64,000 bases of DNA from assembly GCA_002937505.1 (NCBI GenBank), contig PTJY01000003.1, forward strand, positions 192,060-256,059, read 5' to 3'. Shown piece by piece: positions 1 to 64,000 of this stretch (position 1 is its first letter; every line of letters begins with the position of its first letter). The notes beneath the pieces were generated by a model. It was not told the DNA's origin and made no database searches. It was given only the letters and a program-made list of their open reading frames with translations. The position numbers and the translations under genes were made by a program. Source of the stretch: Alphaproteobacteria bacterium MarineAlpha12_Bin1. GTDB lineage: Bacteria; Pseudomonadota; Alphaproteobacteria; UBA6615.

Positions 1-356
1 ATATAACGAATATCTGATAAACGCTCTTCAGCTACTTCTAAGGCCTGCACTAAAAACTCTAACTGTTCATCATCAACAATTGGCAAAGAATTGACATCTT
101 CGTCCCGCGTAAGTCTGCGAAGAAGTATAGACAAGGCTAGTTTTTGACCTTTTGCAAATGCAACATCTCTGGCCTTAGCTGCCGTTTCTGACGTTTCATC
201 CACTTTTATTCCACTTATTGAAAAAACTTCAGGGTTGTAACCTGATGCATCTGCAACGCCTGTAAAAAACATCATCAAGACAAAGACAGGCCGACCCAGA
301 ATCATAAATAATGGATTATTAATAAACCTAATCTTTGAAAAGATTGTAAAAAACAT
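1..356 (-). CDS. DUF2066 family protein, N-terminal part (cut by window edge)
   Basis: Open frame on the minus strand running off the window start, so only about 118 N-terminal residues are visible. It opens with a hydrophobic signal-peptide-like stretch (LGRPVFVLMMFFTGVADA) and continues with a segment (GIKVDETSETAAKARDVAF, then LALSILLRRLT) that I recognise as the start of DUF2066 proteins, which commonly lie beside purM in alphaproteobacteria. The function of the family is unknown; the leader suggests export. The start at 356 is the first ATG; an in-frame ATG at 305 sits directly before the hydrophobic stretch and is equally possible. It is divergent from purM. Confidence 0.72.
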   Translation of the reverse strand, partial: MFFTIFSKIRFINNPLFMILGRPVFVLMMFFTGVADASGYNPEVFSISGIKVDETSETAAKARDVAFAKGQKLALSILLRRLTRDEDVNSLPIVDDEQLEFLVQALEVAEERLSDIRY

Positions 357-474
357 CTAATGACCTATTGTTATATCATCTCTATATAAGCCGTAATTTC
401 CATTCTTAATTACAAAAAAAAGCATTCAAGTATAATACCGTTAATAAATAGTATATTTTTATTAAATAAGTGAC

Positions 475-492
475 GGAAGGAGAAATAACATT
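475..492 (+). promoter_or_regulatory. Ribosome binding site and ATT start of purM
   Basis: AAGGAG at 477-482 is followed after seven bases by ATT at 490, which is in frame with purM and begins its conserved N-terminus (SLTYKGSGVDIEKG). No ATG, GTG or TTG occurs in that frame between the upstream stop (463-465) and this point. The spacing is ideal for initiation, so ATT is read here as a rare start codon; a one-base sequencing deletion is the alternative. Confidence 0.55.
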
Positions 493-1554
493 TCACTTAC
501 TTACAAGGGTTCTGGGGTAGACATAGAAAAAGGTAATACTCTAGTAGACTTAATAAAACCTTTAGCTGTGACAACAAAACGATCCGGCTCGTGTGATATC
601 ATTGGTGGGTTTGGAGGTGTCTTTGATCCGAAAGCAGCAGGATATAAAGATCCCCTATTAGTTTTAGCTACGGACGGAGTGGGCACAAAGCTGAAATTGG
701 CGATTGATTCTAACACTCATAATACGATTGGAATAGACCTAGTTGCCATGTGTATTAATGATCTTATTGTTCAGGGAGCAGAGCCATTAGCTTTTCTAGA
801 CTATTTTGCGACTTCAAAATTAGACATTGATATTGCATCAGAATTAATCAGTGGTATCGCTACAGGCTGTAAGATTGCTGGTTGCGCCCTAATTGGAGGT
901 GAAACAGCTGAAATGCCGGGCTTATATAAAAATAAAGATTATGATCTTGCAGGGTTTGCTCTTGGAGCAGTAGAAAGATCTGACTTATTACCTAACGAGA
1001 GTAACTTGCCCAAAACTGGAGATGTGCTAATTGGATTAATGTCTAGCGGACCTCATGCAAATGGCTTTTCCCTTATACACCAAATTATAAATCAATCTAA
1101 AGCGCAACTTGATGAACCGGCTCCATTTAATAATACAAAATCTTTATTATCAACTCTTCTAGAACCAACACGTATTTATGCTAGGTCCTGTCTCAAGGTA
1201 ATATCTAATAAAAACATCAAAGCTATGGCGCACATTACAGGAGGTGGTTTAATTGAGAATATACCTAGAGTTCTTCCAAAGTCATGTGGAGCCCACATAG
1301 AAGGCCGAAAATGGAAAGCACAACCTGTTTTCAAATGGCTTAAACAAAGCGGTAATATTTCAAACGAGGAAATGACAAAAACATTTAATTGTGGAATTGG
1401 AATGGTTGTAGTCGTAGATAAGATGAATGCTGCTACTACTCTAAGAGAATTTCTTGAAAGCGGCGAAACGGCTATCGAAATAGGTGAGGTAACAAGTTCT
1501 GTGAATCAAAAAGTTTTAGTAGATAACCTTGACGAAGCGTTAGGTATGACTTGA
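490..1554 (+). CDS. purM: Phosphoribosylformylglycinamidine cyclo-ligase (AIR synthase)
   Basis: Closes FGAM to aminoimidazole ribonucleotide using ATP, the fifth step of purine synthesis, in the cytosol. Recognisable PurM blocks are TDGVGTKLKLA, GIDLVAMCINDL, GGETAEMPG, SGPHANG and HITGGGLIENIPR. With the ATT start at 490 the protein is 354 residues, close to the usual 345-355, and keeps the family's N-terminal SLTYKGSGVDI block. The first conventional start codon (GTG at 568) would remove that block and cannot be right. Alternatively, GTG at 470 opens MTEGEIT in the next frame, which a missing base would join to the same block. purN follows after nine bases, forming a purMN operon as is common in proteobacteria. 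Confidence 0.93.
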   Translation: MSLTYKGSGVDIEKGNTLVDLIKPLAVTTKRSGSCDIIGGFGGVFDPKAAGYKDPLLVLATDGVGTKLKLAIDSNTHNTIGIDLVAMCINDLIVQGAEPLAFLDYFATSKLDIDIASELISGIATGCKIAGCALIGGETAEMPGLYKNKDYDLAGFALGAVERSDLLPNESNLPKTGDVLIGLMSSGPHANGFSLIHQIINQSKAQLDEPAPFNNTKSLLSTLLEPTRIYARSCLKVISNKNIKAMAHITGGGLIENIPRVLPKSCGAHIEGRKWKAQPVFKWLKQSGNISNEEMTKTFNCGIGMVVVVDKMNAATTLREFLESGETAIEIGEVTSSVNQKVLVDNLDEALGMT

Positions 1555-1563
1555 GAGTGATTT

Positions 1564-2217
1564 ATGAAAAAATTAAGGTTGGGAATATTAATCTCTGGAC
1601 GGGGTTCAAACTTAAATGCCCTAATTGGTGCATGTCAAAGAAATAACTTTCCTGCCGGTATAGCAATAGTGATTTCCAACAAATCTGATGCTGAAGGACT
1701 GGAAAATGCAAAAAAAGCCAGGATAAAAACGAAAGTTATTCAACATAAAGATTATCCAGACAGAGAGACCTTCGACAGAGAGATACATAACTGTTTGATG
1801 TCAGAGAATGTTGATCTGATATGCTTAGCTGGTTTTATGAGACTATTAAGTAAATGGTTTGTGGAAAAATGGCCTAATAAGATTATTAATATTCACCCCT
1901 CACTCTTGCCATCGTTCAAAGGTTTAAACGCCACCTCCCAGGCTATAAAAAGTGGTGTAAAGGTTAGCGGATGCACAGTGCATTTTGTTGTTCCTGAAAT
2001 GGATGAAGGTCCAATTATAATTCAAGCTGCGGTACCAGTATTAAATAACGATAATACAGAAACTCTCTCTGCTCGCATATTAGCGGCCGAACACAAGTGC
2101 TATCCTAAAGCAGTCGAGATAATCGCTCGTAAACAAATATCATTTTCGAATCAAAAGGCAAATAAACAAAATAACTATACCTCACGAAACAGTCTCTTTA
2201 ATCCCCCAATAGATTAG
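1564..2217 (+). CDS. purN: Phosphoribosylglycinamide formyltransferase
   Basis: Transfers a formyl group from 10-formyl-THF to GAR in purine synthesis. The phosphate loop (SGRGSNLNALI, residues 11-21), the active-site block with N109 and H111 (NIHPSLLPSFKG) and D147 in MDEGPII correspond to Asn106, His108 and Asp144 of the E. coli enzyme. Unusually, the GLHTH loop that normally follows is GLNAT (120-124), so both histidines are replaced; the His that E. coli has near position 132 is also absent. The Lys- and Asn-rich C-terminus is slightly longer than usual. It is nine bases downstream of purM and surely co-transcribed with it. Confidence 0.93.
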   Translation: MKKLRLGILISGRGSNLNALIGACQRNNFPAGIAIVISNKSDAEGLENAKKARIKTKVIQHKDYPDRETFDREIHNCLMSENVDLICLAGFMRLLSKWFVEKWPNKIINIHPSLLPSFKGLNATSQAIKSGVKVSGCTVHFVVPEMDEGPIIIQAAVPVLNNDNTETLSARILAAEHKCYPKAVEIIARKQISFSNQKANKQNNYTSRNSLFNPPID

Positions 2218-2251
2218 ACACTATTTCTGTAGTAGAATCTCTCATATCAGA

Positions 2252-2674
2252 TTATCCTACAATCTCTTCTTCTTTGAAGAAGAAATTAATTTCTTCGACC
2301 GCCGTTTCTGGACCATCTGATCCATGTACAGAGTTTGCTTCAATTGACACAGCAAAATCTTTTCTTATCGTACCTTCTGCTGCCTCCTCAGGATTGGTAG
2401 CGCCCATTACTTCTCTATTTTTGAGGATAGCGTTCTCTCCTTCTAAAACTTGTACAATAATAGAGCCCGAAGACATAAACCTTACCAAGTCTGAAAAGAA
2501 TGGCCGCTCACGATGAACCCCATAAAATTCTTCAGCACGCTGAACACTTAATTTAATTTTTTTCTGAGCAACTATGCGAAGGCCGGACCGCTCAAAACGA
2601 TCGTTTATTTTACCAGTTATATTGCGTTCTGTGGCATCAGGTTTGATAATTGAAAGGGTGCGCTCGACGGGCAT
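2252..2674 (-). CDS. ndk: Nucleoside-diphosphate kinase
   Basis: Balances NTP and dNTP pools by phosphate transfer through a histidine. The 140-residue length is standard; [11 protein letters not shown] at the start and the active-site block NSVHGSDG, with the phosphorylated His, near residue 117 are diagnostic. The ATG has a clear GGAGG six bases upstream. It converges with purN, with 34 bases between the stops, and stands upstream of no obvious operon partner. Confidence 0.96.
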
Positions 2675-2763
2675 GAAAAGCCTCCGTAATTTGTTTTTAT
2701 AATCTAAAATCGCTTATATCGACCAAGGATTGTTAGGGCAAGTCCACAATTAAAAAGATCTTA

Positions 2764-3219
2764 TTAAATATCCTTAACCACCCAAGTGCCTTTGTCTGAT
2801 TGCTGCCAATAGTTTAGCTGATGGCCTTGTTCCTTATATAGACCCCATGATTTTCGTCCTGCTTCAAGAGAATCATTATCTCTTCCGTTTATCAGCAAGC
2901 AAACCATCTCATAATCATCGATTTTATCCGAGAAACAACCATCAATTAAAAAAAGAACATCCGCATTATTTGGGTTTTCATCATCATTGGTCAACCATAT
3001 CGGCTGTATTTCTGGTGAGCCTTCTTTTTTAGTTCCATGGGGTAGAAAACTTCTATCACTAAAAATCCATAAGTGGGTATTAAGGTGATCTACCATTTCT
3101 TCACTACCAGCTTTAACCACGGCTCTTTTACGATCTCTTGATATAACTCTCTCTAACATAACTGGTAAAATTTCTTCGTAAGTCTGTCTAGTAAAGTGGT
3201 AAAATCGAACTTCGGTCAT
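2764..3219 (-). CDS. holC: DNA polymerase III chi subunit
   Basis: The chi subunit links the clamp-loader complex to single-stranded-DNA-binding protein. The N-terminal pattern VRFYHFTRQ, the middle NTHLWIFSDRSFLPHG and the later ADVLFLIDG fit the HolC family, and 151 residues is typical for alphaproteobacteria. It lies 19 bases after pepA on the same strand, the usual pepA-holC arrangement. No strong ribosome binding site is visible, as expected for a gene translated behind pepA. Confidence 0.9.
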   Translation of the reverse strand: MTEVRFYHFTRQTYEEILPVMLERVISRDRKRAVVKAGSEEMVDHLNTHLWIFSDRSFLPHGTKKEGSPEIQPIWLTNDDENPNNADVLFLIDGCFSDKIDDYEMVCLLINGRDNDSLEAGRKSWGLYKEQGHQLNYWQQSDKGTWVVKDI

Positions 3220-3238
3220 GATAAATATATTGATTTGT

Positions 3239-4735
3239 TTACTTTAATTCATAATGATCTTGAATAAGCTGATCTAGAGTTCTAACGCCAAATGCAGTTG
3301 CACCTTTTTCCATTGTATCCTTATTTTTATCGGACCATGCAACTCCCGCTATGTCTAAGTGGGCCCAATCAATGCCATTTGTGAACCTTTGTAAAAACTG
3401 AGCGGCAGTTATACTACCTCCCCATCTAGGGCCAATATTTTTCATGTCAGCTCGTGGAGAGTTAATTTGTTTGTCATATTCAGGATCAAGTGGCATATGC
3501 CAGAGCTTTTCATTAACGCATTTACCAGCAGCAATAATTTTCTGTCCAAATGCTTCGTTGCTGGTGTATAAGCCCGCATATTCTCTTCCAAGGGCAACCA
3601 TAATGGCGCCTGTTAATGTAGCTAAATCAATCATAGCGGCTGGTTTAAAACGTTTTTGGGCGTACCAAAGAAGGTCCGCAAGAACAAGTCTTCCCTCCGC
3701 ATCAGTATTTATTACTTCTATGGTTTGGCCTGACATAGACTTAACAATATCACCAGGCCTTTGAGCATTACCGTCTGGCATGTTTTCAACCAAACCAACA
3801 ACACCCACCACATTTGCTTTAGCATTCCTTCCAGCTATGGAGCACATAGTTCCTATAACGGAGCCTGCTCCGCCCATATCCCATATCATCTCTTCCATAC
3901 CATTAGCAGGTTTTAAGGATATACCTCCGGTATCGAATGTTACACCTTTTCCAATTAAGCCTAATGTTTTTTTACTCTCTTTATTTCCATTCCAGCTCAT
4001 AATCACACACTGAGATTCATTAACACTTCCTTGACCAACCCCCAGCAAAGCATTCATTTGTAACTTCTTCATCTGAGTTTCACCCAGAACCTCTACTTTA
4101 ACTCCTAAACGTGATAGTTTACGACACTGTTGCGCCATCCATTTAGGCGTCTTTATGTTGCTTGGTTCCGAAACGAGATCTCTAGCAAAATCTACGCCAT
4201 CAGCTATCTTTGAAAGACCTTCAAATTTTTTACGCGCAATATTTGGACGGTCCAGCATAAAAGTAAGTTTTTTTATACTACTTTTCTGATCAGAACTTTC
4301 TTTTTTAGTCTTATATTTTTCATAGGCATAACTTCTCAGCCTGGCTCCAAATGCAATATTCGCTGCCAGAAGAGTATTATCCACCAAAGAACTATTTTGA
4401 ATTTCTGACATAATAACAGCTGTCAATTCCTTGGAGGATTGTAAGGCCTCAATAATAGCTGCCCCCACCTTTTGAGCTCGCAATTCGTTGTATTGTTTGC
4501 TTTCTCCAACCCCAACCAAAATAAAAGTTGCATTTGTATAGCCTGACGGGGCAAAAACCGTAATTTTATCTCCTAATTTAGCTTCAAAATTTGCAACTTT
4601 TAGTGACCTTTTCAACGCCCCTTTACATGTTTGGTCTATATTCTGTCCGACCTGGCTTAATTTACCACCCTTACTAACAAAAAGAACTATTATGCCTCGG
4701 GTGGGTATTTTAGGAGCACCAAATGAAATTCTCAT
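3239..4735 (-). CDS. pepA: Leucyl aminopeptidase (M17)
   Basis: Cytosolic di-metal exopeptidase releasing N-terminal residues from peptides; in some bacteria it also binds DNA. The C-terminal catalytic domain shows the M17 signature NTDAEGRLVLAD together with GKGVTFDTGGISLKP (metal and Lys ligands). The start is placed at ATG 4735 (MRISFGAPK) because GAGGG lies seven bases before it; a TTG 18 bases further upstream is less likely. That gives 498 residues, a normal length. It heads a pepA-holC operon and is divergent from lptF. Confidence 0.95.
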   Translation of the reverse strand: MRISFGAPKIPTRGIIVLFVSKGGKLSQVGQNIDQTCKGALKRSLKVANFEAKLGDKITVFAPSGYTNATFILVGVGESKQYNELRAQKVGAAIIEALQSSKELTAVIMSEIQNSSLVDNTLLAANIAFGARLRSYAYEKYKTKKESSDQKSSIKKLTFMLDRPNIARKKFEGLSKIADGVDFARDLVSEPSNIKTPKWMAQQCRKLSRLGVKVEVLGETQMKKLQMNALLGVGQGSVNESQCVIMSWNGNKESKKTLGLIGKGVTFDTGGISLKPANGMEEMIWDMGGAGSVIGTMCSIAGRNAKANVVGVVGLVENMPDGNAQRPGDIVKSMSGQTIEVINTDAEGRLVLADLLWYAQKRFKPAAMIDLATLTGAIMVALGREYAGLYTSNEAFGQKIIAAGKCVNEKLWHMPLDPEYDKQINSPRADMKNIGPRWGGSITAAQFLQRFTNGIDWAHLDIAGVAWSDKNKDTMEKGATAFGVRTLDQLIQDHYELK

Positions 4736-4964
4736 ACTTAAACCCTCTATCAATCTCTATTACTTGGAATCACACATAAACTATCAAACAAAATAGCAGA
4801 AATATGTAACTATAAATTAATACTTACCAGTGAGAAGATAAAACATACCAGTGTTTGTAGCACGTGATGGATCTGTTACAAATTAATATAAGAAAAATAT
4901 TAGTTACGAACATGTATAGAAAAAGATAAACATTAAGATATTTTTCGATTGAGTATTGAAATAG

Positions 4965-6098
4965 ATGAAGTCAATAAACCGATACATTTTTCGACAACTG
5001 CTTACCACAATGACATTTGTTGCGGTAGTTTTAACAATAATTGTCTCTCTATTCGGTTCCCTACGATTAGTAGATTTCATAATTAATCGTGGATTGCCTG
5101 TATCAGTTTTATTTGAGCTAATAGCTTTTCGTGTTCCCGGTTTCCTAACTATAGTTCTTCCTTTAGCAGTAGTGGCAGCAATTTTGTCCGTTTATAATAG
5201 ACTGTCTACCGATAGCGAGTTAGTCGTTATGCGGGCAAGTGGTGTTAGTCAATGGACACTTGCCGCGCCAGGTATTTTTTTAGCAATTTTAACCATGGCG
5301 TTGAGTTTCCCGTTAAATTTTTATGTGTCTCCCTTAATGTACTCAAATTTCAAAGCTCAACAAATTGATTACAGAAACGCTTTTAGTAGTATTTTACTTC
5401 AAGAACAAAAATTTAATGCCCCTAGCGATAAGTTTACCGTTTATATTCGAAAAAGAGAGGGCCCTGGAGAGCTTAGAGGTATTTTTGCGCACGATGCAAG
5501 AAACCAAAACAAACCAGTCACTTATCTAGCAGAAAGAGGAATCGCAAAACAATCAGAGCAAGGTATTCGGATTGTGTTGTTTAATGGCAGTCAGCAACTG
5601 ATTGATCGAGAAACAGGAAGATTAACATTGTTTTATTTTGATCAATATTCTCTGGACTTAGGAGCTCTTACTCAGAGAAATGAAGTAAGATGGATTGAGC
5701 CTAAAGAAAGGTTTATACAAAATTTATTATACCCAGATGACAGTGTTAATGATCGATTCTATGCCAACCAATTAATTGCAGAAGGACACAGGCGAATCAC
5801 TTCGCCACTTTATATATTGGCATATGCTATGATATGTTTATTAGCTCTACTAGTAGGTGATTTCAATCGAAGAGGAAAAACCACTAGGATTCTGATAGCA
5901 ATAACGTTTATTGCAGCCCTTCATTTAATTAGCATAAGCCTTTTTAACCTTTCGCAAAAAACTTTAGCTCTAATCCCATTAGCATACTTCTTGCCAATAT
6001 TAACCTCGGCTGTTCTTGGCTTTGTTATGTTTAGAGAAGTTAATAATTTTACTCAAAGGCAAACAGAAATTGATGCAAACACAGATGATGATTTATAG
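4965..6098 (+). CDS. lptF: LPS export system permease LptF
   Basis: Inner-membrane half of the LptB2FG ABC transporter that extracts lipopolysaccharide toward the Lpt bridge. The 377-residue protein has the YjgP/YjgQ layout: two N-terminal membrane helices (about residues 10-80), a further helix, a periplasmic jelly-roll region (about 130-270) and three C-terminal helices. It begins an apparent operon lptF-lptG-lptD-surA-pdxA-rsmA. The order lptF then lptG, and its basic N-terminus MKSINRYIFRQ, decide F rather than G. Confidence 0.92.
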   Translation: MKSINRYIFRQLLTTMTFVAVVLTIIVSLFGSLRLVDFIINRGLPVSVLFELIAFRVPGFLTIVLPLAVVAAILSVYNRLSTDSELVVMRASGVSQWTLAAPGIFLAILTMALSFPLNFYVSPLMYSNFKAQQIDYRNAFSSILLQEQKFNAPSDKFTVYIRKREGPGELRGIFAHDARNQNKPVTYLAERGIAKQSEQGIRIVLFNGSQQLIDRETGRLTLFYFDQYSLDLGALTQRNEVRWIEPKERFIQNLLYPDDSVNDRFYANQLIAEGHRRITSPLYILAYAMICLLALLVGDFNRRGKTTRILIAITFIAALHLISISLFNLSQKTLALIPLAYFLPILTSAVLGFVMFREVNNFTQRQTEIDANTDDDL

Positions 6099-6110
6099 AG
6101 AGTGGTGAGC

Positions 6111-7208
6111 ATGACTCTTTCTCCAACTCTTTTTATGTATATCGGACGCCAATTTCTAATTTGGTTTTTAGCCGTTTTATTCTCCATGATTGCTGTGGTG
6201 ATACTTATAGACGCTGTCGAATTAATTCGACGAAGTGCTACTAAGGCTGACGTATCTACAGCAGTGATAACAAGCATGGCGCTTTTAAGAGCGCCATATC
6301 TGGCACAAGAAATAATTCCCTTTGCTGCTATGTTTGGAAGTTTATTAACATATTTTCAATTAACCAAAAATCATGAGTTAGTAGTTATTCGTTCGACCGG
6401 GGTATCTGTATGGCAATTTATGTTACCTTCTTTACTTGTCGTGGTATTTATTGGGATCGCTAAAGTAACTTTACTTAATCCACTTTCGTCAGTGCTCCTG
6501 TCTCAATTTGAAGAAATGGAAGGTCAACACATTACAGGTCGATCTTCACTCCTCGCGGTTTCTTCGTCAGGTATTTGGTTAAGACAAGCTTATGATCAGG
6601 AAGGACAAGCTGTGATCCATGCACAGTCTATAGAAGCTGATGAATTGAAGTTGAGGGAAGTAATCGTTTTTCTCCTAGAAGAGAAAGATAAGTTCATTGG
6701 TCGTCTAGATGCTAAATCTGCAACCTTAGCGGAAGGCAGATGGGAATTTAGTGAAGTATGGCTAACTGGGCCAGAAAAAGCAGGGGAATTTTTACAAACT
6801 CATAGTTTGAAAACTGATTTAACACCAGAAAAGATACAAGATAGTTTTGCAAGCCCTGAAACGGTATCGTTTTGGAGCTTACCCCGGTTTATTAGGATTC
6901 TCGAAGAAACCGGCTTTGCTGCCACCTCCCATAGACTTCAGCTGCATGCATTATTAGCAGAACCAATCTTACTAATAGCAATGGTTATGATTGCCGCTAG
7001 TTTTTCAATGCGATTAAGTAGACGGGGAAGCACTTCACTTCTAATAGCTGCCGGAGTAATGACTGCGTTTATATTGTTTATATTCACAAACTTAGTCCAC
7101 GCTATCGGTCTTGGGGGTGCGGTTCCTGTTATTCTTGCAGCCTGGACTCCTGCTGGAGTTAGTCTGCTAGCTGGAGTTGCCCTTCTTTTACATCTAGAGG
7201 ACGGTTAA
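6111..7208 (+). CDS. lptG: LPS export system permease LptG
   Basis: Partner permease of LptF. Topology matches it: hydrophobic helices near residues 10-35 and 50-115, a periplasmic domain, and three helices after residue 280. The start is taken at ATG 6111 (MTLSPTLFMYIGRQF), 12 bases after the lptF stop, with GAGAG at a suitable distance; a GTG at 6102 would add three residues. Its stop overlaps the lptD start by one base (TAATG), indicating translational coupling. Confidence 0.93.
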   Translation: MTLSPTLFMYIGRQFLIWFLAVLFSMIAVVILIDAVELIRRSATKADVSTAVITSMALLRAPYLAQEIIPFAAMFGSLLTYFQLTKNHELVVIRSTGVSVWQFMLPSLLVVVFIGIAKVTLLNPLSSVLLSQFEEMEGQHITGRSSLLAVSSSGIWLRQAYDQEGQAVIHAQSIEADELKLREVIVFLLEEKDKFIGRLDAKSATLAEGRWEFSEVWLTGPEKAGEFLQTHSLKTDLTPEKIQDSFASPETVSFWSLPRFIRILEETGFAATSHRLQLHALLAEPILLIAMVMIAASFSMRLSRRGSTSLLIAAGVMTAFILFIFTNLVHAIGLGGAVPVILAAWTPAGVSLLAGVALLLHLEDG

Positions 7209-9358
7209 TGAAGTTACCAAGAACAGATTTGAGGTTTTACACATGCTTTCTTGTTATCCTCATTTATGGACTGATCGCTTTTCCTAGCCTTGCTGTTAGC
7301 CAAAAAAATAATACTAAGGAACCAATTTTACTTACAGCTGATGAAATTCATTTCGATGAAGAACTTGGAGTCATTGCTGCAAAAGGCAATGTTGAAATAG
7401 CCTATAAAAAGAGGACTTTAACTGCCAATCAAATAACCTACAATCAGCGAGATGACATAGTAACTGCAATCGGCAACATAGTACTTGTCGAGCCGACTGG
7501 TGAGGTTTTGTTTTCTGAATACGCTGAACTAACAGGAGATATACGAGAAGGTTTTTTAAGGGGTTTTAGCATGCTGCTAGATGATGACTCAAAGCTTGCA
7601 GCTATAACCGCTCAACGGAAAGGCGGTATAGAAACCCAACTTAATCAAGCTATTTATTCTGCATGCAGAAATTGTTTTAGGTTTGACGGAGAACCACTTT
7701 GGGATATTAAAGCGAGTGAAGTAATTCATAACCAAGAACGAAGGGAGGTCATATATCGTAATGCCACTCTTGAGCTTTTTGGTATACCAGTAGCTTATAC
7801 TCCATTCCTTAGTCATCCTGACCCCAAGGTAAAGAGAAAGTCGGGACTACTCACTCCAACTTTTGGAGGAGCAGCTTCACTCGGATCAGCTTTTAGAATT
7901 CCATATTTCTGGGCTATTTCAAGAGATAAAGATTTTACATTTGACCCCATAATATACGCATCAAATAATCCTTTGATCACTGGTGAGTACCGTCAATCCT
8001 TTGCTAATGGATTGTTACGAACAAGAATTAGCGGAATATACGATACATTAGACAATAAAAATGACCGGGGACGTGGCCATATAGATGCATCTCTTCGATT
8101 TGTGATCAATAAAAATTGGAGATTTGGTAGTAACATAAATTTATCTTCAGACGACACTTATCTCTCACGATTTGGTTTTCCTGGAAAAAATACATTAACT
8201 AGTAATCTATATTTACAGAGATTTGGCCAACGAAGTTTTACTTCAATCGAAAGTATTTATTTTCAGGGTCTAAGAGATACAGATGAACAAAACAAAATTC
8301 CCTTGGTTCTTCCAAAAATTGATTTTAAATACGCCAGAAAACCACAAAAAAACGGTGCTTTAACATCCATAGATGCTAATTTTCAGTCACTAGGAAGAGA
8401 TGAAGGATTGTCTAGCCAACGATTTAGTTTACACACCAGCTGGATGGTCCCATACACCAGTAAATTAGGAACTGTTACCACTTTAGGGGCAACATTACAG
8501 TCAGACTTATACAATATTTCTGATATTAAAATTGGTAATAAAAATAGTGAGAAAGGCTTACATGGCAGATTTTTTCCTCAAGCAATGGCGGAATTAAAAT
8601 ACCCTTGGATAAAAAAAGAAAAGTATGGAACTTTTTTGGTTGAGCCTATAGCAAAATTGTTGGTTGCTCCAAACACTGATAATTCAGATCAAATTCCTAA
8701 TGAGGATAGCTTAGCCGCAGAATTCGATGAAACAAACATTTTTAGTAATAATAGGTATCCGGGGAAAGATAGAGTTGAAAGTGGTAGTAGGTTAGCTTAT
8801 GGGATTAAAGGGGGTTTTTACGGTAAGAACGGCACTAATAGCACATTCATTATTGGACAGTCTTATAAATTCAACAAAAACAAACAAACTATTACGGGCT
8901 TAAAAACAAACAGGAACAAGTCTGACATTGTTGGCCGACTAACTATATCTCCTAACAAATATCTCGATTTATTATACAAAACTAGACTAAAAATGGAAAA
9001 CCTCAGGCCTAAACGTAATGAGATTTCCGCCATCGCAGGTATTCCTGAAATACAAGCAAGTATAAATTATATACTTTTTGAAGAAACTGAAGAGTTTCCT
9101 AAAAGAGAGGAAATATATGCAGGCCTAACATCTAAGATTTCTAAAAGATGGACAGCACATATAAATACTAGACGTGATCTGGGAGCCGATGAGGGTATGC
9201 GATCCTGGGGCGCCTCATTAAGATATAATTGCGATTGCCTTGATTTCTCAATAGATTACAAAAGAACCTACACAAAAGACAGAGATGTTCCTCCAGAGGA
9301 AAGCATGTATATACGATTTATATTTAAGTCCCTAGGTGAATTCGGAACCCCATTATGA
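7208..9358 (+). CDS. lptD: LPS-assembly outer membrane protein LptD
   Basis: Outer-membrane beta-barrel that inserts LPS into the outer leaflet. An N-terminal signal peptide (about residues 1-31) is followed by an OstA/LptA-like jelly roll (from about 40, ILLTADEIHF) and a long barrel domain. Cysteines occur as an N-terminal pair, C153 and C156, and a C-terminal pair, C675 and C677; this resembles the E. coli pattern in which N- and C-terminal cysteines form inter-domain disulphides, although the N-terminal pair here lies beyond the jelly roll. Its place between lptG and surA, whose product chaperones LptD in E. coli, supports the assignment. Confidence 0.94.
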   Translation: MKLPRTDLRFYTCFLVILIYGLIAFPSLAVSQKNNTKEPILLTADEIHFDEELGVIAAKGNVEIAYKKRTLTANQITYNQRDDIVTAIGNIVLVEPTGEVLFSEYAELTGDIREGFLRGFSMLLDDDSKLAAITAQRKGGIETQLNQAIYSACRNCFRFDGEPLWDIKASEVIHNQERREVIYRNATLELFGIPVAYTPFLSHPDPKVKRKSGLLTPTFGGAASLGSAFRIPYFWAISRDKDFTFDPIIYASNNPLITGEYRQSFANGLLRTRISGIYDTLDNKNDRGRGHIDASLRFVINKNWRFGSNINLSSDDTYLSRFGFPGKNTLTSNLYLQRFGQRSFTSIESIYFQGLRDTDEQNKIPLVLPKIDFKYARKPQKNGALTSIDANFQSLGRDEGLSSQRFSLHTSWMVPYTSKLGTVTTLGATLQSDLYNISDIKIGNKNSEKGLHGRFFPQAMAELKYPWIKKEKYGTFLVEPIAKLLVAPNTDNSDQIPNEDSLAAEFDETNIFSNNRYPGKDRVESGSRLAYGIKGGFYGKNGTNSTFIIGQSYKFNKNKQTITGLKTNRNKSDIVGRLTISPNKYLDLLYKTRLKMENLRPKRNEISAIAGIPEIQASINYILFEETEEFPKREEIYAGLTSKISKRWTAHINTRRDLGADEGMRSWGASLRYNCDCLDFSIDYKRTYTKDRDVPPEESMYIRFIFKSLGEFGTPL

Positions 9359-9446
9359 TTACGACAGTTTTGTTAAAAACATAGATTTGTGACCACTCAA
9401 AAGGAAATCGATCAACGATCAGAGCTTAATTTGGAATATTCTTACT

Positions 9447-10763
9447 ATGAACAAAAGTTACAATTTACTATTCAAGTCTGCCTTAAATATAAGTACTAGT
9501 ATATTCCTCGTAAAACTTATTTTTATTATTTGTTTTTTGGCATCTGGAGTTATTACTACTAGCCTTTTACGTGCTCAGGAAGTGGATCGCATAGCTGCCA
9601 TTGTTAATGATAAGATTATTTCCACGCATGATCTAAACCAAAGAGTAGAGCTATTAATATTTTCAGCAGGACTTAAAAACACTCAGTCTCAAAAGCTGGC
9701 ATTAGCGCCTCAGGCTCTAAGGGCATTAATAGATGAACTACTCCAATCCCAAGAAGCTAGAAGATTAAACATTCGTTTAGCAGCCAAAGACACCTCAGAT
9801 GCAATTAAACGCATTGAGAAATCTAATAAAATTCCGTACGGCCAATTTAAAGATTTAATGGCAAGAAACGGTGTGTCCTATGAAGCGGTTTTATCTAAAA
9901 TTCAATCTGAGATAATATGGCAAAAATTAGTTCGTCGTCGACTGCTTCCCTCTGTTGAAATAGGCGAAGAAGAGATAAGCAATGTATATAGAAAAATTAT
10001 TTCTGATAGTGGACAAATACAATATAGAGTTTCTGAGGTTCTTTTACCATTTGATGGTGAATCCCAACAAAAGTCCGTTTTAGATTTGGCTAATCGTTTG
10101 TCTCACCAAATCCGTTCTGGTAAAAAAATATCTGATATAGCTCGTCAATTCTCAAAGAGTGCCAGTGCATCAAAGGGAGGGGACATTGGATGGATTAGAA
10201 TGGGGGAGTTAGATAATAAAGTTAACACAACTTTAAACTCCTTAGCTGTAGGTGACGTCTCAAAGCCAATTTTGACACCTAATGGTTATCTAATTATCCA
10301 AGTTAAAGACAAACGCAAACTAGGAAATCTTAAGCCAGATGAGATCCTGATTTCACTAAGACAATATATTTTTTTCAACAAGACGAATATTTCGGTAAAG
10401 GAATTAAAGAAAAAAAATGAAACCGCAATAAAAACTCTTAATAATAAGGTTGGCTGTAGAGAATTTTCAAAAGCCGCAGAAAAACTAGGGACCCCTCAAA
10501 CAGATCTCCCGGTTAGCCTTCGCTTGAATGAGCTCAATGAAGACTTACGAAAAGTGGCCAGAACAATTATGTTGGGCAAACCAAGTAGGCCATTGATAAG
10601 CACTAAAAAGATACAAATAATAATGGTCTGTGAACGCCAAACATCAAAACAGCTAACTCGAAATCAAATTCGTGAAACACTACTACGTCAGAAAGTGGAC
10701 ATGTTGTCGCGTAGATACTTAAGAGACTTAAGACGTTCGGCATTTATCGATCTTAGACTATGA
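9447..10763 (+). CDS. surA: Periplasmic chaperone / peptidyl-prolyl isomerase SurA
   Basis: Chaperone of outer-membrane proteins. It has a long N-terminal leader with a hydrophobic core and a probable cleavage near LLRAQ/EVDR (about residue 44), then the SurA N-terminal block (RIAAIVNDKIIS) and a parvulin domain (about 190-290) with the typical GGDIGWIRMGEL stretch. The C-terminal part is less similar to a second parvulin domain. It follows lptD by 88 bases and overlaps pdxA by four bases (ATGA), the alphaproteobacterial order. Confidence 0.9.
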   Translation: MNKSYNLLFKSALNISTSIFLVKLIFIICFLASGVITTSLLRAQEVDRIAAIVNDKIISTHDLNQRVELLIFSAGLKNTQSQKLALAPQALRALIDELLQSQEARRLNIRLAAKDTSDAIKRIEKSNKIPYGQFKDLMARNGVSYEAVLSKIQSEIIWQKLVRRRLLPSVEIGEEEISNVYRKIISDSGQIQYRVSEVLLPFDGESQQKSVLDLANRLSHQIRSGKKISDIARQFSKSASASKGGDIGWIRMGELDNKVNTTLNSLAVGDVSKPILTPNGYLIIQVKDKRKLGNLKPDEILISLRQYIFFNKTNISVKELKKKNETAIKTLNNKVGCREFSKAAEKLGTPQTDLPVSLRLNELNEDLRKVARTIMLGKPSRPLISTKKIQIIMVCERQTSKQLTRNQIRETLLRQKVDMLSRRYLRDLRRSAFIDLRL

Positions 10764-11794
10764 ATAATAGCTCCTCACCCTCTACCACCAGCTCAGCATT
10801 ACCCATCGCTGTAACTATGGGTGAACCTGCGGGAATTGGAGGAGAAATTGCTTGTCTCGCATGGGCGCAACAAGCCGATAGTATACCTCCTATTTTCTTA
10901 ATAGATGACCCTGAAAGGATTATTAACCTATCCCAAATAATCAAACATAAAATAAAAGTGAAAACAATAAAAAGAGCAGCGCAAGCTCTTGATGTTTGGC
11001 CTGAATCTATTCCAATCTTGCCCATTTCACTTAACTCCCCTGTTACGCCGGGAAAAGTGGACACCTCTAATGCTTCTTGCGTAATATCTTCCCTAGATCT
11101 CGCCATTAAATTAGTGGAAAATGGGGAGGCAGCAGCGCTAATTACTAACCCAATTCAAAAAAGTGCTCTTCGCTCAGCAGGGTTCAGAGAGCCAGGACAC
11201 ACAGAGTACTTAGCAAAGGCTACGAACGCGAGAAATAAACCGGTTATGATGCTATCAGGCCCTGAGTTGCGCGTAGTCCCTGTAACTATTCATATGCCTT
11301 TGATAGAAGCAGCGAGAAGTTTGAATACTGACGATATCATTCACTGCTCAGTTGTGACAGCAGTAGCTCTAAAACAATATTTTAATATTGCGGATCCAAG
11401 ATTAACGATAGCTGGGTTGAACCCACACGCCGGCGAAAATGGCCTCTTCGGTGATCAAGAATTAAAATTAATTACACCTGCAATAGATAAAATAAGAGAG
11501 AAAGGAATAAGGGTTCATGGCCCCAGCCCAGCTGATACAATATTTCACTCTGAGGCACGTAAAAATTATGACGCTGTAATATGTATGTACCATGACCAAG
11601 CATTAATTCCATTGAAGATGCTAGACTTTTATAAATCAGTTAACATTACATTGGGACTCTCAATTATACGCACATCACCAGATCATGGAACCGCTTTAGA
11701 CATAGCTGGCAAAGGTATAGCTGACCCAAGAAGCTTTATTGAAGCGGTACACGTTGCTTCAACTATGGCGTTAAGTGATAATATATTTAACTAA
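10760..11794 (+). CDS. pdxA: 4-hydroxythreonine-4-phosphate dehydrogenase
   Basis: NAD-dependent oxidation of 4-phosphohydroxy-L-threonine in the DXP-dependent pyridoxal phosphate pathway. Metal-binding histidines are seen in EPGHTEYLA, GLNPHAGENG and MYHDQALIP, and the N-terminal MGEPAGIGGE block is typical. The 344-residue length is normal. The start overlaps the surA stop by ATGA, and rsmA follows 27 bases later. Confidence 0.96.
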   Translation: MNNSSSPSTTSSALPIAVTMGEPAGIGGEIACLAWAQQADSIPPIFLIDDPERIINLSQIIKHKIKVKTIKRAAQALDVWPESIPILPISLNSPVTPGKVDTSNASCVISSLDLAIKLVENGEAAALITNPIQKSALRSAGFREPGHTEYLAKATNARNKPVMMLSGPELRVVPVTIHMPLIEAARSLNTDDIIHCSVVTAVALKQYFNIADPRLTIAGLNPHAGENGLFGDQELKLITPAIDKIREKGIRVHGPSPADTIFHSEARKNYDAVICMYHDQALIPLKMLDFYKSVNITLGLSIIRTSPDHGTALDIAGKGIADPRSFIEAVHVASTMALSDNIFN

Positions 11795-11821
11795 TTTTAA
11801 ATAAACTAATATCTATATCTA

Positions 11822-12652
11822 ATGGAAACTTTCAACCTACCACCCCTACGAGAGGTTATAGACCAATATGACATCCGAGCTCATAAGTCTATGGGTCAGC
11901 ATTTTCTGTTAGACGTAAACTTAACACGACGTATCGTTTCTGCCGCCGGTGACTTAACAAAAGAACATGTTATTGAGGTTGGTGCTGGCCCTGGCGGGTT
12001 AACTCGCTCACTGATAGAAAGTAACGCAGAAAGCATAATAGCGATAGAACGTGACAAAAGGTGCATCATGGCTTTACAGGAACTATCCGAATTATCGTCA
12101 GGTCGTCTTAAAATTATCCAAGCGGATGCGCTAACTACTGATCTAGCAAAAATACAACCAAAACCTAGCAGAATAGTATCTAACCTACCTTATAATATTG
12201 GAACAGAATTATTAATAAAATGGCTAAAACAGGCCGATCAGTATACTGGTTTTACTTTGATGTTCCAAAGGGAAGTAGCTGAAAGAATAATAGCAAAACC
12301 CGGAAGTAAATCGTATGGAAGGTTATCTGTAATTTCTCAATGGCTTACCAAAGCTAAGTTGGCTTTTCATATCCCATCAACTGCTTTTGTCCCCAAGCCT
12401 AAAGTTATGTCTTCCGTGGTTAATATGGACGTAAGGCAAGAACCAATCCATCCAGCAAACCAACAATATTTAGAAATGATTACTCGGCTAGCGTTCGGGC
12501 AGCGTAGAAAAATGCTACGCAGATCTCTGGAATCAGTTGGCGGAAGTGAATTATTGGCTAAAGCAGGTATTAAAGAAACCTCCAGAGCGGAGGATCTTAA
12601 AGTTTCAGACTACTGCAGATTAGCAAACCTCGTTGAGTCTGATTCTGATTAA
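11822..12652 (+). CDS. rsmA: 16S rRNA (adenine1518/1519-N6,N6)-dimethyltransferase
   Basis: Dimethylates two adjacent adenines in helix 45 of 16S rRNA (KsgA). The SAM site is VIEVGAGPGGLT (about residues 50-61), and the adenine-flipping motif NLPYNIGT is near residue 121. The 276-residue length fits. It is the last gene of the lpt-surA-pdxA run and converges with gmk, only 12 bases apart. No clear ribosome binding site precedes its ATG. Confidence 0.95.
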   Translation: METFNLPPLREVIDQYDIRAHKSMGQHFLLDVNLTRRIVSAAGDLTKEHVIEVGAGPGGLTRSLIESNAESIIAIERDKRCIMALQELSELSSGRLKIIQADALTTDLAKIQPKPSRIVSNLPYNIGTELLIKWLKQADQYTGFTLMFQREVAERIIAKPGSKSYGRLSVISQWLTKAKLAFHIPSTAFVPKPKVMSSVVNMDVRQEPIHPANQQYLEMITRLAFGQRRKMLRRSLESVGGSELLAKAGIKETSRAEDLKVSDYCRLANLVESDSD

Positions 12653-12664
12653 CACACCTCAATA

Positions 12665-13288
12665 TTAGTGTCCTTGTCTCAGCCGAGTAACAAAATCTGA
12701 TATACCTAAAAGCCTGGGCCGTTTCATCCTTTCAGCATTTAGTATATTTTGTACCTTTCGTACACTTTCTTCAAATGAGATGTTGATAATTACATAATCG
12801 TACTCACTCCAATGCGTCATTTCATTCTCAGCACGAGCCATCCTCTCGGCGATCACTACCTCACTATCTTGTGCTCGGCTGTGTAATCGCCTGTCAAGCT
12901 CAGCCGTTGATGGAGGGAGTATAAAAATACTAACGAGATCTCCTCGTGCTTTCTCTGCAAGCTGCTGTGTTCCCTGCCAATCAATATCGAATAGAACATC
13001 ATGTCCACTCGCCAAAGTTTTCTCAACCGGTTTACGAGGGCTCCCATAATAATGATCAAATACTTTTGCATGTTCCAATAATTCCTGGCGATTTACCATT
13101 AAATCAAAAGTCGTTTTGTCAACAAATATGTAATCTTCTCCGTCGACTTCTCCAGGCCTTCTAGGTCTAGTGGTCGCAGAAATCGAGAGTGATATATTTC
13201 TATCCCGCTCAAGTAGTTCACGTGAGATAGAAGTTTTTCCTGCTCCGGAAGGTGAAGAAAGTATCAACATCAACCCCCGCCTAGTCAT
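12665..13288 (-). CDS. gmk: Guanylate kinase
   Basis: Converts GMP and ATP to GDP and ADP. The P-loop SSPSGAGKTS stands near the N-terminus and STRP-like SATTRPRRPGE follows, as in the family. Start at ATG 13288 (MTRRGLMLI) gives 207 residues, the usual size; in-frame ATG at 13321 and GTG at 13372 would add 11 or 28 residues without family support. It is downstream of mltG on the same strand, the common alphaproteobacterial fabF-mltG-gmk order. Confidence 0.93.
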   Translation of the reverse strand: MTRRGLMLILSSPSGAGKTSISRELLERDRNISLSISATTRPRRPGEVDGEDYIFVDKTTFDLMVNRQELLEHAKVFDHYYGSPRKPVEKTLASGHDVLFDIDWQGTQQLAEKARGDLVSIFILPPSTAELDRRLHSRAQDSEVVIAERMARAENEMTHWSEYDYVIINISFEESVRKVQNILNAERMKRPRLLGISDFVTRLRQGH

Positions 13289-13381
13289 TTCTGTCCATTC
13301 CTGATCAGCATTGATTTTCATAATAATTATTCTACATTTTCTATCTGTTAGAGCAAATATCCTAAAATCCACTATTTTGTA

Positions 13382-14431
13382 CTAATCTTGCATTCTTTTT
13401 ATTCTTCGCCACCGTTTAACATTCAAATTGTGATTATCAAGATCGCGAGCAAATAGGTGACCACCTCCGCCATCAGCAACGAAATATAATTCATCAGTTT
13501 GGAAAGGGTTTAAAACTGCTATTAAACTTGCACGCCCTGGATTGGAAATCGGCCCCCACGGCAGACCATAATTCGTATAAGTATTATATGGACTTTTAGT
13601 TTTAAGGTCAGATTTTGTCAGTGGTCGATTGATTATCCCCCGACCTCCCGAAATTCCATAAATAACAGTAGGGTCCGATTGTAATTTCATGCCAAGTTTT
13701 AGACGATTCAAAAAAACCCCTGCAATTCTTGCTCTTTCATCCTTTCTACTAGTCTCTCTTTCTACTATGGAAGCTAAAATCACTACCTCATTAGGAGACA
13801 AAATTTGACTTTTACTATGCAGATGATCGTTCCACAAACCCTGTAAAAGCTCTGTCATCGAATTTTGCATTCTTTCTAAAATCTGGCTCTTACTGTCCCG
13901 ACTAGTATACAAATAAGTTTCAGGTAGAAGTGACCCTTCTGAAAACTTACTTAGAGACGGTAGATCTCCTTTTAAAGTTTTTGTCTTTTTTAAAAGGTCA
14001 TATATTTGCTTAACTGTTAAACCTTCAGGTACCGTAATTTTTCTTACTACAACTTTACCTGACTGAAGAAGCGACATTACGTCTTTATTAGCCATTCCGG
14101 GTAATATTTCATACTCCCCGGACAACAAAGGTTTTGACTGACCAAACAAACGAACCCCCCAATAAAATACTAACGAATTATCAACAACACCCTGATCATG
14201 TAGAAATGAGCCTATTGATTTTACGGAATACCCGTGTGGTATAATTACAATTTTTGATTCTGATAATCTGCCAGGAGCAGAGAACTCACCCTTAAGAAAA
14301 TAGTAACTTCCAAAACCCATAGTAAAAACTAAAAACACTAAACACGAAAAAGTTATTAACGTGATTCTGAAGATCTTACGTTGAAAGAAATTAGTTTTAA
14401 TTATTTTTGATATTTCAAAGCGATTGTTCAT
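13382..14431 (-). CDS. mltG: Endolytic peptidoglycan transglycosylase MltG
   Basis: Membrane-anchored lytic transglycosylase that cuts nascent glycan strands and helps set their length. One transmembrane helix (about residues 22-46) is followed by a LysM-like subdomain (about 60-125) and the YceG catalytic domain. The catalytic glutamate is E224 in ASIVERET, and SDPTVIYG follows. The 349 residues match the family. It lies 33 bases after fabF on the same strand. Confidence 0.94.
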   Translation of the reverse strand: MNNRFEISKIIKTNFFQRKIFRITLITFSCLVFLVFTMGFGSYYFLKGEFSAPGRLSESKIVIIPHGYSVKSIGSFLHDQGVVDNSLVFYWGVRLFGQSKPLLSGEYEILPGMANKDVMSLLQSGKVVVRKITVPEGLTVKQIYDLLKKTKTLKGDLPSLSKFSEGSLLPETYLYTSRDSKSQILERMQNSMTELLQGLWNDHLHSKSQILSPNEVVILASIVERETSRKDERARIAGVFLNRLKLGMKLQSDPTVIYGISGGRGIINRPLTKSDLKTKSPYNTYTNYGLPWGPISNPGRASLIAVLNPFQTDELYFVADGGGGHLFARDLDNHNLNVKRWRRIKRMQD

Positions 14432-14464
14432 AGTAGAACAATGATAAACGCTATACGATTAGCG

Positions 14465-15724
14465 CTAAATCTCCGAGAATATCAAAGTTGCATTTGTTCC
14501 TCCAAAACCAAACGAGTTACTCAATGCTCGTCGCACCTTACGCTCCTGTGCTGTGTGTGGCACCAAATTTATATCACAGCTTTCCGATGGATCATCTAAA
14601 TTCAAGGTAGGAGGAATAACATTATTTTTAATAGATAAAATTGAGTAAATTGCTTCTACGCTGCCTGCAGCACCAAGCAAATGGCCTATCGCTGATTTTG
14701 TTGATGACATAGCCAATTTATAAGCGTGATCTTCAAATAGACTTTTTACAGCTCCCAACTCTATCTCATCACCAAGCGGAGTGGAGGTGCCATGAGCGTT
14801 GATGTAATCAATATCTTCTGGGTTTAACATGGCCCTCTTCAAAGCTGCTTGCATTGAGCGATATCCGCCATTCCCATCCTCAGCTGGCGCAGTTATATGA
14901 TAAGCATCACCAGACATTCCGTAACCAACTATTTCTGCATAGATATTGGCATCTCTTTTCTTTGCGTGCTCATACTCTTCTAGAACTATAATACCTGCCC
15001 CCTCACCCATAACAAAGCCATCGCGCCCTTTATCATAAGGGCGAGAAGCCTTTTCAGGGGTTTCATTATAACTGGTAGATAATGCCCTCGCGGCAGAAAA
15101 ACCAGCAAGTCCAATTCTACATATCGCTGCTTCTGCTCCGCCTGCAATCATCACATCGGCATCGTCAAGCATTATCATTCTAGATGCATCACCAATGGCG
15201 TGTGCCCCAGTGGAGCAAGCAGTTACTACCGAGTGATTAGGTCCTTTGAACCCATATCGAATAGATAGATACCCTGAGGCAAGGTTGATTAACGCTGAAG
15301 GAATAAAAAAAGGACCAACCTTTCTCGGTCCTTTTTCATTAATTAGAGTGGAACCTTCGTAAATTGTTTGTAATCCACCTATGCCAGATCCAATCATCAC
15401 CCCGGTACGTTCTTGCTCTATATCCCGTTCTGGCTTCCAACCAGAATCTTCGACTGCTTGAATCGCCGCTCCCATGGAGTAAATGATAAATTCGTCCACT
15501 CTACGTTGTTCTCTGGGAGACATATAGTCATCAGCATTAAATCTGCCCTCTATATTTTCACCTTTTGGCACCTGTCCAGCAATCTTGGAAGGCAAATCAG
15601 ACACATCAAAAGACTCGATTGAGCCAATTCCAGAATTGCCCGCAGTTATCCTGTCCCAGTTTATTTTAGCCCCTACACCTAGAGGTGTTACAAGACCCAA
15701 CCCAGTTATTACTACACGCCTCAT
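14465..15724 (-). CDS. fabF: 3-oxoacyl-[acyl-carrier-protein] synthase II
   Basis: Condenses acyl-ACP with malonyl-ACP in fatty-acid elongation. The catalytic triad is C170 (VTACSTGA), H311 (NAHGTSTPLGD) and H348 (GHLLGAAG), with the conserved K343. The 419-residue length is standard for KAS II. It follows acpP by 65 bases, and a strong hairpin lies between the two genes, which may lower fabF relative to the very abundant carrier protein. Confidence 0.96.
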   Translation of the reverse strand: MRRVVITGLGLVTPLGVGAKINWDRITAGNSGIGSIESFDVSDLPSKIAGQVPKGENIEGRFNADDYMSPREQRRVDEFIIYSMGAAIQAVEDSGWKPERDIEQERTGVMIGSGIGGLQTIYEGSTLINEKGPRKVGPFFIPSALINLASGYLSIRYGFKGPNHSVVTACSTGAHAIGDASRMIMLDDADVMIAGGAEAAICRIGLAGFSAARALSTSYNETPEKASRPYDKGRDGFVMGEGAGIIVLEEYEHAKKRDANIYAEIVGYGMSGDAYHITAPAEDGNGGYRSMQAALKRAMLNPEDIDYINAHGTSTPLGDEIELGAVKSLFEDHAYKLAMSSTKSAIGHLLGAAGSVEAIYSILSIKNNVIPPTLNLDDPSESCDINLVPHTAQERKVRRALSNSFGFGGTNATLIFSEI

Positions 15725-15766
15725 TGGGAATCCAATGCGTTCATATTTAACCTTAGTATGAAACCT

Positions 15767-15784
15767 GCCGCTTTAAAAAGCGGC
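15767..15784 (-). other. Hairpin between acpP and fabF
   Basis: A perfect inverted repeat, GCCGCTTTAAAAAGCGGC, lies 5 bases after the acpP stop. On the minus strand it forms a six- to eight-base-pair GC-rich stem without a long T-run after it. It may be a weak terminator or an mRNA-stabilising 3' end for acpP; it is not a full intrinsic terminator. Confidence 0.5.
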
Positions 15785-15789
15785 AAGAG

Positions 15790-16023
15790 TCAGCTAGCTT
15801 CTTCCAAAAATTTGACTGCGTCACCAACAGTCAGTATTTTCTCAGCTGCATCGTCTGGTATTTCGCAGCCAAACTCTTCTTCGAAAGCCATTACTAGCTC
15901 GACCGTGTCCAGGCTATCCGCCCCTAGATCGTCAATGAAGCTTGAGTTCTCCATTATCTTGGAATCATCCACACCTAAATGTTCAACAACTATCTTCTGC
16001 ACACGTTCGGCGATATCGCTCAT
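15790..16023 (-). CDS. acpP: Acyl carrier protein
   Basis: Carries growing acyl chains on 4'-phosphopantetheine. The 77-residue acidic protein has the attachment serine S37 in GADSLDTVE and the usual helices around it. AAGGG lies about ten bases before the ATG. It sits between fabG and fabF, the classical fab operon order, although 162 bases separate it from fabG. Confidence 0.97.
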
Positions 16024-16185
16024 GTTTCGCTTGCCCTTATTTTTTTAATTTATTAACAAATAGTAAATTAAACCTGATTCTTGAACCTTTAATATGCTGG
16101 TTCAACCATTTTTAAAAAATGCGACTTAACCGTGTTCTGATGTCTCGTCAAGCCGATTAAGCTTTATTTCTATATTTTAAAATAT

Positions 16186-16923
16186 TTAAATCATAGCCAT
16201 TCCCCCATTAACGTGTATCGTTTGACCAGTGACATAGCTTGATTCTTCACTTGCAAGAAATAAAACACAAGCACTCACATCCTCTGGAGTGCCTAAACAA
16301 GCTGCTGGAATGCGGGATAATATTTCTGCCTTCTGATTATCATTAAGGGCATCTGTCATGGCGGTGTCTATAAAACCAGGAGAGACACAGTTTACTGTTA
16401 TCCCTCTACTAGCTACTTCCTGAGCCAATGCTTTTGTCATTCCTGTCAAGCCGGACTTAGAAGACGCATAATTGATCTGACCTGGGTTTCCTATTGAACC
16501 AACAACAGAGGTAACATTAATAATTCTTCCCCATCTATTCTTCATCATAAGTCTCAACACGGATTTACTTAAACGAAATGCAGCTGAAAGGTTTACATCT
16601 AACACCAACTGCCAATCCTCGTCGCTCATTCTCATTGCCAAATTATCACGCGTTAAACCAGCATTATTTATCAAAACATCAATCACGCCCACCTGATCTT
16701 GAGCAGTTTTTGCCAAGTCGTTTGCAGCTTCTTTATCAGATAAATTTGCCGCAATAACTATAGCTCTCTCCCCTAACTCCTCAGACAAGCTATTCAACCG
16801 CTCTATTTGAGTTCCACTTAAAATAACATTAGCACCTCTATTATGTAACAGACGAGCAATAGCGGCTCCTATTCCTCCACTAGCACCAGTTATCAATGCG
16901 TTTTTACCGTTCAAATCAAACAT
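16186..16923 (-). CDS. fabG: 3-oxoacyl-[acyl-carrier-protein] reductase
   Basis: NADPH-dependent reduction of 3-ketoacyl-ACP. The nucleotide-binding motif TGASGGIG (residues 12-19), NNAG (86-89) and the catalytic S139, Y152, K156 are all present; 245 residues is standard. Genomic context between fabD and acpP separates this one from the other SDR genes in the window, which are not in fatty-acid operons. Confidence 0.95.
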   Translation of the reverse strand: MFDLNGKNALITGASGGIGAAIARLLHNRGANVILSGTQIERLNSLSEELGERAIVIAANLSDKEAANDLAKTAQDQVGVIDVLINNAGLTRDNLAMRMSDEDWQLVLDVNLSAAFRLSKSVLRLMMKNRWGRIINVTSVVGSIGNPGQINYASSKSGLTGMTKALAQEVASRGITVNCVSPGFIDTAMTDALNDNQKAEILSRIPAACLGTPEDVSACVLFLASEESSYVTGQTIHVNGGMAMI

Positions 16924-16958
16924 TATTTATTCCCACAGCATGTTTATCAGATTCTTTC

Positions 16959-17900
16959 CTATATAGTAGATATAAAATTCTCTACCTCAGCTGGTGTAGA
17001 GATTGTGTTAGTTAAAAGGTTTTTATCTATACGGCGAGCTAGACCAGCTAAAACTTTACCTGCTCCCACTTCGCAAATATCTGTCACACCCAAATCACTC
17101 ATAGTTAATATGGTTTCTCGCCATTTAACTCGGTGGGTAACTTGCTTAATTAGCTGGTCCCTAATTTCCTCTGGATCATCACTAGGTTTAGCAGTCACAT
17201 TTGCTATTATTGGAGGGATGGGCCCTTTAATCATGATTGATGAAAGCTCTATTTTCATTTTCTCGGCTGCAGGCCTCATAAGAGAACAGTGAAATGGAGC
17301 GCTAACAGGTAGCATAATACCACGCCTAGCGCCTTCACTTTTTGCTAATTTTATCGCTCTCTCAACCGCCTCATAATCACCACTAACAACTATTTGTCCC
17401 TCTGAATTATCGTTAGCGACATCACATGTCATATTCTCAGCTGCTTGACTTGCAATTTCCTCAACGGATTCGAGATCAAGGCCCAATATAGCTGCCATTG
17501 CCCCTTTACCAACGGGCACTGCTTTCTGCATATACAGCCCACGAGCTTTTAAAAGTTTTGAAGAATCTGCCAAAGCTAGAGATCCTGCAGCAGTTAATGC
17601 CGAATACTCCCCCAGACTATGTCCGGCTACAAATCTAACTTTTTCGGAAACCACTATACCAACCTCTTCTTCAAGAACTCTTATTACTGCCATCGAAACA
17701 GCCATCAAAGCAGGTTGAGCATTACTGGTTAATATTAATTCCTCATCAGGGCCATTAAAGATAATATTGCTTAAATTTTGATTGAGTGAATCGTCAACTT
17801 CTTCAAAGACTTGCTTTGCCGCAGGAAAAGCAGTCGCTAATTCTTTCCCCATCCCGACTTCTTGGCTACCTTGTCCGGGAAAAACAAACGCTCGAGACAT
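16959..17900 (-). CDS. fabD: Malonyl-CoA:ACP transacylase
   Basis: Loads malonate onto ACP for fatty-acid synthesis. The nucleophile is S95 in GHSLGEYS and the partner is H204 in SAPFHCSLM; FPGQGSQ at residues 7-13 is diagnostic. The 313-residue length is normal. A perfect AAGGAG lies seven bases upstream of the ATG. It is first in the fabD-fabG-acpP-fabF order and divergent from rpsF. Confidence 0.96.
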   Translation of the reverse strand: MSRAFVFPGQGSQEVGMGKELATAFPAAKQVFEEVDDSLNQNLSNIIFNGPDEELILTSNAQPALMAVSMAVIRVLEEEVGIVVSEKVRFVAGHSLGEYSALTAAGSLALADSSKLLKARGLYMQKAVPVGKGAMAAILGLDLESVEEIASQAAENMTCDVANDNSEGQIVVSGDYEAVERAIKLAKSEGARRGIMLPVSAPFHCSLMRPAAEKMKIELSSIMIKGPIPPIIANVTAKPSDDPEEIRDQLIKQVTHRVKWRETILTMSDLGVTDICEVGAGKVLAGLARRIDKNLLTNTISTPAEVENFISTI

Positions 17901-18231
17901 ATATTACTCCTTTAGAACAATCCTTGCACAAAATCGTTCTGGTTGTTATGCAAAGTAGTCATACAGACCGTGAACGTCGCTAGCAAGTTTAGAAAGAATC
18001 TGTCCACTAATTAGAAATTATATTGTTAGACTATAATAAAAAAGTTGAAAACGTCTTGCTTAGATCATTTGGTTGTGTTCTATAGCCCGCTACAAAGCCA
18101 GAATTTGCTATTTTGGTTATATTAACTCCTTGCTGACATACGTGATTTCGAGTGTCAGCTATGTTCATGCAGCCGCGGGCCAGTAATGGATCGAACGGCG
18201 GTGGACAAATAATATCCGTGAGGAGCATTTT
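17901..18231. other. Divergent intergenic region fabD / rpsF
   Basis: This 331-base stretch must hold the promoters of the fab genes and of the ribosomal protein operon. I cannot fix either promoter with confidence. The part next to rpsF is GC-richer than its surroundings and contains a seven-base-pair hairpin (18132-18159), GCCGCGGG and CGGCGG segments that could pair, and a CCG just before the rpsF ribosome binding site. No tRNA or other gene was recognised. Confidence 0.5.
18132..18231 (+). promoter_or_regulatory. Possible structured rpsF leader (S6:S18 autoregulation)
   Basis: GCTGACA at 18132-18138 and TGTCAGC at 18153-18159 form a perfect seven-base-pair stem; downstream CCGC/GCGG and GTGGA/TCC segments allow further pairing before the GAGGAG binding site. 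In many bacteria the S6:S18 protein pair binds a CCG-containing structure in the rpsF leader. The fit to that motif is only by eye and needs folding or a covariance-model search. Confidence 0.3.
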
Positions 18232-18693
18232 ATGCCACTTTATGAACACGTATTTATCGCACGACAAGATATTTCAAGCACTCAAGTCGAAGGACTGGTA
18301 AGCTCATTTACCGAACTATTAGAAAAAGATGGCGGTAAAATAGTTAATACAGAATATTGGGGTCTCAAGAACTTAGCTTATCGCATCAAAAAGAACCGAA
18401 AAGGGCACTATGTTATGCTGAACATAGAGTCTCCATCATCAGGCATTGACGAGCTAGAGAGAACTGAAAGAATCAATGAGGATGTACTAAGGTACTTAAC
18501 TCTCCGGGTTGAAGCGCATGAAGAAGGCCCATCCATCATGGATAGAGGTAAAAAAGATCGCCCCACAAGGGATCGAGATGACTCCTATGGCACGCAGAAC
18601 GATAACCACCGAGCGGATATTGAACCGCGAGAAAGCATTGAGAAGCCAGCTAGCGAATCAGTGAATACTGAGGATGGAGGTAAAGATGAGTGA
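18232..18693 (+). CDS. rpsF: 30S ribosomal protein S6
   Basis: Small-subunit protein that pairs with S18. It opens with [13 protein letters not shown], and the core ends near residue 100 ([14 protein letters not shown]). A charged tail of about 50 residues follows, as is common in alphaproteobacterial S6 (153 residues against about 100 without tail). GAGGAG lies six bases before the ATG. The stop overlaps the start of rpsR by eight bases, implying translational coupling. Confidence 0.96.
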
Positions 18694-18943
18694 CGAAAGG
18701 CCTGTAGGTGCTGGGGGCGGAAGAAGACCGTTTTTCCGTCGCAGAAAAACCTGCCCATTCTCCGGACCAAATGCTCCCAAAATAGATTACAAAGATACTA
18801 AAACTTTACAACGTTACATATCAGAACGAGGGAAAATAGTGCCAAGTCGTATAACTGCTGTCTCCTTAAAAAAACAGCGAGAGTTGGCAAGGGCGATAAA
18901 GCGGGCCCGTTATCTGGCATTATTACCTTATGTTGTTGATTAA
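18686..18943 (+). CDS. rpsR: 30S ribosomal protein S18
   Basis: Small-subunit protein. The family core is plain: [10 protein letters not shown], then [19 protein letters not shown] and a basic [11 protein letters not shown] end. The start is ATG 18686 (MSDERP), preceded by GGAGG with five bases between; an in-frame ATG at 18674 lies before that site and would add four residues. The length of 85 is typical. rplI follows 19 bases later. Confidence 0.96.
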
Positions 18944-18962
18944 AGACCCTTAGGAGCTTGCT

Positions 18963-19661
18963 ATGGAAGTAATACTGCTTGAAAGAATTGAAAAACTTGG
19001 CCAAATGGGGGACGTTGTTAACGTTAAGTCAGGCTATGCTAGAAACTATTTGCTACCTCAAAAGAAAGCTATGCGAGCCAATAGTAACAATCAGGCAATT
19101 TTTGAACAGCAACGTGCAGAACTCGAAGCAGACAACTTACAACGTCGTGAAGAGGCTGAATCAGTAGCACAAAAAGTTGAGGGCACAGACATAACTATTA
19201 TTCGGCAGGCCGGGGATAGTGGACAACTTTATGGATCAGTATCAGCACGTGATATCGCTAATTCAATCGCCGAAGTGGGCACTAAGATTAATCGGAATCA
19301 AGTAATTCTAAATCGTCCTATAAAAGCATTAGGGGTATATGAAACCAAAGTTGCCTTGCATCCAGAGGTTTCAATAAATATTACCGTTAATATAGCAAGA
19401 ACAGAGGATGAAGCTAAGCAACAGTTAGAAACAGGGGCTGCATTTGTCAGTGCAGATGATATAGAAGCCATAGAAGAGGCTCCTGCAGCAGATGCAACTG
19501 AATCTGCATTGGCAATTGCCGACGATGCGGAAGCGGTTGCTGAAGCAGCCGAAGGTCTGGTCGAAGAAGAAGTTGCCGAACGCCTTGTTGATGAAGCTAC
19601 AGCTGATCAAACTGATAGTGATGAGGCTCTACCCACTGATGAGCCCGAGGAATCAAAATAA
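18963..19661 (+). CDS. rplI: 50S ribosomal protein L9 with a long acidic tail
   Basis: Large-subunit protein that stabilises the L1 region. The N-domain (MEVILLERIEKLGQMGDVV) and the GYARNYLLPQKKA segment are diagnostic, and the C-domain ends near residue 150. About 80 further residues are almost all Ala, Glu, Asp and Val; this tail is longer than in E. coli L9 (149 residues). It has no lysine or arginine cluster and may be disordered. TAGGAG is six bases before the start. It is last in the rpsF-rpsR-rplI operon. Confidence 0.95.
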   Translation: MEVILLERIEKLGQMGDVVNVKSGYARNYLLPQKKAMRANSNNQAIFEQQRAELEADNLQRREEAESVAQKVEGTDITIIRQAGDSGQLYGSVSARDIANSIAEVGTKINRNQVILNRPIKALGVYETKVALHPEVSINITVNIARTEDEAKQQLETGAAFVSADDIEAIEEAPAADATESALAIADDAEAVAEAAEGLVEEEVAERLVDEATADQTDSDEALPTDEPEESK

Positions 19662-19702
19662 GAGCAACTAAAAAGATCATCAAAATATTAATTAAAAGTC
19701 TG

Positions 19703-19840
19703 ATGAAACTTACTACTAAAATGCCCCTTAAATATAACCAAAAAGCCGAAAACTTAAAATTTTTAGAATTTTATCGTCAGCTACCCCTTTACAATCTATA
19801 TCTATTTTCTGCTAATTTAGAACTAATTAGCCAAGACTAA
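19703..19840 (+). CDS. Possible small protein (45 residues)
   Basis: An ATG-to-TAA frame of 45 codons fills most of the gap between rplI and the cyclopropane synthase. The product would be basic at the start (MKLTTKMPLKYN) and rich in Leu, Phe and Tyr later. It has no recognisable family and no convincing ribosome binding site, and such a frame could occur by chance in AT-rich DNA. It is listed only because nothing else explains the stretch. Confidence 0.15.
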   Translation: MKLTTKMPLKYNQKAENLKFLEFYRQLPLYNLYLFSANLELISQD

Positions 19841-19875
19841 AGTGATTGGCTGAGATTAAGAGGTGGCTTGTTATA

Positions 19876-21108
19876 ATGATGCTCAAACGGTTTCTAAGTA
19901 GAATTATTAGAAATGGTGACCTGCGTGTTATTGATTCCAAAGGCCAAGAGTGGCGTTTTGGTGACCAATCATTGCCAAAAGTAACGATACGCATACATAA
20001 TAAAAAAACTGAATTTAGAATGCTAGTTCATCCAGAATTAGCTGTTGGAGAAGCTTATATGGAAGGCTCCTTAACTATTGAACAAGGGACACTGTATGAC
20101 TTTCTATCTCTAGCAACACTTAATATTGAATATTTTAAGACTCATCCGTTTCACAAGTTTCTGGGGGCAGTTAGCAAGTTATTTCGGCGTCTACAGCAAC
20201 ATAACCCAATCGGAAAAGCCAGAAGCAATGTAGCTCATCATTACGATTTATCGGATGATTTATATAATCTTTTTCTAGATAAAGATCGCCAGTACTCATG
20301 CGCTTATTTTGAAAATAACTCAGTTAATTTAGAGCAGGCACAAATTGATAAAAAACGTCATATAGCCGCAAAACTATTACTGAATCAAAGGAACCTAAAA
20401 TTGCTCGATATTGGGTCTGGATGGGGTGGTCTTGGATTGTATTTAGCAAAACAAACTGGAGCAAAAGTGACAGGGGTTACACTCTCCTCCGAACAACACA
20501 AGATAAGCAACGAACGTGCTTCACAAGCAGGAATGTCGGATTTCACTAACTTTCAATTAATGGACTATAGAGAACAAACTGGGGTTTTTGATCGTATTGT
20601 TTCTATAGGAATGTTGGAACACGTTGGCTCTGGCCATTACTTAGAATATTTTAATAAGATTCTTGAGCTATTAGATGACGATGGAGTAGGCTTAGTTCAC
20701 TCAATAGGTAGAATGGATCCGCCAGGAACAACAAATGCATGGCTAAGAAAATATATATTTCCAGGGGGGTATACACCAGCACTGTCAGAGGTTCTAGCTG
20801 CGGTAGAAAAAGCGGGTTTATGGGTAACAGATGTAGAAATACTACGGTTGCACTACGCGGAAACTTTACGACACTGGAGAGATCGTTTTCAGTCTAATCG
20901 AGATGAAGCTAAGAGGCTATATGATGAAAAATTCTGTCGAATGTGGGAGTTCTATCTAGCCAGTTGTGAAATAGGCTTTCGTCAAAATGGCTTAATGGTT
21001 TTTCAACTCCAACTTGCCAAAAAACAAGATGCCGTACCACTAACGCGCAACTACATAGATGATTGGGAAAGAGGCTTTGAAGATAGAAAAGACAGAGCTG
21101 CTGAGTAA
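19876..21108 (+). CDS. Cyclopropane-fatty-acyl-phospholipid synthase family
   Basis: SAM-dependent methyltransferase that adds a methylene bridge to unsaturated phospholipid acyl chains at the membrane. An N-terminal lipid-binding domain (about 1-120) precedes a Rossmann domain with the SAM motif LLDIGSGWGGLG and the downstream MLEHVG; the conserved YSCAYF segment contains the Cys expected in CFA synthases. AGAGGTGG supports ATG 19876 (410 residues). A related hydroxyl- or methyl-transferring member cannot be excluded. It seems to be a single-gene unit. Confidence 0.87.
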   Translation: MMLKRFLSRIIRNGDLRVIDSKGQEWRFGDQSLPKVTIRIHNKKTEFRMLVHPELAVGEAYMEGSLTIEQGTLYDFLSLATLNIEYFKTHPFHKFLGAVSKLFRRLQQHNPIGKARSNVAHHYDLSDDLYNLFLDKDRQYSCAYFENNSVNLEQAQIDKKRHIAAKLLLNQRNLKLLDIGSGWGGLGLYLAKQTGAKVTGVTLSSEQHKISNERASQAGMSDFTNFQLMDYREQTGVFDRIVSIGMLEHVGSGHYLEYFNKILELLDDDGVGLVHSIGRMDPPGTTNAWLRKYIFPGGYTPALSEVLAAVEKAGLWVTDVEILRLHYAETLRHWRDRFQSNRDEAKRLYDEKFCRMWEFYLASCEIGFRQNGLMVFQLQLAKKQDAVPLTRNYIDDWERGFEDRKDRAAE

Positions 21109-21135
21109 CTGCTGTATAGATTTTTATAAAAAATG

Positions 21136-22119
21136 CTAATCTAACCTTAGAACAGCACTACCAACTAAAGAATTTTTCTCAACTGCTTCATGTGCTTCCA
21201 CTATTTTATCCAGGGGAAAAACCTCACCAACCCTATGGTTAAGTTTTCCTGACATCATCCATTTAGTTATATCAGAAGTCCCTTTAATTTTTTCACCTTC
21301 AGGTACATTGAAACATGCCACTATATGGATTGAAGGCCCCGAACGCAGCAAGGGATAAAAAGGGATTTGAACTTCGGGGACAGCCATTGAGGCATAAGCA
21401 GAAATAACACCGTTTGTTTTTAAAACTCTCGAAGAAATTTGAAAGTTGCCTCCAAGCTCGACTTCTACAACTCTATCTACACCTTGGCCATCAGTTAGTT
21501 CTCTTATCCGAGATATAACGTCTTCCTCTTTATAGTTTATTATGTGATGTGCTCCATCTGCTAAAGCTTGTTCTCCCTTTAGGTCTGAGCTAACTGTTCC
21601 AATAACCGTTGCCCCATCTAGTGATGCGAACTGTGATGCGTAGCTACCCACGGACCCAGCTGCTCCGGTTACTAGGACTGTTTTTCCAGATACTGACCCA
21701 TCAGAAAAAACGGCCTTATGTGCAGTTAAAGCCGGAATTCCTATACATGCGCCTTCCTCATAAGTGACTGAATCTGGCATACTGACGGCACGACTAGATA
21801 AAATTGTTATGTATTCTGCAGCAGTTCCTAGCCACCTGCCAAATTGTCCTTCAAAAACCCAAACCCTTTGCCCTAATCTTTCTTGATCCACACCTGGTCC
21901 AATTTCTTCAATTATACCAGCTCCATCATAGTGGGGGATGGCCTTATCAACATCAAGGTTTCCCCTATTTCCTGCCCTTTTCTTGACATCAAGAGGGTTT
22001 ATTCCAGAGGCAAACACCCTAACCAAAACCTCTCCCTTTTTTGGAATAGGTTTCGACAAATCCCCTAATTGAATCACCTCTGCGGCAGGCCCAAATTTAG
22101 AATGCCAAGCAGCAAGCAT
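21136..22119 (-). CDS. Zinc-independent quinone oxidoreductase-like MDR protein
   Basis: Medium-chain dehydrogenase/reductase of the NADPH:quinone reductase type. The N-terminal GroES-like domain (residues 1-130) lacks the zinc-ligand Cys/His pattern, and the nucleotide fold begins at VLVTGAAGSVGSYASQ. It has 327 residues. Substrate is unknown; family members reduce quinones or alpha,beta-unsaturated carbonyls. A GGAG seven bases upstream supports the start. It converges with the cyclopropane synthase and appears monocistronic. Confidence 0.82.
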   Translation of the reverse strand: MLAAWHSKFGPAAEVIQLGDLSKPIPKKGEVLVRVFASGINPLDVKKRAGNRGNLDVDKAIPHYDGAGIIEEIGPGVDQERLGQRVWVFEGQFGRWLGTAAEYITILSSRAVSMPDSVTYEEGACIGIPALTAHKAVFSDGSVSGKTVLVTGAAGSVGSYASQFASLDGATVIGTVSSDLKGEQALADGAHHIINYKEEDVISRIRELTDGQGVDRVVEVELGGNFQISSRVLKTNGVISAYASMAVPEVQIPFYPLLRSGPSIHIVACFNVPEGEKIKGTSDITKWMMSGKLNHRVGEVFPLDKIVEAHEAVEKNSLVGSAVLRLD

Positions 22120-22316
22120 ACTTTTTCTCCACTAATGAATATAAAAAGAACAATGTATAGTTTTATAAAGAAATTAAACTCGGTCTAGTATTAAAATAGA
22201 TTAATTACCAGCATCTTAACAAGTTTAGAATAGCAAGCATGAAATTTAGGAGATTATCCTCAGGTTTCAGCAAACTCACGTAAAGCTATGGAACAGTTTG
22301 TCCTAAAGTACTGTTA

Positions 22317-23864
22317 ATGTATTTAACTATGATGACAAGCGATACAAGTGATTTAGAAAATTCACCTAATAATATAACCCCCTTACGCGAAGATAGGGAT
22401 GATGTCAGTTTTAAAGTTATGCCCCATAACTATGAGGCTGAAATGGCACTGATCGGGGCTATTTTAACAAACAATAGAGCTTACGAACGAGTTCAGGAAT
22501 TTCTTCTTCCTGAGCATTTCGCAGATCCTGCACATGCTAAAGTTTATGAATCATGTGCAACGCTTATTGATCGCGGACAATTGGCAGATCCTGTTACACT
22601 TAAAAACTATTTTACTAATGAGGCATCATTGGAACAAGTTGGTGGCCAAAGCTATATAGCTGAGTTAGCCAACAGTGTTATCACCATCCAGAATTCTCAA
22701 GACTTAGGTCGAGAAATCTATGACTGCTTTTTAAGAAGAGAGCTAATAGAAATTGGAGAAATACTGACTAATAACGCTTTTGACCATGATTTAGATATCC
22801 CCGCAACTCAGCAGATTGAAGTGGCTGAAAGTCACCTATTTGAACTTGCCGAAAAGGGAACCAGTGAGAGCGGTTTTCAAGAGTTTAAAACTGCAATTAC
22901 TTCAGCCATTGACCTAGCTGCTGCTGCTTACAGAAAAGATACTGACCTAGTCGGCGTCCCCTCTGGTTTTAAAGATATAGACAGACTACTTGGTGGCTTT
23001 CATCGCTCAGACCTTGTAATAATCGCTGGCAGACCTTCTATGGGGAAAACTGCCTTGGCCACGAATATAGCTTATAACGCAGCCTCTTCAGTTAATAGAA
23101 GCCTTGACACAGAAGGAAATGAAATTGAGGAAAGAGAAGTAGTCGCTTTTTTTTCTCTTGAAATGTCAGCGGAACAGTTAGCGACCCGCATAATTTCAGA
23201 GCAAGCACATGTTCGCTCAGACTCTATACGCAGGGGCGATGTAAGTGAAGAGGAATACAATAGGGTTTTTGTCGTTTCGCAAGCTTTGCACAAGCTTAAG
23301 CTCTTTATTGATGACACTCCAGCACTAACCGTTTCACAAATAAGGACGCGCGCTAGACGTTTAAAAAGACAAAATGGGCTAAGCATGATCATAGTCGACT
23401 ACCTACAATTAGTGGCACCTCCAGGTAATTCTCGAAATGAAAATCGAGTTCAAGAAGTTTCTGTTATTACTAGATCTTTAAAGGCACTTGCCAAAGAGTT
23501 AAACGTACCTGTAATTGCCCTAAGCCAACTGTCTCGGGCTGTTGAACAACGCGAAGAAAAACGCCCACAATTATCTGATCTCCGTGAATCTGGTTCAATT
23601 GAGCAGGATTCTGATGTTGTGATGTTTTTGTACAGAGAAGAGTATTATCTTGATAGGGAATCAAGAGATCAAAGAGAGCACGAGACAGACGAAAAATTTG
23701 CGAAAAGACTAGAAAGGCTAGAAAACTCAAGAAATAAGGCTGAAGTCATAGTAGGCAAGCAAAGACACGGGCCTATAGGCACTGCACATTTGCGTTTTAA
23801 TGGAGACTTTACGCAATTTTCCGATTTAGCTTTAGATGATCGAATTCCCGAAGACAGGCACTGA
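22317..23864 (+). CDS. dnaB: Replicative DNA helicase
   Basis: Hexameric 5'-3' helicase of the replication fork. The N-terminal domain (from PHNYEAEMALIGAIL) is followed by the RecA-like ATPase with Walker A AGRPSMGKTAL, Walker B-containing MIIVDYLQL and SQLSRAVEQREEKRP, then the usual DLRESGSIEQDSD. At 515 residues it has no intein. Several in-frame ATGs (22317, 22329, 22332) leave the exact start open; none has a clear binding site. alr follows three bases after the stop. Confidence 0.95.
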   Translation: MYLTMMTSDTSDLENSPNNITPLREDRDDVSFKVMPHNYEAEMALIGAILTNNRAYERVQEFLLPEHFADPAHAKVYESCATLIDRGQLADPVTLKNYFTNEASLEQVGGQSYIAELANSVITIQNSQDLGREIYDCFLRRELIEIGEILTNNAFDHDLDIPATQQIEVAESHLFELAEKGTSESGFQEFKTAITSAIDLAAAAYRKDTDLVGVPSGFKDIDRLLGGFHRSDLVIIAGRPSMGKTALATNIAYNAASSVNRSLDTEGNEIEEREVVAFFSLEMSAEQLATRIISEQAHVRSDSIRRGDVSEEEYNRVFVVSQALHKLKLFIDDTPALTVSQIRTRARRLKRQNGLSMIIVDYLQLVAPPGNSRNENRVQEVSVITRSLKALAKELNVPVIALSQLSRAVEQREEKRPQLSDLRESGSIEQDSDVVMFLYREEYYLDRESRDQREHETDEKFAKRLERLENSRNKAEVIVGKQRHGPIGTAHLRFNGDFTQFSDLALDDRIPEDRH

Positions 23865-23867
23865 CGA

Positions 23868-25025
23868 TTGATTCTACAAGATCTTAAAATTCCTGGATCT
23901 GCAAGCTCAGTTCTAATAATAGATCTTGAAGCTATTAAATCAAATTTTACATATCTACAAAAAAAAGTCTCTAAAGTTGAAGTAGGTGTTTCTATTAAAT
24001 CTGATGCCTACGGGCTAGGTGCAAAGGCCGTGGGTAAATTATTATCAGCAGCAGGTTGTAAAACTTTTTTTGTGTCTACTATAAGCGAGGGTATGGATCT
24101 ACGAGAGATACTCCCTAGCTCCAGAATCATTGTTCTTAATGGACCAGATAGAGATAGCAGTAAAATGTTTGTTGAGAATTCTCTAACCCCAGTTTTAAAT
24201 AGCCTAAACCAAATAGATATTTGGCATAAAGAAACGCAACAAAATCCAAACAATCTATCTTATTTACACGTAGACACTGGAATGACTCGCCTTGGACTTA
24301 ACGATAAAGAGATAAATAAATTATTTTCTAAAGATGACCTTCTTAATGACCTTAAGATAGAGGTGCTCATGAGTCATCTCGCATGTGCAGAAGAAGCTAA
24401 TTCACAAAAAAATGAAGAACAACTAGAAAAGCTTATAGTTATTAAAGAAAAGTTATCACCTCTTATAGGATCCGTAAGAACTAGTTTAGCCAATTCTGCG
24501 GGCATATTTTTAGGTTCAGATTTTCACCTTGATTTAGTGCGAGCAGGCGCCTTTATTTATGGTTTGAATAAAAAAGATAGTGGACAGGATTCCTCAAAGC
24601 CAGTAATCCGAGTGTTTGCCAAAATAATACAAGTTCAAGAAGTTGATAGTCCAAGTACTGTTGGTTATGGGGCAACTCATGAAATTAGCCGCCTAACCAG
24701 GATAGCAACTGTGGCGACTGGTTATGCAGATGGATATATTAGATCTTCAGGGCAAACTTATAAAAAGGAAAATAAAAATACAGCCAAAGTATATTTTGGT
24801 AATATGTCAGCTCCAATAATTGGAAGAGTTTCTATGGACTTATTAACCATTGATGTGAGCGATCTTCCCGATCATCTAGTTCAACCAGGCGGATACGCTG
24901 AACTAATCGGTAATAATTATACTGTGGATGACTTGGCAGAAGTCTCTGGCACAATTGGCTATGAAATACTTGTACGACTAGGTCGGAGACACCATCGTGT
25001 ATTTGTAGGTGGAGATGGCATATGA
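23868..25025 (+). CDS. alr: Alanine racemase
   Basis: PLP enzyme making D-alanine for peptidoglycan. PLP-binding lysine K44 is in SIKSDAYGLGA, and the second catalytic base Y267 is in VGYGATHE; RVSMDLLTIDV is also typical. The only usable start in reach is TTG 23868, right behind the dnaB stop, so it is probably coupled to dnaB. The 385 residues match the family. Its stop overlaps mlaE by four bases (ATGA). Confidence 0.94.
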   Translation: MILQDLKIPGSASSVLIIDLEAIKSNFTYLQKKVSKVEVGVSIKSDAYGLGAKAVGKLLSAAGCKTFFVSTISEGMDLREILPSSRIIVLNGPDRDSSKMFVENSLTPVLNSLNQIDIWHKETQQNPNNLSYLHVDTGMTRLGLNDKEINKLFSKDDLLNDLKIEVLMSHLACAEEANSQKNEEQLEKLIVIKEKLSPLIGSVRTSLANSAGIFLGSDFHLDLVRAGAFIYGLNKKDSGQDSSKPVIRVFAKIIQVQEVDSPSTVGYGATHEISRLTRIATVATGYADGYIRSSGQTYKKENKNTAKVYFGNMSAPIIGRVSMDLLTIDVSDLPDHLVQPGGYAELIGNNYTVDDLAEVSGTIGYEILVRLGRRHHRVFVGGDGI

Positions 25026-25795
25026 TCCTATTAATGAGATCACTAGGCCATTCTTTGGTTAATTTTTTTGCTTCAATAGGAAAAATTGGAATTTTTACCC
25101 TGAGAGCTGTTTTTCATTCTTGCAATCCTCCATTTTACCCTAATCTGATTCTAAAACAGATGATTGAAATAGGGTTTTACTCACTTCCAGTTGTAGCGCT
25201 AACCGCAATATTTTCGGGCATGGTTATAGCACTTCAAAGCTCTAGCGGATTTAGTTTGGGTGGTGAGAAGGCTATAGCTAACGTGGTCGTTTGGGGAATT
25301 ACTCGTGAGCTTGGACCCGTGTTGGCTGGGTTAATGGTTGCGGGAAGAATCGGAGCCTCAATCGCAGCAGAGATAGGCACGATGAGAGTGAGCGAACAAA
25401 TAGATGCCCTAGAAACACTATCAACCAATCCCTTTAAGTTTTTGATTGGCCCTCGAGTAATCGCCGGAGTAATAATGCTGCCTTTACTTGTTATTGTTGC
25501 AGATATAATAGGAATTATGGGTGGATTTATAATTGCCACCTTTGATCTTGGTTTTAACCCTGATTCATATATTCGTAATACTTGGACTAGCTTCGAGTTT
25601 ATTGGTTTTATTTCAGGAATAGTAAAAGCAGCTGTTTTTGGCTTCATCATAACAATAATGGGAGCTTATCATGGCTACTATGCAAAAGGAGGTTCTCAAG
25701 GAGTGGGCCAAGCCACAACTAACGCTGTAGTATCAGCTTCGATCTTATTGTTATTATTTAATTTTATTTTAACGGCAATATTTTTTGCACAATGA
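25022..25795 (+). CDS. mlaE: ABC transporter permease of the MlaE family
   Basis: Integral-membrane subunit of a phospholipid-trafficking ABC system that maintains outer-membrane asymmetry. It has five to six hydrophobic segments and the MlaE signature region (TRELGPVLAGLMVAGRIGA, then EIGTMRVSEQIDAL). The 257 residues fit. GGTGGAG lies seven bases before the ATG, inside alr. The ATPase partner follows with an ATGA overlap. No mlaD, mlaC or mlaB gene is adjacent, as is usual for this alphaproteobacterial arrangement. Confidence 0.91.
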   Translation: MILLMRSLGHSLVNFFASIGKIGIFTLRAVFHSCNPPFYPNLILKQMIEIGFYSLPVVALTAIFSGMVIALQSSSGFSLGGEKAIANVVVWGITRELGPVLAGLMVAGRIGASIAAEIGTMRVSEQIDALETLSTNPFKFLIGPRVIAGVIMLPLLVIVADIIGIMGGFIIATFDLGFNPDSYIRNTWTSFEFIGFISGIVKAAVFGFIITIMGAYHGYYAKGGSQGVGQATTNAVVSASILLLLFNFILTAIFFAQ

Positions 25796-26574
25796 ACACT
25801 ATTAGACCAGAAATAAAAATTTGTTTACGTAACTTAAGTAAATCTTTTGGTAATAAAATTGTGTTAGATAATATAAACCTCACAATACAAAAGGGTGAAT
25901 CTATTGCAATAATTGGTGGGTCTGGGACAGGAAAATCAGTGTTACTTAAAAGTATTATTGGGTTGGTGAAACCCGATTCAGGTTCTTTACGAATTGATGG
26001 AAAGGAAACTTCCATGCTGACCCATAAGGAAAGAATGCTGTTCAATACTAGGTTTGGAGTACTTTTTCAGGGAGGAGCTTTATTTGACAGCCTAACAATA
26101 TGGGAAAATATTGCATTTGGTTTAATGCAAGAAAAAAAACTTAATAAAAAAAATGCAAAAGAAAAGGCTATCCAAATAATGTCAGAAGTCGAACTGGATG
26201 CCAGTGTATCAAACAGCTACCCAAGTGAATTGTCAGGTGGAATGCAAAAACGTGTTGCACTAGCACGAGCTATCGCTACTGAACCGGAAATCTTAATTTT
26301 TGACGAACCTACAACTGGGTTAGACCCTGTAACGAGTAATGTTATAAACGATCTAATTATTAAAAGTGTAAATGTTTTGGGCGCAACTGCTATATCTGTC
26401 AGCCATGATATAGCTAGCGTAAAAAAAATTGCCGATAATGTCGCACTACTCCATGAAGGTCATTTTGTATGGCAAGGCCCTGCTGACAAAATAGAAAAAT
26501 CACAAAATGATTACGTTAGAAACTTTGTTAACGGAGTATCAAATAATCAATCACTTCCATCAGGCAGGTCATAA
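25792..26574 (+). CDS. mlaF: ABC transporter ATP-binding protein MlaF
   Basis: ATPase of the Mla-type lipid transporter encoded with mlaE. Walker A is GGSGTGKS (residues 42-49), the ABC signature LSGGMQKR starts at 147 and Walker B ends at D171-E172 (IFDEPTTGLDP). The 260-residue length is typical. It overlaps mlaE by four bases and is followed by radA after two bases, so alr-mlaE-mlaF-radA are very likely one transcript. Confidence 0.92.
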   Translation: MNTIRPEIKICLRNLSKSFGNKIVLDNINLTIQKGESIAIIGGSGTGKSVLLKSIIGLVKPDSGSLRIDGKETSMLTHKERMLFNTRFGVLFQGGALFDSLTIWENIAFGLMQEKKLNKKNAKEKAIQIMSEVELDASVSNSYPSELSGGMQKRVALARAIATEPEILIFDEPTTGLDPVTSNVINDLIIKSVNVLGATAISVSHDIASVKKIADNVALLHEGHFVWQGPADKIEKSQNDYVRNFVNGVSNNQSLPSGRS

Positions 26575-26576
26575 CC

Positions 26577-27953
26577 ATGGCACGTCAAAATAATTCTTTT
26601 GCATGTCAACAATGTGGAGCCAGCCATGGAAAATGGACAGGTAAATGCGACAATTGTGGGGTTTGGAACTCCATAACCGAACAACCAGCTTTAAGTCATA
26701 AATTAAGAGGTGTTTCACAAAAAGGAATAAAAAAACTCGAATTCTTATCTCTTGTAGGAAAAGAAATAAATGAGCCTAGACTTAGTACTGGAATAACTGA
26801 ATTTGATAGAGTTTGTGGAGGAGGACTTGTGCCTGGTTCCGCACTTCTAGTGGGAGGAGATCCGGGAATTGGAAAGTCTACACTACTACTTCAAACAGTT
26901 TCATCTTTAGCAGACTCGGGAATTCCTATAGCTTATATATCAGGTGAAGAAGGCGTGGATCAGATACGCCTCAGAGCAAGCCGACTTGGTTTGTTTAGTT
27001 CGTCTGTAGGTCTAGCTTCTGCAACAAATATACTTGATATAATAGCAACTTTAGATGTGGAAGAAGGTCCTAAGGTTGCTGTTATCGACTCTATACAAAC
27101 CATGTATGTAGAAGGCGTTGATTCAGCCCCTGGAACCGTAGCTCAGGTTAGAAGTTCTGCGCAGGAATTAATTAGTTTAGCTAAACGGCGTCTATTAATT
27201 CTACTTTTAGTCGGTCATGTTACTAAAGAGGGGGCAATAGCTGGACCTCGTGTTCTTGAACATATGGTTGATACAGTGCTTTATTTTGAAGGAGAGCGGA
27301 CTCAACATTTTCGACTTTTAAGAACTGTAAAAAATCGTTACGGACCAACAGATGAAATTGGGGTTTTTGAAATGACTGGATCTGGTCTGGCTGAAGTAAC
27401 AAATCCTTCAGAACTTTTCTTAACAGGACATAGTGACCAGGTTCATGGGACTACAGTTTTCGCCGGCATAGAAGGAACCCGTCCCGTTTTAGTCGAAATA
27501 CAAGCCCTAGTGTCACCCACAGCTTTTGGAACTGCTAGGCGAGCAGTTGTAGGATGGGATAGCGCTCGTTTGTCAATGATACTAGCAGTCTTACAAAGTA
27601 GATTTGGAATGAATCTTGGCTCATCTGATGTTTATTTGAATGTAGCTGGGGGCTTACGTATCACTGAACCTGCTGCTGACTTAGCTGTTGCGGCAGCTAT
27701 TATTTCTGCTCAACTAGGGCAAGCGTTACCAAAAAGAACGGTTATTTTTGGCGAACTAGGACTAGGGGGAGAAATACGCGTTATCGGACAATCGTTAACA
27801 AGGTTAAAGGAAGCTGAAAAACTAGGTTTTAAAAATGCTATTCTTCCACATTTTCCAGTAGGAGTAGAAAAAAATTTAAAATCAGAAATAGGCCTTAATC
27901 TTAATAATATTTCACTACTGCAGGATTTATCTACTATCTTTGATATAAAATAA
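26577..27953 (+). CDS. radA: DNA repair protein RadA
   Basis: RecA-like branch-migration helicase acting in recombinational repair. A four-cysteine zinc finger (C10, C13, C24, C27) is followed by the ATPase (Walker A GGDPGIGKST), the RadA-specific KNRYG motif and a C-terminal Lon-protease-like domain without proteolytic function. The 458-residue length is standard. AGG eight bases before the ATG serves as binding site. Confidence 0.96.
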   Translation: MARQNNSFACQQCGASHGKWTGKCDNCGVWNSITEQPALSHKLRGVSQKGIKKLEFLSLVGKEINEPRLSTGITEFDRVCGGGLVPGSALLVGGDPGIGKSTLLLQTVSSLADSGIPIAYISGEEGVDQIRLRASRLGLFSSSVGLASATNILDIIATLDVEEGPKVAVIDSIQTMYVEGVDSAPGTVAQVRSSAQELISLAKRRLLILLLVGHVTKEGAIAGPRVLEHMVDTVLYFEGERTQHFRLLRTVKNRYGPTDEIGVFEMTGSGLAEVTNPSELFLTGHSDQVHGTTVFAGIEGTRPVLVEIQALVSPTAFGTARRAVVGWDSARLSMILAVLQSRFGMNLGSSDVYLNVAGGLRITEPAADLAVAAAIISAQLGQALPKRTVIFGELGLGGEIRVIGQSLTRLKEAEKLGFKNAILPHFPVGVEKNLKSEIGLNLNNISLLQDLSTIFDIK

Positions 27954-27978
27954 TAACACAATATAGTGATGATATAGA

Positions 27979-28647
27979 ATGGAAAACTTGGGTATATCGC
28001 CTTTAGATCTGATAGTTCTCGGAATTCTAATTTTCGGAGCATTGACCGGCCTAGTCACAGGTTTTGTTCGTGGAGGCCTTTTTCTTTTATCGTGGGCGGG
28101 AGCTATTATTATTACTATTTATGGCTTTTCAAGTATCACCATTTATTCTCGTAAATATATTGAAAATGAGCTATTAGCCGATATAGTTGGCGGTGCAGTA
28201 GTTTTCCTAGTATCACTAGTTATTCTCCATCTGATAAGTCAAATGCTTAGTAGCTGGGTTAGATCAGGCAGTTTAAACGCAATTGATAGGTCATTTGGAC
28301 TTTTAGCTGGCATAATCACCACCGCTGTAGCTTTAGCGGTAGTAAATCTATTTGTTTTTAATGATAGCTGGAGAGCGTCCCCTCCGGACTGGGCAAAAAA
28401 CTCTCGCAGCAGACCAGTTATCGACTCAGCTTCACTTTTGATAAGAGATTTACTTCCCAGTTCCATATTAGGAAGCACAAGTAAAGGTCTAAACGAAATA
28501 CGTGCTAGAACAAAGTCAATAGAAGAAACTAAAAACGCCTTAGATAGGCTCTCAAAACCACCAAAGTTATTATCTGCCCCCAAGAAACAGGGCTACAGTG
28601 AGCCTGAGAGACAGGAGCTGGATCGCTTGATCCAGAAAAATAATTAA
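27979..28647 (+). CDS. cvpA: CvpA family membrane protein
   Basis: Inner-membrane protein of the colicin V production family; its exact role is still debated (envelope homeostasis, purF-linked in E. coli). Four hydrophobic segments lie within residues 8-125, and a polar, charged cytoplasmic tail follows. The 222 residues are typical for alphaproteobacteria. It precedes purF by 20 bases, the conserved cvpA-purF pairing. Confidence 0.9.
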   Translation: MENLGISPLDLIVLGILIFGALTGLVTGFVRGGLFLLSWAGAIIITIYGFSSITIYSRKYIENELLADIVGGAVVFLVSLVILHLISQMLSSWVRSGSLNAIDRSFGLLAGIITTAVALAVVNLFVFNDSWRASPPDWAKNSRSRPVIDSASLLIRDLLPSSILGSTSKGLNEIRARTKSIEETKNALDRLSKPPKLLSAPKKQGYSEPERQELDRLIQKNN

Positions 28648-28676
28648 AGCGAAGTAAAATAAGAAGAGTGTTAATT

Positions 28677-30116
28677 GTGGAAAGTGAAGATAAATTTCGA
28701 GATGAATGCGGAGTGTTTGGGATTTACGGCTCAAATGATGCTGCAGCTTTGACCGCCTTAGGTCTGCACGCCCTCCAACACAGAGGACAAGAAGCCGCCG
28801 GTATAGTTTCTTACGACGGTGAAAAATTTTATTCTCATCGTGAACTTGGGCTTGTGGGGGAAATCTTCGACGAAAAAAAAATTATTGACACTCTTCCAGG
28901 CAATTCAGCCATAGGACACGTTCGTTATTCTACTAGTGGTGGAACCGCATTACGTAACGTCCAACCATTATATGCCGACTATAGTTTTGGAGGATTAGCT
29001 TTAGCACATAATGGCAACTTAACTAACGCAAGTCTTTTGCATAGAGAATTAGTAAACAGAGGATCATTATTCCAATCAACTTCGGATACTGAAGTATTCC
29101 AACATTTAATTGCCACAAGCTCAGAAGATCGGCTACTTGATAGATTTTTAGATACATTCAAAGCAGTGGAAGGAGCCTATTCTTTGGTTGCTCTTTCTCG
29201 TCGTAAACTTATTGGAGCAAGGGATCCTTTCGGTGTAAGACCACTAGCACTAGGCGTATTGGGCGACACTTGGATTATAACATCTGAAACATGTGCGTTG
29301 GATATTATAGGTGCCGACTTTGTTAGAGATGTCGATCCAGGAGAAATCATAATAGTAGATGAAGACGGTTTACATTCACATAAACCTTTTTTGTCGGTAC
29401 AAAAAAGATCTTGTATATTCGAATATATTTACTTTGCCCGCCCCGATTCTTTTGTTGACGGCAGAAATGTATATGAGGTGCGTAAGGCAATAGGAGCCGA
29501 GTTAGCTGACGAAAGTCCAATTGACGCAGACATGGTTATACCCATACCGGATAGTGGAGTTCCAGCAGCTATAGGATTTTCTCAGAGATCCAAACTACCA
29601 TTTGAACTGGGTTTAATCAGAAACCATTATGTGGGCAGGACATTTATTGAGCCGTCTGAAGAAATACGTCACTTAGGCGTAAAACTCAAACATAATGCAA
29701 ATAGACAACGTCTTAAGGGGCAAAAGGTAATACTTGTTGATGATAGTATTGTTCGAGGCACAACTTCTCGAAAAATAGTGGAGATGGTCCGTCAAGCTGG
29801 AGCTAAAGAAGTTCATATGAGAATATCAAGTCCACCAACTATAAACCCCTGCTTTTATGGTATAGATACGCCCGACCAAGAGCAACTTTTAGCCGCACAG
29901 TTTGATGTTGAAGGTATGCGTAAACAAATTCAGGCTGACACTTTATCTTTTATATCTATAGATGGTCTTTATAAAGCTACGGGTGAGACAAATAGAAATA
30001 GTGATTTACCCCAATTTTGTGATGCTTGCTTTACAGGAGACTATCCCATTACCTTAAGTGATCAAGAAAAAGGACAAAACAACACCCAAATGTCATTTCT
30101 TTCAGGCCTAGAATAA
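28677..30116 (+). CDS. purF: Amidophosphoribosyltransferase
   Basis: First committed step of purine synthesis: PRPP and glutamine to phosphoribosylamine. The N-terminal nucleophile hydrolase domain has C11 after a ten-residue propeptide ending in RDE, and the phosphoribosyl domain shows the PRPP loop VILVDDSIVRGTT. Four cysteines in SCIFEYIYFARP, NPCFYGID and CDACFTGD correspond to the Fe-S ligands of the Bacillus-type enzyme, so this is the cluster-bearing, processed form. GTG 28677 is chosen because AAGAAGAG lies eight bases before it; GTG 28668 would add three residues. Confidence 0.95.
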   Translation: MESEDKFRDECGVFGIYGSNDAAALTALGLHALQHRGQEAAGIVSYDGEKFYSHRELGLVGEIFDEKKIIDTLPGNSAIGHVRYSTSGGTALRNVQPLYADYSFGGLALAHNGNLTNASLLHRELVNRGSLFQSTSDTEVFQHLIATSSEDRLLDRFLDTFKAVEGAYSLVALSRRKLIGARDPFGVRPLALGVLGDTWIITSETCALDIIGADFVRDVDPGEIIIVDEDGLHSHKPFLSVQKRSCIFEYIYFARPDSFVDGRNVYEVRKAIGAELADESPIDADMVIPIPDSGVPAAIGFSQRSKLPFELGLIRNHYVGRTFIEPSEEIRHLGVKLKHNANRQRLKGQKVILVDDSIVRGTTSRKIVEMVRQAGAKEVHMRISSPPTINPCFYGIDTPDQEQLLAAQFDVEGMRKQIQADTLSFISIDGLYKATGETNRNSDLPQFCDACFTGDYPITLSDQEKGQNNTQMSFLSGLE

Positions 30117-30124
30117 GGTTTTCT

Positions 30125-30844
30125 ATGTTGGCTTCAACGACTGAAAAATTAGAAAATCGAATAGCCCTTATTACAGGAGCGTCACGTGGCATAGGAGCAG
30201 CCGTTGCTAAGCACTTTGCTGCCGAAGGAGCGCACGTGATACTTATTGCCAGAACAATTGGTGGATTGGAGCGAATTGATGATGAGATTAAATCGTTAGG
30301 AGGCTCTGCTACACTGTTACCCTGTGACTTAAACGACCTAGATCGGATAGATAATATAGGACCTTCATTACTGGAACGCTTTGGAAGGCTAGATATATTG
30401 ATAGGTAATGCAGCTATTTTAGGAACCATGACACCTCTTACCCATTACAAAACAAAGTCCTGGGAAGAGGTTTTTGACGTTAATGTACATGCTAATTGGC
30501 GGCTAATGAGAGTAGCCGAACCCCTACTTAAATTATCTGATGCTGGGAGAGCTATTTTTGTCACAACCTCCGCGACTAAAAACCCCAAAGCTTATTGGGG
30601 AGCGTATGCAATTACCAAATCTGCTCTTGAAACTATGACTAAAGTTTGGGCCTCAGAATTAAACAACACTTCTGTTCGAGTTAATTTGTTGAGTCCAGGG
30701 CCAACATTAACAAAAATGAGACAAACAGCCTTTCCTGGAGAAAACCCAAGTACATTAAAAACCCCTGATACTTTAGGCCATATTTTTTTGCAATTAGCTT
30801 CACCTAACTGCGAAGCACATGGTGAACTTATTGAGTTTCAATAA
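30125..30844 (+). CDS. Short-chain dehydrogenase/reductase
   Basis: Classical SDR of 239 residues with TGASRGIGAAV near the N-terminus, the GNAAILG variant of the NNAG motif and a YxxxK pair in WGAYAITKSAL. The residue before this (TTSATKN) supplies the catalytic serine. The substrate cannot be told from sequence. It starts eight bases after purF, with AAGG six bases from the ATG, and an SDR at this place after purF is common in alphaproteobacteria. It converges with der, with four bases between the stops. Confidence 0.88.
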   Translation: MLASTTEKLENRIALITGASRGIGAAVAKHFAAEGAHVILIARTIGGLERIDDEIKSLGGSATLLPCDLNDLDRIDNIGPSLLERFGRLDILIGNAAILGTMTPLTHYKTKSWEEVFDVNVHANWRLMRVAEPLLKLSDAGRAIFVTTSATKNPKAYWGAYAITKSALETMTKVWASELNNTSVRVNLLSPGPTLTKMRQTAFPGENPSTLKTPDTLGHIFLQLASPNCEAHGELIEFQ

Positions 30845-30848
30845 AATT

Positions 30849-32198
30849 TCAATTGTAGGGATTTCGACCTTTCCGTAGATTTAACCTTATAGGTGTACCA
30901 AACAATTCAAACTTTTGTCGTAGTGAATTTTCTAGATAACGCAAATAACTATTAGGTAAATCCTCTGGTCGATTCCCAAATATAACGAAAGTAGGTGGAC
31001 GGGCCTTAGGCTGAGTAACATAACGAAGACGGATATTTCGTTTGTTACTCGCTAATGGCGGAGGATTCCGCTCAAGAGCTTCCGAAAGCCATAAATTAAG
31101 CTCCGCCGTTGTAATTCTCTGATTCCATACCTCAAAAGACCTCAATACTGCAGGCATAAAATTTTCAATATCCCTTCTAGTTAATGCTGATAATTTTACT
31201 ATATTTGTTCCAGCGGCCTGTGAAAGAGATGTTCCCAAACGATCATTAAGAAAATTGGTGGCCTCAGACTTATTATCAACTAAATCCCATTTATTAATAA
31301 CTATGACGATTGCTCTACCTTGTTCAATTATATGTCTAGCAATTGATAAGTCTTGTTTTTCCATTAGTTGGGTGCCATCAACAACCAAGGCCACCACTTC
31401 AGCATATTGGATAGCTTTTAATGCGTCCTTCACTGAAAGCTTTTCTAGCGCTTCATTGATTCTTGACTTACGTCGTAAGCCCGCAGTATCTACCAGTGCT
31501 ATATTGTAACCCTGGTAATCCCATTCGATAGTTATCGCATCTCGAGTTACCCCGGCTTCGGGTCCTGTTAGCAATCGTTCATCTTTAATCAGCGCATTAA
31601 TAAGCGTTGATTTTCCTGCATTTGGCCTGCCCACTATTGCTAAATTCAAATCACGTGAGGATACAGGTTCTGCAACCTCATTGGAGTTTAATATATTCTC
31701 TGAAGAAAATCTCTCCACAACAGAATCATAGAGGCCTTGTATGCCATTACCGTGCTCAGCAGAAACTGGTAAAGGGTTTCCAAAACCTAAACTGGAACCT
31801 TCATAATGTTCACCTAATCTACTAAAAGAGCCCTCACATTTGTTCGCAACTAAAATTACCGGAACCGATTTTGAATGTAACCAATTAGCAAAATGCTTAT
31901 CTAAAGGCGTATTTCCTGCACGCGCATCAATCACTAAGACAACCAAATCTGCATCATTTATTGCAATTTCAGTCTGATTACGCATTCTACCTGATAGAGT
32001 ATTATCAAAAACATCCTCAAGTCCCGCTGTATCAACTAAACGAAAATGAAGTTTCCCTATGCTAAATACACCTTCTCTTCGATCACGTGTCACACCTGGT
32101 TGATCGTTAACTAAAGCATCGCGGCTACCAACCATCCGATTAAAGAGTGTTGATTTTCCAACATTTGGACGACCTGTTATGACAATTGTAGGCCACAT
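30849..32198 (-). CDS. der: Ribosome biogenesis GTPase Der
   Basis: Double-GTPase needed for 50S subunit assembly. Two G domains are visible: GRPNVGKST with DTAGLED in the first, GRPNAGKST with DTAGLRRK and NKWD in the second; a KH-like C-terminal domain ends the protein. ATG 32198 gives 449 residues; a GTG nine bases upstream is also open. It follows bamB by 19 bases on the same strand, the frequent bamB-der order. Confidence 0.95.
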   Translation of the reverse strand: MWPTIVITGRPNVGKSTLFNRMVGSRDALVNDQPGVTRDRREGVFSIGKLHFRLVDTAGLEDVFDNTLSGRMRNQTEIAINDADLVVLVIDARAGNTPLDKHFANWLHSKSVPVILVANKCEGSFSRLGEHYEGSSLGFGNPLPVSAEHGNGIQGLYDSVVERFSSENILNSNEVAEPVSSRDLNLAIVGRPNAGKSTLINALIKDERLLTGPEAGVTRDAITIEWDYQGYNIALVDTAGLRRKSRINEALEKLSVKDALKAIQYAEVVALVVDGTQLMEKQDLSIARHIIEQGRAIVIVINKWDLVDNKSEATNFLNDRLGTSLSQAAGTNIVKLSALTRRDIENFMPAVLRSFEVWNQRITTAELNLWLSEALERNPPPLASNKRNIRLRYVTQPKARPPTFVIFGNRPEDLPNSYLRYLENSLRQKFELFGTPIRLNLRKGRNPYN

Positions 32199-32217
32199 GA
32201 TACTCACATCTAGTATA

Positions 32218-33552
32218 TTAACGGTAAGCTATCAGCTGCGATTTGTCGGTTAAATAGAACAGTGTTCTATTAGCAATAGCAGGTGATAAAGAAGCAGGAC
32301 TTTTCATTTTCTCTTTTTTTAATATCTTACCCGTGTAAGGAGATAGATATAGAACCACCCCATGGCTCCCTGAAAGAATTAATTGATCACCAGCCAAAGT
32401 AGGGCCAGACCAACTGATCCTGCCTTCTCTGTCTTTTGGATCAGAATAGAGATCTAGAGGAGTAAGCCATCTTATCTTCCCATCGTTAACCCTCACAGCG
32501 GCAACTTTTGCCTCATTGGTGAGCACAAACAAAAATTCTCCACTAATCCAAGGTTGGTTAACACCACCTAGAGACACCTCCCATATGCGCCTCCCAGTAT
32601 ACAAATCGATAGACATCATGCGTCCCGAATGACTTATGGCATATACTTTGCCACGATCAATCACAGGCCTTCCTCTAATATCAGCAAGCGCAGAGACCGC
32701 ATCTGCACGTCTTATAGCAGCTAAGTTCTCACCCCAAACCTTTTGTCCGTTTTCGACACGTAATGCATAAAGTTCACCTGATGAATATGGGACCACAACA
32801 ATGCCATGTTTAGCTGCAGGAGTTGCACTCCCCATTAATCCCACATGTTCTTCAAAACCAGAATGCGTCCACAAAGTCTCTCCATTTTTTGTACGAAGCG
32901 TATATAATTGATTATCTTTAGTAACTACAAACACCCTTCCATTCAAAATTGATGGAGCTGCTCTCACTGGTCCGGAAACTTTTGTTCTCCATACCTGTTT
33001 TCCACTAGTAGTATTTAGTGCGACCACCTCAGCAAATCCTCCAGCTGCTATAATCAGCCCATCATCGACAGCCAATCCACCTCCCCAACTTCCATCAGTT
33101 TCTTCCTTAGGAGAAATAAAAGCTTTCCATATAAGGCTTCCGGTAATAGAGTCGTGCGCTGAAACAAGAGAGTTTGCATCTAGCGTATAGACCTTTCCTT
33201 CGGATACTATAGGACCCGACAAAATAGGTTTATCTACCTTATGACTGCTCCCCGCATCAACAGACCATAATAAAGTCAAATTAGTGCCCACGGCTAAATG
33301 TCCCATACTATGGTGTGCTAGACCACCTTGCTGAGGCCAAGATTTATTTACTATAGGCTGAGAAAGAACAATATTCTGATCAGAAATTTCTTTATCTACT
33401 TGCGCCACCTCGCTACCTAGTAGAATTGGTATACGAACTCCCTTAAGTGTGGCCTCTCCGTTCCTACCCAAAATATCATTTACTTGACTACAACCACTAG
33501 AAATTAAGGCTAGAATAAGAAACATACAAACACTAAAAATTCTCCAGCTCAT
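32218..33552 (-). CDS. bamB: Outer membrane assembly lipoprotein BamB
   Basis: Beta-propeller lipoprotein of the BAM complex. The N-terminus is a lipoprotein signal (hydrophobic stretch followed by SSGC, lipidated Cys near residue 21), and the body consists of about seven to eight PQQ-like repeats with W-containing blades such as GSLIWKAF, GKQVWRTK and GETLWTHS. The 444 residues exceed E. coli BamB (392) but are typical of alphaproteobacteria. Context yfgM-bamB-der is the classic one. Confidence 0.91.
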   Translation of the reverse strand: MSWRIFSVCMFLILALISSGCSQVNDILGRNGEATLKGVRIPILLGSEVAQVDKEISDQNIVLSQPIVNKSWPQQGGLAHHSMGHLAVGTNLTLLWSVDAGSSHKVDKPILSGPIVSEGKVYTLDANSLVSAHDSITGSLIWKAFISPKEETDGSWGGGLAVDDGLIIAAGGFAEVVALNTTSGKQVWRTKVSGPVRAAPSILNGRVFVVTKDNQLYTLRTKNGETLWTHSGFEEHVGLMGSATPAAKHGIVVVPYSSGELYALRVENGQKVWGENLAAIRRADAVSALADIRGRPVIDRGKVYAISHSGRMMSIDLYTGRRIWEVSLGGVNQPWISGEFLFVLTNEAKVAAVRVNDGKIRWLTPLDLYSDPKDREGRISWSGPTLAGDQLILSGSHGVVLYLSPYTGKILKKEKMKSPASLSPAIANRTLFYLTDKSQLIAYR

Positions 33553-33574
33553 CGTTTTTCCAACATTGTTAAAA

Positions 33575-34222
33575 TCATTTATTGCTAAGTATACTTATCA
33601 TTTCTGTGGAACGAGCCCGTATTCCCTCTGGTGCGTCCTTATCATCGGATAGAGATTGAAATGAATTTATTGATCCTGCTTTATCTCCGGATATCATTAA
33701 GGAAATTGCCATTAGCTCCTTTGCAGTATAATGCCAGGGGTTATCAGCAGCCAGGAGCGGCGAAAGACGATCTTTTAATTCTTTTTGATCCATAGATGTC
33801 ATTCCATGGCTTACCGCTAATATTGTCGCAAGATCTCTATAGATCTGATCCTGTTCCATATCTTGGGTAATGCTATCAAAAACTTGAATAGACTTAGCTT
33901 TTTCACCAATTTTAGAGAGCAAAGCGCCCTCTCTGAGTTTTGCAAGCAAACGATAACCTTCTTTAGATTCATTACTTAGTAATGTAAATTTTTCTAAAGC
34001 TTCTTTTTCGTTCACTTCTCCTATAGCTATTGCCGCTAGTAATTCTTCTCCATTAGACTCAAGAGCACTTTTTTGCATATCACGCCAATAAACAATTCCA
34101 ACTGTAATCAACATAACTATGACAAATACAGAGACAAAATAAACGCCATATTTTTTCCAAAGATGACGATACTTATCCTGACGAACTTCTTCGTCTATTT
34201 CTCGAAACAGATCATCTGACAC
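33575..34222 (-). CDS. YfgM-like tetratricopeptide membrane protein
   Basis: Small inner-membrane protein with a cytoplasmic N-terminus, one transmembrane helix (about residues 26-46) and a periplasmic TPR-like domain (DUF2133/TPR_21). In E. coli the homologue associates with SecYEG and periplasmic chaperones. GTG 34222 is the start, with AAAGGA at good distance. It is first in the yfgM-bamB-der operon. The 215 residues fit the family. Confidence 0.86.
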   Translation of the reverse strand: MSDDLFREIDEEVRQDKYRHLWKKYGVYFVSVFVIVMLITVGIVYWRDMQKSALESNGEELLAAIAIGEVNEKEALEKFTLLSNESKEGYRLLAKLREGALLSKIGEKAKSIQVFDSITQDMEQDQIYRDLATILAVSHGMTSMDQKELKDRLSPLLAADNPWHYTAKELMAISLMISGDKAGSINSFQSLSDDKDAPEGIRARSTEMISILSNK

Positions 34223-34478
34223 TTGGTGTCCTTTTTATTATCAATATTAATCAAAAATATAACTTCGTATTTATATTATCTATCAGTCTAATTAAAAAAT
34301 CTTTATTTTCTTAAATTCTTAAATCATTAGCCTAAAATGATCTAGTCACGGTTATTGCAATAAAAATATCAGTAGAGCATCAAATTAACAGTCTTACGCC
34401 CTAGACACATAGGAAAAAATAGGGAAAAATTTAACGCTATATTTATATTACAACAGTTTTTCTCTAGGTGCAGTGCTA

Positions 34479-34820
34479 ATGGGTTCTAATCACGGAATAA
34501 AAAATCGAAGTAAATCTTCTAGGCGTGTATCCTTTGACCAGGGAGAGCTAAGAGTTTTACTGAATGAATATAGCAGAAGAGTAGCTGCAGGCGAATGGAG
34601 AGATTACGCAATTGATCATGGAAGAGATAGAGCTGTATTTTCTGTTTTTCGTCACACAGCAGAACACCCTTTATACTCAATTGAAAAATTGCCTGTAAAA
34701 ATCGGGAAAAGAAACAGATATGGTTTAAAGAAAGGGCCGGTCCATTTACATCAAGACACTAGTCTCACAAATTTGGTGAGCACTATTGAGCGTAGACCTC
34801 AATTAATTAGAATTGGCTAA
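34479..34820 (+). CDS. DUF2794 domain protein
   Basis: Conserved alphaproteobacterial protein of unknown function, 113 residues. The core with FDQGELRVLLNEYSRRVAAG and WRDYAIDHGRDRAVFSVFR is the DUF2794 signature. It is basic, soluble and has no leader. The ATG at 34479 is preceded by AGGTG; an in-frame GTG six bases upstream is less likely. It lies 18 bases before the namZ-like gene, which may be co-transcribed. Confidence 0.86.
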   Translation: MGSNHGIKNRSKSSRRVSFDQGELRVLLNEYSRRVAAGEWRDYAIDHGRDRAVFSVFRHTAEHPLYSIEKLPVKIGKRNRYGLKKGPVHLHQDTSLTNLVSTIERRPQLIRIG

Positions 34821-34838
34821 AAATTAAAAATACTACAA

Positions 34839-35993
34839 TTGAATAATTTCCTAAATTCCTACTCTGGCATCGACACGCTATTAGCAAATGAAAACCTACT
34901 TCGCCGCCTTAGGACTCTGCGCCTTGGGCTGTTAACAAACACATCTTGTATGACAAATAAGGGCGAGGTCACTTTTAAGGCACTTCCCAAAGCATTAAAA
35001 AGCCCGTCAAGTAAAGGGCTTAATCTGCTGTTTGCTCCTGAACATGGATTTCAAACTAATTTAGAGCCCGGGGAAAAAGTAGATGATCATTTTGGAGATA
35101 TTCCGATATACAGCCTTTACGGAAATTCAAAAAAACCGACTCCAGAACAACTTTCGGAATTAGACGTACTAATTATAGATCTTAGAGATGTTGGTGTTCG
35201 ATGTTATACGTACGCCGTAACAGCCGCTATATCTGCTGAAGCCGCATTAGATGAAGGAAAAGAAGTAGTAATCTGTGATCGAGAAAACCCTCTAGGCACT
35301 GAGACAAATGGCCCCCCTTTAGATCCTTTGTTGCGCTCATTTCTGTGTTATTTTGATGTACCTTTCATACATGGGGAAACACTAGGAAACTTGGTAAAAA
35401 ATTCACTAAAAAAACATCCACGCTATAAAAAACTGATTGTTTTACCTGCTGTACGAAATTTAAATGTCACATTAGAACCCTGGATAGCCCCTTCACCCTC
35501 TCTGGTGTCAGCAGAATCGGTGCAACTATATCCGGGCTTAGTTCTGCTTGAAGGAACGAACCTAAGTGAAGGGAGAGGAACACCCTACGCTTTTTCATCT
35601 GTTGGAGCACCCTGGCTAAGAGCCCATGAAACAGAATCGGTGATTAATGGCTGGTCTACTGGAATAACTGCTCATGCATTAACTATATGTCCCAAAACGG
35701 GTCAATATAAAGATGAGACATTACAAGCAGTACACCTTAAACAAACAAGAAGTAATTGCGACAGCTTTAGCTTTGGAATAAAACTTTTATCATGGATAAG
35801 AAACTCTCATAGAGAATTTAAGTGGTTACATAACAAAGATAAAGTCAATCACCTTAGGTCAGATGGCTCTATTGAGAAGCCTATTACAGATTATAAAATA
35901 GATGTTTTACTTGGAAATAGAAGTCTGAGGGAAATGTTAGATAGGGGTATTTCACCCGAAAATATTCTTGATAGTTGGAAGTCTAGCGATTAA
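34839..35993 (+). CDS. namZ: DUF1343 family exo-beta-N-acetylmuramidase
   Basis: NamZ-type (YbbC) enzymes release MurNAc from the non-reducing end of peptidoglycan fragments. Family marks are LGLLTNTSCM near residue 30, FAPEHGF, LDVLIIDLRDVGVRCYTY and LSEGRGTPYAF. Length is 384 residues. No secretion signal is seen, so it would act in the cytoplasm, unlike the secreted Bacillus enzyme, unless a leader is missed. TTG 34839 is the first possible start in frame. Neighbouring murQ, nagA and a sugar kinase fit MurNAc salvage. It converges with nagA and the two genes overlap by 11 bases. Confidence 0.82.
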   Translation: MNNFLNSYSGIDTLLANENLLRRLRTLRLGLLTNTSCMTNKGEVTFKALPKALKSPSSKGLNLLFAPEHGFQTNLEPGEKVDDHFGDIPIYSLYGNSKKPTPEQLSELDVLIIDLRDVGVRCYTYAVTAAISAEAALDEGKEVVICDRENPLGTETNGPPLDPLLRSFLCYFDVPFIHGETLGNLVKNSLKKHPRYKKLIVLPAVRNLNVTLEPWIAPSPSLVSAESVQLYPGLVLLEGTNLSEGRGTPYAFSSVGAPWLRAHETESVINGWSTGITAHALTICPKTGQYKDETLQAVHLKQTRSNCDSFSFGIKLLSWIRNSHREFKWLHNKDKVNHLRSDGSIEKPITDYKIDVLLGNRSLREMLDRGISPENILDSWKSSD

Positions 35994-37083
35994 AGACTGT
36001 GGATCCTTCAACTATAACTTCAACAACATCTAAATGCTCATTTAGAATAACAAAATCAGCAGAAGCCCCCTTTTCTAATCTACCTCTATCCTTGGCACCT
36101 ATTAGATCAGCTGGTATTGTAGATAAACGTCTTGATGCCTCTTTAACATCTATTCCAATCGACAAAAGGTTTCTAAAAGCCTTATCCATAGTTAACGCGC
36201 TACCAGCGAGGATTTGATTCTCGAAAAAAACTCCGTCACCTCGCTTAGTCACTTTATTTCTACCAAGCGTATAATCCCCATCAGGCATTCCTGCAGCTGA
36301 AGTTGCGTCGGTGACAAAGTAGAGATCCGGTAGTGACCTCAATGCTGCATGAATTGCACCCTCTTTTACATGAATTAAGTCAGGAATTAGTGCGGCTGCA
36401 GTTCCATGAGCGAGGGCTGCACCTACTACTCCCGGTTCTCGATGATGTAGAGGGCTCATTGCATTATATAAATGAGTAAACCCGCCAACCCCATCTTTAA
36501 TGGCTGATTTTATTTCCTCATAACTGGCATTACTGTGCCCCACTTGAACTAGAATACCTCTAGAAACAAGCTCCTTTATTAGGATATGTCCTGGATCACA
36601 TTCAGGGGCAAGCGTTACTAATTTAACATTAGCACATTTCAGCAAATCTTCTATAAACTTTAGATCTGGAGACTGAGAAAAAGGAGGCTGTGCTCCCAAC
36701 ATCTCCGAATTCAAGTAGGGACCCTCCATATGAACACCAAGTATACGTGCTTCATTTTTATGCCGATTTGATGAAACAGCATCTATAGCTTTTGCAGCTA
36801 AAATTATCTCTTTTTCTGGCGCGGTTATAGTGGTGGCAAGAAAGGATGTTGTTCCATGACTAGCATGTAAAGATGCGCACAATCTTAGGTCGTCCTCTCC
36901 CCGCATTACATCACCACCACCTCCTCCAGGAACGTGTAAATCAACGAAACCGGGCAATACAATTAGCCCTGAATTTTCCCGCCCTGATTCCGAAATAGAG
37001 TTTATTTTTTTATCAAACTGGATAGTTCCTTCCACCCAACCATCCGGAGTTAGTATCTGTCCTTTAAAATTCAGCAAAGTCAA
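35983..37083 (-). CDS. nagA: N-acetylglucosamine-6-phosphate deacetylase
   Basis: Amidohydrolase converting GlcNAc-6-P to GlcN-6-P. Metal and catalytic residues are seen in GFVDLHVPGGGG, GVHMEGPY (Glu), the two histidine-bearing VGHSNAS and HLYNAMSPLHHREPG blocks, and the catalytic Asp in FVTDATSAAGMPDG. The 366 residues match. TTG 37083 overlaps the stop of the upstream kinase gene (TTGA), so the two are translationally coupled. It would finish the route from MurNAc-6-P via MurQ. Confidence 0.92.
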   Translation of the reverse strand: MTLLNFKGQILTPDGWVEGTIQFDKKINSISESGRENSGLIVLPGFVDLHVPGGGGGDVMRGEDDLRLCASLHASHGTTSFLATTITAPEKEIILAAKAIDAVSSNRHKNEARILGVHMEGPYLNSEMLGAQPPFSQSPDLKFIEDLLKCANVKLVTLAPECDPGHILIKELVSRGILVQVGHSNASYEEIKSAIKDGVGGFTHLYNAMSPLHHREPGVVGAALAHGTAAALIPDLIHVKEGAIHAALRSLPDLYFVTDATSAAGMPDGDYTLGRNKVTKRGDGVFFENQILAGSALTMDKAFRNLLSIGIDVKEASRRLSTIPADLIGAKDRGRLEKGASADFVILNEHLDVVEVIVEGSTVFNR

Positions 37084-37988
37084 ATCTCATTCCAATCTGA
37101 TATTTCATTAGGAACCTTACCTTGAGCTAGAAAAAGCGCACCATTAACTGGACTCCCAATAGGCTTCTTGATATTAGCTTTTAGAGATTGGGGCAAATAA
37201 GGTGCCAAAGGCTCTGCCAGCCCCCCTAATAAAGAAAGTGGTGTTTTATTAACCTCTTGCATAACAGAGGCAAGAGATTCAATTTCCAAACCTGCTTCTG
37301 TTGATAAGTTTATAGCAAAACGATCACCTTCATTAGCACAATCTATTACCATAGGTGCCAATGAAGCAAATTCAGTTGGACCAGCGTCGTTTAACCATTC
37401 CAAAATACCCTTTCTGTTGAGTCCACATTTTTTAATCAACAGTCGGTGTAGTTCAGAGTCCAAATTTCCTAAATGTCCTTCTTGTGCCTTAAGTGAAAGA
37501 GATAATGCTCTCATACCAATCCAAGCCCCCCCACCTTGATCCCCGACCGGAAAACCCCAGCCTCCGTAAATGCTTTGCTTACCAGTTTTGCTAATTGTAT
37601 ATCCAACTGTTCCAGTGCCAATGATTATTATTGATCCAGCTGACCCACCATGTGCACCCAGAGCAGCTATGTATGCATCCGTAACAACTTTTATGGACTT
37701 AAAGTCGTATGGTGAATCTCGATAAAATTGATTACGTAATTTTTCGTTATTCGCCCCTGCCACTCCAATAACTAGATCAGTAGATGAAAATTGATTTATT
37801 TCTATACCTAATGTCGTATAGAGATCTTTCAGTGTTTCACAAATTATATCCCATGGTTTTATGTGATTTATGCTGAGACTAGTGGGACCAGTAATAGTTG
37901 TTCCAAGTCGCCTCCCATGACCATCAAATAAAGCCACTTGTGTTTTACTTCCACCTCCATCAATGCAGCAATAAAAAAGATTGGCCAT
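37080..37988 (-). CDS. Amino-sugar kinase of the BadF/BadG family (GlcNAc or MurNAc kinase)
   Basis: ASKHA-fold kinase: phosphate-1 motif CIDGGGSKTQVALFD at the N-terminus, adenosine-side motifs IIIIGTGTVGY and GGWGFPVGDQGGGAWIG. This is the N-acetylglucosamine kinase type, to which the Clostridium MurK (MurNAc/GlcNAc kinase) also belongs. With murQ and a NamZ homologue nearby, phosphorylation of MurNAc as well as GlcNAc is a reasonable inference. ATG 37988 is preferred, having GGATG six bases upstream; ATG 37997 adds three residues. Confidence 0.83.
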   Translation of the reverse strand: MANLFYCCIDGGGSKTQVALFDGHGRRLGTTITGPTSLSINHIKPWDIICETLKDLYTTLGIEINQFSSTDLVIGVAGANNEKLRNQFYRDSPYDFKSIKVVTDAYIAALGAHGGSAGSIIIIGTGTVGYTISKTGKQSIYGGWGFPVGDQGGGAWIGMRALSLSLKAQEGHLGNLDSELHRLLIKKCGLNRKGILEWLNDAGPTEFASLAPMVIDCANEGDRFAINLSTEAGLEIESLASVMQEVNKTPLSLLGGLAEPLAPYLPQSLKANIKKPIGSPVNGALFLAQGKVPNEISDWNEI

Positions 37989-38107
37989 TAATTTCATCCA
38001 ACTAAATAGTTTTCTATAAACATTAAAATCAGAAAACTTTTCGATTCGCTGATATGTTATGAAAATACTTTAACCAAAGTAAAGACAATCTCTGGACAAG
38101 AAAGCCT

Positions 38108-39004
38108 ATGAATACGGAACAAATTGATAAACGTTATGAAGACTTAGACATACGATCCAATGATGAGATCATTAAAATATTAATTAATGATCAAATAGAT
38201 AAGTTCAATCTACTACTAAATTACAAGCATGATATTTCAACAGCTGCGGCTGCGTTAGCCAATCGCTTAAAAAAATCTTCAACTGGACGACTAGTATATG
38301 CTGGAGCTGGAACCTCAGGCCGACTGGGAGTTTTAGATAGTGCCGAGCTTTTCCCCACATTTGGATGGAAAAAAGAGAGAAGTACTTTTCTTTTAGCTGG
38401 AGGGATCGAATCTTTAACAACCTCCATAGAAGGTGCAGAAGATAGAGAAGAGGAAGCTGTTCACCAAATAAAAAATATAGAAATCGATGAAAGAGACGCT
38501 CTTGTAGCCATATCTGCTAGTGGAAGCACTCCATTTACATTAGCAGCTTGCGATGCAGCAAGAAGATCTGGAGCTTTAACAATCTCGATAGTCAACAACA
38601 AACCTTCCCCCCTTTTTGATGCTGCTGAACACCCTATTGCCATCGAAACAGGCTCCGAACCTATAGCTGGTTCAACACGATTGAGCGCAGGCACCATACA
38701 AAAAATAGTATTAAACTCTTTATCAACGCTGACTATGATACGCTTAAATCGTACCTATGGTGCTTACATGGTAGATGTTAAACCAACAAACAAAAAACTA
38801 AAGGAAAGAGCTGTTCGAATGATCTCAGAAATTTGCTTAGTAGATCAGAATAAAGCCCAACAATCACTCATTGACGCTAAAAACAACCCTAAACTGGCCG
38901 TCCTTATAGCTAAAGGCCTTTCAGTAGATAAGGCCAAATATTTATTAAACTTGAGTAATGGAAATCTACGCGAAGCAATAGGTAAGAAGTTTTCTAATTC
39001 ATAG
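38108..39004 (+). CDS. murQ: N-acetylmuramic acid 6-phosphate etherase
   Basis: Cleaves the lactyl ether of MurNAc-6-P to give GlcNAc-6-P and D-lactate. A SIS fold with AGAGTSGRLGVLDSAE is followed by a sugar-phosphate loop (AISASGST); E80 and E111 match the catalytic Glu83 and Glu114 of E. coli MurQ. The 298 residues are standard. It is divergent from the kinase-nagA pair, with about 119 bases of shared upstream DNA, so it may be co-regulated with them. Confidence 0.95.
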   Translation: MNTEQIDKRYEDLDIRSNDEIIKILINDQIDKFNLLLNYKHDISTAAAALANRLKKSSTGRLVYAGAGTSGRLGVLDSAELFPTFGWKKERSTFLLAGGIESLTTSIEGAEDREEEAVHQIKNIEIDERDALVAISASGSTPFTLAACDAARRSGALTISIVNNKPSPLFDAAEHPIAIETGSEPIAGSTRLSAGTIQKIVLNSLSTLTMIRLNRTYGAYMVDVKPTNKKLKERAVRMISEICLVDQNKAQQSLIDAKNNPKLAVLIAKGLSVDKAKYLLNLSNGNLREAIGKKFSNS

Positions 39005-39039
39005 TTACTTAAATTTTAGAAGAATAGGCCTATAAAACC

Positions 39040-40059
39040 CTACTGAGCAGCAATATCGAGATTGTCGGAATAATTAACCAAGTCCGCAGCTGACCTCAAA
39101 AGCTCCAAAGCTTCAGTTGGGTTATCATTAAATTTAGGTAACTGTTCGGAAAGAAGTCGTCTCCAAGAACGCGCCCCAGGTTGACCATTAAATAACCCGA
39201 GAATATGCCGGCCAATTGATTTTAATGGAACTCCTTCTCCAACAGACTTTTCAACATATGGAAGAAATCTCTCTAAGACTTCATGTCGAGAAATATATTT
39301 TTTATCCTCACCATAGAATCGGTTGTCTACTTCAGCAAGCAGATAAGGATCGCCATATGCTGCCCGACCAAGCATAACTCCATCAACATGACACAAATGT
39401 TCTTCAGCAGAGTTAAGATCTGTAATTCCTCCATTTATTGTTACTGACAAATCTGGAAACTCATCTTTAAGCCTATAGACCAATTCGTATCGAAGTGGAG
39501 GTATTTCTCTATTCTCTTTGGCGCTCAAGCCGTCTAGCATAGCTTTTCTGGCATGCACAATAAAATGTTTACAGCCTGCTCTAGAAACAACTTCTACAAA
39601 TCTAGATAAAGAACTCCACTCATCTTGATCATTAATGGCAATACGATGCTTCACTGTAACTGGGATATTAACTGCGGAAGCCATCACGTCAACGGCGCTT
39701 GCAACCAAATCTGGTGTTGCCATAAGACACGCACCAAAATTACCCACCTGCACTCTATCTGAAGGACAACCAACGTTCAGGTTAATTTCATCGTATCCAT
39801 AATCTTCGCCAATTCGAGCACATTCTGACAACTCTGATTTATCTATACCTCCAATTTGTAGAGCGAGCGGATTCTCATCAGAACTAAAAGCAAGCAAGCG
39901 GTCTTTATCACCCCGCAAGATAGCACCACAAGTAATCATCTCAGAGTATAGCTTCACATTTCGACTTATTTGCCGTAAAAAAAATCTTTCATGACGATCA
40001 GTCCAATTCATCATTGGAGCTACTGATATAGGACTGATGGGTATATTATTATTTGCCAT
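39040..40059 (-). CDS. dusA: tRNA-dihydrouridine synthase A
   Basis: FMN-dependent reductase of uridines in the tRNA D-loop. The N-terminus APMMNWTDRHERFFLR and the active-site Cys C98 in NVGCPSDRVQVGNFGA identify the DusA subgroup, and HARKAMLDGLSAKENR is specific to it as well. The 339 residues fit. It converges with murQ and precedes no obvious partner; panC starts beyond its 5' end on the same strand. Confidence 0.95.
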   Translation of the reverse strand: MANNNIPISPISVAPMMNWTDRHERFFLRQISRNVKLYSEMITCGAILRGDKDRLLAFSSDENPLALQIGGIDKSELSECARIGEDYGYDEINLNVGCPSDRVQVGNFGACLMATPDLVASAVDVMASAVNIPVTVKHRIAINDQDEWSSLSRFVEVVSRAGCKHFIVHARKAMLDGLSAKENREIPPLRYELVYRLKDEFPDLSVTINGGITDLNSAEEHLCHVDGVMLGRAAYGDPYLLAEVDNRFYGEDKKYISRHEVLERFLPYVEKSVGEGVPLKSIGRHILGLFNGQPGARSWRRLLSEQLPKFNDNPTEALELLRSAADLVNYSDNLDIAAQ

Positions 40060-40123
40060 GCTTCATATTTCTATTTTGTCGAATTAGTTATTGCTCTCAT
40101 ATGGCCTTGCTGGATTAATCTTA

Positions 40124-40975
40124 TTAACATTTTCTGATCTCAACATTATCTATCAAACGAACATTTCCAAGATATACAGCCGCCATGATTCGACCAGATT
40201 CATCAAATTTTGATAGAGCTCTTAGATCACTCTCAGCTCGTAACTCTATATAGTCAATTTTACTAAAACCCGACATAATCAGTTTTTCTTTCGAGTTATG
40301 AATAACCGTGGCCACATCAACTCCTTCTTCAATTTGACGAGCTGCGTCAAAAAGAGTTTGGGCAAATATTGGCGCAATTTTCCGATCATTTGAAGAGAGT
40401 TGGCTATTCCTGGAGGAAAGAGCCAACTGATCATGCTCACGAATAGTTTTGCAATGAACAATTTCAACAGGCAGATCAAGATCGGCGACCATGCGCTTTA
40501 TAACATGTAATTGCTGAAAGTCTTTCTCTCCAAAAAATGCTTTATCAGCGAGACTCTGTATAAGTAACTTACCCACCACTGTAGCTACACTATCAAAGTG
40601 ACCTGGCCTAAAATCTCCACACAAACCACGGCTTACACCCGATACAACAATTTTTGTTGAATGCCCTATAGGATAAATTTCATCAGTTTGAGGTGCATAC
40701 AGCAGGTCAATATTATATGAATTCAGTTTATCAATATCATCATCTTCATTTCTAGGATATTTATCTAAATCCTCAGGACTGTCGAACTGAGAAGGATTCA
40801 CAAACAACGTAACTATTACTCGATCAGTAAGGCTTTTAGCCTCACGAACTAAACTTAAATGCCCCGCATGAAGCGCCCCCATTGTAGGAACAATAGATAT
40901 GCTTTCATCTGATTTTTTCCATTTTCTTACGTGTGAACGTAAATCATTTATTGATCGAACAATAGTTATACTCAC
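40124..40975 (-). CDS. panC: Pantothenate synthetase
   Basis: Joins pantoate and beta-alanine with ATP. HIGH-type motifs are seen in [14 protein letters not shown] (H36, H39), with [22 protein letters not shown] and SSRNSQLS downstream. The 283 residues fit. Start GTG 40975 overlaps the panB stop (GTGA), so panB-panC are coupled. Confidence 0.96.
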
Positions 40976-41814
40976 TTCTTACCTTCTTTGTTAATGGAAC
41001 TAGAATCTTCAAAGACATGCTCAGATGAAGGGAACTTTCGGGATCGTACTTCCAAAGCATATTCGCTTATTGCTCGATCAGCAGCTGTCCCTAATTGTTC
41101 ATAATGTTTTACAAACTTGGGTTTAAAGTCATTGAATATGCCCAATAAATCATCGACAACGAGTACTTGGCCATCACACATAACCGAAGCCCCTATGCCA
41201 ATTGTTGGTATATCTATTCTCTTGGTTACTTCCTCAGAAATAGTTTCGGTCAACATTTCAAGAACAACAGAAAAAGCCCCGGCATCAGCTACAGCTATCG
41301 CATCTTCTAAAATTCTTTCTCTATCTTTTCCTCGTCCTTGAACTGAATATCCGCCAAACATGTTAACTGACTGAGGAGTCAAACCGACATGGGCCATGAC
41401 AGGAATACCTCTAGAGGTTAGAAAGTCTATAGTTTCTGCCATATGAGCTCCTCCTTCTAGTTTAACTGCCTCGCAACGAGTTTCCTGCATAATAATTCTA
41501 GCATTATGGAAAGCCTGTTCTTTATTTTCCTCGTAACTCCCAAAAGGCATATCAACTATCAGCAGGGCTTTCTTAACTCCCTTCCGAACAGCTCTACCAT
41601 GCATAATCATCATGTCCATGGTTACTTCTAAAGTAGATGAAAAACCGTGCATTACCATTCCAACACTGTCTCCAACGAGAATAAATTCACAATGTTTATC
41701 AGCCAATTTAGCAATCGGAGTTGTGTAAGCTGCAACTCCGGCTATAGGGTCCCCTCCCTTCCGCCTTGTAAAATCAATAACCGAAAAGGCAGTTGACGAA
41801 GAATTTGCACTCAT
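40972..41814 (-). CDS. panB: 3-methyl-2-oxobutanoate hydroxymethyltransferase
   Basis: Makes ketopantoate from 2-oxoisovalerate and methylene-THF. Mg-binding and catalytic residues occur in [27 protein letters not shown] and GHVGLTPQ-like [11 protein letters not shown]. Start ATG 41814 has GGAG six bases upstream; the frame is also open from a GTG that overlaps this site. 280 residues. First gene of the panB-panC operon. Confidence 0.95.
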
Positions 41815-42052
41815 GTTTATCTCCACGAAGAATTAAGAAAATCTTATTTAAATTCCTTTTCTAGCTAATCAAAATGAATAGCTAGTAAAACATAGGGCTA
41901 TGTGTATGAAAAAAATCGCTTTTCAGCAACAGATAGTCATTAAATATATGTCCTCAATTCTAAAATTTATAAAATTAAGTTATTACCTATCATATCTTTT
42001 AAATAAAACTTTTATAAATTCAAAACCAAAGTAGTCAGGTAATTAAAATATA

Positions 42053-43942
42053 ATGTTAAAGATCAATAATTTAACATATAGGATCGGAGAAAGAGTACTC
42101 CTAAATAAAGCTAATGCCACAGTAAGCGCTGGCAGCAAGACAGCTGTATTAGGGCGCAACGGAGCAGGTAAAACAACTTTGTTCAAACTTATTATGGGTG
42201 AATTAATATCTGACGAGGGTAGTATTGACCATCCTCCCAGCTGGAAAATTTCTATGACCAGTCAGGAAGCCCCAAATGGAAAAGAAAACCTCATAAATAC
42301 AGTAATGAGTGCGGATAGAAAACTTTTGTCGCTTCTTAAAGAGTCAGAAACCGCTGAAAACCCAGAACGTATAGCCGAAATACATGAAACCCTCGCCGAT
42401 AAAGAAGCCTATAAAGCTCCATCAAATGCAGCTAAAATCCTAGCAGGTTTGGGATTCAGCAATGAAGATCAGAGTCAATCTTGTGATGCATTTTCTGGTG
42501 GATGGAGAATGAGAGTTGCGTTAGCTTCACTATTATTTTTGAAACCGGATCTCCTTTTACTAGACGAGCCTACCAATTATTTAGACTTAGAAGCAGTTAT
42601 ATGGTTTGAAGATTATATTTCTTCTTACCCAGGCACAGTACTATTGATCAGCCATGATCGGGATCTGCTTAACTCTTCAGTCGACAAAGTCATTCACTTA
42701 GATCAGACAAAGCTTACTTCTTATCGTGGTAACTATGATCGCTTTGTAGAAACACACCGATTGAAGATTGAGTTATCAGAGAAACAACGAGTGAAAGAAG
42801 AATCTGAAAGAAAACACATAGAACAATTCATAACACGGTTTCGTTCTAAGGCAACAAAAGCAAAGCAGGCGCAATCAAGAATAAAAATGCTAGCTCGGAT
42901 GAAACCAATAACAAATATAACTGAAGAAAGGGCTGCAAATTTTAGTTTTCCGAAAATAGAAAAACTGGCCCCTCCTCTCTTTAATCTAGAAAAGATAGAT
43001 GTTGGCTATAACAATCAAGCTATAATTAAAAATTTGTCCGGAAGGATCGATAGCGACGATCGTATAGCTCTGCTTGGAGCTAATGGAAATGGTAAATCAA
43101 CATTTATAAAATTGTTGGCTGGTGTTCTTAAACCAATATCAGGTTCAATCCAAATGTCATCAAAGCTTAAAATAGGTTACTTTTCTCAAGACCTTGCAGA
43201 GAGCCTTGACTTAACGGCTACTCCTTACTCACAGATACAAAAAATTTCTCCTAAAACAAAACCTGAAAAAATTAGAAATCATTTAGGTGCGTTCGGATTT
43301 TCTAAAGAAATGGCGCTTGAAAAAATAAATCACCTATCTGGTGGTGAAAAAGCTCGACTTTTGTTCGCACAAATATCAATTCAAAGTCCTCATATATTAT
43401 TGTTAGACGAACCAACAAATCATCTTGATATCTTATCCCGTCACGCATTAGTTCATGCGATAAATGAATTTGATGGGGCCGTAATAATCGTGAGCCACGA
43501 TCCGTACCTTCTCGAAGCAACCGTGGATAATTTTTGGCTAATTGCCGATCAGAAGTTACAAATCTTTGAAGGGGACATGGACGATTACAGAACTTTTATG
43601 TTAAATCAAAGCATCTCTAATGATAACTCCGATACAGAACAAAGTTCTACCATTAGAAATCCGTTAAACAAAAAAGAAATAAGGCGTAAAGCGGCTGAGA
43701 AAAGAGCATCACTGACGACCTTACGTGGGGCTGCGAAAAAGGCTGAGTCTGAACTAAGCATGCTAATTAAAAAGAAAGAAAATATAATTGAGTTTTTAAA
43801 AGAAGCAGACTCATACAAAAAATTTCCTGATAAAGCTCTTCAACTTCAAAAAGAAATGGGAAAGTTGCAAAAGCAATTAGAAACAGTTGAAGAACAGTGG
43901 ATCGATACACAAATGAAACTGGAAAATGAGAGTGACAGTTAA
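42053..43942 (+). CDS. ABC-F family ATPase (YheS/Uup-like)
   Basis: Soluble protein with two ABC cassettes and no membrane helices, of the ABC-F class acting on ribosomes. First cassette: Walker A GRNGAGKTTLFK, signature FSGGWRMRVA, Walker B LLLLDEPTNYLDL. Second: GANGNGKSTF, LSGGEKARL, LLLDEPTNHLDI. The linker between them is charged and helical (residues 230-290), and a C-terminal coiled coil (about 540-625) resembles Uup/YheS. The 629 residues fit. The specific subfamily cannot be settled by eye. It is a single gene with about 240 bases of AT-rich upstream DNA. Confidence 0.92.
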   Translation: MLKINNLTYRIGERVLLNKANATVSAGSKTAVLGRNGAGKTTLFKLIMGELISDEGSIDHPPSWKISMTSQEAPNGKENLINTVMSADRKLLSLLKESETAENPERIAEIHETLADKEAYKAPSNAAKILAGLGFSNEDQSQSCDAFSGGWRMRVALASLLFLKPDLLLLDEPTNYLDLEAVIWFEDYISSYPGTVLLISHDRDLLNSSVDKVIHLDQTKLTSYRGNYDRFVETHRLKIELSEKQRVKEESERKHIEQFITRFRSKATKAKQAQSRIKMLARMKPITNITEERAANFSFPKIEKLAPPLFNLEKIDVGYNNQAIIKNLSGRIDSDDRIALLGANGNGKSTFIKLLAGVLKPISGSIQMSSKLKIGYFSQDLAESLDLTATPYSQIQKISPKTKPEKIRNHLGAFGFSKEMALEKINHLSGGEKARLLFAQISIQSPHILLLDEPTNHLDILSRHALVHAINEFDGAVIIVSHDPYLLEATVDNFWLIADQKLQIFEGDMDDYRTFMLNQSISNDNSDTEQSSTIRNPLNKKEIRRKAAEKRASLTTLRGAAKKAESELSMLIKKKENIIEFLKEADSYKKFPDKALQLQKEMGKLQKQLETVEEQWIDTQMKLENESDS

Positions 43943-43973
43943 TTAAATCTTATTACCTTTTTAACTCAAAAAA

Positions 43974-44795
43974 TTAGTGACGATAAATGTAAAAATCTGC
44001 ATATGATATTACTTCGTCTTTCATCATACTTTTTTCATTTAAACTTCGATAAAGTCCCCATTTAGGACGGATAAAGATTGCGTTTTCACTCCACATATGA
44101 ATCGTATCATTTTTATAATTAATAATGGGATTTCCTGTATTTATACTCATGATTTCCAAATAATATGATCCGTGAAGCCCAAATCTGATTTTCTCTTTTA
44201 CTAACACCCATTTACCAACGAAACGATCAAGATTAACTTCTATAAGTTTGTTTGCTCGAGAATCTTTAGCATGCCTTACTTCAAAGTAACCAACTTCATC
44301 CTTAGAGTTTTTTCTTGCAGTGAATGTTAATAATGGATTTTTATCTTTACCACCTACAGGTTTCAATTGATGTAAATGGGTAAAACTATTTGAGGCTTGA
44401 AAAGTTTTACCTATTTTAAATTTCCAAGAATATGTATACTCATCCCTTTTTCGTGCTTTAAGCCACTCTGGAGATTTATTATAAACTTTAATCTCAATCC
44501 TTTGACGATCTTGTTTTTTACAAAGATCGTCATCATGATCAAGGTGCAAATGAAACTGAAACACAGCCCTTTTTAAAGAATGATCAAACTCCTGAGTTAT
44601 GTGTGGACCAAACTCAATATGTCCACAATCAGGTGCTTCAATGGCATTACCATCTAACTCAACAAGATGTTTATTTATTATTTTATAGGGATCCTTGTTC
44701 ACATCAGCATTAAAATGTAGAAACTCAGCAGCAACAGAAAAAGCAGGCAGGAAGATACAAATAACTAATATAGAAAGTATAATTCTAACTATCAT
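43974..44795 (-). CDS. Secreted polysaccharide-lyase-like protein (heparin lyase I fold)
   Basis: A cleavable signal peptide (residues 1-22, ending FSVAA) precedes a beta-rich domain. The features RQRIEIKVY, DEYTYSWKFKIG and SFTHLHQLKP, plus a C-terminal WGLYRS, look like the Polysacc_lyase (PF14099) group, which shares the jelly-roll fold of heparinase I. The substrate is unknown, and some members have no demonstrated lyase activity. It converges with the ABC-F gene. Function is a family-level guess. Confidence 0.6.
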   Translation of the reverse strand: MIVRIILSILVICIFLPAFSVAAEFLHFNADVNKDPYKIINKHLVELDGNAIEAPDCGHIEFGPHITQEFDHSLKRAVFQFHLHLDHDDDLCKKQDRQRIEIKVYNKSPEWLKARKRDEYTYSWKFKIGKTFQASNSFTHLHQLKPVGGKDKNPLLTFTARKNSKDEVGYFEVRHAKDSRANKLIEVNLDRFVGKWVLVKEKIRFGLHGSYYLEIMSINTGNPIINYKNDTIHMWSENAIFIRPKWGLYRSLNEKSMMKDEVISYADFYIYRH

Positions 44796-44838
44796 TGCTA
44801 ATAAAAATTAATCATAAATATTTTGTAAGAACCAACGT

Positions 44839-45456
44839 TCAAAGAGTAATAGCTCTTTCGCTAGAAGAAACAAAAACTTCCTTAAGCTTTTCAAAAGTCT
44901 GAACTGACCTGAACTGAGAAAACTCCTTTATTACATTATCAGGGGCGTGAAATAAAATTCCAACGTCTGCTTCACCCAACATAGTTGTATCATTATAAGA
45001 ATCTCCGGCTGCAATAACTCTGTAGTTGAGTGCATGAAATGCTTTAACTGAAGCTCTTTTAGGATCTTTCTGTCTCAATTTATAGCTAACAATCTTACCT
45101 TCTGAATCAGTTATAAGTCTGTGACAGAAAAGGGTTGGCCATTTAAGCTTTCTCATCAACGGCAACGAAAACTCATAAAAAGTGTCAGATAAAATGATTA
45201 CTTGAAATCGCTCCCTGAGCCAGTCAAGAAACTCTGGAGCTCCTTCAAGCGGCTCTAGAGTTTCTATGACCTGCTGAATATCTGAAAGTGTTAAACCATG
45301 CCTGTTTAAGAGCTCTAAACGCTGTTTCATTAAGTCATTATAGTCGGGAATATCCCTAGTGGTCGCTCGTAATTCTTCGATACCAGTGCGTTCGGAGAAT
45401 GCAATCCATATTTCTGGGACTAATACCCCTTCTAAATCCAAACAGGCTAATTCCAA
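44839..45456 (-). CDS. thrH: Phosphoserine/homoserine phosphotransferase ThrH
   Basis: HAD-superfamily enzyme able to dephosphorylate phosphoserine and to phosphorylate homoserine. The N-terminus MELACLDLEGVLVPEIW with nucleophile D7 is characteristic of ThrH, followed by ILSDTFYEF, a lysine around KDPKRASVKA and GDSYNDTTMLGEA. 205 residues. The start is TTG 45456, well supported by GGAG seven bases upstream. It lies about 43 bases before the lyase-like gene on the same strand; the link looks incidental. Confidence 0.91.
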   Translation of the reverse strand: MELACLDLEGVLVPEIWIAFSERTGIEELRATTRDIPDYNDLMKQRLELLNRHGLTLSDIQQVIETLEPLEGAPEFLDWLRERFQVIILSDTFYEFSLPLMRKLKWPTLFCHRLITDSEGKIVSYKLRQKDPKRASVKAFHALNYRVIAAGDSYNDTTMLGEADVGILFHAPDNVIKEFSQFRSVQTFEKLKEVFVSSSERAITL

Positions 45457-45521
45457 CTTGTAGCTCCCATATTTAATGCTGAAAAAGCTCAGTCATTAAT
45501 GTCTATGTTAAAATACTTTAT

Positions 45522-45893
45522 TTAACCACTCAGTGCTTTAGCAAGCTTTTGAGAATCATCAAATATTGTGAATTCAATCTCTAGACCGTCCTCTACAACG
45601 AACATGTGGACCCCTTGAGCATCCAAATTATCGGCCGAGTACTGCACATGAAGCTGAACTCTATTCTCTTCGGCAGTTATACTTAATATAGATAAATCAA
45701 AATTGGGGAATAAAGTTGGCAACCTTTGAAGGTGATTATTTCTCCAATTTTCATAACCCAAGTATTCACCAGATAATTCATGATCTCCATTAACCCTAAT
45801 AACGGCTTCAGGATGAAAAATCTTGCCTAGTCCGTCTAAATCGCCCTCCGCAAACATCTGATAGCCACTGAGAACTAACTCTTTAGGTGTCAT
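45522..45893 (-). CDS. SnoaL/NTF2-like protein
   Basis: A 123-residue single domain of the NTF2-like cone fold: helical start MTPKELVLSGYQMFAEGDLDGLGKIFHPEA and strands such as VRVNGDHELSGEYLG-like segments. Members include ketosteroid isomerases, polyketide cyclases and proteins of unknown role; no catalytic set can be assigned. AAGGAG lies eight bases from the ATG. It is divergent from the CmcJ-type gene at 46117. Confidence 0.75.
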   Translation of the reverse strand: MTPKELVLSGYQMFAEGDLDGLGKIFHPEAVIRVNGDHELSGEYLGYENWRNNHLQRLPTLFPNFDLSILSITAEENRVQLHVQYSADNLDAQGVHMFVVEDGLEIEFTIFDDSQKLAKALSG

Positions 45894-46116
45894 TTTCTAA
45901 TCTCCTTTAACATAATTTATATCTATTTAATTAATTATCGAATAATTTACTAATTATTATAACTAAAACCCTGCAGCTTTTAAAACAGATGATCAATCCC
46001 AAAAATGCTTTTATATTTACATTTATCTTTGTGTGCTAGATATTGATTGCAATCAACGAAATCTGGTCAATATTTTCCTATTGTGCCATAATACAGAGAC
46101 TAGTTTAGGACTTTTT

Positions 46117-47388
46117 ATGGATCGGCCGAATATGAAAGAGAACATCAAAACACTAGACTTGGATGCGTCATCTTCATCCTACATACCTCCGCTTGAGCTC
46201 ACGGAAGGCCAGCCTCCGCCGATAGCTGCAAACGGAGGTTTGTCATATATGTCTTTCGAGAAAAACGGTGATGCGGGAACAACTGCGGCTATAGAGGCTG
46301 CCTTAGCTCAAATTGAGGATGGAAAAGAGCTAGTAAACATGATCGAGAAGGCTCCTCCAGGCCCCATCCAAACGAAATGGGGTTTAGGTTTCCGCAACTA
46401 TGATGAATGTCTTGATTATATTAAAGCGAATGGTATTGGCTCTTCTGAAGAGACCTTGGCCCTGCCTTTAGCTTATACAATCTTTGAGCAACCAACATAT
46501 TCCATAGTGCCGTCAAATTCTTTATGGAAAGATCCTTCACGCGCGACAGAGGCAGAATTGCTGCGTGAAAATGAAGAAGGAAACCGACGTCGGAATCTAT
46601 ATTTTCCACAGATTATGCGTGATGCAAGACGTATCGGAGAGTACTATCCAGGTCTTACACCTGATAGCTCTGAATGCATGGATCAACTCGGTTTGTCGAT
46701 AGCACACTTAGATTCTAAGTGCACAAATTTCTATGATTCAGCAGAGGTGCAGCGCGTATTTTATCCTGAAATAGAGAATTTGCTTTTAGAGTTTTTTCCG
46801 GATTCAACTGATGCTCTTGTTTTCAATCATGATATTTTTGATAAAGATTATGCTGGAGATAGAACAGAAGACCAAGACGCCAAAAACCCAGGGGTAAATT
46901 CAAGTTACGTTAACCTTGTACATAATGATCTTAACGACAATAGTGGCCGTGTTCGTTGTCGAGAGTTGTTGACCAAAAACCTTAGAAACTTTGGAAGGGA
47001 ACTAAAATACTCTGAAGCTGAAGCCGAAGCTAAAATGTCTCGGCGTTTTTTATCTATCAACTTAGCAAAACCAATGGAAACAGTTGAGCAATTTCCATTT
47101 GTGTTGTGCGCTTGGCCATCCTTTGCTGATCAGCCCTATATTAATAATTATAGAATCTATGATGATCGAGTTGGTGAGACTACTCGTTTCACTTATCGTC
47201 CTGACCATGAATGGTATTGGATACCAAAACAGACGCCAACTGAAGTTTCTATGCTAAAATGCTATGATTCTATTAACGATGGATCAGTCTCACGCTGGTC
47301 GTTTCACACAGCCTGCATTGATCCAACAGTCCCACTAGATGCGTCATGTCGTAAGAACGTAGTGGTACGTGCTTACGTTTTCTTTTAG
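46117..47388 (+). CDS. CmcJ/NvfI family oxidoreductase, long form
   Basis: 423 residues. The C-terminal half matches the CmcJ/NvfI (AsaB-like) group related to cephamycin CmcJ and fungal NvfI. A putative non-haem iron triad is H269-x-D271 (VHNDLND) and H397 (FHTACIDP), with basic R412 and R418 near the end as possible co-substrate ligands. The middle shows EQFPFVLCAWPSF, parallel to the second copy at 56308-57171. About 130 additional N-terminal residues distinguish this copy. ATG 46117 is chosen for AGGA six bases upstream; the frame is open further upstream. Substrate unknown. Confidence 0.7.
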   Translation: MDRPNMKENIKTLDLDASSSSYIPPLELTEGQPPPIAANGGLSYMSFEKNGDAGTTAAIEAALAQIEDGKELVNMIEKAPPGPIQTKWGLGFRNYDECLDYIKANGIGSSEETLALPLAYTIFEQPTYSIVPSNSLWKDPSRATEAELLRENEEGNRRRNLYFPQIMRDARRIGEYYPGLTPDSSECMDQLGLSIAHLDSKCTNFYDSAEVQRVFYPEIENLLLEFFPDSTDALVFNHDIFDKDYAGDRTEDQDAKNPGVNSSYVNLVHNDLNDNSGRVRCRELLTKNLRNFGRELKYSEAEAEAKMSRRFLSINLAKPMETVEQFPFVLCAWPSFADQPYINNYRIYDDRVGETTRFTYRPDHEWYWIPKQTPTEVSMLKCYDSINDGSVSRWSFHTACIDPTVPLDASCRKNVVVRAYVFF

Positions 47389-47465
47389 GTGCAAATGTAA
47401 AATTGGTAATTTCGTTTTTTATCAAAGTTTTAAGTAGTGCCATTTTCGCTGTGTTACCAGATTGG

Positions 47466-48920
47466 TTATATATAACCTTTTGGTGAAATAAATCCTCCCA
47501 AATGAGTTTCTATCAATTTTGCAAATTGAATTGTTGTTAAATCCTGCATGTGAGGCCCTATAATTTGAATGCCACAGGGCAATCCGGACTTCGTGAAACC
47601 GACTGGCGCTACACTTGCTGGCAAATAGACTAGGCTGGGAAGGCCGGCCCAGAACAACTGATCAACGGTAGATTCTTCTTCGTCATTTATAGGGATTGTC
47701 CTATCAGCTCTGTCTCCTGCTTGATCATGGGGAAAAGCTGCTGAAGCTGCAACTGGTGTTAAAAGTAAATCATACTCTTCAAAAAATAATTCCCACTGTC
47801 GGCGCATTAATTCTCTCTCTTCATTCCAAACTAACCATTCCCTATGAGACATTGTGACTGCACGATCTACTATAGTTTTATAACTGTAATCATCTGGTTC
47901 ACTCTTTATAGCGCGGTCTTTATGCTCATTAAGAACTTCACTCGTTAAGCGACTGCTAGTTGCTGCTCTTAATAACATCAAATATACAAGATGAGATCGC
48001 TTTGTATCATTTACTGGTTTTACTTTTTCAGTAATGTTCAGTCCAAGAGTTCTGAGAAGATTAATAGCTGAATAAAGCTGATCAGTCAGTTCACTATCCT
48101 GAACACAACTTGGATCATTTAGTAGGACACCAACTCTAAAATCACTCAAATTCTTTTTTTCTGTTTCTGGGAGCTTGAGAGTCAAACCAGTTGAGTCTTT
48201 TCCTGTAACACCTGCCATAGCTAATGTTGCTATCCGTAGGTCGTCAGCTCCCCTTGCTAATGGTCCAATAACCGAAATATCGATGGGTACGTTAGTTCCC
48301 GGTAATGCATGACCTTTAGTCGGAAGAATACCCATCGTTGGCTTATGACCAAAAACTCCGCAATAATGGGCTGGATTACGGATAGATGCGCCTATATCAC
48401 TTCCGGTTTCAATTCCCGTCATTCCTGATGCCAGGGCTGCCGCTGAACCTCCTGAAGAGCCTCCTGGACTACGTGATAAATCCCACGGATTATTTGTTGT
48501 TCCATAAATTTCGTTGAAACTCTGCCAATCAGAAAGACTAAACGGAACATTTGTCTTCCCAAAAAGAGTAACGCCCGCTTTTTTCATTCTTTTTACAGCA
48601 AGACTATCGTCGCTTGCTATGTTGTCTTTATACTGAGGAATGCCCCAGGTTGATGGTTGTCCTTTAACATCAAAACTTTCTTTTATAGTCATAGGTACGC
48701 CATGAAGAGGGCCCCAAACTTCTCCTCTCGATAATGCTTTGTCAGCTTCTATAGCTCTGGACCTCGCTCCCGGCTCATCCATAAGGATGATCGCATTTAA
48801 TGAGGGGTTATATTTCTTTATACGTTCAAAATATAATTCAAGAATTTCAAGACAACTAATTTCCTTGTCTCTAATGCTTTGAGCAATTTGTGCTGCTGTT
48901 AGATAGTGAAGATCTGACAT
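47466..48920 (-). CDS. Amidase-signature family hydrolase
   Basis: 484-residue amide hydrolase. The Ser-cisSer-Lys triad is seen: K80 in MTIKESFDVKG, S155 in SPGGSSGGSAAAL and S179 in GSDIGASIRNPA. Substrate is unclear: members include fatty-acid amide hydrolases, mandelamide hydrolase and generic aryl- or alkyl-amidases; it has no GatA-specific context (no gatB or gatC). No leader, so cytoplasmic. It converges with the CmcJ-type gene and appears monocistronic. Confidence 0.88.
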   Translation of the reverse strand: MSDLHYLTAAQIAQSIRDKEISCLEILELYFERIKKYNPSLNAIILMDEPGARSRAIEADKALSRGEVWGPLHGVPMTIKESFDVKGQPSTWGIPQYKDNIASDDSLAVKRMKKAGVTLFGKTNVPFSLSDWQSFNEIYGTTNNPWDLSRSPGGSSGGSAAALASGMTGIETGSDIGASIRNPAHYCGVFGHKPTMGILPTKGHALPGTNVPIDISVIGPLARGADDLRIATLAMAGVTGKDSTGLTLKLPETEKKNLSDFRVGVLLNDPSCVQDSELTDQLYSAINLLRTLGLNITEKVKPVNDTKRSHLVYLMLLRAATSSRLTSEVLNEHKDRAIKSEPDDYSYKTIVDRAVTMSHREWLVWNEERELMRRQWELFFEEYDLLLTPVAASAAFPHDQAGDRADRTIPINDEEESTVDQLFWAGLPSLVYLPASVAPVGFTKSGLPCGIQIIGPHMQDLTTIQFAKLIETHLGGFISPKGYI

Positions 48921-49122
48921 TGAATGGATTCCGGTTAGCTAAAGGATAAATTTCAAATTTATTGTCACACAATAACTTTCAGCTAAGAGATAAAACTAAA
49001 CTGAATGATTAACCCTATTTATTTATAATCAAGTAATGTATTTCAGCTTCTTAACCCTTTTGATTATTACTGTGCATATCAATAGGTGATAGGCATTAGA
49101 ATGTATATATAACGTGCACAAT

Positions 49123-50181
49123 TTAGGAACAGGCGAGTCCATAGACGCCCTGGATTCCAGATGGCAAAGGCAATGTTCGCCACGTAGAACCACTATCATC
49201 TGTGCCAAATACTTGACCTCCGCGAGCAGCACAATATATCCGTTTTGAATCGTTTACACTTTCAGCGACGATCATAAGAGTGGATTCAATCGGTAAATTA
49301 GAATCAAAGCGTTGCCAGCTTTCTCCAAAGTCGTTGCTTCGATAAAGTGAGCCCGCGTCACTTATTGCGGCTATTGATAGGGCAGAATATAAGCAGTCAG
49401 GGTTATGAGGCGATGCAACAACGTCCCTGGCATAAGTTAGTGGAGAAAAACGACCTATCCCTATCTCTTGCCAGTTATCACCTTTGTTGACACTTCGAAA
49501 GAGCCCCATTCGATTGGCCAGAATAATTACGCCTGGATGACTGCGACTGACAGTTAAAGAATGGATATCCATCATGCCCTCATTAGGATCATCAGTAACT
49601 TCTCCGCTTTGCAGGTGATCTTGTTTAGCGAGTTCTAGTAGATCGCTGGAAATATCTGTCCATGTGTCACCGCCATCGAGACTTCTTACAACACCGTTTA
49701 CTTCGAGTCCCGCGTATATTTCATCAGGATTAGACTGATCTATAACCAGACGAATAACGCGCGTTGGAAATGGCATTTCCGGGACCCCTTTAGGTGTTGG
49801 CACCTTTAGCTTTTCCCAGTTCAGACCCCCATCTCTAGAGCGGTATATTGCGAAGCCTTCAACACCAACAAATAATGTGTCGCTATCACGCGGATCAAGA
49901 CAGATAGACCAAACGATTTGCAAGGGGCCTGGAAGCTCAAGTGAACACCAACTATCCCCTCCATCATCACTGCGATATGGCCCGTTTTGAGTTCCAGCAA
50001 AAACAGTATCAGGACGTTCTGGATGTACTACGATACAGCGCACTTCGACACTATTAGGTAGGCCATTATTTAATTGTTCCCAATCGTCAGATCCGGGTGC
50101 TAGTCGAAGAAAACCATTGGTGGTTGCTCCTTCAGGAGCACCCAGATAATTTGCAACTCCTACGTAAACTGTGCCTACCAT
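49123..50181 (-). CDS. Asp-box (BNR) beta-propeller protein
   Basis: 352 residues made of repeated blades, each with an Asp-box (S-x-D-x-G-x-x-W): SDDGGDSW, SRDGGLNW, SLDGGDTW, SVNKGDNW, SNDFGESW and TDDSGSTW. Such propellers occur in sialidases, sortilin-like proteins and Ycf48-like assembly factors. No signal peptide is visible, so it seems cytoplasmic, which is unusual for sialidases; no sialidase arginine triad was recognised. AAGGAG lies nine bases before the ATG. The FAD monooxygenase gene ends 27 bases upstream on the same strand, suggesting an operon. Confidence 0.78.
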   Translation of the reverse strand: MVGTVYVGVANYLGAPEGATTNGFLRLAPGSDDWEQLNNGLPNSVEVRCIVVHPERPDTVFAGTQNGPYRSDDGGDSWCSLELPGPLQIVWSICLDPRDSDTLFVGVEGFAIYRSRDGGLNWEKLKVPTPKGVPEMPFPTRVIRLVIDQSNPDEIYAGLEVNGVVRSLDGGDTWTDISSDLLELAKQDHLQSGEVTDDPNEGMMDIHSLTVSRSHPGVIILANRMGLFRSVNKGDNWQEIGIGRFSPLTYARDVVASPHNPDCLYSALSIAAISDAGSLYRSNDFGESWQRFDSNLPIESTLMIVAESVNDSKRIYCAARGGQVFGTDDSGSTWRTLPLPSGIQGVYGLACS

Positions 50182-50208
50182 TATTAATTTCTCCTTCTTC
50201 GTTCTTAA

Positions 50209-51477
50209 CTAACGACCACCAGTTGGATGCCAATTTGCAACGTCTTCAGTCCAGAACCAAAAGTGGTTTTCTACAACTTTATCCCACCAGTCAGTCATAT
50301 TGCTTTGATTGAGTGTGTACCAATCAGGAGTATCGGTAACTATGTGTTTACCAAGAGAGCGGCCAAGTTCTAACAAATCTTGGCCCAGCGGATTACGGCG
50401 TTCCTCCCAGGCTCTCAGTGCTGAGTCAATATCATTGTGCTCAGAGAATGCATCAGAGAAATCCAGCGCATCCTCAAGTGCTTTGTTTGCTCCAGCTCCG
50501 ACATGTGGGCGCGCGTAGATTGCAGCATCTCCCATCAAGCAGATGCGACCACTAACGTATCCTGGTACACCTATATCGCGAATTGGTTGTGTAAATGGCT
50601 GTTCAGTTAGGTCAACTATATCGGCAAAGTAAGATGGAAAAACCTCTCGAGCATACTTTCTACAATAAGATATTTGTTCAGGTGTAGCTGCTCCTGGGGC
50701 TGTTCTTGCCTGAACATTGCCATCATTATCTGGAGGCACCCCTGGAACTTTTTTATCTGTAATTATTTCCTGGAAAGCCCAATTGAGACGACGTTTTCCG
50801 CTGCCATCTCCATACTCGAGGCTTGGTACAAAATATATAAATCCGTGTCCTCCTTCATAGCCGAAAAACACAATATCTTCCTCAAATATCTCCGGCCTTG
50901 GCACGTCTACTTCTTCTATCATGCCTCGCCAGGAAAAGTAGTTGGTTAATTGCTGGTCCGCATCTGGAAAGAGCTCCCTACGTCCAACTGAATCGTAACC
51001 ATCAGCACTAATTACCAAGTCATAACTCTCACGAGAGCCGTCAACCATGATAACTTCAACAGTTGCATCATTTGATTGAACTAAATTAACTATTTCAACA
51101 CCCTGCTTATAAACAGCATCTGGAACTCGCTTTCTAAGATTGCGATAAAGGACTCCCCAGTGCGCAGCATGTATAGCTACTGGTTCTTTCCAATAGACAT
51201 CCCATGGCCAGTCGTTTGAAGGTTTATCGAGCCATGGTCGAGCATACGTTCGGGACCAAACTGGTACATAAGGAAAATCATAATCTATGAGATCACGGTT
51301 TTTTAATTCTTCAAGGGTGGGTATGCGCATTGTTAGCCCAACCCCACGCTCTTCCAGGCGTCCTTGTGAACGCTCGTAAACTGTAACATTGTGGCCAGCA
51401 CGGATGAGTTCTGCAGCAACAGTGCACCCAGAGATGGCACCTCCAATAATAGCTATCGAACTTGAAGGTATTGTCAT
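50209..51477 (-). CDS. FAD-dependent monooxygenase (PHBH-like)
   Basis: 422-residue group-A flavoprotein monooxygenase. The N-terminal Rossmann motif (IAIIGGAISGCTVAAELIRAG) ends with the acidic VYERS, and the second FAD motif GDAAIYARPHVGAGANKALEDA is near residue 310. The substrate is unknown; relatives hydroxylate aromatic acids or polyketides using NAD(P)H and O2. It precedes the Asp-box propeller gene, 27 bases apart. Confidence 0.88.
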   Translation of the reverse strand: MTIPSSSIAIIGGAISGCTVAAELIRAGHNVTVYERSQGRLEERGVGLTMRIPTLEELKNRDLIDYDFPYVPVWSRTYARPWLDKPSNDWPWDVYWKEPVAIHAAHWGVLYRNLRKRVPDAVYKQGVEIVNLVQSNDATVEVIMVDGSRESYDLVISADGYDSVGRRELFPDADQQLTNYFSWRGMIEEVDVPRPEIFEEDIVFFGYEGGHGFIYFVPSLEYGDGSGKRRLNWAFQEIITDKKVPGVPPDNDGNVQARTAPGAATPEQISYCRKYAREVFPSYFADIVDLTEQPFTQPIRDIGVPGYVSGRICLMGDAAIYARPHVGAGANKALEDALDFSDAFSEHNDIDSALRAWEERRNPLGQDLLELGRSLGKHIVTDTPDWYTLNQSNMTDWWDKVVENHFWFWTEDVANWHPTGGR

Positions 51478-51584
51478 AATTTTCTCAAATTGTATTTAAT
51501 CATTGGGTTTATGAATATTCTGCCCATTCTGGTCTTTTTTTGCAATCAAGTGCGGACAGTTTTATTCAAGTGAAAAAAAATATA

Positions 51585-51614
51585 AAAAAGCCGCGAAAAT
51601 CTTCGCGGCTTTTT
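51585..51614 (-). terminator. Intrinsic terminator of the nitrilase gene
   Basis: A perfect 13-base-pair stem (AAAAAGCCGCGAA against TTCGCGGCTTTTT) with a four-base loop lies 23 bases after the nitrilase stop. Read on the minus strand it is followed by a T-rich tract (complement of 51573-51584), so it is a full rho-independent terminator. The palindrome would also form on the plus strand, but no gene there needs it. Confidence 0.92.
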
Positions 51615-51636
51615 AAAAGGAATTAATTCAATGTGA

Positions 51637-52773
51637 CTAAGCAGCATTACGAACTACTTCAGCAACTTTTTCTGGTTCTAATTTGAACTCTTTGGCAACT
51701 GATTCTATTACACGGTCTCTTACATCTGGCTGTATAGCCCCAGGTGCATTAGTTTCTGGTTCATAAGGCTGAGGTGGTGTTGTTAAGTTGACAAGGTCCC
51801 ACCTAGCATAGTGTCCTAGAGAATCGAAAACAGACTTTACCACTTTTATGTATTTCGCTTGAAGCTCAGCATAAATGATCGTATCGATATCAAACGTGGG
51901 CGGAACCATATATTCTGAGGTGGGTGCTACAATGTGGCTGCCACCGCAGGCCCAACCCACGAACTGTTCTTGACCAGGACCGCCATACGTCATTGAATCT
52001 TTGAATGGGAATTTTTCTGGAATATCTTCCATTCGAAGAAGGTTGTTTGCGGATACTACGTAACATTGACCTGTGAAAGCTCTCTCTCTAGTAGCAGGGA
52101 TAAGGTCGCATTTATTGATGTCATGACCAGCGTATATAAAAGATTCTCCTTCTACGCCTCCGCAGTTCCACATGCCTGGCCATACAGCAACATGAATATC
52201 CACTCCTTGAGCAATGTACCATGCTGTAATGTTCACTATGTGATTTTCCCAACAAATTTGTCCACCTAGACGACCTATTTCTGTGTCAAATACTTGTAGA
52301 TCTCGGCTATCACCCATACCCCACCAAATACGTTCAATGAATGAAGGAATGAGTTTTCTATGACGTCCTAATACGCCACCATATTTGTCAATATAGACTA
52401 GCGAATTAAAAAGAGTTCGACTTCCAATTCTGTCATCTAGCTCGTTGCATCCCATGACAACATAAGCACCTACTTCTCGTGCTGCCTTACCTAAGATATC
52501 TGTATCTTCGCTTCCTACAACAAGTGAGTTATCCTGCAGGTCTGCCATGACATCATGAAATCCATTAGCAATTGTATCCCAGCCCATTGTCCAATAGGGG
52601 TATGTTGGAATCCAGGTTTCAGGAAATACAATTAGTTCCGCACCTTCTTTTCCTGCTTCAATGATTTTATCACAGGCGATTTCGAGGCATCTTTTTTTAT
52701 CCATAAATGCGGACGGTGTCTGAACAACTGCTACTTTTACCGATTCGCGTCCGCCAAGTACTTGTGCTCCCAT
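51637..52773 (-). CDS. Nitrilase
   Basis: Carbon-nitrogen hydrolase of the nitrilase branch, converting nitriles to carboxylic acids. The Glu-Lys-Cys triad is E52 (VFPETWIPTYPYW), K140 (GRHRKLIPS) and C174 (GGQICWENH). The CWENH motif and the FPETWIP..YP stretch are those of true nitrilases rather than amidases. ATG 52773 has GGGAGG at the right distance; 378 residues. It is divergent from the mandelate-racemase-like gene, with 309 bases between, and ends in a strong terminator. Confidence 0.9.
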   Translation of the reverse strand: MGAQVLGGRESVKVAVVQTPSAFMDKKRCLEIACDKIIEAGKEGAELIVFPETWIPTYPYWTMGWDTIANGFHDVMADLQDNSLVVGSEDTDILGKAAREVGAYVVMGCNELDDRIGSRTLFNSLVYIDKYGGVLGRHRKLIPSFIERIWWGMGDSRDLQVFDTEIGRLGGQICWENHIVNITAWYIAQGVDIHVAVWPGMWNCGGVEGESFIYAGHDINKCDLIPATRERAFTGQCYVVSANNLLRMEDIPEKFPFKDSMTYGGPGQEQFVGWACGGSHIVAPTSEYMVPPTFDIDTIIYAELQAKYIKVVKSVFDSLGHYARWDLVNLTTPPQPYEPETNAPGAIQPDVRDRVIESVAKEFKLEPEKVAEVVRNAA

Positions 52774-53082
52774 TTTATCCTCCCTAACTAGTTTCACTGT
52801 TTATTCTCAGCGATATATGTTGATCGAATACGCAATGATAAACACTTTATCGGTTTTAACTTTACGTGACTTATATCTTTATGAAAACAATTTAAGTTTT
52901 ATTTACTGTGGAAGGAATATTATTAAATGTTACCTGAAGGCTTTAAATAATCAATAATTGATCTCCGGATAGTTAATGGATGCAAAAGCTGTTATAGTTT
53001 TTTGAGACAGGAAATTTATATAATTTAACAATTGATGGTAATTATGCAGGTAAGATCTTTTTATTAAGGGGATACTTAATAA
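52774..53082. other. Divergent intergenic region nitrilase / mandelate-racemase-like gene
   Basis: 309 AT-rich bases that must carry both divergent promoters. A perfect TATAAT occurs at 53019-53024, 59 bases before the plus-strand start, but no good -35 box lies 16-18 bases upstream of it (a TTGAGA at 53002 is too close). No regulator gene or clear operator palindrome was seen. Confidence 0.4.
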
Positions 53083-54183
53083 ATGAATTTTGAAAAATTA
53101 ACGTTTGATCGAATTGATGCTAGGCCTGTTGTTGTAAAGCTTAATAGACCTGTTGTTGCACGTATTGCTACTATGGATGAATGGCCTCTGATTCTTGTTG
53201 ACCTATATACGAAAGAGGGAATAGTAGGTCGCAGTTACTTGGAACCCTATGTTGTTAAATCCATGAAATATCTAATACCAGCACTAAAAGATTTTAGTGA
53301 TATGCTTAGTGGCAGTATTCTCTCACCTATAGACTTTTATGAGAAAACTAGAAAATCATTACATTTTGTTGGGTATGAAGGGCTCTCATTAATAGCTGTT
53401 TCAGGCCTAGATATGGCTGTGTGGGACGCTTTGGCCAAGGCAGCTAGCATGCCGCTATGCGTTTTTTTAGGCGGATCAATAGAGCCTGTAAAAGCTTATA
53501 GTAGCAACGGATTGTGGCTAAAAGATCCTAATGAATTAGAAAATGAAGCTATAGAATTGCTTAATGAAGGAGCCTTTAGTGGCATAAAACTTCGACTAGG
53601 CCGTGAAAAGATTAGTCAAGATTTACAAGCGATAGAAGTCGTTAGGGATGCAGTAGGTAAAGATACCAGTATAATGATCGATTTCAATCAAGCTCTTGAT
53701 ATGGGAGAGGCGCTAGATTTATGCCATCAAATTGATGAACTTGGCCTTTATTGGCTAGAAGAACCTATTTTGTATGATAACCTGGATGGCTATTCACAAT
53801 TAACTGCTGAATTAAAGACTCCTATACAACTGGGAGAGAATTTCTATGGGCCTAGAGAGTTATACAAATCTATTCAGAAGAGAGCTTCCGATTTTGTTAT
53901 GCCAGACTTTATGAGGATAGGCGGTGTAACCGGTTGGTTGAGATCTGCAGCAATTGCCGGAACAGCAGGAGTTCCAATGTCAACACATCTTTACCCAGAA
54001 GTAGGAGCGCATGTAATGCGGGTAACAGAAACTGCTCATTGGCTAGAATGGCAAGATTGGGCAAATCCTATCCTAAAAAATCCTTATAGCTTAAAGGATG
54101 GTTGTTTGGTTATACCAAATGAGCCGGGATTAGGATTGGAGTGGGACGAGAAAGTTGTTGCTGCTAATCTTTATGAAAAATAG
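53083..54183 (+). CDS. Mandelate-racemase-like enolase superfamily enzyme
   Basis: 366 residues. The C-terminal barrel follows Pseudomonas mandelate racemase closely: metal ligands D200 (MIDFNQ), E226 (WLEEPI) and E252 (GENFYGP), the Asp-His dyad D275 (MPDFMRIGGVTGW) and H302 (STHLYPE), and E322 (HWLEWQD). K169 of the KxK motif is kept, but the second lysine (Lys166 in mandelate racemase) is R171. The dyad supports proton abstraction from an alpha-hydroxy acid; true racemisation is doubtful without the lysine, so an acid-sugar or hydroxy-acid dehydratase is possible. Stands alone, divergent from the nitrilase. Confidence 0.85.
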   Translation: MNFEKLTFDRIDARPVVVKLNRPVVARIATMDEWPLILVDLYTKEGIVGRSYLEPYVVKSMKYLIPALKDFSDMLSGSILSPIDFYEKTRKSLHFVGYEGLSLIAVSGLDMAVWDALAKAASMPLCVFLGGSIEPVKAYSSNGLWLKDPNELENEAIELLNEGAFSGIKLRLGREKISQDLQAIEVVRDAVGKDTSIMIDFNQALDMGEALDLCHQIDELGLYWLEEPILYDNLDGYSQLTAELKTPIQLGENFYGPRELYKSIQKRASDFVMPDFMRIGGVTGWLRSAAIAGTAGVPMSTHLYPEVGAHVMRVTETAHWLEWQDWANPILKNPYSLKDGCLVIPNEPGLGLEWDEKVVAANLYEK

Positions 54184-54283
54184 TTATTAAAAATAAATAT
54201 TTTTAATTTTTTTATTTAATTTCAGAGCAAACATGGAATTTAAACCCAATAATATTTAATAGAAATACTTTTATGGTGCAAGA

Positions 54284-55102
54284 ATGTCTCAAAAAATTGA
54301 TACAAAAACTGACCAATTGCTTTGTGAGGTAGAAGATCAAGTCGCTACAATTATGCTAAACCGTCCTGAAAAACGGAATGCATTGGGTGATGTGATTACC
54401 CCAGCATTGCGTTCTACCTTATCTAACCTTGAAACCAATGATGACGTGCGTGTTATAATTATAACCGGCGCAGGAAAAGCCTTTTGTTCGGGGGGAGATG
54501 TTTCCGGTATGAAAGGAAAAAAAGAAACTTCTGAGAGAGACAGAAATGATATAATCAATGATCTCCAAGAAAAACAAAGAACACTCTCTCTTCGACTTTA
54601 CAATCTATCTAAGCCAACTATTGCTGTTATACCAGGCGCGGCAGCGGGCGCAGGGATGTCAATTGCTCTTTCCTGTGATATGAGAATATGTGGAACTAGC
54701 GGGTTCTTTGTGACTGGATTTGGTAATATTGGTTTGTCTGGAGACTATGGCGGAAGTTGGCAACTTACTAAAATAGTTGGTCCAGCAAAAGCTAAAGAAC
54801 TATATTTTACTGGGCGAAGGATCGAATCCAAAGAAGCTTTGTCCCTAGGCTTGATTAATGAGGTTATAGAAGATGATTTATTATTTGAGCATTCAAAAGA
54901 AGTCGCCAGGTTGGTTGCTTCAAAGCCTCCCAAAGCCATTTCCTTTATGAAACTAAACATCAATCAGGCGTCAGAAGATAATTTTGAAACTTGCTTGGAT
55001 TGGGAAGCGGTTAGACAAATTCATTGCATGGAAACTAAAGATTTTTCAGAAGGTGTTTCGGCATTTCAAGAAAAACGTAAGCCAAAGTTTATGGGAATGT
55101 AA
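54284..55102 (+). CDS. Enoyl-CoA hydratase/isomerase family protein
   Basis: Crotonase fold, 272 residues. Oxyanion-hole segments are GKAFCSGGDVSGM and PGAAAGAGMS. Both glutamates used by classical hydratases (Glu144 and Glu164 of the rat enzyme) are absent, S126 and about F146 standing there; instead the GLSGDYGGSW stretch offers D154, as in PaaG-like isomerase clades. CoA-ester isomerase or another crotonase reaction is thus more likely than simple hydration. The acuI-like gene follows 121 bases later on the same strand. Confidence 0.85.
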   Translation: MSQKIDTKTDQLLCEVEDQVATIMLNRPEKRNALGDVITPALRSTLSNLETNDDVRVIIITGAGKAFCSGGDVSGMKGKKETSERDRNDIINDLQEKQRTLSLRLYNLSKPTIAVIPGAAAGAGMSIALSCDMRICGTSGFFVTGFGNIGLSGDYGGSWQLTKIVGPAKAKELYFTGRRIESKEALSLGLINEVIEDDLLFEHSKEVARLVASKPPKAISFMKLNINQASEDNFETCLDWEAVRQIHCMETKDFSEGVSAFQEKRKPKFMGM

Positions 55103-55223
55103 AGCCTATTACTCGGTTAAAATATGAGCTAGAAAAATGGTTTTAAATAAGACTTTTTTGATTGCGGGAGAGGCCTTGCCTCTATGTGTTGCTGAAACAA
55201 AAGTACTAAAAAGGAGATAATCT

Positions 55224-56219
55224 ATGGCCGATAATTTCAGGGCTCTAGTGCTAAGTGAGCATGATGATAAAGTTACACATGAAATAAAACAATTATCTGT
55301 CGAGGACTTGCCAGAAGGCGACGTTCTAGTTCGGGTTGAATATTCTGATCTCAACTATAAAGATGGCATGGTAGTAAATGGCATTGGAGGGTTAGTTCGT
55401 GACTATCCGCATGTCCCTGGTATTGATTTTTCTGGAGTCGTTGAAGAGTCATCACATGAATTATATAAGCCTGGAGATACTGTTGTTTTGACCGGCTGGA
55501 GAGTTGGAGAAATTCACTGGGGTGGATATTCTCAAATGGCTCGAGTTAATGGTGATTGGTTGGTTCCGTTACCTGAAAACATATCAACTAAACACGCTAT
55601 GGCGATTGGAACAGCGGGGCTGACTTCTATGCTTTGCGTAATGGCTCTCGAACAACATGGTTTGAAACCGGATTCCGGGCCGATTCTAGTAACGGGTGCA
55701 GCCGGTGGCGTGGGATCGGTTGCAGTAACGATTTTGGCAAGTCTAGGATATAGCGTTTCTGCTTCAACTGGTCGTGAAGAGCTTCAAGATTACCTCATAT
55801 CTCTGGGTGCAAAGGAGATCATATCAAGACAAGAATTATCAGAGCCCACGAAACGCCCATTGGATAGAGAAAAATGGGCTGGAGCGTTAGACACAGTAGG
55901 CTCTACTACTTTGGCACGACTCTTAACTCAAATTAAATATGGAGGCTCGGTTGCCGCGTGTGGCTTGGCAGCAGGACCTAAATTGGAAACAACTGTCATT
56001 CCATTTCTTTTACGAGGGGTGAATTTGCTTGGTATCGACTCAGTTATGCAACCTTATGAAAACCGTGTTAAAGTTTGGAACCGAATTGCAAATGAGCTGC
56101 CAACTAATAAGCTTGAGGAGATGACCAAAATCATAGACCTGTCTAAAGTTTCTGAAAACGCCTCTTCAATTCTTTCGGGGCAGATTAGAGGGCGGTTAGT
56201 TATTGATTTAAATGATTAA
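55224..56219 (+). CDS. acuI: Acrylyl-CoA reductase-like MDR protein (AcuI/YhdH)
   Basis: 331-residue zinc-free MDR enzyme. The SDLNYKDGMVVNGIGG, YPHVPGIDFSGVV, LTGWRVGE and GTAGLTSMLCVMALE stretches are those of the AcuI/YhdH family, which reduces acrylyl-CoA to propionyl-CoA with NADPH and protects against acrylate, for instance from DMSP breakdown. AAGGAG seven bases upstream fixes the start. A crotonase-fold gene precedes it, but no DMSP lyase or acuR is in view, so a general detoxification role is also possible. Confidence 0.85.
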   Translation: MADNFRALVLSEHDDKVTHEIKQLSVEDLPEGDVLVRVEYSDLNYKDGMVVNGIGGLVRDYPHVPGIDFSGVVEESSHELYKPGDTVVLTGWRVGEIHWGGYSQMARVNGDWLVPLPENISTKHAMAIGTAGLTSMLCVMALEQHGLKPDSGPILVTGAAGGVGSVAVTILASLGYSVSASTGREELQDYLISLGAKEIISRQELSEPTKRPLDREKWAGALDTVGSTTLARLLTQIKYGGSVAACGLAAGPKLETTVIPFLLRGVNLLGIDSVMQPYENRVKVWNRIANELPTNKLEEMTKIIDLSKVSENASSILSGQIRGRLVIDLND

Positions 56220-56307
56220 AACCCTTAGTCCCTATCACCCTAACTAACATATAACAAATATTATATAACAATAAGTTGCACAGTTATTTAAATGTAAAAC
56301 ATTACAA

Positions 56308-57171
56308 TTATTCGTAAAATATGAAGGCTCTGCTTTCAATGCTTTGTCGTGCCGAAGCATCAATGGGACTTGATGGATCCTCAAAGGCAGAATGAAGGGC
56401 GTAGCGCGCCGTTCCATCCAAATCTGTGTCGTAGTTTTTGAAAAAAAGAACCTCTTCGCTTTTCATTTTAGCAAAATAATACCAGCGGTGATTGGGGTCA
56501 TAAGAAGCATGTTGAGTTTCGCTAGGCCTGGCATATTCGAATGAAGGTTCTTCTCTGTGCGGCGCACGTCGTTCCACCATGTGCATGAATTTATCATCTA
56601 TAGTTCTAGCGTCGCAAACAGCTAGAGGCCACTGCTCTATAGTTCCTGCTATCGACCTCCAGGCGTTTACAATACTAAATCGTTTTTTAAGTTTCTCTTC
56701 AGCCCCATCACCAAACACATCTCTCATTCGTTGACGAGCTGATGAGTCTGTGTAATCGCTATGAGGAAGAGCCACAGGATTACGTGCATTATGCTTTTCA
56801 CGATGAGCAATTAAGGTTGAACGACGTGTATGATCATAAACTACCGCTTCTGATCCTCCAGTTACTTTGACTAAAAGGTCCTCCAATTCGGGAGTGTATA
56901 AAGTAGAAAGCTGCGAATCATCATAGAAATCATTTACGGATGTAGCTTTTTCTGCAAGGGAAAAACCCTCAACATGCAAGGAAAAATTATTATTCATTAG
57001 ACGAGCGTTTTGTATTTTTATCAATTTCTTCTTACGTTCTCCTTCCATTATTTGCTCATCTGCAGGGGTATCTGTCTGATGAAATACAGGAGCCCTGCCA
57101 GTATCAATTAAGTACATCATTGGCACCTCTACTTCTGACGGTAAGTTTGCATCTGATTCTTGTTGTCCCAT
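56308..57171 (-). CDS. CmcJ/NvfI family oxidoreductase, short form
   Basis: 287 residues, paralogous to the gene at 46117-47388. The putative iron ligands are H137-x-D139 (LPHSDYTD) and H260 (LHSAFEDP), with R275 and R281 near the end (DASARQSIESRAF). The block before them (IEQWPLAVCDARTI) and HRWYYFAKM match the family as well. This copy begins with the MMYLIDTGRAP start typical of the family, so it is the standard length. ATG 57171 has GGTGG five bases upstream. Substrate unknown. Single gene, convergent with acuI. Confidence 0.74.
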   Translation of the reverse strand: MGQQESDANLPSEVEVPMMYLIDTGRAPVFHQTDTPADEQIMEGERKKKLIKIQNARLMNNNFSLHVEGFSLAEKATSVNDFYDDSQLSTLYTPELEDLLVKVTGGSEAVVYDHTRRSTLIAHREKHNARNPVALPHSDYTDSSARQRMRDVFGDGAEEKLKKRFSIVNAWRSIAGTIEQWPLAVCDARTIDDKFMHMVERRAPHREEPSFEYARPSETQHASYDPNHRWYYFAKMKSEEVLFFKNYDTDLDGTARYALHSAFEDPSSPIDASARQSIESRAFIFYE

Positions 57172-57321
57172 TAAATCCACCACAAATAATTTTATATGAA
57201 ATAAACTATCCTAGTTTGGCTAGTCGCTAACCCTAGTTTTTTTTCTAAACGGAGTTAAAACACTAATCTTTTAGATTTCAGAGCGCTAGTCCTATTGTTC
57301 TGGATAAGATTACACTCAGAC

Positions 57322-57600
57322 TCATTTTAGGCTAAGCATTTCTTTCTTAAGGAGATCCTTTTTTTTCTTTATTCCTCCTTTTCCTGAATAACCACCTAAG
57401 CCCCCATCCGATCTAATAACTCTGTGGCATGGGATGATCTCTGGGTATGGATTTTTTCCGCAAGCGTTAGCGACAGCTCTGGCAGCAGTCGGTTTTCCCA
57501 ACGCAATAGCGATCTCTTTGTAGGTTCTCGTTTCACCCACAGGAATATTTTTTAGTTCATGCCAAACTCTAATTTGGAATTTAGTTCCATTTAACTTCAT
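57322..57600 (-). CDS. Short methylated-DNA-cysteine methyltransferase
   Basis: 92-residue alkyltransferase domain with the active-site Cys C58 in PEIIPCHRV, the arginine finger R41 in AARAVANACG and Y27. The N-terminal ribonuclease-H-like domain of full Ogt/Ada is missing. As the cysteine is present it is not an alkyltransferase-like (ATL) protein, in which this residue is Trp. The frame stays open upstream into the SDR gene, so translation could start up to 19 residues earlier. It starts 16 bases after the SDR stop and is probably co-transcribed with it. Confidence 0.82.
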   Translation of the reverse strand: MKLNGTKFQIRVWHELKNIPVGETRTYKEIAIALGKPTAARAVANACGKNPYPEIIPCHRVIRSDGGLGGYSGKGGIKKKKDLLKKEMLSLK

Positions 57601-57616
57601 TCTTTTCTGCAAACGA

Positions 57617-58363
57617 TCAGTAACTTGATCGCCCTCCCGTAATATCAAAAACCGCACCTGTTGAAAACGAACATTCTTCTGATGATAACCAGGAAACCAA
57701 TAAAGCTATTTCTTCTACCTCTACGAACCGACCCATAGGTATCTTAGACAGCATGTAATTCACATGTTCTTCCGACATTTGATCAAAGATTCGTGTTTTG
57801 GCAGCTGCTGGTGTGACGCAATTCACCCTTATATTACTATCGGCTAATTCTTTACCAAGAGACTTAGTTAGACCAATTACGCCCGCTTTGGCAGCACTAT
57901 AAGCTGGAGCATTGGGGTTGCCTTCTTTTCCTGCTACCGAGGATATATTGATTATTCTTCCATATCCGGAAGACATCATTATTGGAACAACCGTTCGGCA
58001 ACAATAAAAGACTCCATTTAAATCTATATCAATAACTTGCTTCCAATCTTCTATAGGGTATTCCCAAGTGGGTAGATTAGGCCCTGAGATTCCAGCATTA
58101 TTTACTAAAATATCAATTCCCCCCATCTGTTTGACTGTGTCTTGGGTGGCTTGGATGACTGAGCTAGGATTTGTCACATCGACTTCTGAGTAAAAGGCTT
58201 TATCCCCCAACTTTTCTGCAGTTTTTAAAACAAGATCTAGATCTAGATCCCAAAGGCAAACATCCGCTCCCTGACGTAAAAGTTGAGACGAGATCGCTAG
58301 ACCGATGCCCTGAGCAGCACCTGTTACCACGGCCCGTTTACCCTTTAAACGAGGTTCATACAT
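57617..58363 (-). CDS. Short-chain dehydrogenase/reductase
   Basis: 248-residue classical SDR: TGAAQGIGLAI, NNAG, the catalytic Ser in NISSVAG and the YxxxK in PAYSAAKAG. The ending (GAVFDITGGRSSY) resembles FabG-like and sugar-dehydrogenase members; the substrate is not evident. ATG 58363 has GGAG eight bases before; an upstream ATG 18 bases earlier lacks one. It precedes the alkyltransferase gene, the pair probably forming an operon. Confidence 0.87.
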   Translation of the reverse strand: MYEPRLKGKRAVVTGAAQGIGLAISSQLLRQGADVCLWDLDLDLVLKTAEKLGDKAFYSEVDVTNPSSVIQATQDTVKQMGGIDILVNNAGISGPNLPTWEYPIEDWKQVIDIDLNGVFYCCRTVVPIMMSSGYGRIINISSVAGKEGNPNAPAYSAAKAGVIGLTKSLGKELADSNIRVNCVTPAAAKTRIFDQMSEEHVNYMLSKIPMGRFVEVEEIALLVSWLSSEECSFSTGAVFDITGGRSSY

Positions 58364-58452
58364 AGATATCACTCCAGTCATAACAATTTTTATATAGTAA
58401 ACAGGATGTTAGCTTAAGTCGTTAAAAAGGCAATTTACAAACAACCAAAAAA

Positions 58453-58480
58453 TAAGAGCCCTTCACTCATTGGGCTCTTA
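58453..58480 (-). terminator. Intrinsic terminator after the 134-residue protein gene
   Basis: TAAGAGCCC (58453-58461) and GGGCTCTTA (58472-58480) form a nine-base-pair stem with a ten-base loop. On the minus strand the stem is followed by a run of T (complement of the A-run at 58447-58452). It lies 44 bases after the stop at 58525 and ends that transcript before the SDR gene. Confidence 0.88.
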
Positions 58481-58524
58481 ATCTTTACTGGAAAACCTTC
58501 AAAAAGTTTCAAAAATATTTTTAT

Positions 58525-58929
58525 TTATTTCCACTCCCAAATTTCCCAAGTTGCATTACCTTCAGCATCAACATCCCACTCGTAAACCGCGGCAATTCCA
58601 TTTAGACTAGAAAGGGATGGTGCGGACGTTTCAAAGTAAACAGAGCCCCTAAAGGCCGCACCACCATCTGATGTAAAATTACCAACTCCTGTTGCCCTAA
58701 AAGTTCCAACACCATCTTGAGCCATTACAACTCCTTGGTTAGGGCATTCACCTATAAGACTGCCATCTGATCTCATCTGAGCCCAATAAGTAGCTAAGGT
58801 ATGCACTTCAACTCCTGCAAGAGTACCGTCTCCTTCTGCTGTAGTCTCAAATTTGGGAAGCGAGCCTTCAGCCGGTAAAGGTTTGTTTGAGCAAGAAGCC
58901 TTTAAAGAACCGATTTTTTCTCCCAACAT
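58525..58929 (-). CDS. Conserved hypothetical protein (134 residues)
   Basis: Not assigned to a named family. The sequence is rich in Gly, Thr, Ala and aromatic residues and looks all-beta: MLGEKIGSLKASC at the start, a repeated pattern of alternating strands (GTLAGVEVHTLATYWAQMR, GVVMAQDGVGTFRATGVG) and an end with AVYEWDVDAEGNATWEIWEW. I recall similar short proteins annotated as hypothetical in actinobacteria and proteobacteria; a lipocalin- or cyclase-like barrel is a guess. No leader. GGAGAG before ATG 58929 fixes the start. Single gene with its own terminator. Confidence 0.7.
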   Translation of the reverse strand: MLGEKIGSLKASCSNKPLPAEGSLPKFETTAEGDGTLAGVEVHTLATYWAQMRSDGSLIGECPNQGVVMAQDGVGTFRATGVGNFTSDGGAAFRGSVYFETSAPSLSSLNGIAAVYEWDVDAEGNATWEIWEWK

Positions 58930-59044
58930 ATCTCTCTCCAATCACTGTTTATTATAATATTTTGTATGCAGATTAACACATATAAGTAAGTTTAACTTAT
59001 TCTTACGAACACTATTCTAGTAATAGATCACTTTTATCAGTTAT

Positions 59045-60199
59045 TCAAAGTTTCTGAGCAACACCAGCTGCTGCTTCGCCAAGCAGACGACAACGGATAC
59101 CCGTGCCCGCCCCTTCGCATTGAAAATTGGTGCAATAACTAAAAGCTAAGTTTCGTTCCCTGTCACAAAAACCAAGCGCGCCGCCAGAACCTAATTTACC
59201 GAAAGCGGTCATATTCCTACCCATAGCTATGTATGGTGGGCTATTGTGCTCAAACCCTAGGCCCATTCGCAGATCCCAGCCGGTCATATAGCAAGTGTCT
59301 TCCCAAACCAATTTAGACGCCTGCTCCACAGTTGTTGGCTTAAGAATTCTTATGCCTTCAACTTCACCATCACCAGCTAACATGGCATATATTTTAGCTA
59401 CACCGCGTGCATTACCATGTCCACCAAAAGCTGGTAACTCTCCTTCTCTTATTTCCTTACAATTCAGTAAATCATCTCTCTCGGGACGTCCTGACCAGGC
59501 TCGATGCAAATTTGAACCCGGTTGAGCTCCATCCGACCAAAAAACGTTTTCAGGATTCAAGTGCATTGTAGCGCAGAGATTTGATTCGTCAGGGGATAGT
59601 CCAATATTATATTCAGCGTCAAGTGGACCCGATATTTCATCGCGAATAAACTGACCTATCGATTTTCCCGAAACGTGACGCACCACCTCGCCAAGAATAA
59701 ATCCAATATTTATCGTATTATATGCCCCCTTTGTCCCTGCTTCAAAAGCAGGCTCCTGTGCAGCAATAGCAGCGCACTGGGCCGCGTAGTTAAACCAATC
59801 ACCGGGAACAGCTTGATCCGAAAAAATAGCGCCACATTCATGTCCAAGAACATGACTAACAAGAATATGTGACTTTCCCTTTTGAGCGAACTCAGGCCAA
59901 TATTCTGCGACCGGAGCATTAATATTAACCTTACCTTGATCTGATAGAACATGAACTGCCAAGGCGCACATAGACTTAGCCACCGAATTCATAAGTACTA
60001 TGGTTTCCTCAACCCATGGGCTTTGACGATCTTCATCCTTGTGCCCTCCCCAAAGATCAACCACCTTTTCTCCATCTTTATAAACACAAACTCCAGCACC
60101 AATCTCCTTCCGACTAGAAAAATTCTCATAAAAAGTTTCCTCAACCGACGCAAACTCAGAATTGCAAAAACCTTCGATTGGTATCCCGTTATTCGTCAT
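59045..60199 (-). CDS. Class C beta-lactamase-fold serine hydrolase
   Basis: 384 residues of the beta-lactamase/EstB-type esterase family. The SxxK motif is S72-V-A-K75 in LMNSVAKSM, and a likely YxN-type tyrosine is Y160 in GAYNTIN; a GHGNARG segment near residue 260 stands in the second half. No signal peptide, so a cytoplasmic esterase or transesterase is likelier than a beta-lactamase. GGAGG lies four bases from the ATG. It appears monocistronic. Confidence 0.85.
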   Translation of the reverse strand: MTNNGIPIEGFCNSEFASVEETFYENFSSRKEIGAGVCVYKDGEKVVDLWGGHKDEDRQSPWVEETIVLMNSVAKSMCALAVHVLSDQGKVNINAPVAEYWPEFAQKGKSHILVSHVLGHECGAIFSDQAVPGDWFNYAAQCAAIAAQEPAFEAGTKGAYNTINIGFILGEVVRHVSGKSIGQFIRDEISGPLDAEYNIGLSPDESNLCATMHLNPENVFWSDGAQPGSNLHRAWSGRPERDDLLNCKEIREGELPAFGGHGNARGVAKIYAMLAGDGEVEGIRILKPTTVEQASKLVWEDTCYMTGWDLRMGLGFEHNSPPYIAMGRNMTAFGKLGSGGALGFCDRERNLAFSYCTNFQCEGAGTGIRCRLLGEAAAGVAQKL

Positions 60200-60370
60200 A
60201 GTTCCTCCAGATAATACTCTAATCCAAGCCTAGTTAATTCTCCTAATGTAATACTAAAGTGCCATTATTGCATTCTTCTTTTCCGTGGTGAATGCCCTTG
60301 TTGAGTCTTTATCACTCATCTATGATTTATATAATAACTATTCTTAAAAAAGATAAGGGGTTAAAAGCTT

Positions 60371-60763
60371 ATGTCCACTGAACTTGAGATGCTGGTTTGG
60401 GTTTCTGGTTTAACGATTTTGATGTGGGTTCCATACATCTTATCACATATTTCTAATAATGGACTTATGCCGTCTTTGACATATCAAGCGGATGAGAATT
60501 CTTTGACTGGATGGGCATTACGAGCCAAACGTGCCCATTATAATGCAGTTGAAAATCTAGCTCCATTCGCAGCTTTAGTTATTGCTGCAAATTTAGCTGG
60601 AGTTACGAATGATGCGACTGTTTCCGCAGCAATTGCTTATTTCTGGCTACGATTAGCTCACTATTTGACTTATTTAGCCGGCATACCATTTGCCCGGACA
60701 CTAACTTTTGCCGGAGGTTGGTTAGCACAACTCTGTATTCTATACCAAATTATAATAGCTTAA
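60371..60763 (+). CDS. MAPEG family membrane protein
   Basis: 130-residue integral-membrane protein with four hydrophobic helices. The RAKRAHYNAVENLAPFAALV segment is the MAPEG signature (membrane-associated proteins in eicosanoid and glutathione metabolism), where Arg and Asn/Glu contact glutathione in known members. Function in bacteria is mostly unknown. AAGGGG lies ten bases before the ATG. It is divergent from the serine hydrolase. Confidence 0.85.
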   Translation: MSTELEMLVWVSGLTILMWVPYILSHISNNGLMPSLTYQADENSLTGWALRAKRAHYNAVENLAPFAALVIAANLAGVTNDATVSAAIAYFWLRLAHYLTYLAGIPFARTLTFAGGWLAQLCILYQIIIA

Positions 60764-60837
60764 TGCCATGGATTGCTTATGTTCAGATGTTAAATTTAAA
60801 TAGAACCAAAGAAAACGGTTTTAGATAAATGTTCGAA

Positions 60838-61842
60838 CTAATCTAATCTCGGTTGTAAGACGATTTTGCCAAGAACCTTGCCTTCTTCCAACTGTTTGTG
60901 AGCTAACACAGCTTCACCAAGAGAAAGCTTTGAAAAGATAACCGGTTTTATTCGTTCCTCGGCAATCATATCGATGAGCATAGATAAATCTTTAGAAGTA
61001 TCCTCTGGGTTTTCGTCATACGAGTGGATAGAGAACATGCGCACAGCGGGACTATGGTTCCACCTCTTACATTGTGCAGCGAACACATCATCTGTAGGTA
61101 ATCCACCGATCAACCCATAGAGCACCAATGTGCCTGCAGGTGCTAATAAATCTAAGTAACCCACAAATTTTTCTCCCCCTACTGGATCAATGAAGTGGTC
61201 TACTCCTCGGTCATCAGTAATCTCCATTATACGTTTAGCCAAATCCTCTGTAAGGGTATTGATCACATGGTCAGCATTCTGATCACGGGCAAAGCTTGCC
61301 TTACTATCACTTCTCACAACAGCAATTGTTTCCAAGTCGGCATCTTTTGAAAGTTGCATCAAGGCGCTTCCCAAACCACCAGCAGCACCAACAATAACTA
61401 TTGTTTCCCCTTTTCTTGCCCTCACTGCAGTATGCAATATGCGATGAGCAACTCTGTAATTTGTTAGACAAGCTGCCTCGGCAAGATCAACGTCATCACG
61501 ACATGGAACGACAAAATCTGCATCTACAGAAACGTATTCTGCATAACAACTTCGTGTAGGAACATTTGTTACAATAACTGCATCACCATTTTTGTGACCT
61601 GTTACATCTTCCCCGATAGTCTCAATATATCCACTCATTTCAATGCCAGGAATAGTCGGTAGTTCTGGCATCCAGGGATAACGCCCATTTCGGACTAGTT
61701 GATCAGCCAGCCCAACTCCGATTGAATGGGCCCGCACCAGAACCTCTCTTGGTCCTGGAGTCGGTCGGTTAATTTCATCGAGTTGAAGGACTTCTGGACC
61801 GCCTGTATGATGCAAGCGTATAGCGTTCATTGGGTTTTGCAT
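60838..61842 (-). CDS. Quinone oxidoreductase-like MDR protein
   Basis: 334-residue zinc-free MDR reductase: GroES-like domain (GGPEVLQLDEINRPTPGP, GIEMSGYI) and nucleotide fold (IVIVGAAGGLGSALMQLS). Relatives reduce quinones or enones with NADPH. Start may be ATG 61842 or ATG 61830 (MNAIRLHHTGGP, closer to the family norm). It lies eight bases after the SDR gene on the same strand, so frmA-SDR-MDR look like an operon. Confidence 0.85.
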   Translation of the reverse strand: MQNPMNAIRLHHTGGPEVLQLDEINRPTPGPREVLVRAHSIGVGLADQLVRNGRYPWMPELPTIPGIEMSGYIETIGEDVTGHKNGDAVIVTNVPTRSCYAEYVSVDADFVVPCRDDVDLAEAACLTNYRVAHRILHTAVRARKGETIVIVGAAGGLGSALMQLSKDADLETIAVVRSDSKASFARDQNADHVINTLTEDLAKRIMEITDDRGVDHFIDPVGGEKFVGYLDLLAPAGTLVLYGLIGGLPTDDVFAAQCKRWNHSPAVRMFSIHSYDENPEDTSKDLSMLIDMIAEERIKPVIFSKLSLGEAVLAHKQLEEGKVLGKIVLQPRLD

Positions 61843-61850
61843 CTGGTTTA

Positions 61851-62645
61851 TTATCCTATATTTGACGACAAACCACCATCAACTGGCATTATAATACCAG
61901 TTATGTAATTTGCCTCATCGGAAGCTAAAAATACTGCCGCATTTGCCACATCCCAGGCAGTGCCCATACGACGCAATAGTGGTACTCTTGCATCCCGTCC
62001 CCTTCTAACTGCATCTCTGTCTATTTTCTGCTCACGAGCTCTTCGTTCTATTGCCATTGGAGTATCCATAAGGCCTGGCAAAATGACATTTGCTCGAACT
62101 CCATAAGCTGCGTTTTCCATTGCAAGGTGGTGCGTCATTGTATTAACAGCGCCCTTACCTGTCTTATATGTAATGCTATTGTGAGAACAGATAGAAGCTA
62201 TTGAGGAGATATTTATTATCACTCCCTCTTTCTGATCTCTCATTACAGGAAGAACATGCTTGCAGGTCATAAACATGCCCTTCACATTCATTTCCATTAG
62301 CTGATCCCATATTGATGCATCCATTTCCTGGGTTTCAGTATCACCTTCAGAACGACCAACATTGTTATGCAAGATGTCAATTTTACCAAAATGCTTGTAG
62401 CACTCCTGAGCAATATTTTTACAATTAGATTCTTCTGTAATATCGGCGGTAAGTATTTTACAAATACCACCATTCTCTTCTATCATCCTAGATGTATCGG
62501 TTACCCAGTCTCTATTCTTATCTACTAAGAGTACCTTTGCACCTTCTTGTGCAAAACGAACAGCTGTAGCCCTACCATTACCAATTGTTTCACCGGGTTG
62601 CTGTCCAGCGCCGACCACAATAGCAACTTTATCCTTCAATCTCAT
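61851..62645 (-). CDS. Short-chain dehydrogenase/reductase
   Basis: 264-residue SDR. The cofactor loop is a longer variant, GAGQQPGETIGNGRATA; NNVG replaces NNAG; the catalytic Ser is in NISSIAS and Y/K in ITYKTGKGAV. ADITEES gives the adenine-ring Asp. AGGAG seven bases upstream of the ATG. It lies between the MDR gene and the formaldehyde dehydrogenase gene on the same strand and is probably co-transcribed; the substrate is unknown. Confidence 0.87.
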   Translation of the reverse strand: MRLKDKVAIVVGAGQQPGETIGNGRATAVRFAQEGAKVLLVDKNRDWVTDTSRMIEENGGICKILTADITEESNCKNIAQECYKHFGKIDILHNNVGRSEGDTETQEMDASIWDQLMEMNVKGMFMTCKHVLPVMRDQKEGVIINISSIASICSHNSITYKTGKGAVNTMTHHLAMENAAYGVRANVILPGLMDTPMAIERRAREQKIDRDAVRRGRDARVPLLRRMGTAWDVANAAVFLASDEANYITGIIMPVDGGLSSNIG

Positions 62646-62681
62646 TGCCCTTCTCCTGGTTCATCCCTTCTGTTTGTTTTC

Positions 62682-63794
62682 CTAAAACTCCACAACGGAA
62701 CGGATCGACTTTCCCTCATGCATGAGGTTAAACCCATGGTTAATTTCGTTTAAGCTGAGCTTATGAGTAATCATCGGATCAATTTCTATTTTGCCATCCA
62801 TATACCAGTCGACAATATTGGGCACATCAGTTCTGCCCGACGCACCACCAAATGCGGTACCTCTCCAAACACGACCCGTAACTAGCTGGAATGGTCTTGT
62901 ATTAATTTCAGCTCCGGCAGGAGCTACACCAATTATAATACTTTCTCCCCATCCTTTATGAGCAGACTCTAATGCAATGCGCATCACAGAAACATTACCA
63001 GTAGCATCAAAGGTATAATCGGCGCCGCCGTTAGTCAGATCAACTAGGTAGGCAACTAAATCTCCTTGTATATCTGACGGATTAACGAAATCTGTCATAC
63101 CAAAATGGCTACCCATTGAAGCTTTACTAGCATTAATATCAACACCGACGATTTGATCTGCTCCAGAGAGACGAAGGCCCTGAATCACATTCAGCCCTAT
63201 GCCCCCAAGACCAAACACAATTGCTCGGCTCCCGATCTCGACTTTTGCGGTGTTAATAACTGCTCCGACGCCTGTCGTAACACCACATCCGATATAACAG
63301 ATCTTATCAAATGGAGCGTCTTTTCGTACTTTTGCAAGTGCAATCTCTGGCACAACTGTATGGTTTGCAAAAGTAGAACATCCCATATAGTGATATATCG
63401 GTGTACCATCCAACATTGAAAAACGTGTAGACCCGTCAGGCAAAAGGCCCTGACCTTGAGTCGTCCGAATTGACTGACAGAGATTGGTTTTGGGGTTAAG
63501 GCAATAATCACATTCCCGGCATTCAGGCGTGTAAAGCGGGATCACATGGTCACCAATTTCAAGGCTGGTCACGCCTTCACCAACATCAATAACAATCCCG
63601 GCACCTTCATGACCTAGTATTGCGGGAAATATGCCCTCTGGATCATCGCCAGATCGAGTGAAATCATCAGTATGGCAGAGGCCAGTTGCCTTAATTTCCA
63701 CTAATACCTCTCCTTTGCGTGGCATTTCTAAATTGACTTCCATGATTTCTAACTGTTTTCCAGCTTCTAAAGCGACTGCTGCACGTGTTTTCAT
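62682..63794 (-). CDS. frmA: S-(hydroxymethyl)glutathione dehydrogenase / class III alcohol dehydrogenase
   Basis: Glutathione-dependent formaldehyde oxidation (and S-nitrosoglutathione reduction). 370 residues. Catalytic zinc ligands are C40, H62 and C170 (with E63); the structural zinc site has C92, C95, C98 and C106. The TQGQGLLPDGSTRF segment is that of class III enzymes, where it lines the glutathione site, and GLGGIGLNVIQG is the NAD motif. AGGGGG seven bases from the ATG. First gene of a probable frmA-SDR-MDR operon; S-formylglutathione hydrolase is not adjacent in view. Confidence 0.9.
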   Translation of the reverse strand: MKTRAAVALEAGKQLEIMEVNLEMPRKGEVLVEIKATGLCHTDDFTRSGDDPEGIFPAILGHEGAGIVIDVGEGVTSLEIGDHVIPLYTPECRECDYCLNPKTNLCQSIRTTQGQGLLPDGSTRFSMLDGTPIYHYMGCSTFANHTVVPEIALAKVRKDAPFDKICYIGCGVTTGVGAVINTAKVEIGSRAIVFGLGGIGLNVIQGLRLSGADQIVGVDINASKASMGSHFGMTDFVNPSDIQGDLVAYLVDLTNGGADYTFDATGNVSVMRIALESAHKGWGESIIIGVAPAGAEINTRPFQLVTGRVWRGTAFGGASGRTDVPNIVDWYMDGKIEIDPMITHKLSLNEINHGFNLMHEGKSIRSVVEF

Positions 63795-64000
63795 TTAATT
63801 ACCCCCTTGAAAAATTCTTTTTCTTAATTCTCTATCTTATTTTTGTAACTTGATAAAAAACTATCCTATCTTCATGTTCCAATATAAGCGGAACTAAAGA
63901 GGCTTTACTCAATAAATAATATCTCTTTTATATATATTTTTGCCTGATGGTTTCTTCCAATAGCAACTATGCCCAAGGACGTAATACCTCTAGATTGAAC
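63795..64000. other. AT-rich end of the window
   Basis: 206 bases upstream of frmA with its promoter region; no gene is visible in full. On the minus strand a frame entering from the right edge ends at 63967 with FNLEVLRPWA and a TAG; this may be the C-terminus of a further gene, but a 10-residue tail is too short to name it. Confidence 0.3.

Follow-up and report, generated by a model that had tools for sequence, protein, structure and literature searches.

What pathway do four neighboring genes for peptidoglycan amino sugars serve in the genome of Alphaproteobacteria bacterium MarineAlpha12_Bin1, and in which compartment does the muramidase among them work? Alphaproteobacterial recycling, as described in Caulobacter (PMC13046382) and Agrobacterium (PMC9790009), uses the AmgK-MurU shunt. 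The original prediction for this locus was a different route, from MurNAc to MurNAc-6-P, GlcNAc-6-P and GlcN-6-P, as in Bacillus and Clostridium. We analyzed the genes in the window (the whole stretch of DNA, 64,000 nucleotides), the rest of the pathway in the same genome, and the corresponding loci in relatives.

Gene order and conservation of the cluster

The four genes are contiguous and each has the identity originally assigned to it. The first, namZ (34839..35993, + strand), has a TTG start and encodes a leaderless GH171/DUF1343-type exo-beta-N-acetylmuramidase of 384 aa that matches PF07075 and PF20732 above cut-offs. On the opposite strand are nagA (35983..37083), for an N-acetylglucosamine-6-phosphate deacetylase of 366 aa, and nagK (37080..37997), for a BadF/BcrA-type amino-sugar kinase predicted to act on GlcNAc and possibly on MurNAc too. 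The fourth, murQ (38108..39004, + strand), encodes an N-acetylmuramic acid 6-phosphate etherase of 298 aa. Because nagK and nagA overlap by 4 bp, they are probably expressed as a single transcript.

Three of the four genes share an upstream region. The claim of one common region held for nagK-nagA and murQ, which diverge from a 110-bp promoter region defined by the gene coordinates (37998..38107). A comparison of 12 family members revealed short conserved blocks in this region and no clear palindrome or operator between nagK and murQ. The claim did not hold for namZ, which is convergent with nagA (the 3' ends overlap by 11 bp, 35983-35993) and follows a gene for a DUF2794 protein (34473..34820, + strand; PF10984, 84.5 bits) after 18 bp, on the same strand and in the same frame. 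The DUF2794 gene is probably a conserved neighbor outside the recycling pathway.

Some relatives differ from the window at the edges of the cluster. In the window, no FemAB/GNAT-like gene separates murQ (end at 39004) from the dusA open reading frame (start at 39040). Several relatives have such a gene (~350 aa; PF13480, FemAB) directly after murQ and before dusA, on the - strand (5153-6208 in L034 and 4654-6129 in L051). Some relatives have a small FlaG-like open reading frame between the DUF2794 gene and namZ, also on the - strand (10379-10741 in L034 and 9847-10281 in L051), and therefore namZ is not always immediately 3' of the DUF2794 gene. Elsewhere in the window, 46033-47385 (+ strand) holds a 451-aa open reading frame without a Pfam match at E 0.001.

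The cluster is not a chance arrangement, as the block recurs across the family. NamZ was found in 22 of 24 family genomes, and so was AnmK. The order and orientation of der-bamB-TPR21-DUF2794-namZ, nagA-nagK and murQ-dusA were kept in 20 family loci, apart from gaps (genes beyond contig ends and a few missing matches), with the DUF2794 gene 5' of namZ in most of them. The exceptions were L039, in which the nagK frame is not intact, and two loci without a match to the upstream genes, L043 and L044.

NamZ is rare in the class (only 26 of 385 genomes). In a quick tree, the family sequences formed a group (99% SH-aLRT) with those of three genomes of another family of the same class, of one alphaproteobacterial MAG and of two MAGs of Trueperaceae. 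Related gene groups occur outside the family: in a genome of another family of the class (L164), genes for a BadF kinase, an M15 peptidase, NamZ, MurQ and AnmK lie within 11 kb, and a Chloroflexia MAG (L123) has namZ-murQ-kinase-nagA in one direction. The proximity of namZ to murQ both in the family and in unrelated genomes suggests a common pathway. In one of the Trueperaceae MAGs of the NamZ clade (L054), NamZ adjoins a peptide-type ABC importer. An alphaproteobacterial MAG (JAIEMB01) has a leaderless NamZ (L052, 7971-9053) outside any murQ/nagA cluster.

NamZ has conserved motif residues and no leader

The assignment as a NamZ homologue with muramidase-type residues was borne out, with the residues taken as conserved and not as catalytic. 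Scores were 148 bits for NamZ_N and 98 bits for NamZ_C, both far above the Pfam cut-offs. An AlphaFold model made from 20 family sequences (pLDDT 79.5) had significant fold matches only to 4k05 and 4jja, solved DUF1343 proteins of Bacteroides fragilis to which NamZ of the window's clade is ~25% identical. The PEHG motif, D117, R121, H178, S219, E238 and R246 were invariant in all 20 family members, and the conserved motif residues (PEHG and others) are common to 4k05 and 4jja.

NamZ apparently works in the cytosol. As predicted, it has no secretion signal: all 20 aligned family members have only a few residues ahead of the conserved SG(I/L)D motif, with no hydrophobic segment among them. In the window, a TAA at 34818-34820 lies in the namZ frame six codons before the TTG start at 34839, so that a missed upstream start with a leader is impossible. 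Leader calls were made with a simple hydropathy rule, which is rough for some fused or truncated open reading frames.

Leaderlessness is not unique to this clade of NamZ. By the same rule, NamZ was leaderless in 21 of 21 proteins of the same class outside the family set and in about 50 of the 80 closest relatives, and this was frequent in other phyla. We know of no leaderless NamZ protein that has been characterized. Secretion is a trait of the characterized B. subtilis NamZ and not a criterion of the fold family, and the window NamZ does not share it. The NamZ frames of L144, L104, L116 and L130 run hundreds of residues upstream into beta-lactamase/serine-hydrolase-like sequence and are possible fusions.

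NagA, MurQ and a kinase that may accept MurNAc

The assignments of NagA and MurQ were clear. NagA scored 256 bits against TIGR00221 (cut-off 225.65), aligned over its length with the solved NagA 7nut and retained the E/H/H/D metal-site motifs. MurQ scored 312 bits against NF003915 (cut-off 168) and fell below the cut-off of TIGR00274 (260 versus 302); it aligned over its length with the solved MurQ 4lzj, with the Glu motifs LD.aE and EGAED conserved.

The specificity of the kinase is harder to read. It belongs to the BcrAD_BadFG family (PF01869), and its sole NCBIfam match, NagK_SO3507 (NF046058), scored 186 against an equivalog cut-off of 370. By sequence, the kinase is thus related to the SO3507-type NagK and not assignable as that equivalog. 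The nearest fold was 1zc6, with Clostridium acetobutylicum MurK (8zo3; 25% identity in the fold alignment) and human NagK lower in the list. MurK, which has the same fold, phosphorylates both MurNAc and GlcNAc (PMC5790795). Kinases active on MurNAc are expected to have residues that leave room for the lactyl ether, in MurK S133-P134-L135 and T94 (PMC10465942). At these sites the window kinase, with G141-G142-W143 and T102-D103, resembles human NagK, whose residues there were judged compatible with MurNAc (PMC10465942). The kinase is nearest to GlcNAc kinases, and a dual activity on GlcNAc and MurNAc is a plausible prediction.

The rest of the pathway is of the AnmK-MurQ type

AmgK, MurU and AmpG were not found in the genome (2.34 Mb, listed as 100% complete), which we searched family by family. 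Four APH-family matches exceeded the cut-off: a homoserine kinase (thrB, adjoining ispH and rnhA), a protein of the ACAD10 type and two that are choline-kinase-like. The verdict on AmgK covers these four, with the sub-cut-off match L008 set aside. The two choline-kinase-like proteins are at C1:137533 (L007) and C1:572771 (L006), one of them near lytic transglycosylase-like and moaB-like genes. Matches to the MurU model were RfbA and GalU. The cut-off of this model (NF045761) is missed by Caulobacter too, and the absence of MurU rests on naming each match. There were no matches to AmpG (TIGR00901). PF01182, which would have revealed a NagB or a 6-phosphogluconolactonase of that type, gave no match either.

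The predicted absence of the AmgK-MurU route was thereby supported for this genome, and with AmgK, MurU and AmpG not found, MurNAc therefore passes through MurQ. The predicted MurQ-NagA route was correct in this respect and incomplete in another: the genome also has AnmK, NagZ and a leaderless AmpD-like amidase (Amidase_2; 114 versus an NCBIfam cut-off of 143). The presence of these three indicates that the core is an E. coli-type AnmK-MurQ-NagA/NagK pathway to which NamZ has been added. The likeness to Bacillus and Clostridium must be qualified to the same extent, as the core supply of MurNAc-6-P is by AnmK from anhydroMurNAc, as in E. coli; the MurNAc kinase of the original prediction remains plausible. 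AnmK acts on the anhydro form of MurNAc and AmgK was not found, so free MurNAc could be used only by way of the BadF kinase or an unrecognized kinase.

A candidate importer is present away from the cluster. No transporter adjoins the four genes, as had been noted. Elsewhere in the genome, however, there is a yejABEF operon and an unlinked second YejA-like protein, the orphan at C5:395394. YejB and YejE exceeded curated cut-offs, whereas YejF, at 732, did not reach its equivalog cut-off of 834. By analogy with Agrobacterium, YejBEF together with the orphan YejA-like (YepA-like) protein is most likely an importer of wall fragments.

Proposed pathway and alternatives

We think it likely that the cluster is a module for recycling peptidoglycan amino sugars, in which imported fragments are processed by cytosolic NagZ and NamZ, the BadF kinase, MurQ and NagA. 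This reading draws on gene content, synteny, fold, residue conservation and the lack of matches to AmgK, MurU, AmpG and PF01182. Wall fragments would enter without AmpG, most likely by YejBEF and the orphan YejA-like binding protein, and the AmpD-like amidase would cut off their peptides in the cytosol. NagZ would take GlcNAc from non-reducing ends, and NamZ would take MurNAc from the MurNAc-GlcNAc ends exposed by NagZ or from imported MurNAc-GlcNAc; release of MurNAc from imported MurNAc-GlcNAc ends is the most likely activity of NamZ. AnmK would phosphorylate and open the ring of terminal anhydroMurNAc, giving MurNAc-6-P, and the BadF/NagK kinase would phosphorylate free GlcNAc, and presumably free MurNAc, at position 6. 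MurQ would then convert MurNAc-6-P to GlcNAc-6-P, and NagA would convert this to GlcN-6-P. Because no PF01182-type NagB was found, GlcN-6-P is probably returned to UDP-GlcNAc and not catabolized.

A more specific version of this proposal is tentative, and we would not be surprised to see it fail: that NagZ and NamZ trim GlcNAc and MurNAc alternately in the cytosol and feed MurQ through a dual-specificity kinase, that this replaces AmpG and MurU, and that cytosolic NamZ is widespread and has gone unrecognized.

Some points speak against the recycling model. The best matches of the kinase are GlcNAc kinases, and sequence does not prove activity on MurNAc. In addition, the substrate of NamZ would be scarce if NagZ and AnmK recycle most GlcNAc-anhydroMurNAc. 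These facts fit an alternative that we consider rather unlikely, in which recycling is of the standard E. coli AnmK-MurQ-NagK-NagA type, the kinase uses only GlcNAc, GlcNAc-anhydroMurNAc is already handled by AnmK and NagZ, and NamZ has taken on some other function in the cytosol, such as cleavage of a 6-phospho substrate or of another beta-hexosaminide. The divergence of the NamZ clade from the solved DUF1343 structures and its own supported branch would agree with such a change of function. The motif residues of NamZ are invariant in the family, however, and the gene is fixed beside murQ, nagA and nagK there and is near murQ in unrelated genomes, which suggests a role in the recycling pathway.

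Less likely still is salvage of foreign peptidoglycan (from prey, neighbors or debris) as MurNAc-GlcNAc or muropeptides. NamZ requires a non-reducing MurNAc end, and the products of the cell's own lytic transglycosylases gain one only after NagZ has acted, which would favor an outside source. Against this, neither a secreted muramidase nor a dedicated transporter for sugars is encoded beside the four genes, the presence of AnmK and an AmpD-like amidase indicates anhydro-products of the cell's own wall, and there is no PF01182 NagB for use of the sugars as carbon. Non-classical export of NamZ to the periplasm is very improbable: a recent review places NamZ of Gram-positive bacteria outside the cell (PMC13204101) and the B. 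fragilis chain 4k05 carries the name 'exported protein', but 20 of 20 family members lack a leader or hydrophobic N-terminus, an in-frame stop lies just 5' of namZ, and no PTS or sugar permease adjoins the cluster.

Recycling of the cell's own fragments in the cytosol thus remains our preferred reading. If NamZ is intracellular, it can no longer be viewed only as an enzyme of extracellular salvage, and import would have to extend to glycans of more than one disaccharide, or to MurNAc-GlcNAc. The AmgK-MurU shunt was not found in this genome, and AnmK-MurQ-NagA together with a NamZ that is not classically secretable is kept family-wide. Without the MurU shunt, recycling is predicted to give no protection from fosfomycin.

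Comparison with known systems

All of the genes are of known kinds, and their combination (no AmpG, no MurU shunt, AnmK with MurQ, and a leaderless NamZ) differs from the described cases. The closest core is the AnmK-MurQ-NagK-NagA pathway of E. coli, with which the window genome shares AnmK, NagZ, an AmpD-like amidase, MurQ, NagA, a GlcNAc-type kinase and the conversion of MurNAc to GlcNAc-6-P. Unlike in E. coli, AmpG and a PF01182 NagB were not found, and there is an additional enzyme, NamZ, encoded in a cluster with murQ. The window kinase is BadF-type, whereas E. coli NagK is ROK-type. C. acetobutylicum MurK (PMC5790795) has the BadF-type fold and a dual specificity that the window kinase possibly shares, at only 25% identity.

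The B. subtilis cluster murQ-murR-murP-amiE-nagZ-ybbC(namZ) (PMC5061867) likewise combines NamZ with MurQ and uses the MurNAc-6-P etherase route. In Bacillus, however, release of the sugars takes place outside the cell, and the PTS permease MurP brings MurNAc in (PMC5061867). The cluster in the window has no murP, murR or amiE beside it and its NamZ has no leader; the phosphate would come from AnmK and a separate kinase.

Among alphaproteobacteria, Agrobacterium resembles the window genome in its lack of AmpG and in having, besides a yejABEF operon, another YejA-like binding protein encoded elsewhere; in Agrobacterium the place of AmpG is taken by YejBEF working with YepA, an alternative binding protein (PMC9790009). 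Agrobacterium makes UDP-MurNAc through AnmK-MupP-AmgK-MurU (PMC9790009), a branch that MurQ replaces in the window genome. Caulobacter crescentus shares AnmK, NagZ and an amidase with the window genome, but differs in having AmpG and the MurU shunt and in lacking MurQ (PMC13046382).
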